The notes under the pieces: generated by a model
The model's input: the letters and a program-made list of their open reading frames with translations, nothing else
Told to the model about the DNA's origin: nothing
The model's database searches: none
Translations under genes and position numbers: made by a program
Assembly (NCBI GenBank): GCA_016935665.1
Contig: JAFGQN010000196.1
Span: 1-41,696, forward strand
Origin: Deltaproteobacteria bacterium
Lineage (GTDB): Bacteria > Myxococcota_A > Polyangia > JAAYKL01
DNA length: 41,696 nt
Direction of reading: 5' to 3'
In this document: one piece after another, positions 1 through 41,696 of the stretch
How positions within the stretch are numbered: position 1 is the first letter of the stretch
How the letters are laid out: every line of letters starts with the position of its first letter

Positions 1-222
1 CTGTTAGTTTGGGCCTCAAGAGCCCGTTTATGTTTTCGTTAAAACAATTTTAACTAACGGAGAGGGGCCTGTTCATAGAATCTCCCTTTATATGTGTGTG
101 TATAAAGAATTTCATCATCATCGGCACAAACGCAAGTACTATTTTCCATAAATGATTCGTGGAGAAGCACTCTTCGCTGCAGAAATTACGGCCTGAACAG
201 AATGGACAAAATGGACAGAAAA
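1..222. other. Intergenic, no gene seen
   Basis: I see no convincing reading frame or RNA gene here. An inverted repeat with GGGC/GCCC arms lies near positions 11-25 and has no clear T-tract. The leftward lipoprotein gene ends at 223, so this stretch would hold its 3' region. Confidence 0.4.
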
Positions 223-993
223 TCAGAATGCGGTGGCCGTGTAGGCGGCCGACAGGTTGCGGGGATCGTAGCAGAACTTGACGCCTGCTTTGTCGATACA
301 GGCGTACTGGGTGGTGTCATTGAACACGGCGTCCATTTCGCCCGCGCGGCAATCCGCGTCCACTGTGCAGGATTTGGCGCACGTTTTACTGTCCATGGCG
401 GCGGTGGCCGCGCCATTCAATACCGAGGTTTCCACATTCATCTCGATTAACACCGCTCCGGCCGGACATGAGGTCATACCGGCGTAATCACCAAATGTTG
501 CGGATGTGCATACCAGCGTAGACCCCGAACAGTTGGCGATGGCCTGCAATGCGCAATACCCGTTGGCAAAGTACACATCCTTGGCCATGGTTCCGGTATA
601 CGATCTGAGACAAACCACTTCACCCGCATGATCTGCGGGAACATTGGCACATCCGGTGATCCCGTCCCCCGCCGCCGGGATGGGCACTCCAGCGGCTTCA
701 CACGTTAATCCCGAGCAGGAACAGGGAGCGCCAATCCCCTGGTCGCCCACTATGGTATCGGTTCCGGAGTCGGTGGGCGTCGTCGTGTCGGTGGGCATCG
801 TTGTATCGGTGGGCATCGTCGTGTCGGAGGCGGTTGCCGTATCCGCTGCCGTGCCGCTGTCGGAACTCATCGTGGAATCGCTTTGGGAATCCGTTGATAC
901 CGCACTGTCACTGCCGCTGTCATCGGAGCACGCTGTCATTGCGCCCAGTCCAAGCAGTGTTGTGATCATTGAGATTAAAATCGATTTATTCAT
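223..993 (-). CDS. Cys-rich lipoprotein with Ser/Asp/Thr linker
   Basis: Predicted outer-membrane lipoprotein of 256 residues. The start at 993 is chosen because AAAGGA lies a few bases upstream of it; the in-frame ATG at 1011 sits upstream of that ribosome site. A short basic and hydrophobic signal ends in MTAC, with the lipidated Cys at residue 22. A linker of about 60 residues follows, rich in Ser, Asp and Thr, including a PTDTTM-like repeat. The C-terminal domain of about 165 residues has many Cys residues (for example CSCSGLTC and CAKSC), which suggests disulphides and an extracytoplasmic location. I do not recognise this domain. The linker design is shared with at least six other genes in the window. 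A role at the cell surface is inferred; no enzymatic motif is visible. Confidence 0.8.
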   Translation of the reverse strand: MNKSILISMITTLLGLGAMTACSDDSGSDSAVSTDSQSDSTMSSDSGTAADTATASDTTMPTDTTMPTDTTTPTDSGTDTIVGDQGIGAPCSCSGLTCEAAGVPIPAAGDGITGCANVPADHAGEVVCLRSYTGTMAKDVYFANGYCALQAIANCSGSTLVCTSATFGDYAGMTSCPAGAVLIEMNVETSVLNGAATAAMDSKTCAKSCTVDADCRAGEMDAVFNDTTQYACIDKAGVKFCYDPRNLSAAYTATAF

Positions 994-1117
994 CTGTATC
1001 GTCCTTTGCATTGCATGTTATTCGCCATTACAGTGTTGTTTTTTTTAAAAAACGTTCTCAAAAGATACACCTTCAGCGCACCGATGCACAAATTTCTGCC
1101 GATAATTATAAGAACCG

Positions 1118-1471
1118 CTATTTTTTAAAAATAACTTTGTCGATGGCGGCGTAGTACAGGCCCTTGAAGCGGGGGCTGACGCGGTGATTGAAGTGTTCGC
1201 GGGCCAGCGCCAGATCGTGTTCCAGTTTTTTAGGCAGTACACCCGAACGTGTCGCGTCGTCCCAAAGGGCTGGATGTTTTTTTGCCGCCTCTTCCACCAG
1301 CGCGGTAGCGATTTCCATGGCCACCGGTTCGGCGGACACCTGCCGTCTGGGGCGCTTGCTGCCGCGGCGTCTCGCCTGTTTTTTGGCCTGATGCACCGTA
1401 CGCAACAGCTGGGTTAAGGCCATAAATCCAAAAATCAAAATGCCAAATATGGCCAGTTTTTCAAAATTCAT
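1118..1471 (-). CDS. Small membrane-anchored hypothetical protein
   Basis: A 117-residue protein with one N-terminal transmembrane segment (about residues 5-22, hydrophobic, then LLRTVHQ). A very basic stretch follows (KKQARRRGSKRPRRQ, about residues 31-45), as expected for a cytoplasmic side. The rest is a soluble, mainly helical domain. No family is recognised. It lies 16 bp downstream of the YrdC-domain gene on the same strand, so it is probably the last gene of the purD-purE-yrdC transcription unit. The position alone does not show a link to purine synthesis. The gene seems real: the frame is intact, the composition is protein-like and the anchor is plausible. Confidence 0.65.
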   Translation of the reverse strand: MNFEKLAIFGILIFGFMALTQLLRTVHQAKKQARRRGSKRPRRQVSAEPVAMEIATALVEEAAKKHPALWDDATRSGVLPKKLEHDLALAREHFNHRVSPRFKGLYYAAIDKVIFKK

Positions 1472-1487
1472 TCGATGCGTCCATTGC

Positions 1488-2093
1488 TTACAGCGACAGA
1501 GGGAGAATCCCCTGCCTTAAAATCGTCAGCTCACTGCCCTTTGCCAGTACAATCGTGGAGCCGGGAGGTCCGGCCACTTTTCCCTCTATGACAATATCCA
1601 CACCGTCCAGTTCCAGCAAATCCGCTGAATCAATGGGCTCCGCCGCATCCTTTCGATTGGCGCTGGTGGCGGTGAGCACCATCTGGGTGTGTCGCGCCAA
1701 CGCCAATGCCATGGACGGCCCAGGCACACGCACGCCAATCAGACCTCCGGGACCGATGAGGGGCAGTGGAATGTCGGGTTTGGCCGGCACCAGCAACGTC
1801 AGCGGTCCTGGCCAGTATTGTTTTGCCAGCGTCATGGCACGTTCCCCCATTCCAGTGGACACCGTTGACAGATGTTCGAGGGATGGCAGAATAACAGAAA
1901 TCGGTTTGGCGCCCATTTCGTGGGTAGGCCGCTCTTTAATGGCGGCGCTTTTAGCCACCGCGTCCGGGTTGAGCGCATCGGCGGCCAGACCGAAAAGCCG
2001 CTCAAAGGCCACGGCCACCACACCGCCCTGCTGAACCGTTTTACCCGCACGCGCCAACCAGCGTTCGTCGGCGGGAATATAAAGTGCTGTCAT
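1488..2093 (-). CDS. YrdC/Sua5-domain protein (threonylcarbamoyl-AMP synthase-like)
   Basis: A 201-residue single YrdC domain, the length typical of TsaC. This family makes threonylcarbamoyl-AMP from threonine, bicarbonate and ATP for t6A modification of ANN-decoding tRNAs. Family features visible: IKERP followed by KPISV (the K/R anion-binding region), WPGPLT, GVRVPGP and TSAN. The N-terminal motif, usually a PTDTVYGLG-like string, is here AFERLFGLA: the Pro and both Thr are replaced while GL and the following AADA remain. The protein may therefore be a diverged paralogue rather than the housekeeping enzyme, so no gene symbol is given. It sits 30 bp downstream of purE on the same strand and is likely co-transcribed with it. 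Confidence 0.82.
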   Translation of the reverse strand: MTALYIPADERWLARAGKTVQQGGVVAVAFERLFGLAADALNPDAVAKSAAIKERPTHEMGAKPISVILPSLEHLSTVSTGMGERAMTLAKQYWPGPLTLLVPAKPDIPLPLIGPGGLIGVRVPGPSMALALARHTQMVLTATSANRKDAAEPIDSADLLELDGVDIVIEGKVAGPPGSTIVLAKGSELTILRQGILPLSL

Positions 2094-2123
2094 TGAATCT
2101 CTGTTTCCAGGTGAATGGATTTG

Positions 2124-2615
2124 TTACGCCAGTTTGGCCTGAACGCGGGCATCAGACGCCACCACACCATCGGCCATGGTCACCCGTTCCGCATCCAGTT
2201 TGGCAGCCAATGCATCATCGGTAATGCTCACAATGGATGCGGCAATCAAACCTGCATTTTTAGCGCAGTTCACACCGACCCCGGCCATGGGCACGCCCCC
2301 GGGCATTTGTACGGTGGAGAGCAGCGCATCGATACCGCCCAGTCCACCCACTTCAATGGGCAGTCCAATCACGGGCAACGTGCTGTTGGCCGCCATGGCG
2401 CCCCCGAGATGATTGGCCGCACCGGCGGCGGCAATGATAACCGCATGCCCGTCGTTGCGGGCCGCTTTGGCAAGAGTGGCCGCCCGTTCCGGAGAACGGT
2501 GAGCAGAGGCCACATGAACTTTAAACGGCACTCCCAGCTGCTTGAGCACTTTTACCGCAGGTTCCACTTTATCGAAATCGTTTTCACTTCCCATTACAAT
2601 CAGAACGCTCTTCAT
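2124..2615 (-). CDS. purE: N5-carboxyaminoimidazole ribonucleotide mutase PurE
   Basis: PurE of 163 residues, a normal length. It moves the carboxylate of N5-CAIR to C4 to give CAIR in purine synthesis in the cytosol. Class I features are clear: the N-terminal GSENDF loop (usually GSxSD, with Asn in place of the second Ser), the SAHR segment at residues 37-40 with the catalytic His39, the AAAGAANHL nucleotide-binding stretch, and VQMPGGVP. It lies downstream of purD by 46 bp and upstream of the YrdC gene in a leftward operon. No purK is present in the window, so the origin of N5-CAIR cannot be judged here. Confidence 0.95.
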   Translation of the reverse strand: MKSVLIVMGSENDFDKVEPAVKVLKQLGVPFKVHVASAHRSPERAATLAKAARNDGHAVIIAAAGAANHLGGAMAANSTLPVIGLPIEVGGLGGIDALLSTVQMPGGVPMAGVGVNCAKNAGLIAASIVSITDDALAAKLDAERVTMADGVVASDARVQAKLA

Positions 2616-2661
2616 TCGTTTACCTCACTCGAATCGTATTTTTTTGCGCAAATGTCGGCGC

Positions 2662-3930
2662 TTATTTCAACGCCCGATGACCGATGTCCCGGCGCAACCG
2701 CATGCCATTCCACGAAATTTTATCACAGGCCGCATAGGTTTTTGCACTGGCCTCTGCCAAATTCGCGCCCAGGCCCGTCACTCCCAGCACGCGTCCGCCA
2801 TTGGTGACTATTTTATCGCCCTCTTTTTTTGTGCCCGCATGGAACACGATCACATCCGCCAGCTGGTCGGCATCGTCAAGGCCCACAATTTCGTCGCCTT
2901 TTTCGTAACTGCCCGGATATCCGCCGGCCGCCTGCACCACGCAAATGGCAGAGCCCTCGTGCCATTCCAGCTCCGTTCCCGCCAGTTCACCTTTGGCCGC
3001 TTTACGCAGCACCTCTGCCAAATCGCTTTTAAGCATGGTTAAAAGGGGCTGACATTCGGGATCGCCAAAGCGGACATTATATTCGAGCACGTTCAATTTT
3101 GTGCCGTCAATCATCAGTCCCGCATAGAGCACCCCTTTAAACGGCACCCCATCTTTGGCCATGCCGTCGACTGTGGGACGAATCACTTCGTTGATAATCT
3201 GCTCTGTTAATGCAGGCGTCACCAGAGGCGCCGGGCAATACGCGCCCATTCCACCCGTGTTGGGCCCCGTGTCGCCTTCGTATGCGGCTTTGTGGTCCTG
3301 GGCGGCAATCAGCGTCACAAAGTCTTTGCCATCGCAAATGGCCAGAATGGAGGCCTCTTCGCCAGTCAGAAAATCTTCAATTACCAGTTCACCGCCAGCT
3401 GCGCCAAACGCCTTGTCGCTCAATATACTTTTGACCGCAGCGTTGGCTTCATCGGCGGTCTGGCACAGCAATACGCCTTTGCCGGCGGCCAAACCATCGG
3501 CTTTTACAACACAGGGACCATTGCGCCGTTCCACTTCGGCCAGTGCATCATCAAGTTCGGTGTGCGCCGTAAATCGCGCGGTAGGGATACCATGCCGGTC
3601 CATAAATTCCTTGGAATACCGTTTACTGCCTTCCAGCATGGCGGCCTGCTGACTGGGACCAAATACCAGGATTCCTTCGGCTACCAACTGATCTGCCAAT
3701 CCGGCCACCAGCGGCACTTCCGGTCCCACCACCACGAGGTCCACCTGCTCTTTTTTAGCAAGAGCCACCTGGCCTGCCACATCTTCCGCTCCCACGGCGA
3801 CACAACGCGCATGTTTGGCAATTCCACCATTTCCTGGCGCACAAATCACTTCAGTCACATCTTTGCTCTTTGCCAGCTTCCAGCAAAGCGCGTGTTCGCG
3901 GCCACCGCCACCAACCACTAAAACCTTCAT
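2662..3930 (-). CDS. purD: Phosphoribosylamine-glycine ligase PurD
   Basis: GAR synthetase of 422 residues, full length for the family. It joins phosphoribosylamine and glycine with ATP. Visible features: the N-terminal loop [13 protein letters not shown], then APGNGG. The ATP-grasp core carries [11 protein letters not shown], followed by [17 protein letters not shown]. The signature [13 protein letters not shown] and the metal-binding region [12 protein letters not shown] come next. A good ribosome site (AGGAGGT-like) precedes the ATG at 3930. It lies between the purH-type gene (113 bp upstream) and purE, as part of one leftward purine gene set. Confidence 0.96.
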
Positions 3931-4043
3931 AAAGACCTCCTGTCTTTAAACTCTTTCGAGCATATTCCACGCGAATTCAACATGCCGTCCGCTGTCTGTT
4001 CGCTGCAACATCAACCAAACGCATCAGCAGACGGGCGTGGGTA

Positions 4044-4658
4044 TTATTCCCCGGGCATCTCTCCCGATTCAACATCAAATTCCGCCAGACTGGACACCAC
4101 CGCTGCGTCATACTTGGCCGTATGCGCGAACGCCTTGACCGCCAGTTCAAACCGAAGTCTCTCCGCCACTTCGTCATTTCTGGCCAGATGCCACAATATG
4201 GTTTCATAATCATCCGGATCACACACCGCGGTCACCCGTCTGAAATTGCGCGCAGCGGAGCGCAGCAGCGCAGCGCCCCCCAAATCGAGCAATTCGATGG
4301 CATCGTCAAGGGACAGCGATGGATCTTTGGCGACATATTCGTAGGGATAGAGATTGACCACCACCAAATCGATTGGCTGTGCCTGCATGCGCTCCAGCTC
4401 TGCGAAATGACCATCCTGGTGCTTTGCCAGAATGCCCACATGAATTTTGGGATGCAGGGTCTGAATGCGTCCTTCCATGATAATCTGTTCGCCAATGTAC
4501 TCCTCCAGCCGCGTCACTGGCAGTCCGGCAGTGGAGATGGCGTCGGCCGTGCCACCGGTGGACAGAATGCTGTAGCCCAAATCCACCAGACCTCTGGCCA
4601 GGGTTTCGATGCCTTTTTTGTTTGAAACACTTAACAGTGCATATCGCTTCTTATCCAT
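4044..4658 (-). CDS. purH: Standalone IMP cyclohydrolase (N-terminal half of PurH)
   Basis: A 204-residue protein covering only the MGS-like IMP cyclohydrolase domain, which closes FAICAR to IMP. Family strings are visible: RYALLSVSNKKGIE at the start, STGGTADAI, GRIQTLHPKIHVGIL, VVVNLYPYE and IDLGG-type text (ELLDLGGAALLRSAARN). The start at 4658 is chosen because GGGGA lies a few bases upstream; an open frame continues upstream to 4748 but is not protein-like. Usual bacterial PurH has about 520 residues with an AICAR transformylase C-half. That half is absent, and only 113 bp separate this stop from purD, so a recent truncation is unlikely. Single-domain forms are known in some Desulfovibrio-type and other bacteria. 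The formyl transfer step must use another gene. Confidence 0.92.
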   Translation of the reverse strand: MDKKRYALLSVSNKKGIETLARGLVDLGYSILSTGGTADAISTAGLPVTRLEEYIGEQIIMEGRIQTLHPKIHVGILAKHQDGHFAELERMQAQPIDLVVVNLYPYEYVAKDPSLSLDDAIELLDLGGAALLRSAARNFRRVTAVCDPDDYETILWHLARNDEVAERLRFELAVKAFAHTAKYDAAVVSSLAEFDVESGEMPGE

Positions 4659-4858
4659 AAAATCCCCAATATCAGTTGTGCCTGTATGGCAAATGAGTTT
4701 TCTACTTTTAAGGTATTCCCCTGATTTTGAAAAGAGTGAACCGACCAATCCCGCTGCGCTGTCCTCATTTTAAGTACATGCTATATCAAAAGGGCGCCAG
4801 GTGTGGAAAATCGAAAAACCCTTGAGATGCCAGGACAAACGGGATAGACCCAACAGCA

Positions 4859-6517
4859 ATGGTCGACAGGACAACTCTTTTACAACGTCTGCGCCGGATG
4901 CGCGGCGACAAATGGCGATATACCGCAGCACTTATTTTGTCTGTCTGCGTGCATTTGATTATTTCCCTGATTTATGCCCCGGACTATCAGGATGTGAAGG
5001 ATGTGGCGGTGGAGTTTGAACTGGTGGGAGATGACGGCCAGCAGCCGCTGGCGCCCGAGGCCGATGGACCGCGCACCACTGCGCCGGAACCAGAGCAGAC
5101 GCCCGACGAGGAAGAACCGCTTCCCGAACCGGCCCCCCCCTTGCCACAGGAAGGCACGCTGCTGGGGGATACAGATCTTGAAAAGGATTCTGCAGGGGTG
5201 ACAGCAGATACCGATTGCGACAGCGGTGCAGGGACAGATTCCGACACCCCGTCGCCTGAGGACACCGCCTCAGACACGGATACCGGCACGGCATCGGACA
5301 CGGCAACGACGACGGATACCGAATCGGACGTTGACTCGGCATCCGACACTGTAACAGAGAGCGACACCAGGACAGATACAGACTCAGAGACAGGGGATAG
5401 CGACACAGCCACCGACAGTGATTCCGAAACCCACCTGGATTCCGAAACCGCTCCGATTCGCATCGCAAAAAGTACCGATGGCGACACGGAAGCAGATTCT
5501 GCTGTTATGGCGTCAAGCGACACGGAAACAGGCACCGACTCCGGGACTCCCGGCAACCGTTTCCCAGGAAGCGCCGGTGCCTCGGGCGGTGAAGAGGGGA
5601 TTTGCCTTCACGATGTATTCGCATTTGCAAAGGAAAATCCCAGCTGGATGGCCTGGCTGAGCATGAAGGCATTTGCCGGAACAAGATATGAGCGGGGGCT
5701 GGCCGACATATTACGTTCTTTTTATCTTTATAACGAAATGGTCTCTGCCACGGAAATCGACCCCATGACCGAACTGGAAGGCGTGCTCATCAGTGCGGAT
5801 GACTTTTCACAGTACGATTCCTACCAGGTGGTGGCCACGTACAATGTGGGACAGGACACGCTGAAAAATCGACTCGAAAAAAACATGGGCAAAAAGCCCG
5901 GTTTTTCCATCAACAAAACGAAACAGGGAATATCCGGAATTCATCAGGACAGCTATCGCTGGGACCTCGTGGGCTCTGGACGCGTGCTGGTGGCCAGCGA
6001 TGCGAAAAAAGGCGCCCTCAATCCCAAATGGCCTGCCGCGGTTACCTGTATGATGCCAAGGCCGCCATATGATGGCGATGCTCAGAAACACTTCGAAATG
6101 CTGGTGCGCAGCAAGCTGGGACCGGTTAAAACAGGGGAACGCTGGCCGGTGATGCTGATGGCGTCCAGAGATCCGGGAGCTGTTGGGCTTTACTATCAGC
6201 CGGAGTTGGCGCAGATGTTCGACTGGGCCATCCTGCGGGGTTATTTTTCCGACCCCATCCAGGTGGAAGGCGAAGCTCGGTTCAAAGGGGACCCGGCGGA
6301 TATGGCCAAAGTGGACGCATTTATCAAAATTCTGCTCACCAGGGCAAAATGGCTGCGGCTGCTGGGATTTGGCAGCATGGTGGATGGCCTCGAATACCGG
6401 ATAGAGGGCACAACGCTCCATTTTAAAGTACCCATGACCGAGCAGCAGGCAGTGGCGTTGATGAAACTCATCCAGAACTACAGCACACGTCTGAATGCGA
6501 AGTTCACAACGCCCTGA
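4859..6517 (+). CDS. TonB-like anchored protein with Ser/Asp/Thr linker and unknown C-domain
   Basis: A 552-residue protein. Residues 1-20 are basic and one transmembrane helix follows (about 21-41) with Ser28 and His32 spaced S-x3-H, the spacing TonB uses to couple to ExbBD. A Pro/Glu-rich part (about 60-100) and then a Ser/Asp/Thr-rich segment (about 105-235) form a long extended linker. The C-terminal 310 residues are a globular domain I do not recognise; it is not the usual TonB beta-alpha-beta domain. The anchor suggests inner-membrane attachment with the rest in the periplasm. That it harvests proton-motive force is inferred only from the S-x3-H spacing. The upstream region is shared with the divergent purH gene. 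The ribosome site is weak (GGGATA, about 12 bases upstream of the ATG). Confidence 0.78.
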   Translation: MVDRTTLLQRLRRMRGDKWRYTAALILSVCVHLIISLIYAPDYQDVKDVAVEFELVGDDGQQPLAPEADGPRTTAPEPEQTPDEEEPLPEPAPPLPQEGTLLGDTDLEKDSAGVTADTDCDSGAGTDSDTPSPEDTASDTDTGTASDTATTTDTESDVDSASDTVTESDTRTDTDSETGDSDTATDSDSETHLDSETAPIRIAKSTDGDTEADSAVMASSDTETGTDSGTPGNRFPGSAGASGGEEGICLHDVFAFAKENPSWMAWLSMKAFAGTRYERGLADILRSFYLYNEMVSATEIDPMTELEGVLISADDFSQYDSYQVVATYNVGQDTLKNRLEKNMGKKPGFSINKTKQGISGIHQDSYRWDLVGSGRVLVASDAKKGALNPKWPAAVTCMMPRPPYDGDAQKHFEMLVRSKLGPVKTGERWPVMLMASRDPGAVGLYYQPELAQMFDWAILRGYFSDPIQVEGEARFKGDPADMAKVDAFIKILLTRAKWLRLLGFGSMVDGLEYRIEGTTLHFKVPMTEQQAVALMKLIQNYSTRLNAKFTTP

Positions 6518-6628
6518 ATCCGGGCTCATGGGGAAACGAAAACATTTTTTCATTGTATTATCCGTAAATTTCGTTAAAAAAGTCCCTGAGCACGCCGATG
6601 TGTGTTGTTCGTTGAAAATTATTATCCA

Positions 6629-6712
6629 GCCAGGGTGGCGGAATTGGTAGACGCAAGGGACTTAAAATCCCTCGAGTGAAAACTTGTACGGGTTCGATTC
6701 CCGTCCCTGGTA
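6629..6712 (+). tRNA. tRNA-Leu (anticodon UAA)
   Basis: An 84-nt cloverleaf with a long variable arm, as expected for a type II tRNA. The acceptor stem is GCCAGGG paired with CCCTGGT (the outermost pair is G-U), with discriminator A at 6712. The D-loop has TTGGTAGA. The anticodon stem AGGGA/TCCCT encloses CTTAAAA, giving anticodon TAA. The T arm is ACGGG TTCGATT CCCGT. CCA is not encoded. It stands alone between the TonB-like gene and the HTH regulator gene. Confidence 0.97.
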
Positions 6713-6739
6713 TATTCATTCCCTTCTCACTGCAATAGC

Positions 6740-6766
6740 TTGACTTCATGGAAACAGAGATATAAA
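6740..6766 (+). promoter_or_regulatory. Candidate sigma70-type promoter of the HTH regulator
   Basis: TTGACT at 6740-6745 and TATAAA at 6761-6766 are separated by 15 bases, shorter than the 16-18 usually preferred. They lie about 100 bp before the ATG at 6865. Boxes found by eye only. Confidence 0.35.
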
Positions 6767-6864
6767 GGGAAATAAGATTCTATCTGGCTCGAAAAAGTTT
6801 AATCGCACTGATAGAGTTGTAAAAACTAAAGCACGAACTGCTATTTTCATATTCGGAGTGAGCC

Positions 6865-7428
6865 ATGAGTACCAACGACTTATTTACTGCGCCGCAAGTG
6901 GCCAAAATCTGTTCCACAGACTTAAAAACCATCCATAACTGGGTGAACAGAGGTGAAATCAAATTTTTCAGAACCCCAGGACGACATCTTCGCTTCCGTC
7001 GCCAGGATGTTTTGGAATTTCTGGTTAAATTCGGATACCCAATCCCGGACGGTTTTGCCCCTGCGCGCCCCAAAGCAATTGTAATTGACCCATCACAGGA
7101 AACCGGCGCATCTATCGCGCAAGCGCTGTCCGACGAAATGGAAGTAACCGCTTTTGCAGATCATTTCGATGCATTGCTGCAAATCGGGAAGGACAAACCG
7201 TCACTGGTGCTCGTAAATTGCAAAGATAATCCAGAGATGCTGAAGGTGGTGCAAAATATCTCTAAACACGAAAAAGATCTGCCCATCGTTGTTTATGGCA
7301 GCGATACCATTGATCATGACGCGTCCAAAAACGCCGGCGCCATGGAAGTGATTCAATCTACAGATGTAACATCCGTTAAAATCAGAATTGCTGACATTGT
7401 GCAAAACAACCTGAAAGCCGCCGTTTAG
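6865..7428 (+). CDS. HTH DNA-binding protein with degenerate receiver-like domain
   Basis: A 187-residue protein with a good ribosome site (GGAGTGAG, 6 bases before the ATG). Residues 5-55 form a MerR/excisionase-type winged helix (FTAPQVAKI, TIHNWVNRGEI, then TPGRHLRFRRQDV), a DNA-binding module. From about residue 67 a receiver-like fold begins (PKAIVIDPSQ), but the strand that should end in the phosphorylated Asp reads LVLVNCKDNP, with Asn at that place. Lys is also not obvious. It is therefore probably a pseudo-receiver that does not take phosphate, used for dimerisation or ligand sensing. It is convergent with the patatin gene, with stops 2 bp apart. Target genes are unknown. The domain order is the reverse of common response regulators. 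Confidence 0.78.
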   Translation: MSTNDLFTAPQVAKICSTDLKTIHNWVNRGEIKFFRTPGRHLRFRRQDVLEFLVKFGYPIPDGFAPARPKAIVIDPSQETGASIAQALSDEMEVTAFADHFDALLQIGKDKPSLVLVNCKDNPEMLKVVQNISKHEKDLPIVVYGSDTIDHDASKNAGAMEVIQSTDVTSVKIRIADIVQNNLKAAV

Positions 7429-7429
7429 C

Positions 7430-8920
7430 CTAACCCATCAGGAAGTTATGACGGTGAAATACTTCCTGAAGCCATTCCCGGTCTGATTCGATTTGTTCCA
7501 TGGCGGAATCAAACGCCATATTCTCCGTATCGGTTTTATAAAAAAACCGCATCATGGTCCCGGACATGTGTTCCATATCCTTCGCTGTGGGGGAAAACAC
7601 ATACACTGAAATGTTTGGATTGGCCTCCTCGGCCTTGGTAATCATTTCGGCAAAGCGGGTCCGAATCATGGACTTCACAGACTGTACGGTGTTGAAAATC
7701 CCCCCCCGCCCGCTCACATACCCCGCTTCCATGGTTTGCACTGGTCGTAACGGATCCACGCAAATAATCAGCGTCGCGCCATGTGCCACCGCAATATCAA
7801 TATCAATGGTTCGGGTAAATATACCATCCACATAGTAGCGATCACCGATTTTCTCCGGGTTGTAATAGGGCGTCATGGCACACGAGGCACGCACCGCCGT
7901 TGAAATGGGAACGCTGTCCATTCCCGATGTGCCAAAAGAGACATGACTGCCACCATCCTGATCGGTGGCGCCAATAAACAGTTTTTTTTTCAGCTGCCGA
8001 AAATCGTTTTTGAGCCCCGGTTTGGTAAACTCCATTTCGAGATATTCCCGAAGCTTCTCGCCGGAGAACATGGCCGTGGGGGTCACCCGCATGGCGCTGT
8101 CAAACGGTCTGGTAATCCAGCGTCCTTTCCAGAAATCACCTATGGAACTGACAATTCGCCGGCTCAATTCGCTGATGTTGGGATCGAACAGCATGCCCCG
8201 GGTTATCGGATCGACACGGCTGGGCCGTCCATACAACGCATTGGCAATTTCGTAGGGACGCACATCGTTGGCCAAAAAGGCGCCAATCACCGCCCCGGCG
8301 GATATGCCGCTAATGATGTCCACGTTGGTCAGCGCCCCCTTTAATTTGGAGTCCAGCGCACGCAGCACTCCGATTTCCCAAAAAAGTCCTTCTATCCCAC
8401 CCCCCGCCAGACAGAGCGCCACTTTCCCCGGTGTGGCGGGTCTGGAAATGCGATGCGCGGCCAGCAATATGTCCTCCATGTTGCGAGGCGCCACCAGGAT
8501 ACCGCCCATCTGCAGCACACCCAATGCATACGAGTGATACGGAGCGTGATGGCTTTCCGGCAACAGGACAATGATCGAGGCACGGGATGGCGCACGGCGC
8601 TGTGCATTCCCAGTGAGCAGTTCCGGCAGAATTTTTCCCGCCAAAGACGCTTCAATACCTCGCGACAAATCCTCATGGCGGTGATCGATGAAAATGGCGC
8701 CCATGGATTTGGAGCGGGCAATGGCCACATCCTCAGCCCTCTCCGTTAGTAAATGACAAATAAGTTTTTTCCGGTTGGGCAACGACAGTTTTACACCGTC
8801 CCGAAAGCGGGCATCCTTTTCTGTTGCGTCTACAAATGGCGCCAAATCCCGCCGGACATCCTCCCATTTGTCCCCGGGTACAAAAAGTGTTATTCTCGCA
8901 GGTATTCTATTTTCCGGCAT
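7430..8920 (-). CDS. Patatin-like phospholipase with extra N-terminal domain
   Basis: A 496-residue protein starting at 8920; GGGAGG sits 9 bases upstream, while the ATG at 8929 abuts that site. Residues 1-160 are an extra domain of unknown role (it includes a segment FIDHRHEDL and a second half from about 110). The patatin domain begins near 165: oxyanion loop GGGIEG (173-178), nucleophile elbow GISAG with Ser207, and the dyad Asp in YYVDGI at Asp365 (family usually DGG or DGA). This dyad hydrolyses acyl esters of phospholipids. No signal peptide is seen, so it is probably cytoplasmic or peripheral on the inner membrane. It is divergent from the PC4-like gene. Patatin proteins range from lipid turnover to secreted toxins; this one cannot be placed further. 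Confidence 0.88.
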   Translation of the reverse strand: MPENRIPARITLFVPGDKWEDVRRDLAPFVDATEKDARFRDGVKLSLPNRKKLICHLLTERAEDVAIARSKSMGAIFIDHRHEDLSRGIEASLAGKILPELLTGNAQRRAPSRASIIVLLPESHHAPYHSYALGVLQMGGILVAPRNMEDILLAAHRISRPATPGKVALCLAGGGIEGLFWEIGVLRALDSKLKGALTNVDIISGISAGAVIGAFLANDVRPYEIANALYGRPSRVDPITRGMLFDPNISELSRRIVSSIGDFWKGRWITRPFDSAMRVTPTAMFSGEKLREYLEMEFTKPGLKNDFRQLKKKLFIGATDQDGGSHVSFGTSGMDSVPISTAVRASCAMTPYYNPEKIGDRYYVDGIFTRTIDIDIAVAHGATLIICVDPLRPVQTMEAGYVSGRGGIFNTVQSVKSMIRTRFAEMITKAEEANPNISVYVFSPTAKDMEHMSGTMMRFFYKTDTENMAFDSAMEQIESDREWLQEVFHRHNFLMG

Positions 8921-9014
8921 TTGCACCATCCTCCCAAAACAGATCCGATTACTATACCCTACATTTCGCCCAAATCAAGTTCCGATTTAAATGACCATAA
9001 TTATACAATATGAA

Positions 9015-9039
9015 ATACAAATTCATTTTGAATTTGTAT
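9015..9039. promoter_or_regulatory. Perfect 10-bp inverted repeat upstream of the PC4-like gene
   Basis: Arms ATACAAATTC (9015-9024) and GAATTTGTAT (9030-9039) flank the spacer ATTTT. The site lies 50 bp before the PC4-like start and in the divergent region shared with the patatin gene. A possible -35 (TTGAAT, 9028-9033) overlaps the right arm, with TACGTT 17 bases on. AT-rich and symmetric, it looks like an operator; it has no T-tract to act as a terminator. Confidence 0.5.
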
Positions 9040-9088
9040 AGACAGTGTGATACGTTGTTCAAAATTATTCAACAATAGGGGAGGACGC

Positions 9089-9328
9089 ATGTCTGAAGAT
9101 AAAGTTTTGTACAGCTTCAAACGTAACCCAACGGAAGAAGTTCGTGCCGGTGTGAAGGAATTCAAAGGCAAGGCTTACATCGACATTCGTATTTATTACA
9201 TGGATGACCAGGGCGAATGGAAACCCACACGAAAGGGTGTTTCACTTGCGACAGATTTCATGCCGGAACTGAAGGAAGCGGTCGCCGCCATCGATGCGGA
9301 ACTGGCAAAAATGGAATCTGCGGAATAA
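9089..9328 (+). CDS. PC4/YdbC-family ssDNA-binding protein
   Basis: A 79-residue protein with a strong ribosome site (AGGGGAGGA, about 6 bases before the ATG). The whole chain matches the PC4/p15 fold: a beta strand pattern with VLYSFKRNP, then FKGKAYIDIRIYY, GEWKPTRKGVSL, and a C-terminal helix ELKEAVAAIDAEL. PC4-like proteins bind single-stranded nucleic acid as dimers; the bacterial members are thought to act in replication, repair or transcription. It is a single gene with its own upstream palindrome. The Trp and Lys/Arg residues in GEWKPTRKG are in the place that contacts DNA in relatives. Exact cellular role unknown. Confidence 0.88.
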   Translation: MSEDKVLYSFKRNPTEEVRAGVKEFKGKAYIDIRIYYMDDQGEWKPTRKGVSLATDFMPELKEAVAAIDAELAKMESAE

Positions 9329-9547
9329 TACTTGAATCCTGTCAACCATTCCACGTTTCACGGGCCATAAACCGGAGTTCATGGTTTTTAGGGGTTCTGT
9401 AACTCCAATTACCGAAATTCGGTTCTTCCAAAATGTATTTTACACATTTCAGACACCATTTTTCTCTGCGTTGCGACACGGCATCGTTCTTATGAAAATT
9501 TGCCAAATTTAAGCTGGCCTAAGGATACACTTTTCCATATACCCGCA

Positions 9548-9567
9548 TTGTGATATGCGTATCGCAA
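9548..9567. promoter_or_regulatory. Imperfect inverted repeat in the purL leader
   Basis: TTGTGATA (9548-9555), TGCG spacer and TATCGCAA (9560-9567) pair at 7 of 8 positions, with one T-G wobble in RNA. It lies 12 bp before the purL ribosome site (GAGGAGGAA). It could be an operator or a leader hairpin. No purine riboswitch core was seen in the 260 bp before purL. Confidence 0.3.
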
Positions 9568-9588
9568 CTTTTCGGCTGAGGAGGAATA

Positions 9589-12576
9589 ATGCCCCATCGC
9601 ATAGAAATAAAACTGAAAAGCGGATACAACGATGCAAACGGTGCCAGAACCGCTTCGGAAATCCAGAGTTATCTCGGGTACCGTGTCGATGGCGTCAAAG
9701 TTGTTGATGTGTACACCATCGATGCGGAACTGGACGCACAGTCGCTGTCCAGCCTCGCGGCAGAGCTGTGTGACCCGGTTATCCAGGAATGGGCAGTGGA
9801 CAGCCCCATGGCCAGTGAATTTGACTGGCTGGTGGAAGTGGCGTTCCGTCCGGGTGTCACCGACAACGTGGGAAGAACCGCCACAGAATCCGCCAGAATG
9901 GTATTGACCGATGCGTTCGGAAAAGAAAATGCCATTTACACATCGCGGCAATATCTGATTAAAGGCGAACTCGATCGTAACAGCGTGGAAGACATCGCCA
10001 CGGGCCTGTTGTGCAATACGCTGATTCAGCGTCATCGTATCGCATTCAAGGACGAATTCAACTGGGATGGCGGAATGTCTGTCGAGGTGCCCAAGGTAAC
10101 GGAAACCGCCACTCCGGAAGCCAAAGCCATCAGTCTGGAAATCTCCGACGAAGAGTTGGTTCAATTGAGCCGGGAAATGACCCTGGCGCTCAGTCTGGAA
10201 GAAATGAAAGTCATTCAGGCATATTATCGCCGCGATGACGTTCAGGCGCTGCGCAATGAAAAGGGTCTTCCCAAAGCGCCTACCGACGTGGAAATCGAAG
10301 TGTTCGCTCAAACGTGGTCCGAGCACTGTAAACACAAAATTTTCAGCGCAAATATTGATTATCGCGATGGGGAAAACTCGGAGCAGATTTCTTCTCTATA
10401 CAAATCATATATACAGAAGACCACCAAAGAAGTGCGCACGTTGCTGGGCGACGAAGATTACTGCCTTTCAGTGTTCAAGGACAATGCGGGCGTCTGGAAG
10501 TTTACCGATGACTGGAATGTGGTTTTTAAAGTGGAAACCCACAACTCCCCGTCGGCCCTGGATCCGTATGGCGGCGCGCTTACCGGGATCGTGGGCGTCA
10601 ATCGCGACCCGCATGGAACCGGAAAAGGGTCGAGTCTGTTTTGCAACACCAACGTGTTTTGTCTGGCAGATCCATTTTATAAAGGAGAATTGCCTCCCAG
10701 GCTTCTGCATCCACGCCGGGTGATGGAGGGTGTCCGGGAAGGGGTTGAGCATGGTGGAAATAAAAGCGGTATTCCAACAGTGAACGGCTCGCTGGTGTTT
10801 GATGAGAGATTCCTTGGCAAACCGCTGGTGTTTTGCGGCACCGGGGGCATAATGCCCGCAGAAATCAACGGCGAGCCCTCTCACGAAAAACTGGCGTATC
10901 CTGGCGATCGGGTCATCATGGTGGGCGGACGCATTGGAAAAGACGGAATCCATGGCGCCACATTCTCCTCAGAGGAGCTTCATGAAGGATCTCCGGCCAC
11001 CGCCGTTCAGATTGGAGACCCCATCACGCAAAAACGAATGACCGATTTTCTGCTGCGTGCAAGAGATGAAGGGTTGATGACTTGTCTTACCGACAACGGC
11101 GCAGGCGGCCTGTCTTCGTCTATTGGTGAAATGGCCGAAGGGCCAGGGGGCGCTCGAATTGATTTGGCGCACGCCCCGTTGAAGTACCAGGGACTGCAAC
11201 CCTGGGAAATATTTATTTCCGAAGCTCAGGAGCGCATGACTGCGGCTGTTTCGCCGGAAAAACTGGACAGATTCAAGTTTCTCGCCGAAGAAATGGGCGT
11301 GGAAGCCACAGATCTTGGGGAATACACGGCAGGTCCCTGGCTCGAATTGTTTTACGACGGCCAGCCAGTGGCGGTGTTCGATATGGATTTTCTACACAAC
11401 GGTCTGCCTAAAATGAATCTGAATGCCATCTGGGAAGCGCCAGAGGACGCACCGGTGACACTTCCCGCCAGGGAAGACCTGACCGATGATTTAAACGCCA
11501 TGCTCGGACGACTGGATATTTGCTCCAAGGAATACTGGGTTCGGCAGTACGACCACGAAGTCCAGGGCGGTTCTGTAGTCAAACCCCTGTGCGGCGCCGA
11601 ACACGACGGGCCATCGGATGCGGCCGTTGTGCGTCCCATTCTCGAACTCATGAAAGGCGTTGCCGTATCGCACGGTATCTGTCCCCGCTACTCCGATATT
11701 GACGCCTACCACATGAGCGCCTGTGCGGTGGATGAAGCCATGCGAAATCTGGTGTGCGTCGGGGCCAATCCCGATAAAGTGGCCGCACTGGACAATTTCT
11801 GCTGGTGCGACCCGGTGAAATCATCGGGCACCCCGGACGGCGAATACAAACTGGCGCAACTGGTTCGTTCGGCCAAAGCGCTCAAGGATGTATGCGTGGC
11901 CTACCGCATGCCGCTGGTATCCGGCAAGGACAGCATGAAAAACGACTACTCCATTGGCGACACCAAAATTTCCATTCCCCCAACCCTCCTGGTCACTGCA
12001 GTGGGCGAGCTGGATGATGTATCGCTGGCCGTCACCATGGACGCCAAAAAAGCAGGCGATTTGGTATATCTTGTTGGAGATACATTCAACGATATGGGGA
12101 AATCCCAGTATCTGGACATGATTGGTGTGGATGGCGGCTGCGTTCCCAAATTGCGAAATCCCGAAAATACCATTCAGACGTACCGATGGCTGCATCGTGC
12201 CATAAAGGGCAAACTGGTGGCATCCTGTCACGACCTCTCCGACGGTGGATTGGCTGTTGCCGCGGCGGAAACCGCATTCTCCGGCAATCTGGGGATGCGC
12301 CTGGATTTGCGCAACGTGAAAGGCGATGTGCCCCGCGATGAGATTGCGCTTTTCAGCGAAACTCCGGGACGTCTGTTGGTCACCGTGGCGCCATCGTCAA
12401 AAGAGGCGTTTGAAGTGGTGATGGGAGACGTCGCCACATGCATCGGTCAAATAAACGAAGAAACGCGTTTACGCATCACTGGACTTGAAGGAGATACTAT
12501 CATCGATTCGGACATCTCCAGACTCAAAGGGTCCTGGCAAAAAACGCTTCGATTCAGTGAGGGTCCAAATGAGTAA
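9589..12576 (+). CDS. purL: Phosphoribosylformylglycinamidine synthase, large subunit (PurS-like repeat + PurL)
   Basis: A 995-residue FGAM synthase subunit; it converts FGAR to FGAM with ATP and ammonia delivered by PurQ. Residues 1-170 contain two PurS-like halves in tandem: RIEIKLKSGYND at the start, and WLVEVAFRPGVTDN near residue 81. The synthase core follows: TWSEHCKHKIF, the ETHNSPSALDPYGGA substrate and metal region, GTGGIMPAE, DNGAGGLSSS, and in the second half SGKDSMKND and SCHDLSDGGLAVAAAE. The separate PurS of Bacillus type is thus fused, and the glutaminase is separate, an arrangement like that of Desulfovibrio-type PurL. Start ATG at 9589 follows GAGGAGGAA. The stop overlaps the purQ start by 8 bp, which implies translational coupling. 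Confidence 0.96.
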   Translation: MPHRIEIKLKSGYNDANGARTASEIQSYLGYRVDGVKVVDVYTIDAELDAQSLSSLAAELCDPVIQEWAVDSPMASEFDWLVEVAFRPGVTDNVGRTATESARMVLTDAFGKENAIYTSRQYLIKGELDRNSVEDIATGLLCNTLIQRHRIAFKDEFNWDGGMSVEVPKVTETATPEAKAISLEISDEELVQLSREMTLALSLEEMKVIQAYYRRDDVQALRNEKGLPKAPTDVEIEVFAQTWSEHCKHKIFSANIDYRDGENSEQISSLYKSYIQKTTKEVRTLLGDEDYCLSVFKDNAGVWKFTDDWNVVFKVETHNSPSALDPYGGALTGIVGVNRDPHGTGKGSSLFCNTNVFCLADPFYKGELPPRLLHPRRVMEGVREGVEHGGNKSGIPTVNGSLVFDERFLGKPLVFCGTGGIMPAEINGEPSHEKLAYPGDRVIMVGGRIGKDGIHGATFSSEELHEGSPATAVQIGDPITQKRMTDFLLRARDEGLMTCLTDNGAGGLSSSIGEMAEGPGGARIDLAHAPLKYQGLQPWEIFISEAQERMTAAVSPEKLDRFKFLAEEMGVEATDLGEYTAGPWLELFYDGQPVAVFDMDFLHNGLPKMNLNAIWEAPEDAPVTLPAREDLTDDLNAMLGRLDICSKEYWVRQYDHEVQGGSVVKPLCGAEHDGPSDAAVVRPILELMKGVAVSHGICPRYSDIDAYHMSACAVDEAMRNLVCVGANPDKVAALDNFCWCDPVKSSGTPDGEYKLAQLVRSAKALKDVCVAYRMPLVSGKDSMKNDYSIGDTKISIPPTLLVTAVGELDDVSLAVTMDAKKAGDLVYLVGDTFNDMGKSQYLDMIGVDGGCVPKLRNPENTIQTYRWLHRAIKGKLVASCHDLSDGGLAVAAAETAFSGNLGMRLDLRNVKGDVPRDEIALFSETPGRLLVTVAPSSKEAFEVVMGDVATCIGQINEETRLRITGLEGDTIIDSDISRLKGSWQKTLRFSEGPNE

Positions 12577-13381
12577 AGCACGCGCCATCGTTTTGGCTGG
12601 AAACGGCATCAACTGTGAAAAAGAGACCGCTTACGCCTGCCGGCTCGCCGGGGCGGACGATGTGGATATTGTGTACCTTTGGGATTTGGCCGCTGGTGAA
12701 GCGTCGCTGGACGGGTATCAGCTGGTATGTTGTCCAGGCGGATTTCTGGACGGAGACGACCTGGGCAGTGCCCGGGCATCCGCGATTCGATTGCGACACA
12801 CCCAAATCAACGGTCAGTCGCTGCTGGAACAGTTCAGTACCCACGCAAAACAGGGCGGCCTGGTTCTGGGCATCTGTAACGGGTTCCAGCTGATGATAAA
12901 ACTGGGGCTGCTTCCCGCACTCGACAATCAGCTGGGCGTTCCCCAGGCCACGCTGACCTGGAACAACTCCGGTCGGTTCGAAGATCGCTGGGTGGCGTTG
13001 AAAGCCGATCCGGAATCTCCCTGTATTTTTACCAAAGGCGTTGAGTACATGGAGTTGCCCGTTCGCCACGGCGAAGGCCAAATCGTGGCGCCTGAAGAGA
13101 CCATGATTCAAATTCGGCAACGGCACCAGGGGCCTCTGATGTATATCGACCCCAACACAGGTGCGGCCACAGAAGAATATCCGCTCAATCCCAATGGAAC
13201 ACGTTTTGGAATAGCCGCCCTAACGGATACAACGGGGCGTCTGTTTGGACTGATGCCCCACCCCGAGGCATTTCTGCATCGCACCAACCATCCCCGCTGG
13301 ACAAGGGAAACTCTGCCCGAAGAAGGCGCCGGACTGCAAATATTCACCAACGCCATTAATTACATTAAAGAAAATATGTAA
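12569..13381 (+). CDS. purQ: Phosphoribosylformylglycinamidine synthase, glutaminase subunit PurQ
   Basis: A class I glutamine amidotransferase of 270 residues that releases ammonia for PurL. Nucleophile Cys103 lies in VLGICNGFQ; the oxyanion Gly region is CCPGGF (residues 54-59); the His-Glu pair is in LMPHPEAF near the C-terminus. Bacillus-type PurQ is about 227 residues; the extra length here matches the longer form that partners large fused PurL proteins. The ATG at 12569 lies within the purL end (ATGAGTAA overlap). No hairpin with a T-tract was found after the stop at 13381. Confidence 0.95.
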   Translation: MSKARAIVLAGNGINCEKETAYACRLAGADDVDIVYLWDLAAGEASLDGYQLVCCPGGFLDGDDLGSARASAIRLRHTQINGQSLLEQFSTHAKQGGLVLGICNGFQLMIKLGLLPALDNQLGVPQATLTWNNSGRFEDRWVALKADPESPCIFTKGVEYMELPVRHGEGQIVAPEETMIQIRQRHQGPLMYIDPNTGAATEEYPLNPNGTRFGIAALTDTTGRLFGLMPHPEAFLHRTNHPRWTRETLPEEGAGLQIFTNAINYIKENM

Positions 13382-13577
13382 TCCGCGCATTCCCGCCCCG
13401 CCTCTGATTTGAAGGGGTTCACGGTTTACTGCCACCATGTCCCACAATCGTGTCACGTTGAATAAAATGGTATTGCAGCGCCACTTTTTTTTCCATAAAA
13501 CTGAAATAAGGGAACCTAACTAAGTAAACGCGTTCTTTTGGAACATAAAACGAATTAAATACCACAGGGAGAAACTC

Positions 13578-14276
13578 ATGAACAAACTATTCATCCTTCT
13601 CCTGGGATTGCTGCTATTTGCCATGCTGGTCAACTGCAGCGGTTCCGGGTCGGAAACCGACAGTTCAGACGTGGACAGCGATACGGACGGCGATACAGAC
13701 AGCGACGGCGATTCGGACAGTGACGGCGATACCGACGGCGACACCGATGGCGACACCGATGGCGACTCGGACACCGATGGCGATACCGACACCGATGGCG
13801 ACACCGATAGTGACGGCGACAGTGATAGCGACGGAGATTCAGACAGCGATACGGGAGAAGCAGCATGCGAACACGACTGCCTGGCCCACTGCAACTCATG
13901 GAATGGCACACCCATGCCCGGCCAATGCGACGATGGACTGCGATGCTGTGATGGCGCAGAAATTCCCGATTCGGAAAGCGAAAACGTTGAAGATTCCGAA
14001 TCAGATACCGGCGAAGACACCGGCAGCGAGGAAGATACGGGGGATGTCACTGACGATTGCACGAGCTGCCACAACCCATTCCCACCACCTACACAAAGCG
14101 ATGGTTCCGTGCGAAATTCGGATGCCCACTCAGATCCCTTTCACAGCGGATACAAATGCAACCATCCGGATTGTCACGGTGGCGCTGTAAACGAAGACGG
14201 TACCGCTATCGTGGATGAAACACTCCATACAGATGGTACGATTCAGGCGGCCTGTTCAAACTGCCACAGGAGATAG
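13578..14276 (+). CDS. Lipoprotein with Asp/Gly/Ser/Thr linker and putative triheme C-terminus
   Basis: A 232-residue lipoprotein: hydrophobic signal, lipobox LVNC with Cys20, and a ribosome site GGGAG 8 bases before the ATG. Residues 25-92 are an almost perfect DTDGD/DSDGD repeat, very acidic. A Cys cluster follows (96-124, CEHDC to RCCDG), then a second Ser/Glu/Asp linker. The last 75 residues carry CTSCH (161-165), CNHPDCH (194-200, a CX4CH site) and CSNCH (226-230). CX2CH and CX4CH sites bind heme c in multiheme cytochromes of Geobacter type. Three hemes are therefore possible, giving a surface electron-transfer protein; this is inferred. A further His pair (AHSDPFH) could supply axial ligands. 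The linker may also bind calcium. Alternative: a structural Cys-rich domain without heme. Confidence 0.8.
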   Translation: MNKLFILLLGLLLFAMLVNCSGSGSETDSSDVDSDTDGDTDSDGDSDSDGDTDGDTDGDTDGDSDTDGDTDTDGDTDSDGDSDSDGDSDSDTGEAACEHDCLAHCNSWNGTPMPGQCDDGLRCCDGAEIPDSESENVEDSESDTGEDTGSEEDTGDVTDDCTSCHNPFPPPTQSDGSVRNSDAHSDPFHSGYKCNHPDCHGGAVNEDGTAIVDETLHTDGTIQAACSNCHRR

Positions 14277-14364
14277 GTCGTTTTTGATCTCAATCAATTC
14301 CTCCAACGTTTATGATTTTTGACATATTCTCCCGCATTGCCTGGAGTGAGACCGCTTGACTTAC

Positions 14365-16209
14365 TTACTCCAAGTCCTGATATTCGTACGCTCCCATATC
14401 AACAGAAGCGCCCACATGGCGGGGATTTCCGTCCAAATCAAATGGTGTATTCTCTCCAACGTTGTCATCGCTGTCCAAATCACCTGCATCCCCAGGCAAA
14501 GCACCTAGGCTTCCCGCGTTAATGCAGGGGGAGTCTGAAGAGAGTCGAAAATTGCCTTTATCAGAGTTTACAACCCGAGGATCCATATCAATGTTCCCAT
14601 CGCCACTGTAACCGCCCTGGATTGCGCTAAATGAAACGATTGGCGTCGAAGGTTCGGTGTCAGACTCGAAATTGAAAATTTCGTTTCCTTCTTCTGTGGC
14701 TGTATTCCCCCAAAGAATGCAATTGGATACGGTTGGCGAGGAGGCGCTTTCATTGAAAATACCACCACCACTGTTGGCGGTGTTTTTTATCACCGTACAG
14801 TTCGTTATCCGGGGTGAGGAACTGAATCGATTAGCAATTCCACCGCCAGAATATGCAGAGTTCCCAGTAAAGATACAATTGGTCACTGTGGGCATTGAAG
14901 AATCTAGATTCTCCATCGCGCCGCCGGAATCACCAGCGGAATTGTGAGAAAAGACACAGTTGATTACAAAAGGTGACGAGGAAAGGGAATTGCGTAACCC
15001 ACCGCCTCTACTGGCGGAATTATTCTCAAAAGTGCAGTGTGTCACAGTGGGTGAGGAATTATCTCTATTATACATTCCTCCACCAAAATCCGCCTCGTTT
15101 CCGGCAAATTTACAATTTGTTACAACTGGTGATGAAGCGTTATTGGACATCCCGCCACCTCCAATCACATCGACGTTGTCGATAAAGATGCAGTTGGTTA
15201 CGAGGGGCGATGATGACAGATTGCACATTCCTGCGCCATATGTGAAAGCCCTGTTGTTGGAGAAGGTGCAGTTTGTCACGGATGGTGACGAAGCGTCATT
15301 CAGCATCCCGCCGCCGACATCGTGTGGTTCACTCCCGTTTGCATTTCCACTGGTAATGATGAAGCCGTCAATAGTGGCGTTGTCGGCGCCTGTTACCACA
15401 TGGTACGCATTATCTGTATTGTCGCCCGAAATGCCAATATCGCCGCTCAATATCGTTGGGTTGGTGACGCTGTCCCGCTCGCGGCGATGTTTTTCATTCC
15501 CGACAAAGCCGCCGTAGATTGCGACATTGGATGCCAGCTGGATGGTTGCGGTTCGCTCATCGGCTGAGTCTAATTTTTTGGTGGGCAGGTAGTTCCCGGT
15601 TGCCACCCATACTTCACACTCAAGGATTTCAGCAACATCCAGTGCTGCCTGTATGGTATCCAGGGCCGACGCCCAGGATCTCCCGTCGTTGCCTTCGTAA
15701 CTGGCCAATCCACTTTTAACATACACCAGACAGGTGTCACAGTTGTCGCCGCTCCATCCGGAAGCACATCCGCACTCACCGTCCTCGCACCCGCCATTGA
15801 CACTCGCGCATGGAATGATTTCAATCGTCGCATTGCACTGATCTAGCACCTGTACGTTTCCATCCACGGTACATATGCGACTTGCTTCCAACTGAAATTG
15901 ACATGTGTCAGTGTTCGTATCCACATTTGTATCAGCATAACCATACGTATCTGAATCGCTGCTTACATCTGTTCCCGTACCTGTATCTGTATCTGTATCC
16001 CCATCGCTGCCAAAACCGGGGCCGGAGCCCGTATCCGTTTCGCTGTTGGTGTCGGTGACGGAGTCGGTATCTGTAACCGTATCGGTGCCAGTATCAGATT
16101 CGGAGTCGCCGTCCCCGTACAGATACCCATCGAAATCGGTAATCAGCTGGCACCCTGTTGCCAACAGGCAAATTATAATGAAAAGCCGTTTTGTCATAAA
16201 AATCCCCAT
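14365..16209 (-). CDS. Lipoprotein with EGF-like segment and right-handed beta-helix
   Basis: A 614-residue lipoprotein. Lipobox LATGC gives Cys20. The start at 16209 has GGGGAG 6 bases upstream; an in-frame ATG at 16197 also has GGGGA and is possible. A Ser/Asp/Thr linker spans about 33-100. A Cys-rich EGF-like segment follows (CEDGECGCASGWSGDNC, about 145-161). From about residue 210 come repeated units of the type SPxVTNCxFxxN-A-xGGGMxN, at least seven, typical of right-handed parallel beta-helix proteins such as polymorphic membrane protein repeats. The C-terminus ends with VDMGAYEYQ, a signature of choice-of-anchor Q beta-helix proteins. Likely a surface protein for adhesion or polysaccharide binding; no catalytic residue is identified. 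Confidence 0.88.
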   Translation of the reverse strand: MGIFMTKRLFIIICLLATGCQLITDFDGYLYGDGDSESDTGTDTVTDTDSVTDTNSETDTGSGPGFGSDGDTDTDTGTGTDVSSDSDTYGYADTNVDTNTDTCQFQLEASRICTVDGNVQVLDQCNATIEIIPCASVNGGCEDGECGCASGWSGDNCDTCLVYVKSGLASYEGNDGRSWASALDTIQAALDVAEILECEVWVATGNYLPTKKLDSADERTATIQLASNVAIYGGFVGNEKHRRERDSVTNPTILSGDIGISGDNTDNAYHVVTGADNATIDGFIITSGNANGSEPHDVGGGMLNDASSPSVTNCTFSNNRAFTYGAGMCNLSSSPLVTNCIFIDNVDVIGGGGMSNNASSPVVTNCKFAGNEADFGGGMYNRDNSSPTVTHCTFENNSASRGGGLRNSLSSSPFVINCVFSHNSAGDSGGAMENLDSSMPTVTNCIFTGNSAYSGGGIANRFSSSPRITNCTVIKNTANSGGGIFNESASSPTVSNCILWGNTATEEGNEIFNFESDTEPSTPIVSFSAIQGGYSGDGNIDMDPRVVNSDKGNFRLSSDSPCINAGSLGALPGDAGDLDSDDNVGENTPFDLDGNPRHVGASVDMGAYEYQDLE

Positions 16210-16432
16210 GTATAGCTCCCCAATTCATGCATGCTTTTATGTTTGTGTTATGCAGACGGCTACAATACCAAATGAAAAAATGCATACAACATGATTTAAC
16301 GATGCGTGACTACCAGAAGAATTAAATTGAACCGAACCACCACGCTTTCGATGTGAGTTTCATTTTTGAACCTCTTTTTCTCCAGACAACCACCATGCTT
16401 GCTGTACACTGCTGCGCAACGAGGCGACGTTC

Positions 16433-18262
16433 ATGAACCGGAAAGAAGGCATGACCTTGAAACCAATTATTTGTCTTACCATTTTTACCACGGCACTGCT
16501 GACCGGCTGCATCATGCCCCCCAGAGGAGTGGAAACGCCCCCTATTGCGTCCACCGAAGAGATGGCCGTCCATAAAGTGCGCGTCAATCAGGTGGGATAT
16601 TTTCCCGCTCGAAAGAAAATTGCCGCGTATCAAAGCGATGCCGCCACACCGCTGGAATGGGTATTGCTTGACGCATCCAATAAAAAAATTGCAGGTGGCC
16701 AAACCGAGCCACTGGGCATTGATGCGGATTCCGGCGAAGGTGTCCACCTTATCGATTTTTCTGAATTTACACAAACTGGCAAAGGGTTTGTGCTTTCGGT
16801 TGAAGAATCCAAAAGTGTGCCATTCGCAATAGACAACGAACTTTACAAACCCCTGCGACGGGATGCACTGCGGTATTTTTACATGAATCGCAGCGGCATT
16901 GAACTGGAGATGCCGTACACGGAGGATAAAAAGGCAGAGCGGGGCCCCGGGCATGTGAGTGACAAGAGCGCCAGGTGCGAACAGGGGCAAAAATGCCATT
17001 ATCGCATGGATGTTTCCGGAGGATGGTACGATGCGGGGGATTACGGTAAATATGTGGTCAACGGCGGCTTCAGCGTTTGGATGCTCATGCACATTTACGA
17101 AACCCTGTACATGGGCCACGATGCCAAAACCGAACCGGCAAATCTGAACATCCCCGAAAGCAACAATGATGTCCCCGACGTTCTGGATGAAGCGCGCTTT
17201 GAGATGGAGTGGATTTTGAAAATGCAGGTCACCAATCCCGATTACGATATGGTGGGGATGGTGCATCACAGAGTGCGCAACGCCACCTACACCATGCTGG
17301 GGCATCCGCCGCCCAAAATAAACAGCGATCCCCCAAGGTACCTTAGGGATGTGGCCACCAGCGCCACGCTGAATCTGGCTGCGTCCGGCGCACTCTGTGC
17401 CCGTGTGTTTAAACCGTTTGACAGCGATTTTGCCGGCCGCTGTCTCGATGCCGCCGAAGCCGCATGGAAAGCCGCCAAAATGTGGCCGGCGGAGCGGGCC
17501 GTTGGCAATGGGTTTGTACCGTATCAGAACCCGGAAGTAAAAGACGATTACTTCTGGGCAGCAGCAGAACTGTGGGTGACCACGGGCAAAGACGTGTACC
17601 TGAACTACCTTTCCAAATCTGAGTTTTTCGAAAAGCTGACTCACAAAGCAGGGGGCAGCACCTCTGCGTTTAACTGGGCGGATACAGATGGTCTGGGGAC
17701 CGTGGCGCTGGCCATGTCCACCCGGCCCGAGCAGGCGGAAGTGGCAAAGAAAAAGCAGGAACAACTCATTGCCTTTGCTGATAACCTGCTGGAATTAATG
17801 AATACACAGGGGTATCGATTCCCCCTCGATAAACGCATTTACCCGTGGGGCTCCAACTCATTTGTGGTGAACAACGCCATCGTTCTGGCGCTGGCCCATC
17901 GCCTCACAAATGAAGCCAAATATCTGGACGGCGCCATTGTGGCCATGGACTACATTCTGGGGAGAAATCCGGTGGATTACTCGTACGTCAGCGGCTATGG
18001 AACCCTCTCCATGCAGCATCCGCACCATCGTTTCTTTGCGCCCATGTACGACAAACGTCTCCCGTTCATCCCGCCCGGCGCCCTCTCTGGCGGTCCCAAC
18101 ACCAATCTGCAGGATCCGGTTTCCCGCAGTTACCGCGCCGGGTGCGCCCCCGCCAAGTGCTATGTGGATCACATCGAGGCGTTCGCCACCAACGAAGTGG
18201 CCATCAACTGGAACGCTGCGCTGGCCTGGATTGCCGCCTACATTGACGAAGCCGTGAGATAG
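16433..18262 (+). CDS. GH9 endoglucanase-type lipoprotein
   Basis: A 609-residue glycoside hydrolase family 9 protein, which hydrolyses beta-1,4-glucan bonds by inversion. Signal and lipobox LLTGC (Cys26) place it on the outer membrane. Residues 45-135 are the Ig-like CelD_N domain (KVRVNQVGYFP). The catalytic (alpha/alpha)6 barrel follows: GGWYDAGDYGKY with Asp200 and Asp203, the first of which or its partner acts as base; HPHHR near residue 525; and NEVAINWNAAL with the acid Glu588. GAF-style Cys residues at 182 and 188 may pair. Start ATG 16433 has GAGG 8 bases upstream; ATG 16451 is possible. No dockerin or CBM is seen, so it probably acts alone on the cell surface on soluble or oligomeric glucans. 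Confidence 0.93.
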   Translation: MNRKEGMTLKPIICLTIFTTALLTGCIMPPRGVETPPIASTEEMAVHKVRVNQVGYFPARKKIAAYQSDAATPLEWVLLDASNKKIAGGQTEPLGIDADSGEGVHLIDFSEFTQTGKGFVLSVEESKSVPFAIDNELYKPLRRDALRYFYMNRSGIELEMPYTEDKKAERGPGHVSDKSARCEQGQKCHYRMDVSGGWYDAGDYGKYVVNGGFSVWMLMHIYETLYMGHDAKTEPANLNIPESNNDVPDVLDEARFEMEWILKMQVTNPDYDMVGMVHHRVRNATYTMLGHPPPKINSDPPRYLRDVATSATLNLAASGALCARVFKPFDSDFAGRCLDAAEAAWKAAKMWPAERAVGNGFVPYQNPEVKDDYFWAAAELWVTTGKDVYLNYLSKSEFFEKLTHKAGGSTSAFNWADTDGLGTVALAMSTRPEQAEVAKKKQEQLIAFADNLLELMNTQGYRFPLDKRIYPWGSNSFVVNNAIVLALAHRLTNEAKYLDGAIVAMDYILGRNPVDYSYVSGYGTLSMQHPHHRFFAPMYDKRLPFIPPGALSGGPNTNLQDPVSRSYRAGCAPAKCYVDHIEAFATNEVAINWNAALAWIAAYIDEAVR

Positions 18263-18364
18263 CGTGAGCCACTTCTCGCCACGTTAAAAACAATCGACAA
18301 CCCGTCTATTGCGGAAATATCAATTCGAGGTAAATTTTACGAAAATGTAGCATGTAGGGGAGAA

Positions 18365-19045
18365 ATGACAGTTGACATTTCGCAGGTGTTCGAAAGCTAT
18401 TACTCGGCCGTATTTGATACAGACAGAGATGGTGCACTGGACGTGGTGGAAACGGCAATGAGGGATGGTATGACGGCGGAAACAATCGTGTTTGATGTGG
18501 TATTGCCATCCATGGATAAAATGCTTCATGCCATCAGTCAGGACGACAGTGCCACACTGTCACAGCATTTTTTGGCGGCAAAGGTTGCCGGAGAGCTGGT
18601 TGAAGGCCCGTTGCCGCGTTTAAAAAAAACATCGACGCAATGTGGCACTGTGGTGGTGGGCACTGCCGCCGGCGATTTCCATGGTTTGGGAAAGCGCATT
18701 GTCACAGGTTGTCTCGTGGCCAACATGTTCACGGTGCACGATGCCGGCCTGAACGTTTCACCTGTTCAATTTGTGGATTTGGCTGAGGAAACCGGGGCTG
18801 CCATAATTGGCGTATCGTCCATGATGATGCACACCACCGTGGCAGAGAATGGCCCCAAAGGTGTTCGGCGAGAGCTCGCACGGCGGAGCCTTGAACCTCG
18901 CATAAAGCTGATTGTTGACGGCGCGCCGTACCGCTTCGATGCAGCACTTTACCGCAAAGTGGATGCGGACGGATTTGCATTGAGCGGTTTGGAGGCAGTG
19001 GGACTGGTCCGGGCGCTGACTGCCATGGGAGAATATCATGCATGA
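18365..19045 (+). CDS. Corrinoid (cobalamin)-binding protein, MtbC/MtaC-like
   Basis: A 226-residue protein of the two-domain corrinoid type. Residues 1-90 form the helical cap domain (B12-binding 2). Residues 93-226 form the Rossmann domain with the base-off motif D-x-H-x-x-G in GDFHGLGKRIV (Asp104, His106, Gly109); His106 would be the lower cobalt ligand. The second site is GVSSMMMHT (about 149-157). The usual GG near the C-terminus is here VDGAP. In methyltransferase systems such proteins carry a methyl group on cobalt. Here it is the first gene of three overlapping genes with a UroD-like protein and a histidine kinase, so a sensory role is likely. The ribosome site is GGGGAG, 2 bases before the ATG. 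No cobalamin riboswitch was seen upstream. Confidence 0.9.
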   Translation: MTVDISQVFESYYSAVFDTDRDGALDVVETAMRDGMTAETIVFDVVLPSMDKMLHAISQDDSATLSQHFLAAKVAGELVEGPLPRLKKTSTQCGTVVVGTAAGDFHGLGKRIVTGCLVANMFTVHDAGLNVSPVQFVDLAEETGAAIIGVSSMMMHTTVAENGPKGVRRELARRSLEPRIKLIVDGAPYRFDAALYRKVDADGFALSGLEAVGLVRALTAMGEYHA

Positions 19046-19580
19046 CGCAATGTCCGTCTTCAAATCCATGGCCAACGATGAATTGCCATCAAGGGTGCCT
19101 GCAATCATTAATCTCATCGATCAGGGCGCCACGGAACTTGGACTCTCCAGTGAGGAGTATTACAGTCGCGCCGAAAACGTGGTGGAGGGACAACTGCGAC
19201 TGCACCGTAAATACGGTCATGATGTGGTTTGGGGTGCACATTATATCGCGAGAATTGCAGAAATGCTGGGCGCGCGGAAAACATTGTTTCCGACCGTGGG
19301 ACCGCCAAATGTGGGAGACCTGGTCATCAAACAATGGGATGATATTGAGCGCCTCGAAATTCCAGCCGACGATATGGGCTTGATTGATGATTCCGCAAAA
19401 AAAATAAGACACGCCGTACGCACCATTTTACTTAAGGGCGCAAAAGGGGTTGGATTTGCGTTCGGAACACTGATGATGCCCTGTCAGATTCCGGAAAAGA
19501 ACATTCATGAAATGATACAGGCCGTCCGCGAATTTGGGACATATGACATCCAGTTGCCGCAGATACGGGCCTCATTATGA
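19038..19580 (+). CDS. Internally shortened UroD/MtaA-family protein
   Basis: A 180-residue protein. Residues 18-118 resemble the N-terminal part of uroporphyrinogen decarboxylase-like corrinoid methyltransferases (RVPAIIN, then EEYYSRAENVVEGQL, KYGHDVVWGAH, and DDIERLEIPADD). The last 55 residues resemble the family C-terminus (GAKGVGFAFGTLMMPCQIPE followed by NIHEMIQAVREFG), keeping the Cys of the zinc motif. The central part of the TIM barrel (about 150 residues, with the H-x-C zinc ligands) is missing; full proteins have about 340 residues. The frame is intact and the gene overlaps the previous one by 8 bp and the next by 4 bp, so it is a functional product and not a pseudogene. Catalysis is doubtful; a partner or receptor for the corrinoid protein is more likely. 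Confidence 0.78.
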   Translation: MHDAMSVFKSMANDELPSRVPAIINLIDQGATELGLSSEEYYSRAENVVEGQLRLHRKYGHDVVWGAHYIARIAEMLGARKTLFPTVGPPNVGDLVIKQWDDIERLEIPADDMGLIDDSAKKIRHAVRTILLKGAKGVGFAFGTLMMPCQIPEKNIHEMIQAVREFGTYDIQLPQIRASL

Positions 19581-21382
19581 GCGGCTGCGAAAATTGCGAA
19601 AAACTCGAGGAGCGGATTGCAAAGCAGCGCAGCCGAATAACCAGGTTGGCGCGAGAAAAATCTCACCTGCAACTGGTGGCCGATGTATTGTCCGATCTGG
19701 CAAAACTCAATGGCATTTTGCCCATTGCCAGGCATACACTTCAGTTGCTGATGAACTCTATTGGCGGCACTAATTTTTCCATCTACTTTAAGCAGGAGGA
19801 CCGTTGGCTGTATCTCGACGTCTTCGGACGCCAGGAATCACTGCCCGAACCAAACGACGATGATGTTCGCAGCTCACTGGTTTCCCGCTGTGCCATGCAC
19901 TTTGATTCAGATGCAGACACAACGATGCCATTTTCCATGGCTACCGGTCAAAGCCGGTTTGAAAAATGGGTGTTTCCACTGGAAGTTGATGGTGAAATAT
20001 ACGGAGCACTCTGCGCCGATGGACTGCTGGTCCACCCCAAAGATGCCATCATTGAGCAACTGGGAATTGTCACCACGTACATCAGCCTGGTGTTGAAAAA
20101 TGAATCTCTCAATGAATCCAGGATTAAACGCGCCTACGATGCGCTAAAAATGAAAAATCAGGAACTGGAAAATGAAATCGACAGCCGTATTCGCGTGGAG
20201 CAGGAGAAGCATCAACTGCAGCTCCAACTGCAACAGGCACAGAAAATGGAAGCCATCGGTACACTGGCAGGCGGCATTGCCCACGATTTCAACAATCTGC
20301 TTAGCGCCATCATCGGCTACACGGACCTGGCTTCAGACGAATGTACTGAGAGCGAACGACAACATCACCTGGGGCAGGTAATGCGCGCCGCCGACCGCGC
20401 CCGGGAACTGGTGACTCAAATTCTGGCCTTCAGTCGCAAACAGGACGTTCGCAATGCACCCATTCTGATAGGACCGGTGATAAAGGAAGTAATGAAACTG
20501 CTCAGGGCGAGCATCCCCTCCACTATTTCCATTCACGTTGATGTGGATAACGAGTGTCCAGCGGTGTACGGCAATGCTACCAATTTTCATCAGATCATCA
20601 TGAATCTCTGTACAAACGCGACTCACGCCATGGAAGAAACCGGCGGTCAACTCAATGTAAAACTGAGCACACGCACATCCGGGAATAACCAGTCGATGGT
20701 TCAACTGTCCATTACCGATACCGGACAGGGAATCCAAAGCGAAATTCTTCCCAGAATATTTGAGCCCTATTTTACAACAAAGGGCGTTGGCAAGGGAACG
20801 GGCATGGGGCTGGCGGTGGTGCACGGCATCGTTCATTCGATTGGCGGCAATATAGATGTACTGTCCCGCCAGGGAAAAGGCACCACAATCATGTGTGAAT
20901 TTCCTGCTGTGTTCGACACATTCAGGGACAGTGAGGTGCCGGAAGGTCCATCCGCCTCGTATTCCGGTGTGGCAATGGTGGTGGACGACGAAGCATCCAT
21001 CGCTGCCATGGCCGCCCATATGCTGCGCAGAATGGGATTTCAGACCGACATTTTTCTGCAAAGTCATCGGGCACTGGAGGCCTTCTACACGTCGCCCGAC
21101 AGGTATTCACTGGTGTTGACCGATCAGACCATGCCGGAAATGACAGGTCTGCAGCTGTCCAAACACATCCTGGATTGTCGATACCTGCCCATCATCATAT
21201 CTTCAGGCTACAGTTCCAGCCTGGACGAAGAAAAACTGGCCAAACTCCAGGTGTCAGGATACATTGCCAAACCTTACAAATTCATTGAGCTGGAAAAAAC
21301 CGTTTCATCTGCCATGACATCCACGTGGCAATCCGCTGACGTCAGAGCCACAGATGAATCGGGGGAGAGCATTTCAAAATAA
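19577..21382 (+). CDS. Hybrid sensor histidine kinase (GAF-like, HisKA, HATPase, receiver)
   Basis: A 601-residue soluble kinase. The N-terminus has Cys4 and Cys7 (CENC) and a coiled coil (8-40). A GAF-like domain covers about 45-175. A second coiled coil (180-225) leads to the HisKA box IAHDFNNLLSAIIGYTD with phospho-acceptor His236. The ATPase domain has the N box IIMNLCTNATHAM, DTGQGI and GTGMGLAVV. A C-terminal receiver (about 455-580) has VVDDE and the phospho-Asp in LVLTDQTMP, with Lys in IAKPYK. No transmembrane segment is seen, so the signal is cytoplasmic. The ATG overlaps the UroD-like gene end by 4 bp (ATGA). The signal is probably the state of the corrinoid protein. No response regulator with DNA-binding output lies next to it. 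Confidence 0.92.
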   Translation: MSGCENCEKLEERIAKQRSRITRLAREKSHLQLVADVLSDLAKLNGILPIARHTLQLLMNSIGGTNFSIYFKQEDRWLYLDVFGRQESLPEPNDDDVRSSLVSRCAMHFDSDADTTMPFSMATGQSRFEKWVFPLEVDGEIYGALCADGLLVHPKDAIIEQLGIVTTYISLVLKNESLNESRIKRAYDALKMKNQELENEIDSRIRVEQEKHQLQLQLQQAQKMEAIGTLAGGIAHDFNNLLSAIIGYTDLASDECTESERQHHLGQVMRAADRARELVTQILAFSRKQDVRNAPILIGPVIKEVMKLLRASIPSTISIHVDVDNECPAVYGNATNFHQIIMNLCTNATHAMEETGGQLNVKLSTRTSGNNQSMVQLSITDTGQGIQSEILPRIFEPYFTTKGVGKGTGMGLAVVHGIVHSIGGNIDVLSRQGKGTTIMCEFPAVFDTFRDSEVPEGPSASYSGVAMVVDDEASIAAMAAHMLRRMGFQTDIFLQSHRALEAFYTSPDRYSLVLTDQTMPEMTGLQLSKHILDCRYLPIIISSGYSSSLDEEKLAKLQVSGYIAKPYKFIELEKTVSSAMTSTWQSADVRATDESGESISK

Positions 21383-21430
21383 CCGCACGGATTCGCACGG
21401 CAGGTGACAGGCAGAAGGGCAACGGGACAG

Positions 21431-22219
21431 TTAAATTTGCACCCAGTCTTCGCTGAGCAGTTCCCCTTTGAGGCTCACCACTATTTTTTTAACGGGAACC
21501 TTTCTTGATGCGCGCGAAACCGCCTCTCTGGCCAACCCCAATAATCCGGTGCAACAGGGGACTTCCATGATCATGACCGTCAGCGTATTGATTTTTGCTT
21601 CTTCAATCATGGCCACCAGCTTTCGCACATAGGTTTCCTGGCCGTCATCCAATTTCGGACACGCCACCGCCAGTGCTTTTCCCTGCAGATACGACCGATG
21701 AAAATCCCAAAGCGAAAACGCCACACAGTCCGCGGCCAGCAATACGTCCGCCCCAATATAATATGGCGCTGTGGGGCTCACCAGATGCATCTGAATCGGC
21801 CACTGCCGAAGCGCGGATTTCGATGCAATGGGACCGGATTTACCGACATGGGGTGCATCCGAAACGGATTCGCCGGCATCAAACGTCAGAGTCCTTGCCC
21901 CGGGACATCCACCCATGTGGCCATGATTGTGGCCGTGTGACACCGGAGTCTGATGGGCCACAGGCGATTTCACAGCGCCCTGCCTCATGTGCACCGCCAC
22001 CGCCGTCTCATCAAAATCGTCTGCGTCACGCTCCTCAATGGTAATGGCATCCTCCGGGCAATCACCCAGACAGGCGCCGAGACCATCGCACAGATTATCG
22101 GCAATCAACCTCGCTTTGCCATTGATGATTTGTATCGCGCCCTCAGCGCACGAAGGCACACACAACCCACACCCGGTGCATTTCTCCTCGTCAATTCGAA
22201 CGATCTTTCGCTTTGCCAT
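21431..22219 (-). CDS. 4Fe-4S ferredoxin partner of the hybrid cluster protein
   Basis: A 262-residue iron-sulfur protein. The first 4Fe-4S site is Cys14, 17, 20 and 24 (CTGCGLCVPSC). The second is a variant, CDGLGACLGDCP (Cys44, 50 and 54), as is usual in this family. A His-rich loop (SHGHNHGHMGGCPG) follows, then a C-terminal domain of about 130 residues with conserved Cys (DCVAF, ACPKLDD and VPCCTG). Members of this family sit next to hcp in many anaerobes and probably pass electrons to it. Here the gene lies 3 bp after the hcp stop, so it is the second gene of that operon. Full reaction partners are not shown by the sequence. Confidence 0.88.
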   Translation of the reverse strand: MAKRKIVRIDEEKCTGCGLCVPSCAEGAIQIINGKARLIADNLCDGLGACLGDCPEDAITIEERDADDFDETAVAVHMRQGAVKSPVAHQTPVSHGHNHGHMGGCPGARTLTFDAGESVSDAPHVGKSGPIASKSALRQWPIQMHLVSPTAPYYIGADVLLAADCVAFSLWDFHRSYLQGKALAVACPKLDDGQETYVRKLVAMIEEAKINTLTVMIMEVPCCTGLLGLAREAVSRASRKVPVKKIVVSLKGELLSEDWVQI

Positions 22220-22222
22220 AAA

Positions 22223-23863
22223 TTAACCTACCATTGCTGCAACATCTTCCGCCACCGCTCCAGTGGGCTTGATGTCAAAATTTTCCACAAGGACTTTGAC
22301 CACATTGGGCGACAAAAAAGCGGGCAGCGTCGGTCCAAGGCGAATGCCCTTCACTCCCAGGAACAGAAGCGCCAGAAGCACGGTCACCGCTTTTTGCTCA
22401 TACCAGGCGATGTCAAATTCAATGGGCAAATCATTAATATCATCGAGACCAAACACTTCTTTCAATTTCAGCGCCACCACCGCCAGCGAATAACTGTCGT
22501 TGCACTGACCCGCGTCCAGAATGCGGGGAATGCCACCAATATCGCCCAGAGGCAATTTGTTGTAGCGGAACTTGGCACAACCGGCAGTTAAAATAATGGT
22601 ATTGTCGGGCAACGCTTTGGCCACATCCGTAAAATATTCCCGTTCACTCTGCCGCCCATCGCATCCGGCCATGACCACGAATTTTTTTACGGCGCCGCTT
22701 TTCACCGCGTCCACCACTTTGTCCGCCAGAGCCAGCACCTGAGCATGGGCAAAACCACCAGTCAACGTGCCTGTTTCCAGTTCTTTGGGCGGCGCGCTGC
22801 TTTTTGCCTTTTCGATAACGGCTGAAAAGTCCTTCTGGCCCGAATCATTTTTGCGGGAGAGGTGTGTCAATCCGGGAAATCCAGCCACGCCCGTTGTAAA
22901 CACCCGATCTTTGTAACTGTCGGATGGCGGCACGAGGCAATTTGTGGTCATTAAAATGGGGCCATTAAAAGCGTCAAAATCCTTCTTCTGGTCGTACCAG
23001 GCGCCACCGTAATTGCCCACAAAATTGTCGTACTTCTTAAATTTGGGATAGTAGTGCGCAGGCAACATTTCTCCATGTGTGTACACATCCACGCCGGTGC
23101 CGTTTGTCTGTTCCAATAAATCCTCAAGGTCTTTGAGGTCATGGCCCGAAATGAGAATGCCAGGATTACTGCGAACCCCTAAAGACACCTCTGTAATTTC
23201 GGGATTGCCGTATGCACCCGTATTCGCTTCGTCCAGCAACGCCATAACAGTTACTGCTGTTTCACCGGCCTTCAGCACGAGGCCAATCATTTCATCCATG
23301 CTCAATACCTTTGTGGTGGACGCCATGGCTTCAATTATAAAATCATAAACGGCCGAACTGGTTTTCCCAAGAGCCGCCGCGTGACTGGCGTAAGCTGCCA
23401 ACCCTTTTACGCCATAAATCAGCAATTCGCGCAATGATCGGACATCTTCATTTTCCTGGCTCAACACCCCAACGGCGGCGCCTCTGGTCTCGTACTCCGC
23501 GGAATCACCACTCCAAAGAGCCTCATCTTGTGTCAAATCCGACACTTCCACACCTGCTTTCTGCAGCTCGTCTTTGAGACGGTCTCTGGCCACCAGCACT
23601 TTCGCCACCCAGCTGCTGATAGCCGCCGAATCAAAATTCACATTGGTTACCGTCACAAACAACGCATCCTGTACCAGTGCGTCCACGTGTTTTGTGATCA
23701 CCCCGTTTTGTTTAGCGCGCTCCGCCACAAGACTCAGGCCCTTAACTGCATGCACCAGCATGTCCTGCAGATTTGCTGTATCTTCAGTTTTGCCACACAC
23801 GCCTTTTTTGGTGCAGCCAACATTCTTCAGAGCTTCCTGACATTGAAAACAAAACATACTCAT
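22223..23863 (-). CDS. hcp: Hybrid cluster protein (hydroxylamine reductase / NO-detoxification)
   Basis: Hcp of 546 residues. The N-terminal cubane cluster motif is CX2CX8CX5C (Cys5, 8, 17 and 23), which makes it class I, as in strict anaerobes. Hybrid-cluster ligands are visible in SGHDL (His), [14 protein letters not shown] and [10 protein letters not shown], with Glu further on. The enzyme reduces hydroxylamine in vitro and acts as an NO reductase or S-nitrosylase in relatives; it is oxygen sensitive and cytoplasmic. The ATG at 23863 follows AAGGGA 6 bases upstream. Its promoter holds a palindrome overlapping the -10 region, and an Rrf2-type regulator gene lies just upstream in the same direction. 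The ferredoxin gene is 3 bp downstream. Confidence 0.96.
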
Positions 23864-23907
23864 AGTGATTCCCTTTTTATCCTTTCGGGGTCATAGTTGC
23901 TGACCCA

Positions 23908-23956
23908 GTAAATAGGCATAGCAATACCTATTTACCAGCAAACACTCTTCTGTCAA
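23908..23956 (-). promoter_or_regulatory. hcp promoter with palindromic operator
   Basis: On the minus strand a consensus -35 TTGACA (23956-23951) is followed after about 16-17 bases by a -10-like TAAATA/AAATAG. The -10 lies inside a perfect inverted repeat: arms GTAAATAGG (23908-23916) and CCTATTTAC (23927-23935), 10-bp spacer. The spacer is itself nearly symmetric. The palindrome centre is about 58 bp before the hcp ATG. A repressor bound here would block polymerase. The most likely binder is the Rrf2 protein encoded upstream. Confidence 0.72.
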
Positions 23957-24057
23957 TTTTTTTTAGCGGAAAACAGACGTCACATGGCGCACCTGCATAC
24001 AGCAGTAAAAAGAATGATTTAGAACAGCAGCACGAAAAAACGATTCGAAACCAGTAT

Positions 24058-24468
24058 TTAACGATTTATAACGTCGGCAAGGGTTACATTGGAGAAATGG
24101 CTGGCCACACGGTTTTGAACATCTTCCACGAGATTTCCAAACACACAATGCGCAACGCCGCAGTGTTTGGTCCCAAGAATACAGGCGTCTTCAATTGCTA
24201 TGGCGCCATCTATGGCCTCGTAAACATCTTTAAGGGTAATTTCGCCGGGCGCTTTGGCCAGTACAAATCCACCTCTGGGACCACGAATGGATTTCACCAG
24301 CCCTGCCCGGGTCAATCGTTGCAGTACCTTGCTCAAGTGATTTGCGGACACCTCGAATACATCGGCGGCTTCAGCGGTGGCCACTGGACGCTGTGCGTCG
24401 TACTGCTCGGCCATATACGCCAGTGCGTGAATTCCCAAATTGGCTGCATCAGATATTTTTAAAAACAA
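24058..24468 (-). CDS. Rrf2-family iron-sulfur transcription regulator
   Basis: A 136-residue Rrf2 protein. I choose a TTG start at 24468, since GGGAGGT lies 3-4 bases upstream and Rrf2 proteins start with a (M)xFLKISDAxNLGIHAL-type helix; the frame is open further up to 24513. The winged helix spans residues 1-80 (SANHLSKVLQRLTRAGLV, then GPRGGF). Three Cys (96, 103, 108; C-X6-C-X4-C) are in place to bind a 2Fe-2S or 4Fe-4S cluster as in IscR, NsrR and RsrR. It probably senses NO or redox state and represses hcp through the palindrome at 23908-23935. It is in the same direction as hcp, 194 bp upstream. Confidence 0.9.
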   Translation of the reverse strand: MFLKISDAANLGIHALAYMAEQYDAQRPVATAEAADVFEVSANHLSKVLQRLTRAGLVKSIRGPRGGFVLAKAPGEITLKDVYEAIDGAIAIEDACILGTKHCGVAHCVFGNLVEDVQNRVASHFSNVTLADVINR

Positions 24469-24532
24469 TAGCACCTCCCATAATTCGGCATAAGCGTACC
24501 ACAAAGTTTCCAATTATCACCGGAATATTATG

Positions 24533-24550
24533 AGGAAATATCAATTTCCT
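24533..24550. promoter_or_regulatory. Inverted repeat between rrf2 and trx
   Basis: AGGAAAT (24533-24539), spacer ATCA, ATTTCCT (24544-24550): perfect 7-bp arms. It lies in the divergent region, 65 bp before the rrf2 TTG and 130 bp before the thioredoxin ATG. It differs from the hcp palindrome. It could be an autoregulatory or separate operator. Confidence 0.35.
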
Positions 24551-24679
24551 GAATATTTCAAACTTATTTATTGTTTTTCTCACAATTTTTTGCCACCAAC
24601 ACCGAATTTTGTGGCTCCTGTTTGCAAGAAAGCAAAACCGGAAGCAACAGGCAACGTCCTGAACACAAGGAGCATAAAG

Positions 24680-25009
24680 ATGAGCAACGTAAAACACATT
24701 ACAGATTCCGATTTCGAATCTCAGGTTACCAACAGTGACGTCCCCGTACTGGTGGACTTTTGGGCGCCCTGGTGTGCCCCCTGCAGAATGGTGGCTCCAG
24801 TGCTCGAACAGATTGCCAGCGAATATGAAGGGCGCGCCAAAGTGGTCAAAGTCAACGTGGATGAAGAACAGATGGTGGCCGGCTCGCTGGGAGTGCGTTC
24901 AATCCCTACCATCGCCTTGTTTCAGGGAGGAAAAGTTCGAGATACACTCATCGGCGCACGCCCCAAAGAAGAGTTTAAAAGCCTTCTCGACCGCCATATC
25001 CTGAACTAA
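24680..25009 (+). CDS. trxA: Thioredoxin
   Basis: A 109-residue thioredoxin, standard length. The active site is WCAPC (Cys32 and Cys35); most family members have WCGPC, so Ala replaces Gly between the Cys, which may raise or lower the redox potential slightly. DFWAPW, the VNVDE strand and the cis-Pro loop SIPT are present. Ribosome site AAGGAG is 7 bases before the ATG at 24680; the frame is open upstream but not protein-like. It reduces protein disulphides in the cytosol. It is divergent from rrf2 and close to hcp, consistent with a redox or nitrosative stress group. Confidence 0.95.
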   Translation: MSNVKHITDSDFESQVTNSDVPVLVDFWAPWCAPCRMVAPVLEQIASEYEGRAKVVKVNVDEEQMVAGSLGVRSIPTIALFQGGKVRDTLIGARPKEEFKSLLDRHILN

Positions 25010-25521
25010 CCCGCCCAGGCGCACCGCAATAACCAAAGCCACATCGGATTCCCCCTTCGGGGAGCCTGCCTTTAGAGTGACAAATCAGAAAACCGCCTTG
25101 CACGGAAAACAAAACGGCTTGTCATCGTTACAATCGCCACGTACGCAATCCATGTGACATTCTCATGCCCCAACCGTGACGCAGAATCCCGGATTAAACG
25201 AACAGAAGAAGCCGCTGCACAGCGGAAAGATACACGCAAGCGACGTCGCTAACGGTGTCTTGTTGGAACTTTTTTCTTCCAATTCAAAAGGTCCGCTGGG
25301 TCTGGATCACTCTCACCGGCAAGTATGAGGGCGAATTTATTTATATGGACGGAGATAGATTCAAGCGCCACTCAAAGGGAAAAGTTGTTTATTACAATAC
25401 CAGGTAATAAGACAAAACCAATTTTTCTGCGCCTCAAAAAAATATTTAAATTGTGTGGATAAAAGAATACTCTTTCGGAACGTTTTTTTGCAGCGACAAA
25501 TAAAAGAACAGGAGAGAATGT
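25010..25521. other. Intergenic, possible gene remnant
   Basis: No clear gene. A hairpin TCCCC-CTTC-GGGGA lies at 25050-25063 without a T-tract. The stretch 25297-25410 reads on the plus strand as protein-like text (WITLTGKYEGEFIYMDGD and then KGKVVYYN before TAA), but has no start or ribosome site, so it may be a decayed gene end. Confidence 0.3.
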
Positions 25522-26139
25522 ATGTTCATCAAAAGAGGGTTGTTTCCCGTCACCGCAATTATCATTTTATATTCGTTTTCAGGCTGTAAGGACGGTTTTT
25601 CAAAGACAGATATTGGCACATCAGATAATTCGCTGGACACCACATCGGAAACATCTACCGTCCAGAGCGCGGCGGACTCCCAGGACGGAAGCGATTCCAC
25701 AGATGAAACAGGGACTTCCGGTATTGATGACACCGGAATCGATACAGATACGCATGCAGGCAGCGATACTGCGACCGATGACACTGGAACTGAAACGTCC
25801 ATATGTCACTTGCCGGATACAAAGTATTCAAGTGTTGATGACGTGCATATGGTCTGGCAAAACAGCTGCCCAGATATTTTTTATTTAAATGTGGTGGACA
25901 GCCAGTTTTACAATCTCGGCCATATTCCTGGCTCTGTTGAGATTCCCTGGGATTCTCTGCCCCAACGAATTGCGGAAGTGCCCTCCGACAGAGCCATTGT
26001 TATTTATTGCAGAAAAGGTGTTCGCAGTGAGGCCGCGTATGAAACGCTTAACGATGCGGGATATTCACCGCTGTACATAATGAAAGATGGCCTCGAACCA
26101 TGGATAGCTGCCGGTTACGAAACCGAAGCGATAAATTAA
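25522..26139 (+). CDS. Rhodanese-domain lipoprotein with Ser/Asp/Thr linker
   Basis: A 205-residue lipoprotein. The ribosome site AGGAGAG is 5 bases before the ATG. Lipobox FSGC gives Cys22. Residues 30-95 are a Thr/Ser/Asp-rich linker. The rest is a rhodanese (sulfurtransferase) domain: FYLNVVDSQFYNLGHIPGS resembles the usual D-R-x-x-E-x-x-x-GHIPGA region, with the Arg absent. The active loop is YCRKGVRS with Cys163. Rhodaneses hold persulfide sulfur on this Cys. An outer-membrane location outside the usual cytoplasm suggests sulfur or redox chemistry at the surface. It is convergent with the SUMF-type gene (21 bp apart). Confidence 0.9.
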   Translation: MFIKRGLFPVTAIIILYSFSGCKDGFSKTDIGTSDNSLDTTSETSTVQSAADSQDGSDSTDETGTSGIDDTGIDTDTHAGSDTATDDTGTETSICHLPDTKYSSVDDVHMVWQNSCPDIFYLNVVDSQFYNLGHIPGSVEIPWDSLPQRIAEVPSDRAIVIYCRKGVRSEAAYETLNDAGYSPLYIMKDGLEPWIAAGYETEAIN

Positions 26140-26160
26140 TCGTGTTTTATTTTTATTCAG

Positions 26161-27120
26161 CTATTTGCAGCATCTAAAACCGGCGTTCAGCTCATTCCAT
26201 GTGGCGGCATAAGTACATTGCAGTCGTGTGGCAGGATTGGCGCAGTTGTAGGCGCCGCCGCGTACTTCAAATCCAGCTGAGTTATCTGAAGCGACAATTT
26301 CCCAGAGATTTCCATTTACATCGAAAGCGCCGGATTCCGTGATGCAGCCGCTGAATTCTCCGGTGGGCGTTACTTGAAAACATTCATTGCCAACAGAACC
26401 ATCACCGCAGTAATAGCCGCAGCTGCTGATGCTGGTGTTGCAGTCTTCTTCGGAAATGCCGTTTTCTTCGCAGTAATCATCACAATAGGTTGCCACTGTA
26501 TTGCATATTTCAGGATCAAAATCATTTCCAAAAACGTATATGGTGTGCGCCGTTCCGCTGCAGGTCGATTCCCACTCGTTTGCCGTGCAAAGATGCTTTC
26601 CGGCTGCGATGCAGGCGTTTTGAAAAGTTATCAGCGCAGCCTGTGACATGGGATTGACATACCACGGCAGAACACCGGGAACCGACATGGCCATTGAGTC
26701 GTCACTGCCATGGGAATCGGCCGCTGCATCCGTTCGTGAGGCTTCATATTTGTCAATGCAGAATTTTACAGGCGCATCCGTATCGTTGGGCATGGCGCTC
26801 GCGACCATATCCGCTGGACATGCAAATGTTTCGGTATCAGTGGCTGAAGTGTCGTCAGTGCCCTCATTTTCAGAAGCGCTGTCAGCGGTTGTGTCACTGG
26901 CAGTATCTTCACTTTCGGAATCCGCTGTGGCAGTTTCTTCTTCTATGCATCCGCCGCCACTTGATGTTGCCGAATCGTTCGTTCCTGTATCGCTGGAATC
27001 GGATTGAGAGTCACTGTCTCTGGCAGAATCGATGTTTTCTTCTGTTGATGACTCATCGCAGCCAATGATTAAAAATGTGATTAGGCAAAGACTGATAGCA
27101 AATATACAATTTTTATTCAT
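26161..27120 (-). CDS. FGE/SUMF-domain lipoprotein with Ser/Asp/Thr linker
   Basis: A 319-residue lipoprotein; the start at 27120 is chosen as AGGA lies 7 bases upstream, followed by a signal with lipobox IIGC (Cys21). The linker covers about 25-105. The rest resembles the FGE-sulfatase (SUMF1/EgtB) fold: CIDKYEAS, GKHLCTANEWE (usually GKRLPTEAEWE), FDVNGNLWE, VRGGAYNC and GFRCC. Extra Cys residues suggest disulphides. Formylglycine-generating Cys pairs are not obvious, and surface FGE-like domains in Myxococcota often act without known catalysis. The frame stays open 66 codons upstream (to 27318) with a transmembrane-like helix, but there is no ribosome site there. Confidence 0.87.
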   Translation of the reverse strand: MNKNCIFAISLCLITFLIIGCDESSTEENIDSARDSDSQSDSSDTGTNDSATSSGGGCIEEETATADSESEDTASDTTADSASENEGTDDTSATDTETFACPADMVASAMPNDTDAPVKFCIDKYEASRTDAAADSHGSDDSMAMSVPGVLPWYVNPMSQAALITFQNACIAAGKHLCTANEWESTCSGTAHTIYVFGNDFDPEICNTVATYCDDYCEENGISEEDCNTSISSCGYYCGDGSVGNECFQVTPTGEFSGCITESGAFDVNGNLWEIVASDNSAGFEVRGGAYNCANPATRLQCTYAATWNELNAGFRCCK

Positions 27121-27426
27121 TTTTGTTTCCTGTCGTTTTGATTCTTTATTCCACACAGGACGATACAGCTTTGGCTGCCTCGTGCGCTCTAAGGATTTCC
27201 GCAATTTCATTGCTGTCCAAATCAGCGGCATCACGTAACAAAATACGCTGAAGACAAAACCCAAAAGCGTCAGCAAAAGGGTCCGATGCGTCTTAACCGC
27301 CTGCCCCACAGAAGACATAAAAAAGCCATTTCGTTTCTATATCGCATTTGGCGCAATTACCCATTATTTGTCCGTGTTGGAGGTCTTGTCCACACATTAG
27401 TTCCTGCCCCAGGGTAATTTATTTTT
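27121..27426. other. Leader region of the SUMF-type gene
   Basis: On the minus strand an open frame runs from 27318 into the SUMF gene. It would encode a hydrophobic helix (TLLLTLLGFVFSVFCYVMPL) and a basic tail. No ribosome site precedes the 27318 ATG, so I do not call it as coding. Nothing else is seen up to the repeat at 27427. Confidence 0.3.
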
Positions 27427-27730
27427 CCCACTGATTCCATACCAAAATTTCGGGTGTGCGACGCCAGGCAGTCTATCGCGCAGCATGATTTATTCATGCC
27501 AGAGGCATAAAAAGTCTGCCCAGCAAGGTCCATTCTACTCAAATTGACGGCAGTAAACGCAGGTGGGCACAATGCGGATGCATTGCGTGGCGGTTAAGAC
27601 TGTTGGCAGGGCTTCTATTGTCCGGGCGACACGTTTACACCCGAATGGATGCGCATGGCATATGTACCCGCGGCAAACAGGACATCCCGATTCCCGCCTT
27701 TCCACTCTTTTAAGCCTGCCAATAACTTGA
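27427..27730. repeat. Dispersed repeat, copy A (about 304 bp)
   Basis: Closely matches 38552-38857 and 41482-41696. Shared blocks include CTGATTCCATACCAAAAT-type text at the left end, CATTCTACTCAAATTGACGG, a GGGCACAATGCGG block and GGGCGACACGTTTA. Inside is the hairpin CAATGC-GGAT-GCATTG. Copy A is the most diverged of the three. Short open frames on both strands are conserved only because the DNA is conserved. Confidence 0.85.
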
Positions 27731-27838
27731 AAAAAAGGTACTCCGTCTCCCAACTTCTTTATTTTCTGGTGAGTTTAACCTCTTAACTTCCAGGTTCACA
27801 GGTGATCCCAGGAAAAAAAAGGTACTCCAACTTCTTCC
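27726..27838. repeat. Short GGTACTCC motif, two copies
   Basis: A-tract plus GGTACTCC followed by CCAACTTC occurs at 27726-27757 and again, slightly shorter, at 27811-27838. A third copy lies at 34392-34424. The first copy directly abuts dispersed repeat A. Function unknown. Confidence 0.6.
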
Positions 27839-27841
27839 CTG

Positions 27842-29089
27842 TTATCTGACATCTATCCGCTGCCAGCTCTCCCCATTAAAATGCACAACCGTTTCGTTGT
27901 CTCCAACAGCGTAAATATTATCCGGCGCATTTCCATGTACGGCATACAGCGTTTCGGTGACAGGCGATGACATCTGTGACCAGTCACTGCCGTTGTAGTG
28001 AACAATGAGACCTTCATCTCCGACCGCATACACATCCCCTGCCCCGCTGCCCCAAACATCCCACAGAGTTTCCTGTGATGAATATGAGACATCTTCAAAC
28101 ACACCATTTGTCCATCCGCAAATCCCAGTGGATCCCACAAACCATGCCGTATCGTTGTTTGAGGCGCCACTCCAAATCCCATAAATGCCTGAAGCCATGA
28201 TGAGCGGGCATGCTGAAGGAAAAGCCTCACACCTTACTTCATTGTCATTGAACACACACATTTCCGCTTTGGTATCCACATCCAGCTGTGCGTAGGCCAA
28301 TGTACCCATATAAAACCGATCTTCGCCTGTGCCATGTATGGCGGCAACCATATCCACACCGCTTTCCGACTTCCATTCCTGCCAATCCTGACCATCAAAC
28401 AGCAGCATCTTTGAATCCGATGCGGCAACAATTCGATTGGCGTCTGCCCCCCATATGGCGCGATACCCCCAATCGGGAATGCTGACAAAATTATAATAGA
28501 TTTCGTCGAGCACATCTGTCTTTACCACTTGCCATTCCCCATCGCTGAGCTCAAAAATGCGCCCCGTTGTCTCTCCGTCCGGCCATTCAGGACGACCATC
28601 GCCAACAAGAGTACTTCCTGCGGCCGCAAACAGATGATTATTATCGACGCCCCACAAATCATATATCGTATTGTTTGTTCCCAACTGTACCGTCTGCCAC
28701 GCGCCGTCGGTCATCGTAACCAACCTGCTTCGATCACCGCCAATATAAACATTGCCGGAATCAGACACCCAAACCGCCTTAAATCGATTCAGCATTTCCG
28801 ACAGATATTCTTCCGTCGATGAATCTGTATCGCTGTCAGGCCCTTGCGCTGTATCAGATGCACTGTCTGTAGAGCTGTTGCTATCTGACTCATTTTCCAC
28901 TGCGCTATCGCTCCTGGATTCACTTTCAGTATCGCCGCTCTCAGTTTCCTGATTTCCATCTGTGTTCCTATCGGTATCCGTCTCGGCGCCATCACGGGAA
29001 GCATCGTCGTCAATGCTGTCCTCAGTCTGACATGCCGCGATGACAATAATCAAACCTGCCCAAATCAATCGTGTTACTGCTTTATTCAT
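27842..29089 (-). CDS. Lipoprotein with Ser/Asp/Thr linker and beta-propeller-like repeats
   Basis: A 415-residue lipoprotein. The start at 29089 is chosen because GGAG lies 7 bases upstream; ATG 29101 is upstream of that. Lipobox IAAC gives Cys20. Residues 25-100 are the acidic linker. The remainder has several repeats of about 40-50 residues such as LWDVWGSGAGDVYAVGDEG and LYAVHGNAPDNIYAVGDNE followed by HFNGESW, as seen in propeller-like surface proteins of Myxococcota. These folds bind ligands or proteins and usually have no enzyme activity. Probable role: surface binding. It is leftward and stands apart from neighbours. Confidence 0.85.
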   Translation of the reverse strand: MNKAVTRLIWAGLIIVIAACQTEDSIDDDASRDGAETDTDRNTDGNQETESGDTESESRSDSAVENESDSNSSTDSASDTAQGPDSDTDSSTEEYLSEMLNRFKAVWVSDSGNVYIGGDRSRLVTMTDGAWQTVQLGTNNTIYDLWGVDNNHLFAAAGSTLVGDGRPEWPDGETTGRIFELSDGEWQVVKTDVLDEIYYNFVSIPDWGYRAIWGADANRIVAASDSKMLLFDGQDWQEWKSESGVDMVAAIHGTGEDRFYMGTLAYAQLDVDTKAEMCVFNDNEVRCEAFPSACPLIMASGIYGIWSGASNNDTAWFVGSTGICGWTNGVFEDVSYSSQETLWDVWGSGAGDVYAVGDEGLIVHYNGSDWSQMSSPVTETLYAVHGNAPDNIYAVGDNETVVHFNGESWQRIDVR

Positions 29090-29375
29090 ACCTGTCTCCA
29101 TTCGCGTTCCGGTACGCCCACTATTTCATTTACTGCGAAATAGAATTCCAACAGCCTTTGAAAAGAGAACCGCATCGACGATCTTTTTTTAGCGGAGTTC
29201 TTCAAGGCCTGAAGACGTCAATCCTCTCGGCCACTGTCTGAACAAATTGGGTACCCCACTGTCTGTTGGCGCTGCCGTATTCAAATCCAATGCGTCCGAC
29301 AATAATGATTAGGGGCATATGGAGTCTGTAAATCATCCAATACCGTTCACCAAATGCGGGCACCCACAAGCCCCA

Positions 29376-30167
29376 TCAAATTCCACTTTGCCCGGTGGTG
29401 CCATCCGCTGCTTTGATGCGTTTGGCCGCGGCGCGGCGGTGACGTTCGTGGGCGCTGGCAAATTGGTGGCGAATGGCGGGATAATCGCGAAACACAAAAC
29501 GGGCGGCGGCGCGCACCAGTCGTATTTTCTGCATCAGCAATAGCGCCAGGTGATCACGTTTATCCTTGAGCGCTTTGGCCTCGCTGCTGTGAACATTGCC
29601 CACCACAGGAGATTCGCCCAACTGGTCGGCCAGCATAAACGCCTCTTCAATTATCGAGGCATCAAAGTTGCCCAGCCCATCCAAATCATCGGCCATGGGA
29701 CGCGCCAGTGTGGCATAGTCGTGCAGCGCCTGCGACAGCGTGGCCGCCGATTCGCCATCGTTTTCATGACTGGCATTCAACGCCGCAAACTTTGCATCGT
29801 TTTCATCTTCCACCCCGTCATCCAGATGAAAATCAATCACCCCTTTGAGCTCATAGAGCACCACTTTGGCACGGTCACTCAACTCCGAGGGCTTTTGTCC
29901 AGGCTCAATAAACATCAGGTATTCACTCTGAGCATCCTGCGCCATGTCCCGCACCGCCACAATCTCATCGGCCATGGAAAGCGGCACCTTGCGCGCCGCG
30001 CTGGCCATTCCGGGACGGTGATCTTTCTCCTCCCAGTATTCCCTAAGCCGCTTTGCCACCAGCGCCCCCTCCTTGAGCAACACCTCAAACGGCACCGTCA
30101 AAACAGCTGTCGCCCCAATGGCATTGGCCTGCGCCATAAGCTTACTTTTCATCTGCTCATCCATCAT
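29376..30167 (-). CDS. Hypothetical cytoplasmic helical protein
   Basis: A 263-264 residue protein. The start is set at 30167 (ATGATG doublet), as AAGGA lies 8 bases upstream; the frame extends up to 30257 without a ribosome site. It is charged and mainly helical, with no signal peptide, no transmembrane segment and no known motif. Blocks of note: KRLREYWEEKDHRPG, KVVLYELKGVIDFHLDDG and RFVFRDYPAIRHQFASAHER. The last part (RRAAAKRIKAADG) is basic and may contact nucleic acid. I do not recognise the family. It stands between the propeller lipoprotein and the minisatellite at 30341. Confidence 0.7.
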   Translation of the reverse strand: MMDEQMKSKLMAQANAIGATAVLTVPFEVLLKEGALVAKRLREYWEEKDHRPGMASAARKVPLSMADEIVAVRDMAQDAQSEYLMFIEPGQKPSELSDRAKVVLYELKGVIDFHLDDGVEDENDAKFAALNASHENDGESAATLSQALHDYATLARPMADDLDGLGNFDASIIEEAFMLADQLGESPVVGNVHSSEAKALKDKRDHLALLLMQKIRLVRAAARFVFRDYPAIRHQFASAHERHRRAAAKRIKAADGTTGQSGI

Positions 30168-30340
30168 CCTGCAAATCCTTTCCGCCCACATGCAACTCCC
30201 CCAAAAATTGCCCGGGACATCAAAAAAAAAATGTTTATAATATCGGAAAGCTATCAAACAGTCCGGCCAACGTCAACAATGAATCGCACCCCCGCCCATT
30301 CCCCTTTGCAATCAAGACCGACTTGAATCCACACAACGAA

Positions 30341-30596
30341 TATACATCGGCTCCCCTAAGCATATACCCAGTCGCCGCGTCATATACATCGTTTCCCTTA
30401 AGCATATACCCAGTCCACCGCGTCATATACATCGTTTCCCTTAAGCATATACCTTGTCCACCGCGTCATATACATCGTTTCCCTTAAGCATATACCTTGT
30501 CCACCGCGTAATATACATCGTTTCCCTTAAGCATATACCCAGTCGCCGCGTCATATACATCGTTTCCCTTAAGCATATACCCAGTTGACCTGATCA
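30341..30596. repeat. Tandem repeat, six units of 42-43 bp
   Basis: Units at 30341-30382, 30383-30425, 30426-30468, 30469-30511, 30512-30553 and 30554-30596, lengths 42, 43, 43, 43, 42 and 43. The common text starts TATACATCGTTTCCC, then TTAAGCATATACC, and ends in CCGCGTCA. There are no spacers, so it is not CRISPR. Read on the minus strand, a 42-bp unit encodes 14 residues (DAATGYMLKGNDVY), but each 43-bp unit shifts the frame. It is probably a former coding repeat or a minisatellite. Confidence 0.95.
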
Positions 30597-30997
30597 TATA
30601 CTGCCAATGCATGCCTGGGATAGTCCGCCCCCCAGAATCCTCACCCGGAACCCCTAAAAAAACGACAGATAGGAGGGGATGACATTGCCCAAAAATGAAT
30701 CATGCATGGCAAGTCTGCTGCATGGATTTCGTTGCCTGGACAAAAAAGCATGAAATATTATGAAAAAAATTGATTGAGATAAAGAGGAGGGGAAATGTTC
30801 AAAAGCCCAAAAAATGTCAACTGTCGCGACGTGACTCCTGATTTTCGTTCAACTTAAACGGGCAAAAGGCGGGGTCTGGTCCCTGTTGCCCTTCATTGAG
30901 CTATTGACCCTTGTCACAAAACAGATAAATGTCTTTGAGGTCACTATTTTCCGAACATACTAAATCAAGAAACCGCTTTTTCTGAAAAGAGGGAACT
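30597..30997. other. Intergenic leader before the DUF262 gene
   Basis: No large gene. A 20-codon frame at 30795-30857 on the plus strand follows a strong ribosome site (GAGGAGGGG), and another of 24 codons begins at 30679. Either could be a leader peptide, but length gives no support. The stretch is AT-rich from 30740 on. Confidence 0.3.
30904..30931 (+). promoter_or_regulatory. Candidate promoter of the DUF262 cassette
   Basis: TTGACC (30904-30909) and a weak -10-like TAAATG (30926-30931) are 16 bases apart, about 65 bp before the ATG at 30998. Found by eye, weak -10. Confidence 0.28.
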
Positions 30998-32101
30998 ATG
31001 AATACCGCAATCCAAGCACAGGAACAAAGCGAAGAAGTCGAAGGACTGGGAGGTGAAGAAGATCGCAACTGGGGCGATTATCCCATCGATACGCTGCTAA
31101 TCCGCAATGAATCGCGAACCATTCACGACATTCTCCGGCGAATCGAGAAGGGGTCTTTCGTTATGAACCCGGACTTTCAACGGGATTTTGTTTGGCCAGA
31201 AGACAAACAAAGCAAGCTGATTGAATCGGTGCTGTTGCGAATTCCATTGCCGGTGTTTTATCTGGCAGAGGATGAAAACGGACGAATGATTGTAGTGGAC
31301 GGCCTTCAGCGACTTACTACATTTCAGCGATTTGTCTCGAACGAATTGAGGTTGAAGCTTCCCGAACGCGAAGATCTCAACAACAAAACATTTGATTCTC
31401 TGCCTTCAAAATTTCAAAACCGAATCGAAGATAGTAACCTCATCCTGTACGTTATTGATGCGAAGGTACCTGAGCAGGCCAAGCTTGACATTTTTGAACG
31501 CGTTAATAGTGGTATGCCTCTGACGCGGCAACAAATGCGAAATAGTTTGTATATGGGACCAGCCACGCAATTTTTGAGGGAGGAAGCTCATTCCAATGAA
31601 TTTTTAGAGGCAACTCGTGGGAGCCTAAATAAAGAAAGCATGCGTGATAGAGAATTCGTCAACAGATTTTGTGCTTTTTTTCTTTTAGGTATAGATGACT
31701 ACCGGGGAGACATGGACGAGTTTCTCGCAAAAGCTCTTCTAAAGATGAATGCCATGGATTCAAAGCAACTTCTGGAGTTGTCGAATCAGTTCAGACTTAG
31801 CATGATAAATAATCAGTACATTTTTGGTCGTTCAGCATTTCGAAAACATACGAAAGAATCACCAGGGCGTATCATCAACGCTTCACTCTGGGATGTTATG
31901 TCTACCGTTCTTTCTCAATGTCCACATTCAGTTGTTCAAACTCATGCGGAAAAAATAAAATCAGCTTTTTTTGGATTGATAGAAGATGGGGGATTCAACC
32001 AAGCCATTACTTATAGTACGAATCACACCAAACAAGTGCGTTTCCGATTCGAAATGGCGCAGAAAGCTTTCAAGGAGGTTCTCGGTGATTCGCAGGATTG
32101 A
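30998..32101 (+). CDS. DUF262 (GmrSD/ParB-like) protein
   Basis: A 367-residue DUF262 protein. Residues 57-66 are NPDFQRDFVW, then KQSKLIESVLLRIPLP. The nucleotide-binding/nuclease motif is VDGLQRLTT (Asp101 to Arg105; the usual form is DGQQR, here DGLQR). Next come IFERVNSG and MRNSLY, the normal end of the DUF262 core. GmrSD-type type IV restriction enzymes and several phage-defence systems use this domain with NTP hydrolysis. No GmrSD C-terminal HNH domain (DUF1524) is present; the remaining part is helical. It is the first gene of three, and its end overlaps the ATPase start by 17 bp. Confidence 0.9.
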   Translation: MNTAIQAQEQSEEVEGLGGEEDRNWGDYPIDTLLIRNESRTIHDILRRIEKGSFVMNPDFQRDFVWPEDKQSKLIESVLLRIPLPVFYLAEDENGRMIVVDGLQRLTTFQRFVSNELRLKLPEREDLNNKTFDSLPSKFQNRIEDSNLILYVIDAKVPEQAKLDIFERVNSGMPLTRQQMRNSLYMGPATQFLREEAHSNEFLEATRGSLNKESMRDREFVNRFCAFFLLGIDDYRGDMDEFLAKALLKMNAMDSKQLLELSNQFRLSMINNQYIFGRSAFRKHTKESPGRIINASLWDVMSTVLSQCPHSVVQTHAEKIKSAFFGLIEDGGFNQAITYSTNHTKQVRFRFEMAQKAFKEVLGDSQD

Positions 32102-33215
32102 TTTAAATTACTTTAAATGCTTCAAAAAACTCCGGTTGCCGCTATCTCCGCTGACCATGTTATCCGGTACCAATGCCACAGGAAAATCCTCGGTACTTCA
32201 GGCACTCGTTTTACTACATCAGACAATAGTGGAACAGGAATGGTCAACCCGCTTGCATCTGAATGGCAAATCGATCCGTCTCGGCACCGTTGCAGATGTT
32301 GTTGACAAGGTAAACAGCAGGGAGTTGTTCGAAATTGGAATTATCGATGACAGTGACACGTATTTCTGGTCCTTCCGAGGCGGTCGTTCTGACATGGCCA
32401 TGAAAGTGGAACAGGTTGCCATTTCAGATAAAATTTTCAGTAGACCCGAACAGCTGCATTACATGCTGCCCAGTAATATTGATATAACTGGCCTTGCATC
32501 ACAGCTCAGACGGCTCTCCTATATCACCGCTGAACGAGTCGGACCGAGGGAAGTCTATTCTCTTGAAGATATGGAAAGCACTACCACGGTGGGAACCGCA
32601 GGTGAATATGCGGCAAGCGTCCTGCATGGGGGCAGAGATGAAAACGTGCTGGATGAACTTTGTCTGTCCGATGCACCGCCAACGAGATTGAGGCAGGTTG
32701 AAGCCAGAATGAATTCTTTTTTTCCAGGTTGCACATTGAATTTGCAGCAGATACCTCAGGCAAACGCCGTTACGCTTGGCATCAGAACATCTAACGATAC
32801 AGATTTTCATCGTCCTGTACATGTTGGTTTTGGACTGACACAGGTATTACCCATTGTTATCGCGGCACTGTCAGCATCAAAAGGCGACTTGCTTTTGATT
32901 GAAAACCCGGAAGTTCATCTTCATCCTGCCGGTCAGGCAATGATGGGACGGTTTCTCTCAGAGGTTGCCAGCGCCGGGGTTCAGGTAATCATCGAGACCC
33001 ATAGTGATCATATTCTAAATGGTATCCGCCGTTCAGTTAAAGAGAACGAAATATCCAATAAAGACGTCTCCATTCATTTTTTCTGCCAGCGTTCTGAAGA
33101 TGCTCCCCAGGTGATCAGTCCGCAGATCGATCCCGATGGCAATATAGATTCCTGGCCAGATGGTTTTTTTGACCAGTTCGACAAGGATGCAAACTATTTT
33201 GCAGGTTGGGAGTGA
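32085..33215 (+). CDS. AAA ATPase (DUF3696/OLD-like) of the DUF262 cassette
   Basis: A 376-residue ATPase with a GTG start at 32085, since AAGGAGGT lies 5 bases upstream; it overlaps the DUF262 gene. Walker A is GTNATGKSS (28-36); Walker B is LLLIENPEVHLHP (about 269-281) with catalytic Glu; ETHSDHILNG is the ABC-type His switch. The central part (about 60-260) holds the helical insert seen in Rad50/OLD-like enzymes. The C-terminus (DSWPDGFFDQ) matches the DUF3696/AAA_21 family. No TOPRIM nuclease domain follows. It probably acts as the NTP-driven sensor or motor of the cassette, with the next gene product. Confidence 0.9.
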   Translation: MIRRIDLNYFKCFKKLRLPLSPLTMLSGTNATGKSSVLQALVLLHQTIVEQEWSTRLHLNGKSIRLGTVADVVDKVNSRELFEIGIIDDSDTYFWSFRGGRSDMAMKVEQVAISDKIFSRPEQLHYMLPSNIDITGLASQLRRLSYITAERVGPREVYSLEDMESTTTVGTAGEYAASVLHGGRDENVLDELCLSDAPPTRLRQVEARMNSFFPGCTLNLQQIPQANAVTLGIRTSNDTDFHRPVHVGFGLTQVLPIVIAALSASKGDLLLIENPEVHLHPAGQAMMGRFLSEVASAGVQVIIETHSDHILNGIRRSVKENEISNKDVSIHFFCQRSEDAPQVISPQIDPDGNIDSWPDGFFDQFDKDANYFAGWE

Positions 33216-33219
33216 CTGA

Positions 33220-34194
33220 ATGCAGCTGCTCACAAATGAACTCTCCATCCACAAACAGTTTCATGACATATCCACATTTAAAATGGCAATAGGCCGCCTG
33301 ATGACACTCAGAGCTGTCGCAAAAGAATTTGGCGTTGAAGTATATTGCAACAGGAACCTGGTTGCTTCACACTTGAATGACACCACGTCATTGCAGCAAG
33401 GAGTTGCATCACTGGATAAGAATCAGCAAAGAGCATTTATGCAATGGATTACTTTTCATGGCCCATTTTTGGATGACATACGAAGTGATGATATTGATGA
33501 TGAATATTTGGAATACAATGACGAGCCTGTCACAGAGTGTGCAATAGGAGAAGCGGCATGGGCATCTTATTATGGCATTGCACGAGAGGTAATCAGCCTA
33601 TCACCATCGAACTGGGAGTTTTCACCCATTCATGTGAAATGGAAAAAGGATGACCATGATATCATGCTGCCTCCGGTGGCAAACTACTGGGATCCCGAAA
33701 CTCTTAAAAGAACCCTGTCCAGCAAGCCATCCGCAATTGACTCATGGGAAACCCTTGAAGATATTGCATTGGCAAGATTTACAAATCTTACTTTTCTTCA
33801 ATCTGCTTTTTCATATTTGGAAGGAAGTCCCTTTTCTGTAAGCGCGGCGGAACGAATTGTGATTTTGCTGGATGTGCTAAATAAGCTAAAAGGATGCTTT
33901 GATGGCGGAGGCAGAAGAACACCGGAAGGCCACGAACTGTACCAAAAGTTCTTCACTGGCAAAAAAGGAGGTGGAGGGCGAGGCGCACTTTTTTCCGATT
34001 CGAGTGATGGCGAAAAAAATGATTTTCGAAATCAGATGACATTTGCTCACCCAGAAGAACCGCAGAACCCATTATTCTGTCCATTTCACGGAAAAGTCCA
34101 GACCCCTCAAATGCGTATCCATTTTTCTTACCCCATTACCTATATTGATCCTCTGTACGTTGCTTATGTTGGTCCCAAAATTACCAGACGTTAA
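33220..34194 (+). CDS. Unknown third protein of the DUF262 cassette
   Basis: A 324-residue protein starting 4 bp after the ATPase stop. No family is assigned. The first 170 residues are mixed helix and acidic loops (DDIRSDDIDDEYLEYND). A Gly-rich charged segment follows (KKGGGGRGALFSDSSDGEK). The C-terminus has FCPFHGKVQTPQMRIHFSYP and ends with YVAYVGPKITRR; the Cys-Pro-Phe-His and the basic end suggest a nuclease or nucleic-acid-binding function, but I see no proven active site. It is probably the effector of the cassette, as third genes often are. No signal peptide or transmembrane segment. Confidence 0.75.
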   Translation: MQLLTNELSIHKQFHDISTFKMAIGRLMTLRAVAKEFGVEVYCNRNLVASHLNDTTSLQQGVASLDKNQQRAFMQWITFHGPFLDDIRSDDIDDEYLEYNDEPVTECAIGEAAWASYYGIAREVISLSPSNWEFSPIHVKWKKDDHDIMLPPVANYWDPETLKRTLSSKPSAIDSWETLEDIALARFTNLTFLQSAFSYLEGSPFSVSAAERIVILLDVLNKLKGCFDGGGRRTPEGHELYQKFFTGKKGGGGRGALFSDSSDGEKNDFRNQMTFAHPEEPQNPLFCPFHGKVQTPQMRIHFSYPITYIDPLYVAYVGPKITRR

Positions 34195-34332
34195 TCTTTG
34201 AATGGGGCAGCAACCTGCGGCTACAGCGCTATGCGGTCCGATGTCGTTTACACATTGGCAGTCACTGTGCAACGCCACCAACTCGGTGCCGGTTATTCTT
34301 TGATGAAGAAAAACCAGTATGGCGCTCAGCAT

Positions 34333-34363
34333 GATTTTCTTATGCAGGAGGCATAAGAAAATC
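34333..34363. terminator. Perfect 13-bp hairpin, probable bidirectional terminator
   Basis: GATTTTCTTATGC (34333-34345), loop AGGAG, GCATAAGAAAATC (34351-34363). It lies between the convergent ends of the cassette gene (34194) and the 1183-residue gene (34556). The text near it (CAGCATGATTT, GAGGCATAA) also resembles the middle of the dispersed repeat, where the hairpin is imperfect. Confidence 0.6.
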
Positions 34364-34391
34364 CCAAAAGGACTCTACCCACTTCGCAGGT

Positions 34392-34424
34392 CTTGAAAAA
34401 AAAGGTACTCCGTCCTCCAACTTC
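34392..34424. repeat. Short GGTACTCC motif, third copy
   Basis: Matches 27726-27757 at nearly every base: CTTGA, an A-tract, GGTACTCCGTC, then CCAACTTC. It lies 30 bp after the hairpin at 34333-34363. It ties this spot to the dispersed repeat family at 27.4 kb. Confidence 0.6.
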
Positions 34425-34555
34425 ACTACAAAAGTCCATCGAAAGGTAAGGAGTTGGCGCACCTCTCCCCCATTGCGTGGGCGAAAGTGTCAGATTTTCA
34501 CGATTTGCGATGAGGGGTTACAATAAAAAATAATTCATCCTGAACTCCACTGTTA

Positions 34556-37500
34556 TTATTCCATGTCGTCTGGACAAAAGTCTCGTTTCACCCTTTTCGC
34601 GTCACGTCGGTATTGTTCGGAAAGTTCTTTCAGTGTTGTGGACAAGCGTTGAAATCCTTCGTCCATGAGCGCCTTTGCCTGCTGTTCGTATTCGTCAGCC
34701 AGCTTTAGCTCTCTCTCGCCGTCCGCTTCTACAAAATGATAACCCTCTAAATTGAAAAGCGCATTGCTGTAGCCGCGTCGTAGTTCTTCCATATCTGCTT
34801 GATTCATGATTTCGGCAATGTCTTTGTGAATCCATAGCCCGCTCGGGTCCGCTGGAGAATGTATCAGCACTTTTCCAAGTGACTGTAATCCGACCTCGAG
34901 TCGGTCATCCTCTTTTAGTAATTTTACGGCATTTTCGAACCATGATTGCAGTTTCTCCGGAGCTAGATTCCCTTCATCATCTATCCCCGGAATGCGTGAC
35001 CACGCGTCGAGGAGTTTGTAGCCCTGCCTAGCAATATTCTGTTCCTGTTCAGATGGTTCTTGGGCCTCACCTTCCCGTGGCTTATAGATTGAACGTATCA
35101 GCATAGCGAAGAAATCCGGTTGTTCCGCCAATGATTGATTTAAGTAATTGGGCGACAATTTGCTTCGATGCGTCATAAAATCCAAGTATGCCCACTCGAT
35201 GCGAAATTTGATTTTGTCAGGGATGCCTTGTGTCCTCTGGAAGACCTCAAGCAGGTTTTCTATATAGAACTGTGACATCTGATCTTGTGGTTCGTGGGAT
35301 GAAACGGCAGCAATCAAAACAGCGGAAAGAAGACTACCATCGAGCTCATTTCCTTGCTCCAAATGCGAATGCAGACAGCGAATGGCAGCAAGAGGACGAC
35401 CATTTGCAAGCAGTTTTTCTGCTGCAAAATTCAAATTTTGGGTGTCGGAGAATACCTGCGCCGGAGTACTTTTCCAATACTTCGCTTCGTCATCCCCAAG
35501 GTGTTTTTCCACCAAATCCCAAATGTCTTTTTGAAAAGAGAGATAGTTGAGAATAGCGACTTTGCGATTGGTGTTCAGCTTTTCAAATCCAAGCGCTTCT
35601 AGCCACTTTTTTCCCTCCCGACGATATCTTTGCCAGACATACGCAGAGACGAACTCAATTGCGCGACTATCCATCGAATCAAGCAGGGAGAGCAATTCTG
35701 GAATGGACTCCTGTTTTTCGTCGACAACGCTTCCGATATGTTGACCGACCAGTCGAGGAACATCGGTACTGAGTGCAAATTCTAAGAGACCATTCAAGGG
35801 CAGCTTTAGTACAAGCTGCTTTGCGGCCTCATCGCGCTTTTTGGCATTTAGCTCTCTCTGCTGACGGGGGTCGAGGTCGCTATCAATGTCCCAGTCTTTT
35901 GCATTGAAAAGCTCTCTTAGTTGAATTGTTTCATCCTTGGGTTCTATCTTATCGACAACTTCCTTCAACCGGGCAGTGTTTTCATCCGGCATTGTCCAAT
36001 CTTCAGCTCGGTATTTGTAGTGTCGCTGATATACTGATTTGAGCTTTTTCCAGATTTCAAACTGTTCATCAGAGCTCAGGTCAGCCTGTTCAATCATATC
36101 GCACGCTCTTTTGAAAGATTCACTCGTGAGGTTGTCTATCTGGGCGGCCAGTTTTTCAAGCTCTAACCCCTGTGATGCAAACAGCTCAACATAAGCATTG
36201 GAAAAGAAAATCGATTGGTCGATATACTCGGAACGAAAGACTTTGTATTCCCATTTTCCTTCTTCGTTGGGGGCAGGTATCCAATTCGGTGTAGATGTTC
36301 CCGACGTAGTAGTAGTGACATTAGGCAACAAGCCGCTCAGTAGTTTCTCGGCGACGGCAGGATGCTCCTTTATGAGTGGCTTAATGGCGTTTTGCTTCTG
36401 CTTCCCGTTTGCCGTTGTATGACATTTCCACGGCAAATAGATGTCCTTCAAGGAACGTAGTGGACGATTACCCCAATTGCTACCAAGATCAATAGAATCA
36501 AGGTATCCAAGAATTGCGGTCACTTGGGGCAGGTAGTCTGGAATCCACGCAAGTGATTCAAGCGCCCAGAGCAATCCAGAGAGGTAGCTCATACCGCCGA
36601 TTCCGCTTGATTCTTCAGAGACCAAATCTGAAAAATGCTCGGGATGTTTTTGAAGCTCCGCTTCAACCGACTTTAGGAATTGTTGTGGTGCCGCCTCAGC
36701 CAAATGTGTAAGGTTGTCTTTAATAGATGCCCACCCCTGCCAATCTCTTCCTTCGAGCACGGAGCGTACAATGACGACGGACACACCATCACGAAGCGAC
36801 AACGTAACATGCTTCAGTTTGTCTGGGAAAACGCCAACTAATGCAGTACCACCTGCTAGTCCTTTGCATATGTGAGCAGAAAACTTAGGACGTAGCCCCT
36901 TGATTGGGGCAAGGAAGCGCTCATCCTTTTCCAGATTGAAACGAGGATCGACTTGGGTCAGTGCTTCAATTGCCACATTTTTAAAATTGTTGATATGGTC
37001 ATCAAAAATGAGTGAACCGCAGTCATGAAATAGTTCTACCCGATTATTCACTCTCCATACGCCATCCTTCAGTTTGAGGAGTCCCGGACAACTTGAGAGC
37101 AAGTTTCTAATTTTTACTATCCAATCGTCGAATTTCTCTCTGGTTACTCTTTCTATGAGTTTTTTGTCATTTGGATTGTTTTCATCCCAGCCACCAATAA
37201 GTGAAAGTAACGCCTGCTCCGTGTCTGGTTTGTATTTGGTCGGTGTTTTCGGAGTACCTGCGTGAGTTGCAGCCACAAAATCAGGTGGCATTTTTTCTGG
37301 AACTTTTCTTTCAAAGATTTTTCGGATTTTTTCGTCGAACTGGTCAATTGTGATTGTCCCACCATTGATATTTATGGTTTGAACCTCGTTTAAGACCATT
37401 GACCAAACTTCGTCCGCAGAATCCTCTTTGTAGTTTTCAATGATGCTATTAAGCAGTGCCAATACTATGCCACGTTTAATATCCAAATCGAACGTGAGAA

Positions 37501-38107
37501 TATGAAAGCTTTTAAGAAACTCCCATACTTGGACGTCGGTCAATGCCATTCCTGAGTTTGCATCCTTCAAGAGTTGTCTAAAGACTTGGACTTTTGTACG
37601 TTTGTTTTTGCTGGTTGCCTTGTCTTTATCGACTTGGTTAAAAAACTGTACCTCGTCTTTGGATGTACGTGCCCATTCAAGGACAGTCCTCATTTCCAAA
37701 TCCGTCCCCTTAAGAGGCCCGGCAATCAAGGCAATTTGGTCTGTACCTTTTGTAAACACTCCCGGGTTGTTGAAGTCCTGCCATGCCTCGATAATCACTT
37801 GTTGGAACAACTTGTTGCCTTCCGTAAGTGCAATATTGTGTTTCACTTGGCAGAGTAATCGGGCTCGGGAGCTGCTATTTTCGGCGGTAACAACTAAGTC
37901 TTCGGTAGCATATCCTTCTTTTCGTGCCTGTGTCAGAATCTCCTTTACTGGAATTGACCGTAAACAGGGTGCAACACCGTTCGCGAGCATTAAAATAGAA
38001 AAAGCGGTCTGGACACGGGATTCAAATATCGGTCCACCGCCACCGGAGCCAAATGTTGGAGAGAGATCCTTGGGTGATTTTTTTTCAGTTTTCTTCTTTT
38101 TTTCCAT
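34556..38107 (-). CDS. Large predicted PD-(D/E)XK-type nuclease with helical repeat body
   Basis: A 1183-residue protein. Residues 18-45 are FGSGGGGPIFESRVQTAF-like, the start of a nuclease domain seen in CBASS Cap4/DUF4297-type and related defence proteins. The active site probably includes Glu29, Asp70 (ATEDLVV) and Gln87/Lys89 in LLCQVKHN, the Q-x-K form of PD-(D/E)XK. The next 1000 residues are helical with many Leu, Glu and Lys residues, probably HEAT/TPR-like sensor repeats. I find no P-loop, so an NTPase of the STAND type is not shown. No signal peptide; cytoplasmic. The gene is convergent with the DUF262 cassette. Likely role: anti-phage or anti-plasmid effector. Confidence 0.72.
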   Translation of the reverse strand: MEKKKKTEKKSPKDLSPTFGSGGGGPIFESRVQTAFSILMLANGVAPCLRSIPVKEILTQARKEGYATEDLVVTAENSSSRARLLCQVKHNIALTEGNKLFQQVIIEAWQDFNNPGVFTKGTDQIALIAGPLKGTDLEMRTVLEWARTSKDEVQFFNQVDKDKATSKNKRTKVQVFRQLLKDANSGMALTDVQVWEFLKSFHILTFDLDIKRGIVLALLNSIIENYKEDSADEVWSMVLNEVQTININGGTITIDQFDEKIRKIFERKVPEKMPPDFVAATHAGTPKTPTKYKPDTEQALLSLIGGWDENNPNDKKLIERVTREKFDDWIVKIRNLLSSCPGLLKLKDGVWRVNNRVELFHDCGSLIFDDHINNFKNVAIEALTQVDPRFNLEKDERFLAPIKGLRPKFSAHICKGLAGGTALVGVFPDKLKHVTLSLRDGVSVVIVRSVLEGRDWQGWASIKDNLTHLAEAAPQQFLKSVEAELQKHPEHFSDLVSEESSGIGGMSYLSGLLWALESLAWIPDYLPQVTAILGYLDSIDLGSNWGNRPLRSLKDIYLPWKCHTTANGKQKQNAIKPLIKEHPAVAEKLLSGLLPNVTTTTSGTSTPNWIPAPNEEGKWEYKVFRSEYIDQSIFFSNAYVELFASQGLELEKLAAQIDNLTSESFKRACDMIEQADLSSDEQFEIWKKLKSVYQRHYKYRAEDWTMPDENTARLKEVVDKIEPKDETIQLRELFNAKDWDIDSDLDPRQQRELNAKKRDEAAKQLVLKLPLNGLLEFALSTDVPRLVGQHIGSVVDEKQESIPELLSLLDSMDSRAIEFVSAYVWQRYRREGKKWLEALGFEKLNTNRKVAILNYLSFQKDIWDLVEKHLGDDEAKYWKSTPAQVFSDTQNLNFAAEKLLANGRPLAAIRCLHSHLEQGNELDGSLLSAVLIAAVSSHEPQDQMSQFYIENLLEVFQRTQGIPDKIKFRIEWAYLDFMTHRSKLSPNYLNQSLAEQPDFFAMLIRSIYKPREGEAQEPSEQEQNIARQGYKLLDAWSRIPGIDDEGNLAPEKLQSWFENAVKLLKEDDRLEVGLQSLGKVLIHSPADPSGLWIHKDIAEIMNQADMEELRRGYSNALFNLEGYHFVEADGERELKLADEYEQQAKALMDEGFQRLSTTLKELSEQYRRDAKRVKRDFCPDDME

Positions 38108-38265
38108 GTCACATTTGTTGGATTAAGTATTGTTTTTGTACAACAGCACACTTCATACATTTTGTTTTATATAGCCAAGTCAAAACGGGGTCATTGTTAA
38201 AACGGGGTTTGTTGTTGACAATTGACACGTGTTCCCAGTAGAAATCCCACTATCCGCTGGCCCTT

Positions 38266-38472
38266 TCATTTCTTCGGCTTCTTCTTGCCACACTTATTAC
38301 AGCCTTTGTTTTCGCATTTATCGGAAAGTGGGGTGCCGTCTTTGCATTTTGTTTCGCCGTTTTGGCAGACTACCCCGCCATGCCGTGAGCAGCATCCGCG
38401 ACAATCGGCACGGGCTGTATTTGTGGTAAGGGTAATCAATAATAAACCGGTAACAAAAAATGCGCGAAGCAT
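38266..38472 (-). CDS. Small secreted Cys-rich protein
   Basis: A 68-residue protein with a strong ribosome site (GGGAGGT, 4 bases before the ATG). Residues 1-22 are a signal peptide ending in ARA, cleaved before Asp23. The mature part of about 46 residues has eight Cys (CRGCC, VVC, KC, KC and GCNKC) and ends in a Lys-rich tail (KKKPKK). The CRGCC-x-HGG and DGTPLS text resembles small secreted proteins often found beside DNA/RNA endonucleases in Proteobacteria. The partner nuclease gene is not adjacent here. It may fold by disulphides or bind metal. No closer assignment is possible. Confidence 0.8.
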   Translation of the reverse strand: MLRAFFVTGLLLITLTTNTARADCRGCCSRHGGVVCQNGETKCKDGTPLSDKCENKGCNKCGKKKPKK

Positions 38473-38551
38473 GACGACCTCCCATTTTCAGCAGAATGCT
38501 CTATGATTTTACGCCATTGTTTGGAAAGTCCCACCCCCGGATAACGATTTT

Positions 38552-38857
38552 CCCAACCGATTCCATACCAAAATCTCGAATGTACAACGCCATGCAGTAT
38601 CTCGCGCAGCGCGATTTTTTCCTCCCAGCGGCATAAAAAGTCTGCCCAGCAAAGCCCATTCTACTCAAATTGACGGCAGTAGACGCAGGTGGGCACAATG
38701 CGGATGCATTGCGTGGCGGTGAAGACTGTTGGCAGGGGTTTAGTTATCCGGGCGACACGTTTATACTCTAATGGTTACGCATGGCACATGTACCAGCGGG
38801 AAACAGGGCATCACGATTCCCGCGTTTCCACTGTTTTAACGCCGGCCAGTAACCTGA
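38552..38857. repeat. Dispersed repeat, copy B (about 306 bp)
   Basis: Same direction as copies A and C. Shares long identical blocks with C, such as AATCTCGAATGTACAACGCC and GGCGACACGTTTA. Holds the hairpin CAATGC-GGAT-GCATTG. Copy B extends to AACCTGA, where A has AACTTGA. Genes at 39.1-41.1 kb lie between B and C. Confidence 0.88.
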
Positions 38858-38991
38858 CTATGATAGCGCGCTCCTCCGATTGAAATACCGAACCCATTTT
38901 TTTTGTTCAGGAAGACGTAATACAGAAACTTCGGCGCAATTCCAATACTCTCGATATTGCCTGCGAGTTTGCTGCTCTAAATTGCGCGCTT

Positions 38992-39019
38992 AAAGATCCT
39001 CTGCCGGCAGAGGATCTTT
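38992..39019. terminator. Perfect 28-bp palindrome, terminator-like
   Basis: Left arm AAAGATCCTCTGCC (38992-39005) and right arm GGCAGAGGATCTTT (39006-39019), with T-rich text after it (TTCGTTATTTTT). As RNA it folds to a strong stem with a short loop. It lies after repeat B and before the membrane protein gene. It may end transcription rightwards from the repeat or be an operator. Confidence 0.55.
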
Positions 39020-39152
39020 TCGTTATTTTTAAAAAATGTTTCTATTCGCCAAGTATCGTGGTATTTGATGTTATACCAAATGCAGCAGTGAAACAGGTTG
39101 AATAGAGATTTCGTTCCGTCAACGAAATGTTGGAACGAAGGAGTTGCAAACA

Positions 39153-40445
39153 ATGGCCCGGCGTCATTCACCCTTTAGCCAGTTCAGAATTTTAAATTGG
39201 AACATCTGGCAAATGCTTTCCAAACCCTTTTTTATTCCGCCGCAGGATTGTCCTGGTGAGGCCCCTAATCGGAAGTCTTCAAATCCTAAAAGTAAACAAA
39301 CGTTACGTTCAAAAGGCAGATCTAGCCGCCCGAAACAAAACACATATATTTTTCATTGGTTATTTAAGGGAGGACTAATTTTCTTTTTTTTGCTGTTAGG
39401 AACCTGGATGGTTTGGGATGATCCAGGGGCTCGTCGCCAGATGGGAATACTACTGTTTTGTTTTGCAGGCGCGGTATTGGCTTTTGGAATTTTGCAGTCA
39501 AAAGGAAAAATACAATTCTCAGACTGGCAATTGGCCGGTGCAGCCGCATTTATCGTAATACTGGTAATTTTGTCCTGGAAACAACTTGGCAACAATTCTA
39601 CAAAAATAAAAACTGAAACAGTAACCGACCAAGTTGAAACCCAGTCAGGACAAGCAAACAGCGCTGAAGAAAAAACCGACAAAATATCAAAAAAAATTTT
39701 GGGAAAAGTTTTTTTTGAAGGCGAACCTTTCAAATTTAAAAATGTACATATTTCCAGTGGTGGAGTTACGATTGATTCGCTGAATAAAGGCGGCATTGGC
39801 GAATTCAGTTTTATGCGAAAAACAAAACAAAAAACAGCTGATTTCACATTCGAAAATGTCTGTTATAAGGCCACGAAGAAGAACGTTGTGATTCCCGAAG
39901 ATAACACAGTAACAATAGCGCTTTCAGAAAAAGACCGGGTTCCTGTTGTTCATCTTTTTTGTGATGCCCAAACTACATCAATATTGAAATACGAAATCGA
40001 CAGGATGCTTGCTAAAGAACCAAAGGCGTATAAGTCATTTAAATACGAACTCAAAGTATTTCCCAATCAAACAGTTCATCCGACAAATGGCCCACCAGTT
40101 TTGTCTGATCTGGTTGCAGACAAGATATTTGGGGGCGTAAACTTAACTTGTGAATGCCTGACCTCCCAATTGCGGTGGAATGGTATTCAAAGCAACCCGA
40201 AAATTAGCCATCCCCACCGTCGCTCGCGAACTACGAGTCCCAAAAACGAAGTGATTGATGAATGCATAAACCTGTCGGCAATAAATTACCCTCGTCAGGT
40301 TGATACTGGCGGCATGGGTCCGGATTCTGACGCTGTACAGCGGGCAAAAGTTGAATGTAGCAAACGCCGTCGCGGATCGCAGCAACTATGGAAGATAGAA
40401 TTTGAAGGAAAACAATGGGAGTGTGAATGCCGTGACTCGCTGTAA
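39153..40445 (+). CDS. Membrane protein of unknown function with three N-terminal helices
   Basis: A 430-residue protein. The start at 39153 has AAGGAG 9 bases upstream. Residues 1-60 are basic. Three hydrophobic helices lie at about 67-87, 95-112 and 125-143 (IFFFLLLGTWMVW, then GILLFCFAGAVLAFGIL and AFIVILVILSW). A linker rich in Lys, Thr and Glu follows (about 145-180), then a domain of about 245 residues. Part of it (VFFEGEPFKFKNVHISSGG) has the look of a carboxypeptidase-regulatory beta sandwich; the last 90 residues have Cys pairs (LTCECL, ECINL, ECSKRR and WECECRD). No family recognised. It lies 49 bp before a lipoprotein gene in the same direction, between repeats B and C, so it may be cargo of that element. 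Confidence 0.72.
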   Translation: MARRHSPFSQFRILNWNIWQMLSKPFFIPPQDCPGEAPNRKSSNPKSKQTLRSKGRSSRPKQNTYIFHWLFKGGLIFFFLLLGTWMVWDDPGARRQMGILLFCFAGAVLAFGILQSKGKIQFSDWQLAGAAAFIVILVILSWKQLGNNSTKIKTETVTDQVETQSGQANSAEEKTDKISKKILGKVFFEGEPFKFKNVHISSGGVTIDSLNKGGIGEFSFMRKTKQKTADFTFENVCYKATKKNVVIPEDNTVTIALSEKDRVPVVHLFCDAQTTSILKYEIDRMLAKEPKAYKSFKYELKVFPNQTVHPTNGPPVLSDLVADKIFGGVNLTCECLTSQLRWNGIQSNPKISHPHRRSRTTSPKNEVIDECINLSAINYPRQVDTGGMGPDSDAVQRAKVECSKRRRGSQQLWKIEFEGKQWECECRDSL

Positions 40446-40494
40446 AGCAAATCATTTGAGATATCTGTATCTCAATTTGCATTGGAGGTAAAAA

Positions 40495-41139
40495 ATGAAA
40501 TTTTGGTGCATTTTGATCGTTACATTTTTTATTGCAGGCAGTCTACTGGCCTGTGGCGCCGTTAGTGACACACCGGCAAAAGTGTCTAATTTGTCGGAAT
40601 CTTCCAGGGAGTCAACCGAAATAGGGACAACAGAGGAAGATGTCACTGTTGTCAAACCATCGCCTCCGCCCATCCCTACACCTCCGTTAAGTACGGCACC
40701 AGTTGAATTGATTCCTGGACGTGTAAGAAACGCCTATCCATCCAATTCTGAATTGGGGCAAGTCGAATACCAGAGGGATGCTGACGGATGGAATGTCGAT
40801 CTTAAGGTACAGCCCTCGTCAGTGCCGGATCGCGGCGAATGGGCAGGATATTGTTGGGACCTTAGTGCTGTAGATGGAACACGCCATAGTGAGTTAGTGC
40901 TGGAATTTGCCAACGTGAGTGAGGCTGCAGAAGTGGAAGTAAAGCTGGAACGAGAAAACAACAAAATTCAAGAAGCGGTATTGCAATATTTAAAGGAAGG
41001 AACAATTGAGATTGATTTGTCCACTTATCCTAGAGTGAGATCGGAAATTGCGCGTGTCTGCATCATGGCGCTTGGTAGAGCAACGGCAAAGAAGCCCACA
41101 ACGGTAAAATTTAAGCTCTCAAAGGTATTTGTAAAATAG
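40495..41139 (+). CDS. Lipoprotein with Pro-rich linker and carbohydrate-binding-like domain
   Basis: A 214-residue lipoprotein. The ribosome site GGAGG is 6 bases before the ATG. Lipobox LLAC gives Cys20. Residues 40-75 are Ser/Thr/Pro-rich (KPSPPPIPTPPLS). The last 130 residues resemble a jelly-roll binding domain of CIA30/CBM type: YCWDLSAVDGTRHSELVLEF, then VEVKLERENNK and a C-terminal strand VKFKLSKVFVK. Such folds bind sugars or proteins. Unlike the other lipoproteins in the window the linker has no Asp/Thr repeat. It follows the membrane protein gene, probably as one transcript. Confidence 0.78.
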   Translation: MKFWCILIVTFFIAGSLLACGAVSDTPAKVSNLSESSRESTEIGTTEEDVTVVKPSPPPIPTPPLSTAPVELIPGRVRNAYPSNSELGQVEYQRDADGWNVDLKVQPSSVPDRGEWAGYCWDLSAVDGTRHSELVLEFANVSEAAEVEVKLERENNKIQEAVLQYLKEGTIEIDLSTYPRVRSEIARVCIMALGRATAKKPTTVKFKLSKVFVK

Positions 41140-41481
41140 TCTTTTCGTAAAACATGCCCAAAGGCTGCTACCCACAACGTTTTTTTCAAATTTGTGCATT
41201 GATATTGATACCGTCTGGTTGTTTGTTCGGTTACGGGTTACTTTTTGCGGATAACTGATTGAAGTCTAAAAAAAACGTCACTGTCCTGTGGGACGGGAAT
41301 CACATTGCGAAAATACCAACAATTTGTGGCAAACGCCGAAAAAAATCGCCCCGATACGACTTTCCAATTTTGCTACTTGTTTCTCATGAATCAATCAATT
41401 GGGAACGTCCCGTTTGTGCTCCAACGACCCCATTCACGCCTCTTCCAAAGTCCCAAAAAAATCCCAAACCCGGACAATTAT
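41140..41481. other. Intergenic, no gene seen
   Basis: An open plus-strand frame from a TTG at 41259 runs into dispersed repeat C, but it has no ribosome site and its protein text is mostly Pro, Ser and Lys, as expected of non-coding DNA. No promoter or RNA gene is evident. Confidence 0.4.
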
Positions 41482-41696
41482 CCTCCCAACTGATTCCATA
41501 CCAAAATCTCGAATGTACAACGCCATGCAGTATGTCGCGCAGCATGATTTTTTCCTACCAGCGGCATAAAAAGTCTGCCCAGCAAGGTCCATTCTACTCA
41601 AATTGACGGCAGTTGACGCAGGTGGGCACAATGCGGATGCATTGCGTAGCGGTGAAGACTGTTGGCAGGGGTTTAGTTATCCGGGCGACACGTTTA
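41482..41696. repeat. Dispersed repeat, copy C (cut by window end)
   Basis: Matches the first 215 bp of copy B, differing at about one base in fifteen or fewer, with the same direction and the hairpin CAATGC-GGAT-GCATTG. The window ends at GGCGACACGTTTA, the same block seen in A and B, so about 90 bp are missing. Confidence 0.88.

Follow-up and report, generated by a model that had tools for sequence, protein, structure and literature searches.

The window, by which we mean the whole stretch of 41,696 nucleotides that was analysed, contains an operon of three overlapping genes, probably a degenerate copy of a sensory module that occurs widely and comprises a corrinoid protein, a UroD-like protein of full length, a DUF1638 protein and a GAF-kinase or GAF-GGDEF output. 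Two of these four parts, UroD and DUF1638, are damaged in the window genome, and the reading frames of the corrinoid protein and the kinase are open; this combination leads us to regard the locus as one copy of a four-part system that is undergoing decay.

Results

Organisation of the operon in the window

The operon comprises the following features:

18365..19045, + strand: corrinoid (cobalamin-binding) protein of the methyltransferase type, 226 aa (Pfam and genus orthologues)
18674..18691, + strand: intact DxHxxG motif of the corrinoid protein, D104-F-H106-G-L-G109 (sequence)
19038..19580, + strand: UroD-like remnant, 180 aa, with 175 codons gone in frame (UroD profile and relatives)
19368..19376, + strand: junction of the UroD deletion, GACGATATG, with only a few bases common to the ancestral sites (comparison with G001 and G002)
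19577..21382, + strand: soluble hybrid histidine kinase, 601 aa, with CxxC at residues 4-7
19667..20116, + strand: GAF-like sensor region of the kinase (profile from the window, G001 and G002; hhalign)
20225..20917, + strand: HisKA and HATPase_c core of the kinase (Pfam and profile matches)
20975..21304, + strand: receiver domain at the C-terminus of the kinase, residues 467-576 (Pfam Response_reg)

These open reading frames bear out an earlier note on this DNA, which had placed three genes here with overlaps of 8 bp (corrinoid/UroD) and 4 bp (UroD/kinase, ATGA) and had recognised an intact D-x-H-x-x-G site in the first product. In His-on corrinoid proteins this motif bears the lower cobalt ligand. 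The corrinoid protein matches the Pfam B12-binding domain (E 5e-15) and, weakly, the B12-binding_2 cap domain (22.6 bits, just below the Pfam cut-off of 23 bits), and its best solved relatives are 1y80, a predicted cobalamin-binding protein, and 7xcn, a trimethylamine corrinoid protein. Orthologues are present in two genomes of the same genus, G001 (62% identical) and G002 (53%); as a query in the scan of the genome collection, the window protein retrieved no relative. Like the corrinoid genes of the module, it lies directly upstream of the UroD gene.

The third product carries HisKA, HATPase_c and Response_reg in one protein according to Pfam, and is thus a hybrid two-component histidine kinase. 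Its CxxC is invariant across the three genus members (window genome, G001 and G002). Pfam did not call a GAF domain in the N-terminus, and the kinase has no DUF1638 match of its own. However, alignment of the N-terminus to the GAF part of DUF1638-GAF proteins gave an hhalign E of 4.6e-5 (probability 69). Because it aligns to this region, the window kinase may be regarded as the counterpart of the GAF-kinase half of the fused proteins, and the predicted GAF nature of its N-terminus, which had also been proposed in the earlier note, is supported indirectly. With this GAF-linked kinase the window has an output of the kind found in the module. Neither another methyltransferase nor an activase was found among the window ORFs (fifteen scanned with Pfam, most judged by eye), in agreement with the previous reading of the neighbourhood.

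The shortened UroD gene

The UroD-type protein had been described as lacking the centre of its barrel, and comparison with relatives shows the same: aligned to either G001 or G002, 175 central codons are absent in frame, so that over half of the UroD barrel is missing. The window protein covers only positions 6-113 of 346 in the Pfam URO-D profile, and matches a profile built from relatives in two pieces, 1-109 and 280-342 of 343. In both G001 and G002 the corrinoid gene is followed by a full-length UroD gene of about 345 aa. The N-terminal 110 aa of the window protein are 67% identical to both relatives, and are as conserved as the flanking genes. The C-terminal piece is 39% identical to G002, as against 54% between G001 and G002 in this region, and its near-invariant APGGGF motif has become AKGVGF. 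A census of the phylum covered 379 genomes, 17 of which carried this UroD at E 1e-20; among the UroD-bearing genomes only the window genome has an internal gap, and two other short matches, in G105 and G258, coincide with an assembly gap and the end of a contig. The deletion junction is in unique sequence, and nothing long was found in a search for repeats near it. Judged by these alignments, the short UroD is a local deletion derivative, with no purpose-built design.

Two other explanations of the short gene were weighed. The deletion might be an assembly error, with the gene intact in the source organism, as the genome is a draft of 249 contigs and was judged from the assembly alone. However, a match of only a few bases at the junction, itself in unique sequence, is not long enough to cause a misassembly, constraint on the C-terminal remnant is relaxed, and the DUF1638 copy of the same genome carries independent stops, all of which makes this explanation very improbable. 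The other is that of the earlier note, in which the UroD stub reads the ligand state of cobalt for the kinase as a functional adaptor. Preservation of the frame and of both overlaps speaks for it, as does the conservation of the N-terminal 110 aa at the level of the flanking genes. Against this, the truncation is unique to the window genome among those sampled, what is left amounts to less than half of the barrel and has a near-invariant motif broken in its C-terminal remnant, DUF1638 is also broken in this genome, and among relatives a full-length UroD-like protein is commonly encoded in the same operon. We consider the reading of the stub to be wrong, and a functional adaptor to be scarcely credible.

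DUF1638 in the genus and its predicted structure

Corrinoid, UroD-like and kinase genes are kept together in the genus and far beyond it, as a check for co-conservation suggested in the earlier note revealed. In G002, which shares the local context of the window (a GH9 cellulase upstream), a DUF1638 gene (PF07796, E 1.6e-25) lies between UroD and the kinase. In G001 the operon is without DUF1638, and an intact, unlinked DUF1638 of 192 aa is encoded elsewhere. The window genome holds a counterpart of this G001 copy, 51% identical over 187 aa, which contains stops and a frame-disrupted stretch and is a pseudogene; it is the only DUF1638 of the genome. Because the flanking genes differ, orthology of the G001 and window-genome copies is assigned from sequence alone. 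No remains of corrinoid, UroD or kinase genes were found beside the pseudogene. DUF1638 had remained invisible in the earlier reading because it is missing from the window locus.

An AlphaFold2 model covering 62 DUF1638-linker proteins, with the Thiocapsa marina protein as reference, had a pLDDT of 92. Residues 199-352 of the model are predicted to adopt a GAF fold, with matches to the GAF domains of PDE, KdpD and DosS at Z 13-16. DUF1638 itself was modelled as an alpha/beta domain in which C7, C35, C65 and C86 are near-invariant, and has no sequence relative among solved structures. A two-lobed, Rossmann-like resemblance to the PrpR sensor domain (Foldseek E 6e-4, TM-score 0.42) was too weak to assign, and that to the LacI or periplasmic-binding fold (best Z 6.6) was likewise too weak for a fold family.

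Distribution of the module

A profile of the conserved UroD alignment was used to scan 84,980 species genomes and yielded 260 relatives, of which the best 80 were examined. Among these best 80 of 260, 77 have a corrinoid gene immediately upstream of UroD and 74 carry DUF1638 on the downstream side; because the loci were picked by two UroD peptide patterns together with the best 80 scores, these proportions describe one clade and not an overall frequency. The genes are tightly packed, with median gaps between the matched regions of the 80 loci of 21 bp (corrinoid-UroD) and 34 bp (UroD-DUF1638). By their record titles, the carriers belong to Desulfobacterota, Alphaproteobacteria, Chloroflexota, Bacteroidota, Ignavibacteriales, Nitrospirota, Riflebacteria, Kiritimatiellia, Magnetococcales, SAR324 and Syntrophomonadaceae, to Methanolobus and other methanogens, and, among Beta- and Gammaproteobacteria, to Thiocapsa, Allochromatium, Methylobacter and relatives of Beggiatoa.

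Within the phylum of the window genome, a corrinoid-UroD-DUF1638 series, with a kinase or another GAF protein either next in line or in fusion, was found in G002, G011, G028, G097, G100, G112, G121, G127, G136, G168, G227, G229, G279, G280, G284 and G296. In the UroD tree the window clade stands at a distance from the fused-type one, which counts against our main reading. That the window represents a damaged copy belonging to this corrinoid-UroD-DUF1638-kinase/cyclase module is, in our view, very probable.

Outputs and neighbouring genes

In most cases DUF1638 forms the N-terminal part of a longer polypeptide, where it is joined via GAF to an output that Pfam identifies either as HisKA/HATPase, with or without REC and PAS, or as GGDEF. 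Output counts were taken from the labels of the UroD tree, setting aside 12 further tree genomes: at the 79 loci with a near-complete UroD frame, the output is a kinase in 47 and GGDEF in 14, and the remainder comprises cuts at contig ends, other C-termini and loci with no DUF1638 in place. The rate of kinase domains upstream of the module is about 0.06 per kb, so that 47 in-frame DUF1638-kinase fusions are beyond chance. Sensory modules exchange outputs on a constant input, and at least nine changes of output were counted on the UroD tree.

Among the other neighbours, only signalling proteins recur widely; a receiver-domain family is found near the module at 26 loci, and many kinases besides. 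Families of methyltransferase II, activase or transporter are found beside the module at 4 loci at most. DUF1638 is most likely the part that links the corrinoid protein to the kinase. The proposal in the earlier note of a two-component sensor built from methyltransferase parts is thus right in kind and remains the best reading, with DUF1638 joining those parts to kinases or cyclases; its other element, the shortened UroD, does not belong to the design.

Cobalt site, UroD site and activases

All of the 72 corrinoid proteins of the fused type that were compared have the DxHxxG motif. For the full-length module UroD the best solved relative is MtaA (PDB 4ay7, E 1e-24), and 9rui (Cdm) is a weak match of the UroD profile. 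The zinc ligands of MtaA and MtbA form the pattern H-x-C...C. The MtaA zinc-site cysteines are not conserved in module UroDs, and in the window UroD the zinc-site region is deleted.

The window genome as a whole yielded no RACo activase, which extends to the genome the earlier observation that no activator lies nearby, nor was one of this type found in the sister species G001 and G002. Outside the genus, RACo-type activases are absent from 6 of 10 carriers tested, all six of them Chromatiaceae, and present in the other 4, in which corrinoid turnover is possible because of them. MetH, as encoded in the window genome, includes an activation domain of its own. As RACo-type proteins, the activase family searched, are missing from nine carrier genomes, a freely cycling catabolic system is less likely in these nine, although they may encode an activase of another family.

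These data bear on whether the operon is a metabolic one, in which a compound would be demethylated by UroD and the corrinoid protein, and the kinase would serve only to regulate expression, as MecA and MecD may do in the dichloromethane mec cassette. The corrinoid protein and UroD do belong to methyltransferase families, some carriers have RACo activases, and in the mec cassette a histidine kinase adjoins corrinoid methyltransferase genes (PMC9768040). On the other hand, DUF1638 is fused to kinases and GGDEF cyclases, no methyltransferase II, transporter or activase family is recurrent near the module, and RACo is missing from the six Chromatiaceae carriers and the three genus members. We therefore hold a metabolic operon to be unlikely, rank a purely metabolic reading below signalling, and conclude with good confidence that sensing, and not metabolism, is what the module serves.

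A sensory module could also respond to light instead of a methyl donor, if the corrinoid protein bound adenosylcobalamin as a cobalamin photoreceptor. The tryptophan of GxxW, which fused-type corrinoid proteins have in common with CarH-type domains, is present in 72 of 72, several carriers are phototrophic, and light-responsive B12 domains are known alongside cyclase and GAF domains (PMC11796333). However, none of these proteins has the EH element that the published light signature includes (Wx9EH in 0 of 72), and the window corrinoid protein lacks both the GxxW tryptophan and EH, the tryptophan being missing from the window clade as well. Moreover, a photoreceptor would leave the conserved UroD partner unexplained, and the record titles place many carriers in dark sediment or groundwater. 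We rank a light sensor low for want of the EH element and consider it improbable.

Discussion

The signalling module that we favour could operate as follows. The corrinoid protein would carry cobalamin, and the UroD barrel, without the zinc site of MtaA, would serve as a substrate-selective scaffold through which a methylated or otherwise cobalt-reactive compound alters the ligand or the oxidation state of cobalt. DUF1638 would then dock on the corrinoid protein in a state-dependent manner and relay the cobalt state through the GAF linker to the kinase or cyclase. We infer the setting of the cobalt state by UroD and its reading by DUF1638 from the DxHxxG motif, from the zinc-less UroD and its parallel in CdmB, from the tie of DUF1638 to a corrinoid protein in Phaeobacter, and from the absence of RACo. 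For methyl or ligand state on cobalt as the quantity sensed, we put the chances at about even. Slightly more tentative is the wider proposal of a phylum-spanning trigger-enzyme chemosensor, in which a non-metabolic corrinoid/UroD pair demethylates or binds a compound and DUF1638 transduces the cobalt-ligand state to kinases and cyclases. In the window genome the input has probably been lost, or the corrinoid protein may act on the kinase alone; some function may remain because both of these proteins are still intact.

Cobalamin-based sensing is otherwise known mainly from single-protein photoreceptors, and a module of this kind might enable bacteria and methanogens to detect methylated or cobalt-reactive compounds. 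DUF1638, which Pfam lists as a family of unknown function, would gain a role, and the annotation of such UroD and corrinoid genes as methylotrophic metabolism would call for caution. Cultured carriers (Thiocapsa, Allochromatium and Geomonas) make the module directly testable. Our search of open-access full text, to which the literature search was limited, found no description of a corrinoid-UroD-kinase/GGDEF module, and a corrinoid-UroD-DUF1638-kinase/cyclase sensor has apparently not been described so far.

Nearest in concept are the kinase of the mec cassette, the Cdm and Cmu systems, and the CarH-type and B12-domain-cyclase photoreceptors. In anaerobic dichloromethane degraders, the mec cassette comprises a MecA kinase with a PocR domain, the regulator MecD, the corrinoid protein MecB and the UroD-superfamily proteins MecC, MecE and MecI (PMC9768040). 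As in the module, a histidine kinase adjoins corrinoid and UroD-superfamily genes; it differs in being a metabolic operon with methyltransferase II and a transporter, in the PocR-sensing type of its kinase, and in that a DUF1638-kinase fusion is not reported there (PMC9768040).

The chloromethane system Cdm consists of CdmB, a UroD-fold methyltransferase I, the corrinoid protein CdmC and the methyltransferase II CdmA (PMC13222342). CdmB functions in the absence of zinc, and has been proposed by its authors to be mainly a substrate scaffold (PMC13222342). Cdm thus shares with the module a zinc-less UroD-fold barrel and a separate corrinoid protein, but it is enzymatic, has methyltransferase II and an activase, and lacks a kinase or cyclase (PMC13222342). 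MtaA, the methylcobalamin:coenzyme M methyltransferase, is the best solved relative of the module UroDs (PDB 4ay7), which in contrast have not kept its zinc-site cysteines.

For DUF1638, mutant fitness data in Phaeobacter link the domain to a corrinoid protein (PMC5764234), and in marine alphaproteobacteria it is placed, together with RamA, with a split methionine synthase and a glycine betaine demethylase (PMC5764234, PMC12478193); there it is described only beside corrinoid or RamA proteins. The genetic tie to a corrinoid protein is common to these systems and the module, whereas the alphaproteobacterial ones are metabolic, with a stand-alone DUF1638 and a RamA-like activase. Finally, CarH and other cobalamin photoreceptors also use a cobalamin-binding domain in signalling, sometimes with a cyclase or GAF domain (PMC11796333), but the module has only part of the light signature, without EH, and its corrinoid protein is a protein on its own with UroD as partner.

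Variants and degraded parts of the module

The arrangement of the putative sensory module varied between loci. Two adjacent copies were found in Geomonas sp. Red32 (L153, 5-3813), one corrinoid gene was flanked by two UroD genes in L127 and L129, and UroD preceded the corrinoid gene in L145. A further output type of the DUF1638-GAF proteins ends in a short cysteine-rich C-terminus (motif ICxxCKKIRxDxGxW...SHGICxxC), and no kinase or cyclase domain was called in its three representatives:

L066:7401-8669
L073, minus strand, to 1465
L096:8038-9270

The window genome also carries a DUF1638 pseudogene, listed with its intact counterpart in the sister species G001:

L065:5855-6412 (G000:C119, about 117854-118411), pseudogene with internal stops
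L183:6023-6601, minus strand, intact

Other genes in the window and at further loci

Immediately beyond the kinase gene, genes on the opposite strand seem to make up a unit of their own for nitrosative or redox stress. A possible defence pair is encoded further on, on the plus strand:

21431-24513 (-), hydroxylamine reductase/hybrid cluster protein, ferredoxin-type protein and Rrf2 regulator
30998-33215 (+), GmrSD_N-domain protein gene overlapping an AAA/DUF3696 ATPase gene

Numerous proteins that are probably exported, judging by prediction, contain long linkers made of Asp/Ser/Thr repeats (DSDTDGDSDSD). This trait is common to the genus:

window 13578-14276 and 14365-16209
L024:3623-4645 and 11563-14454
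L065:6715-7839
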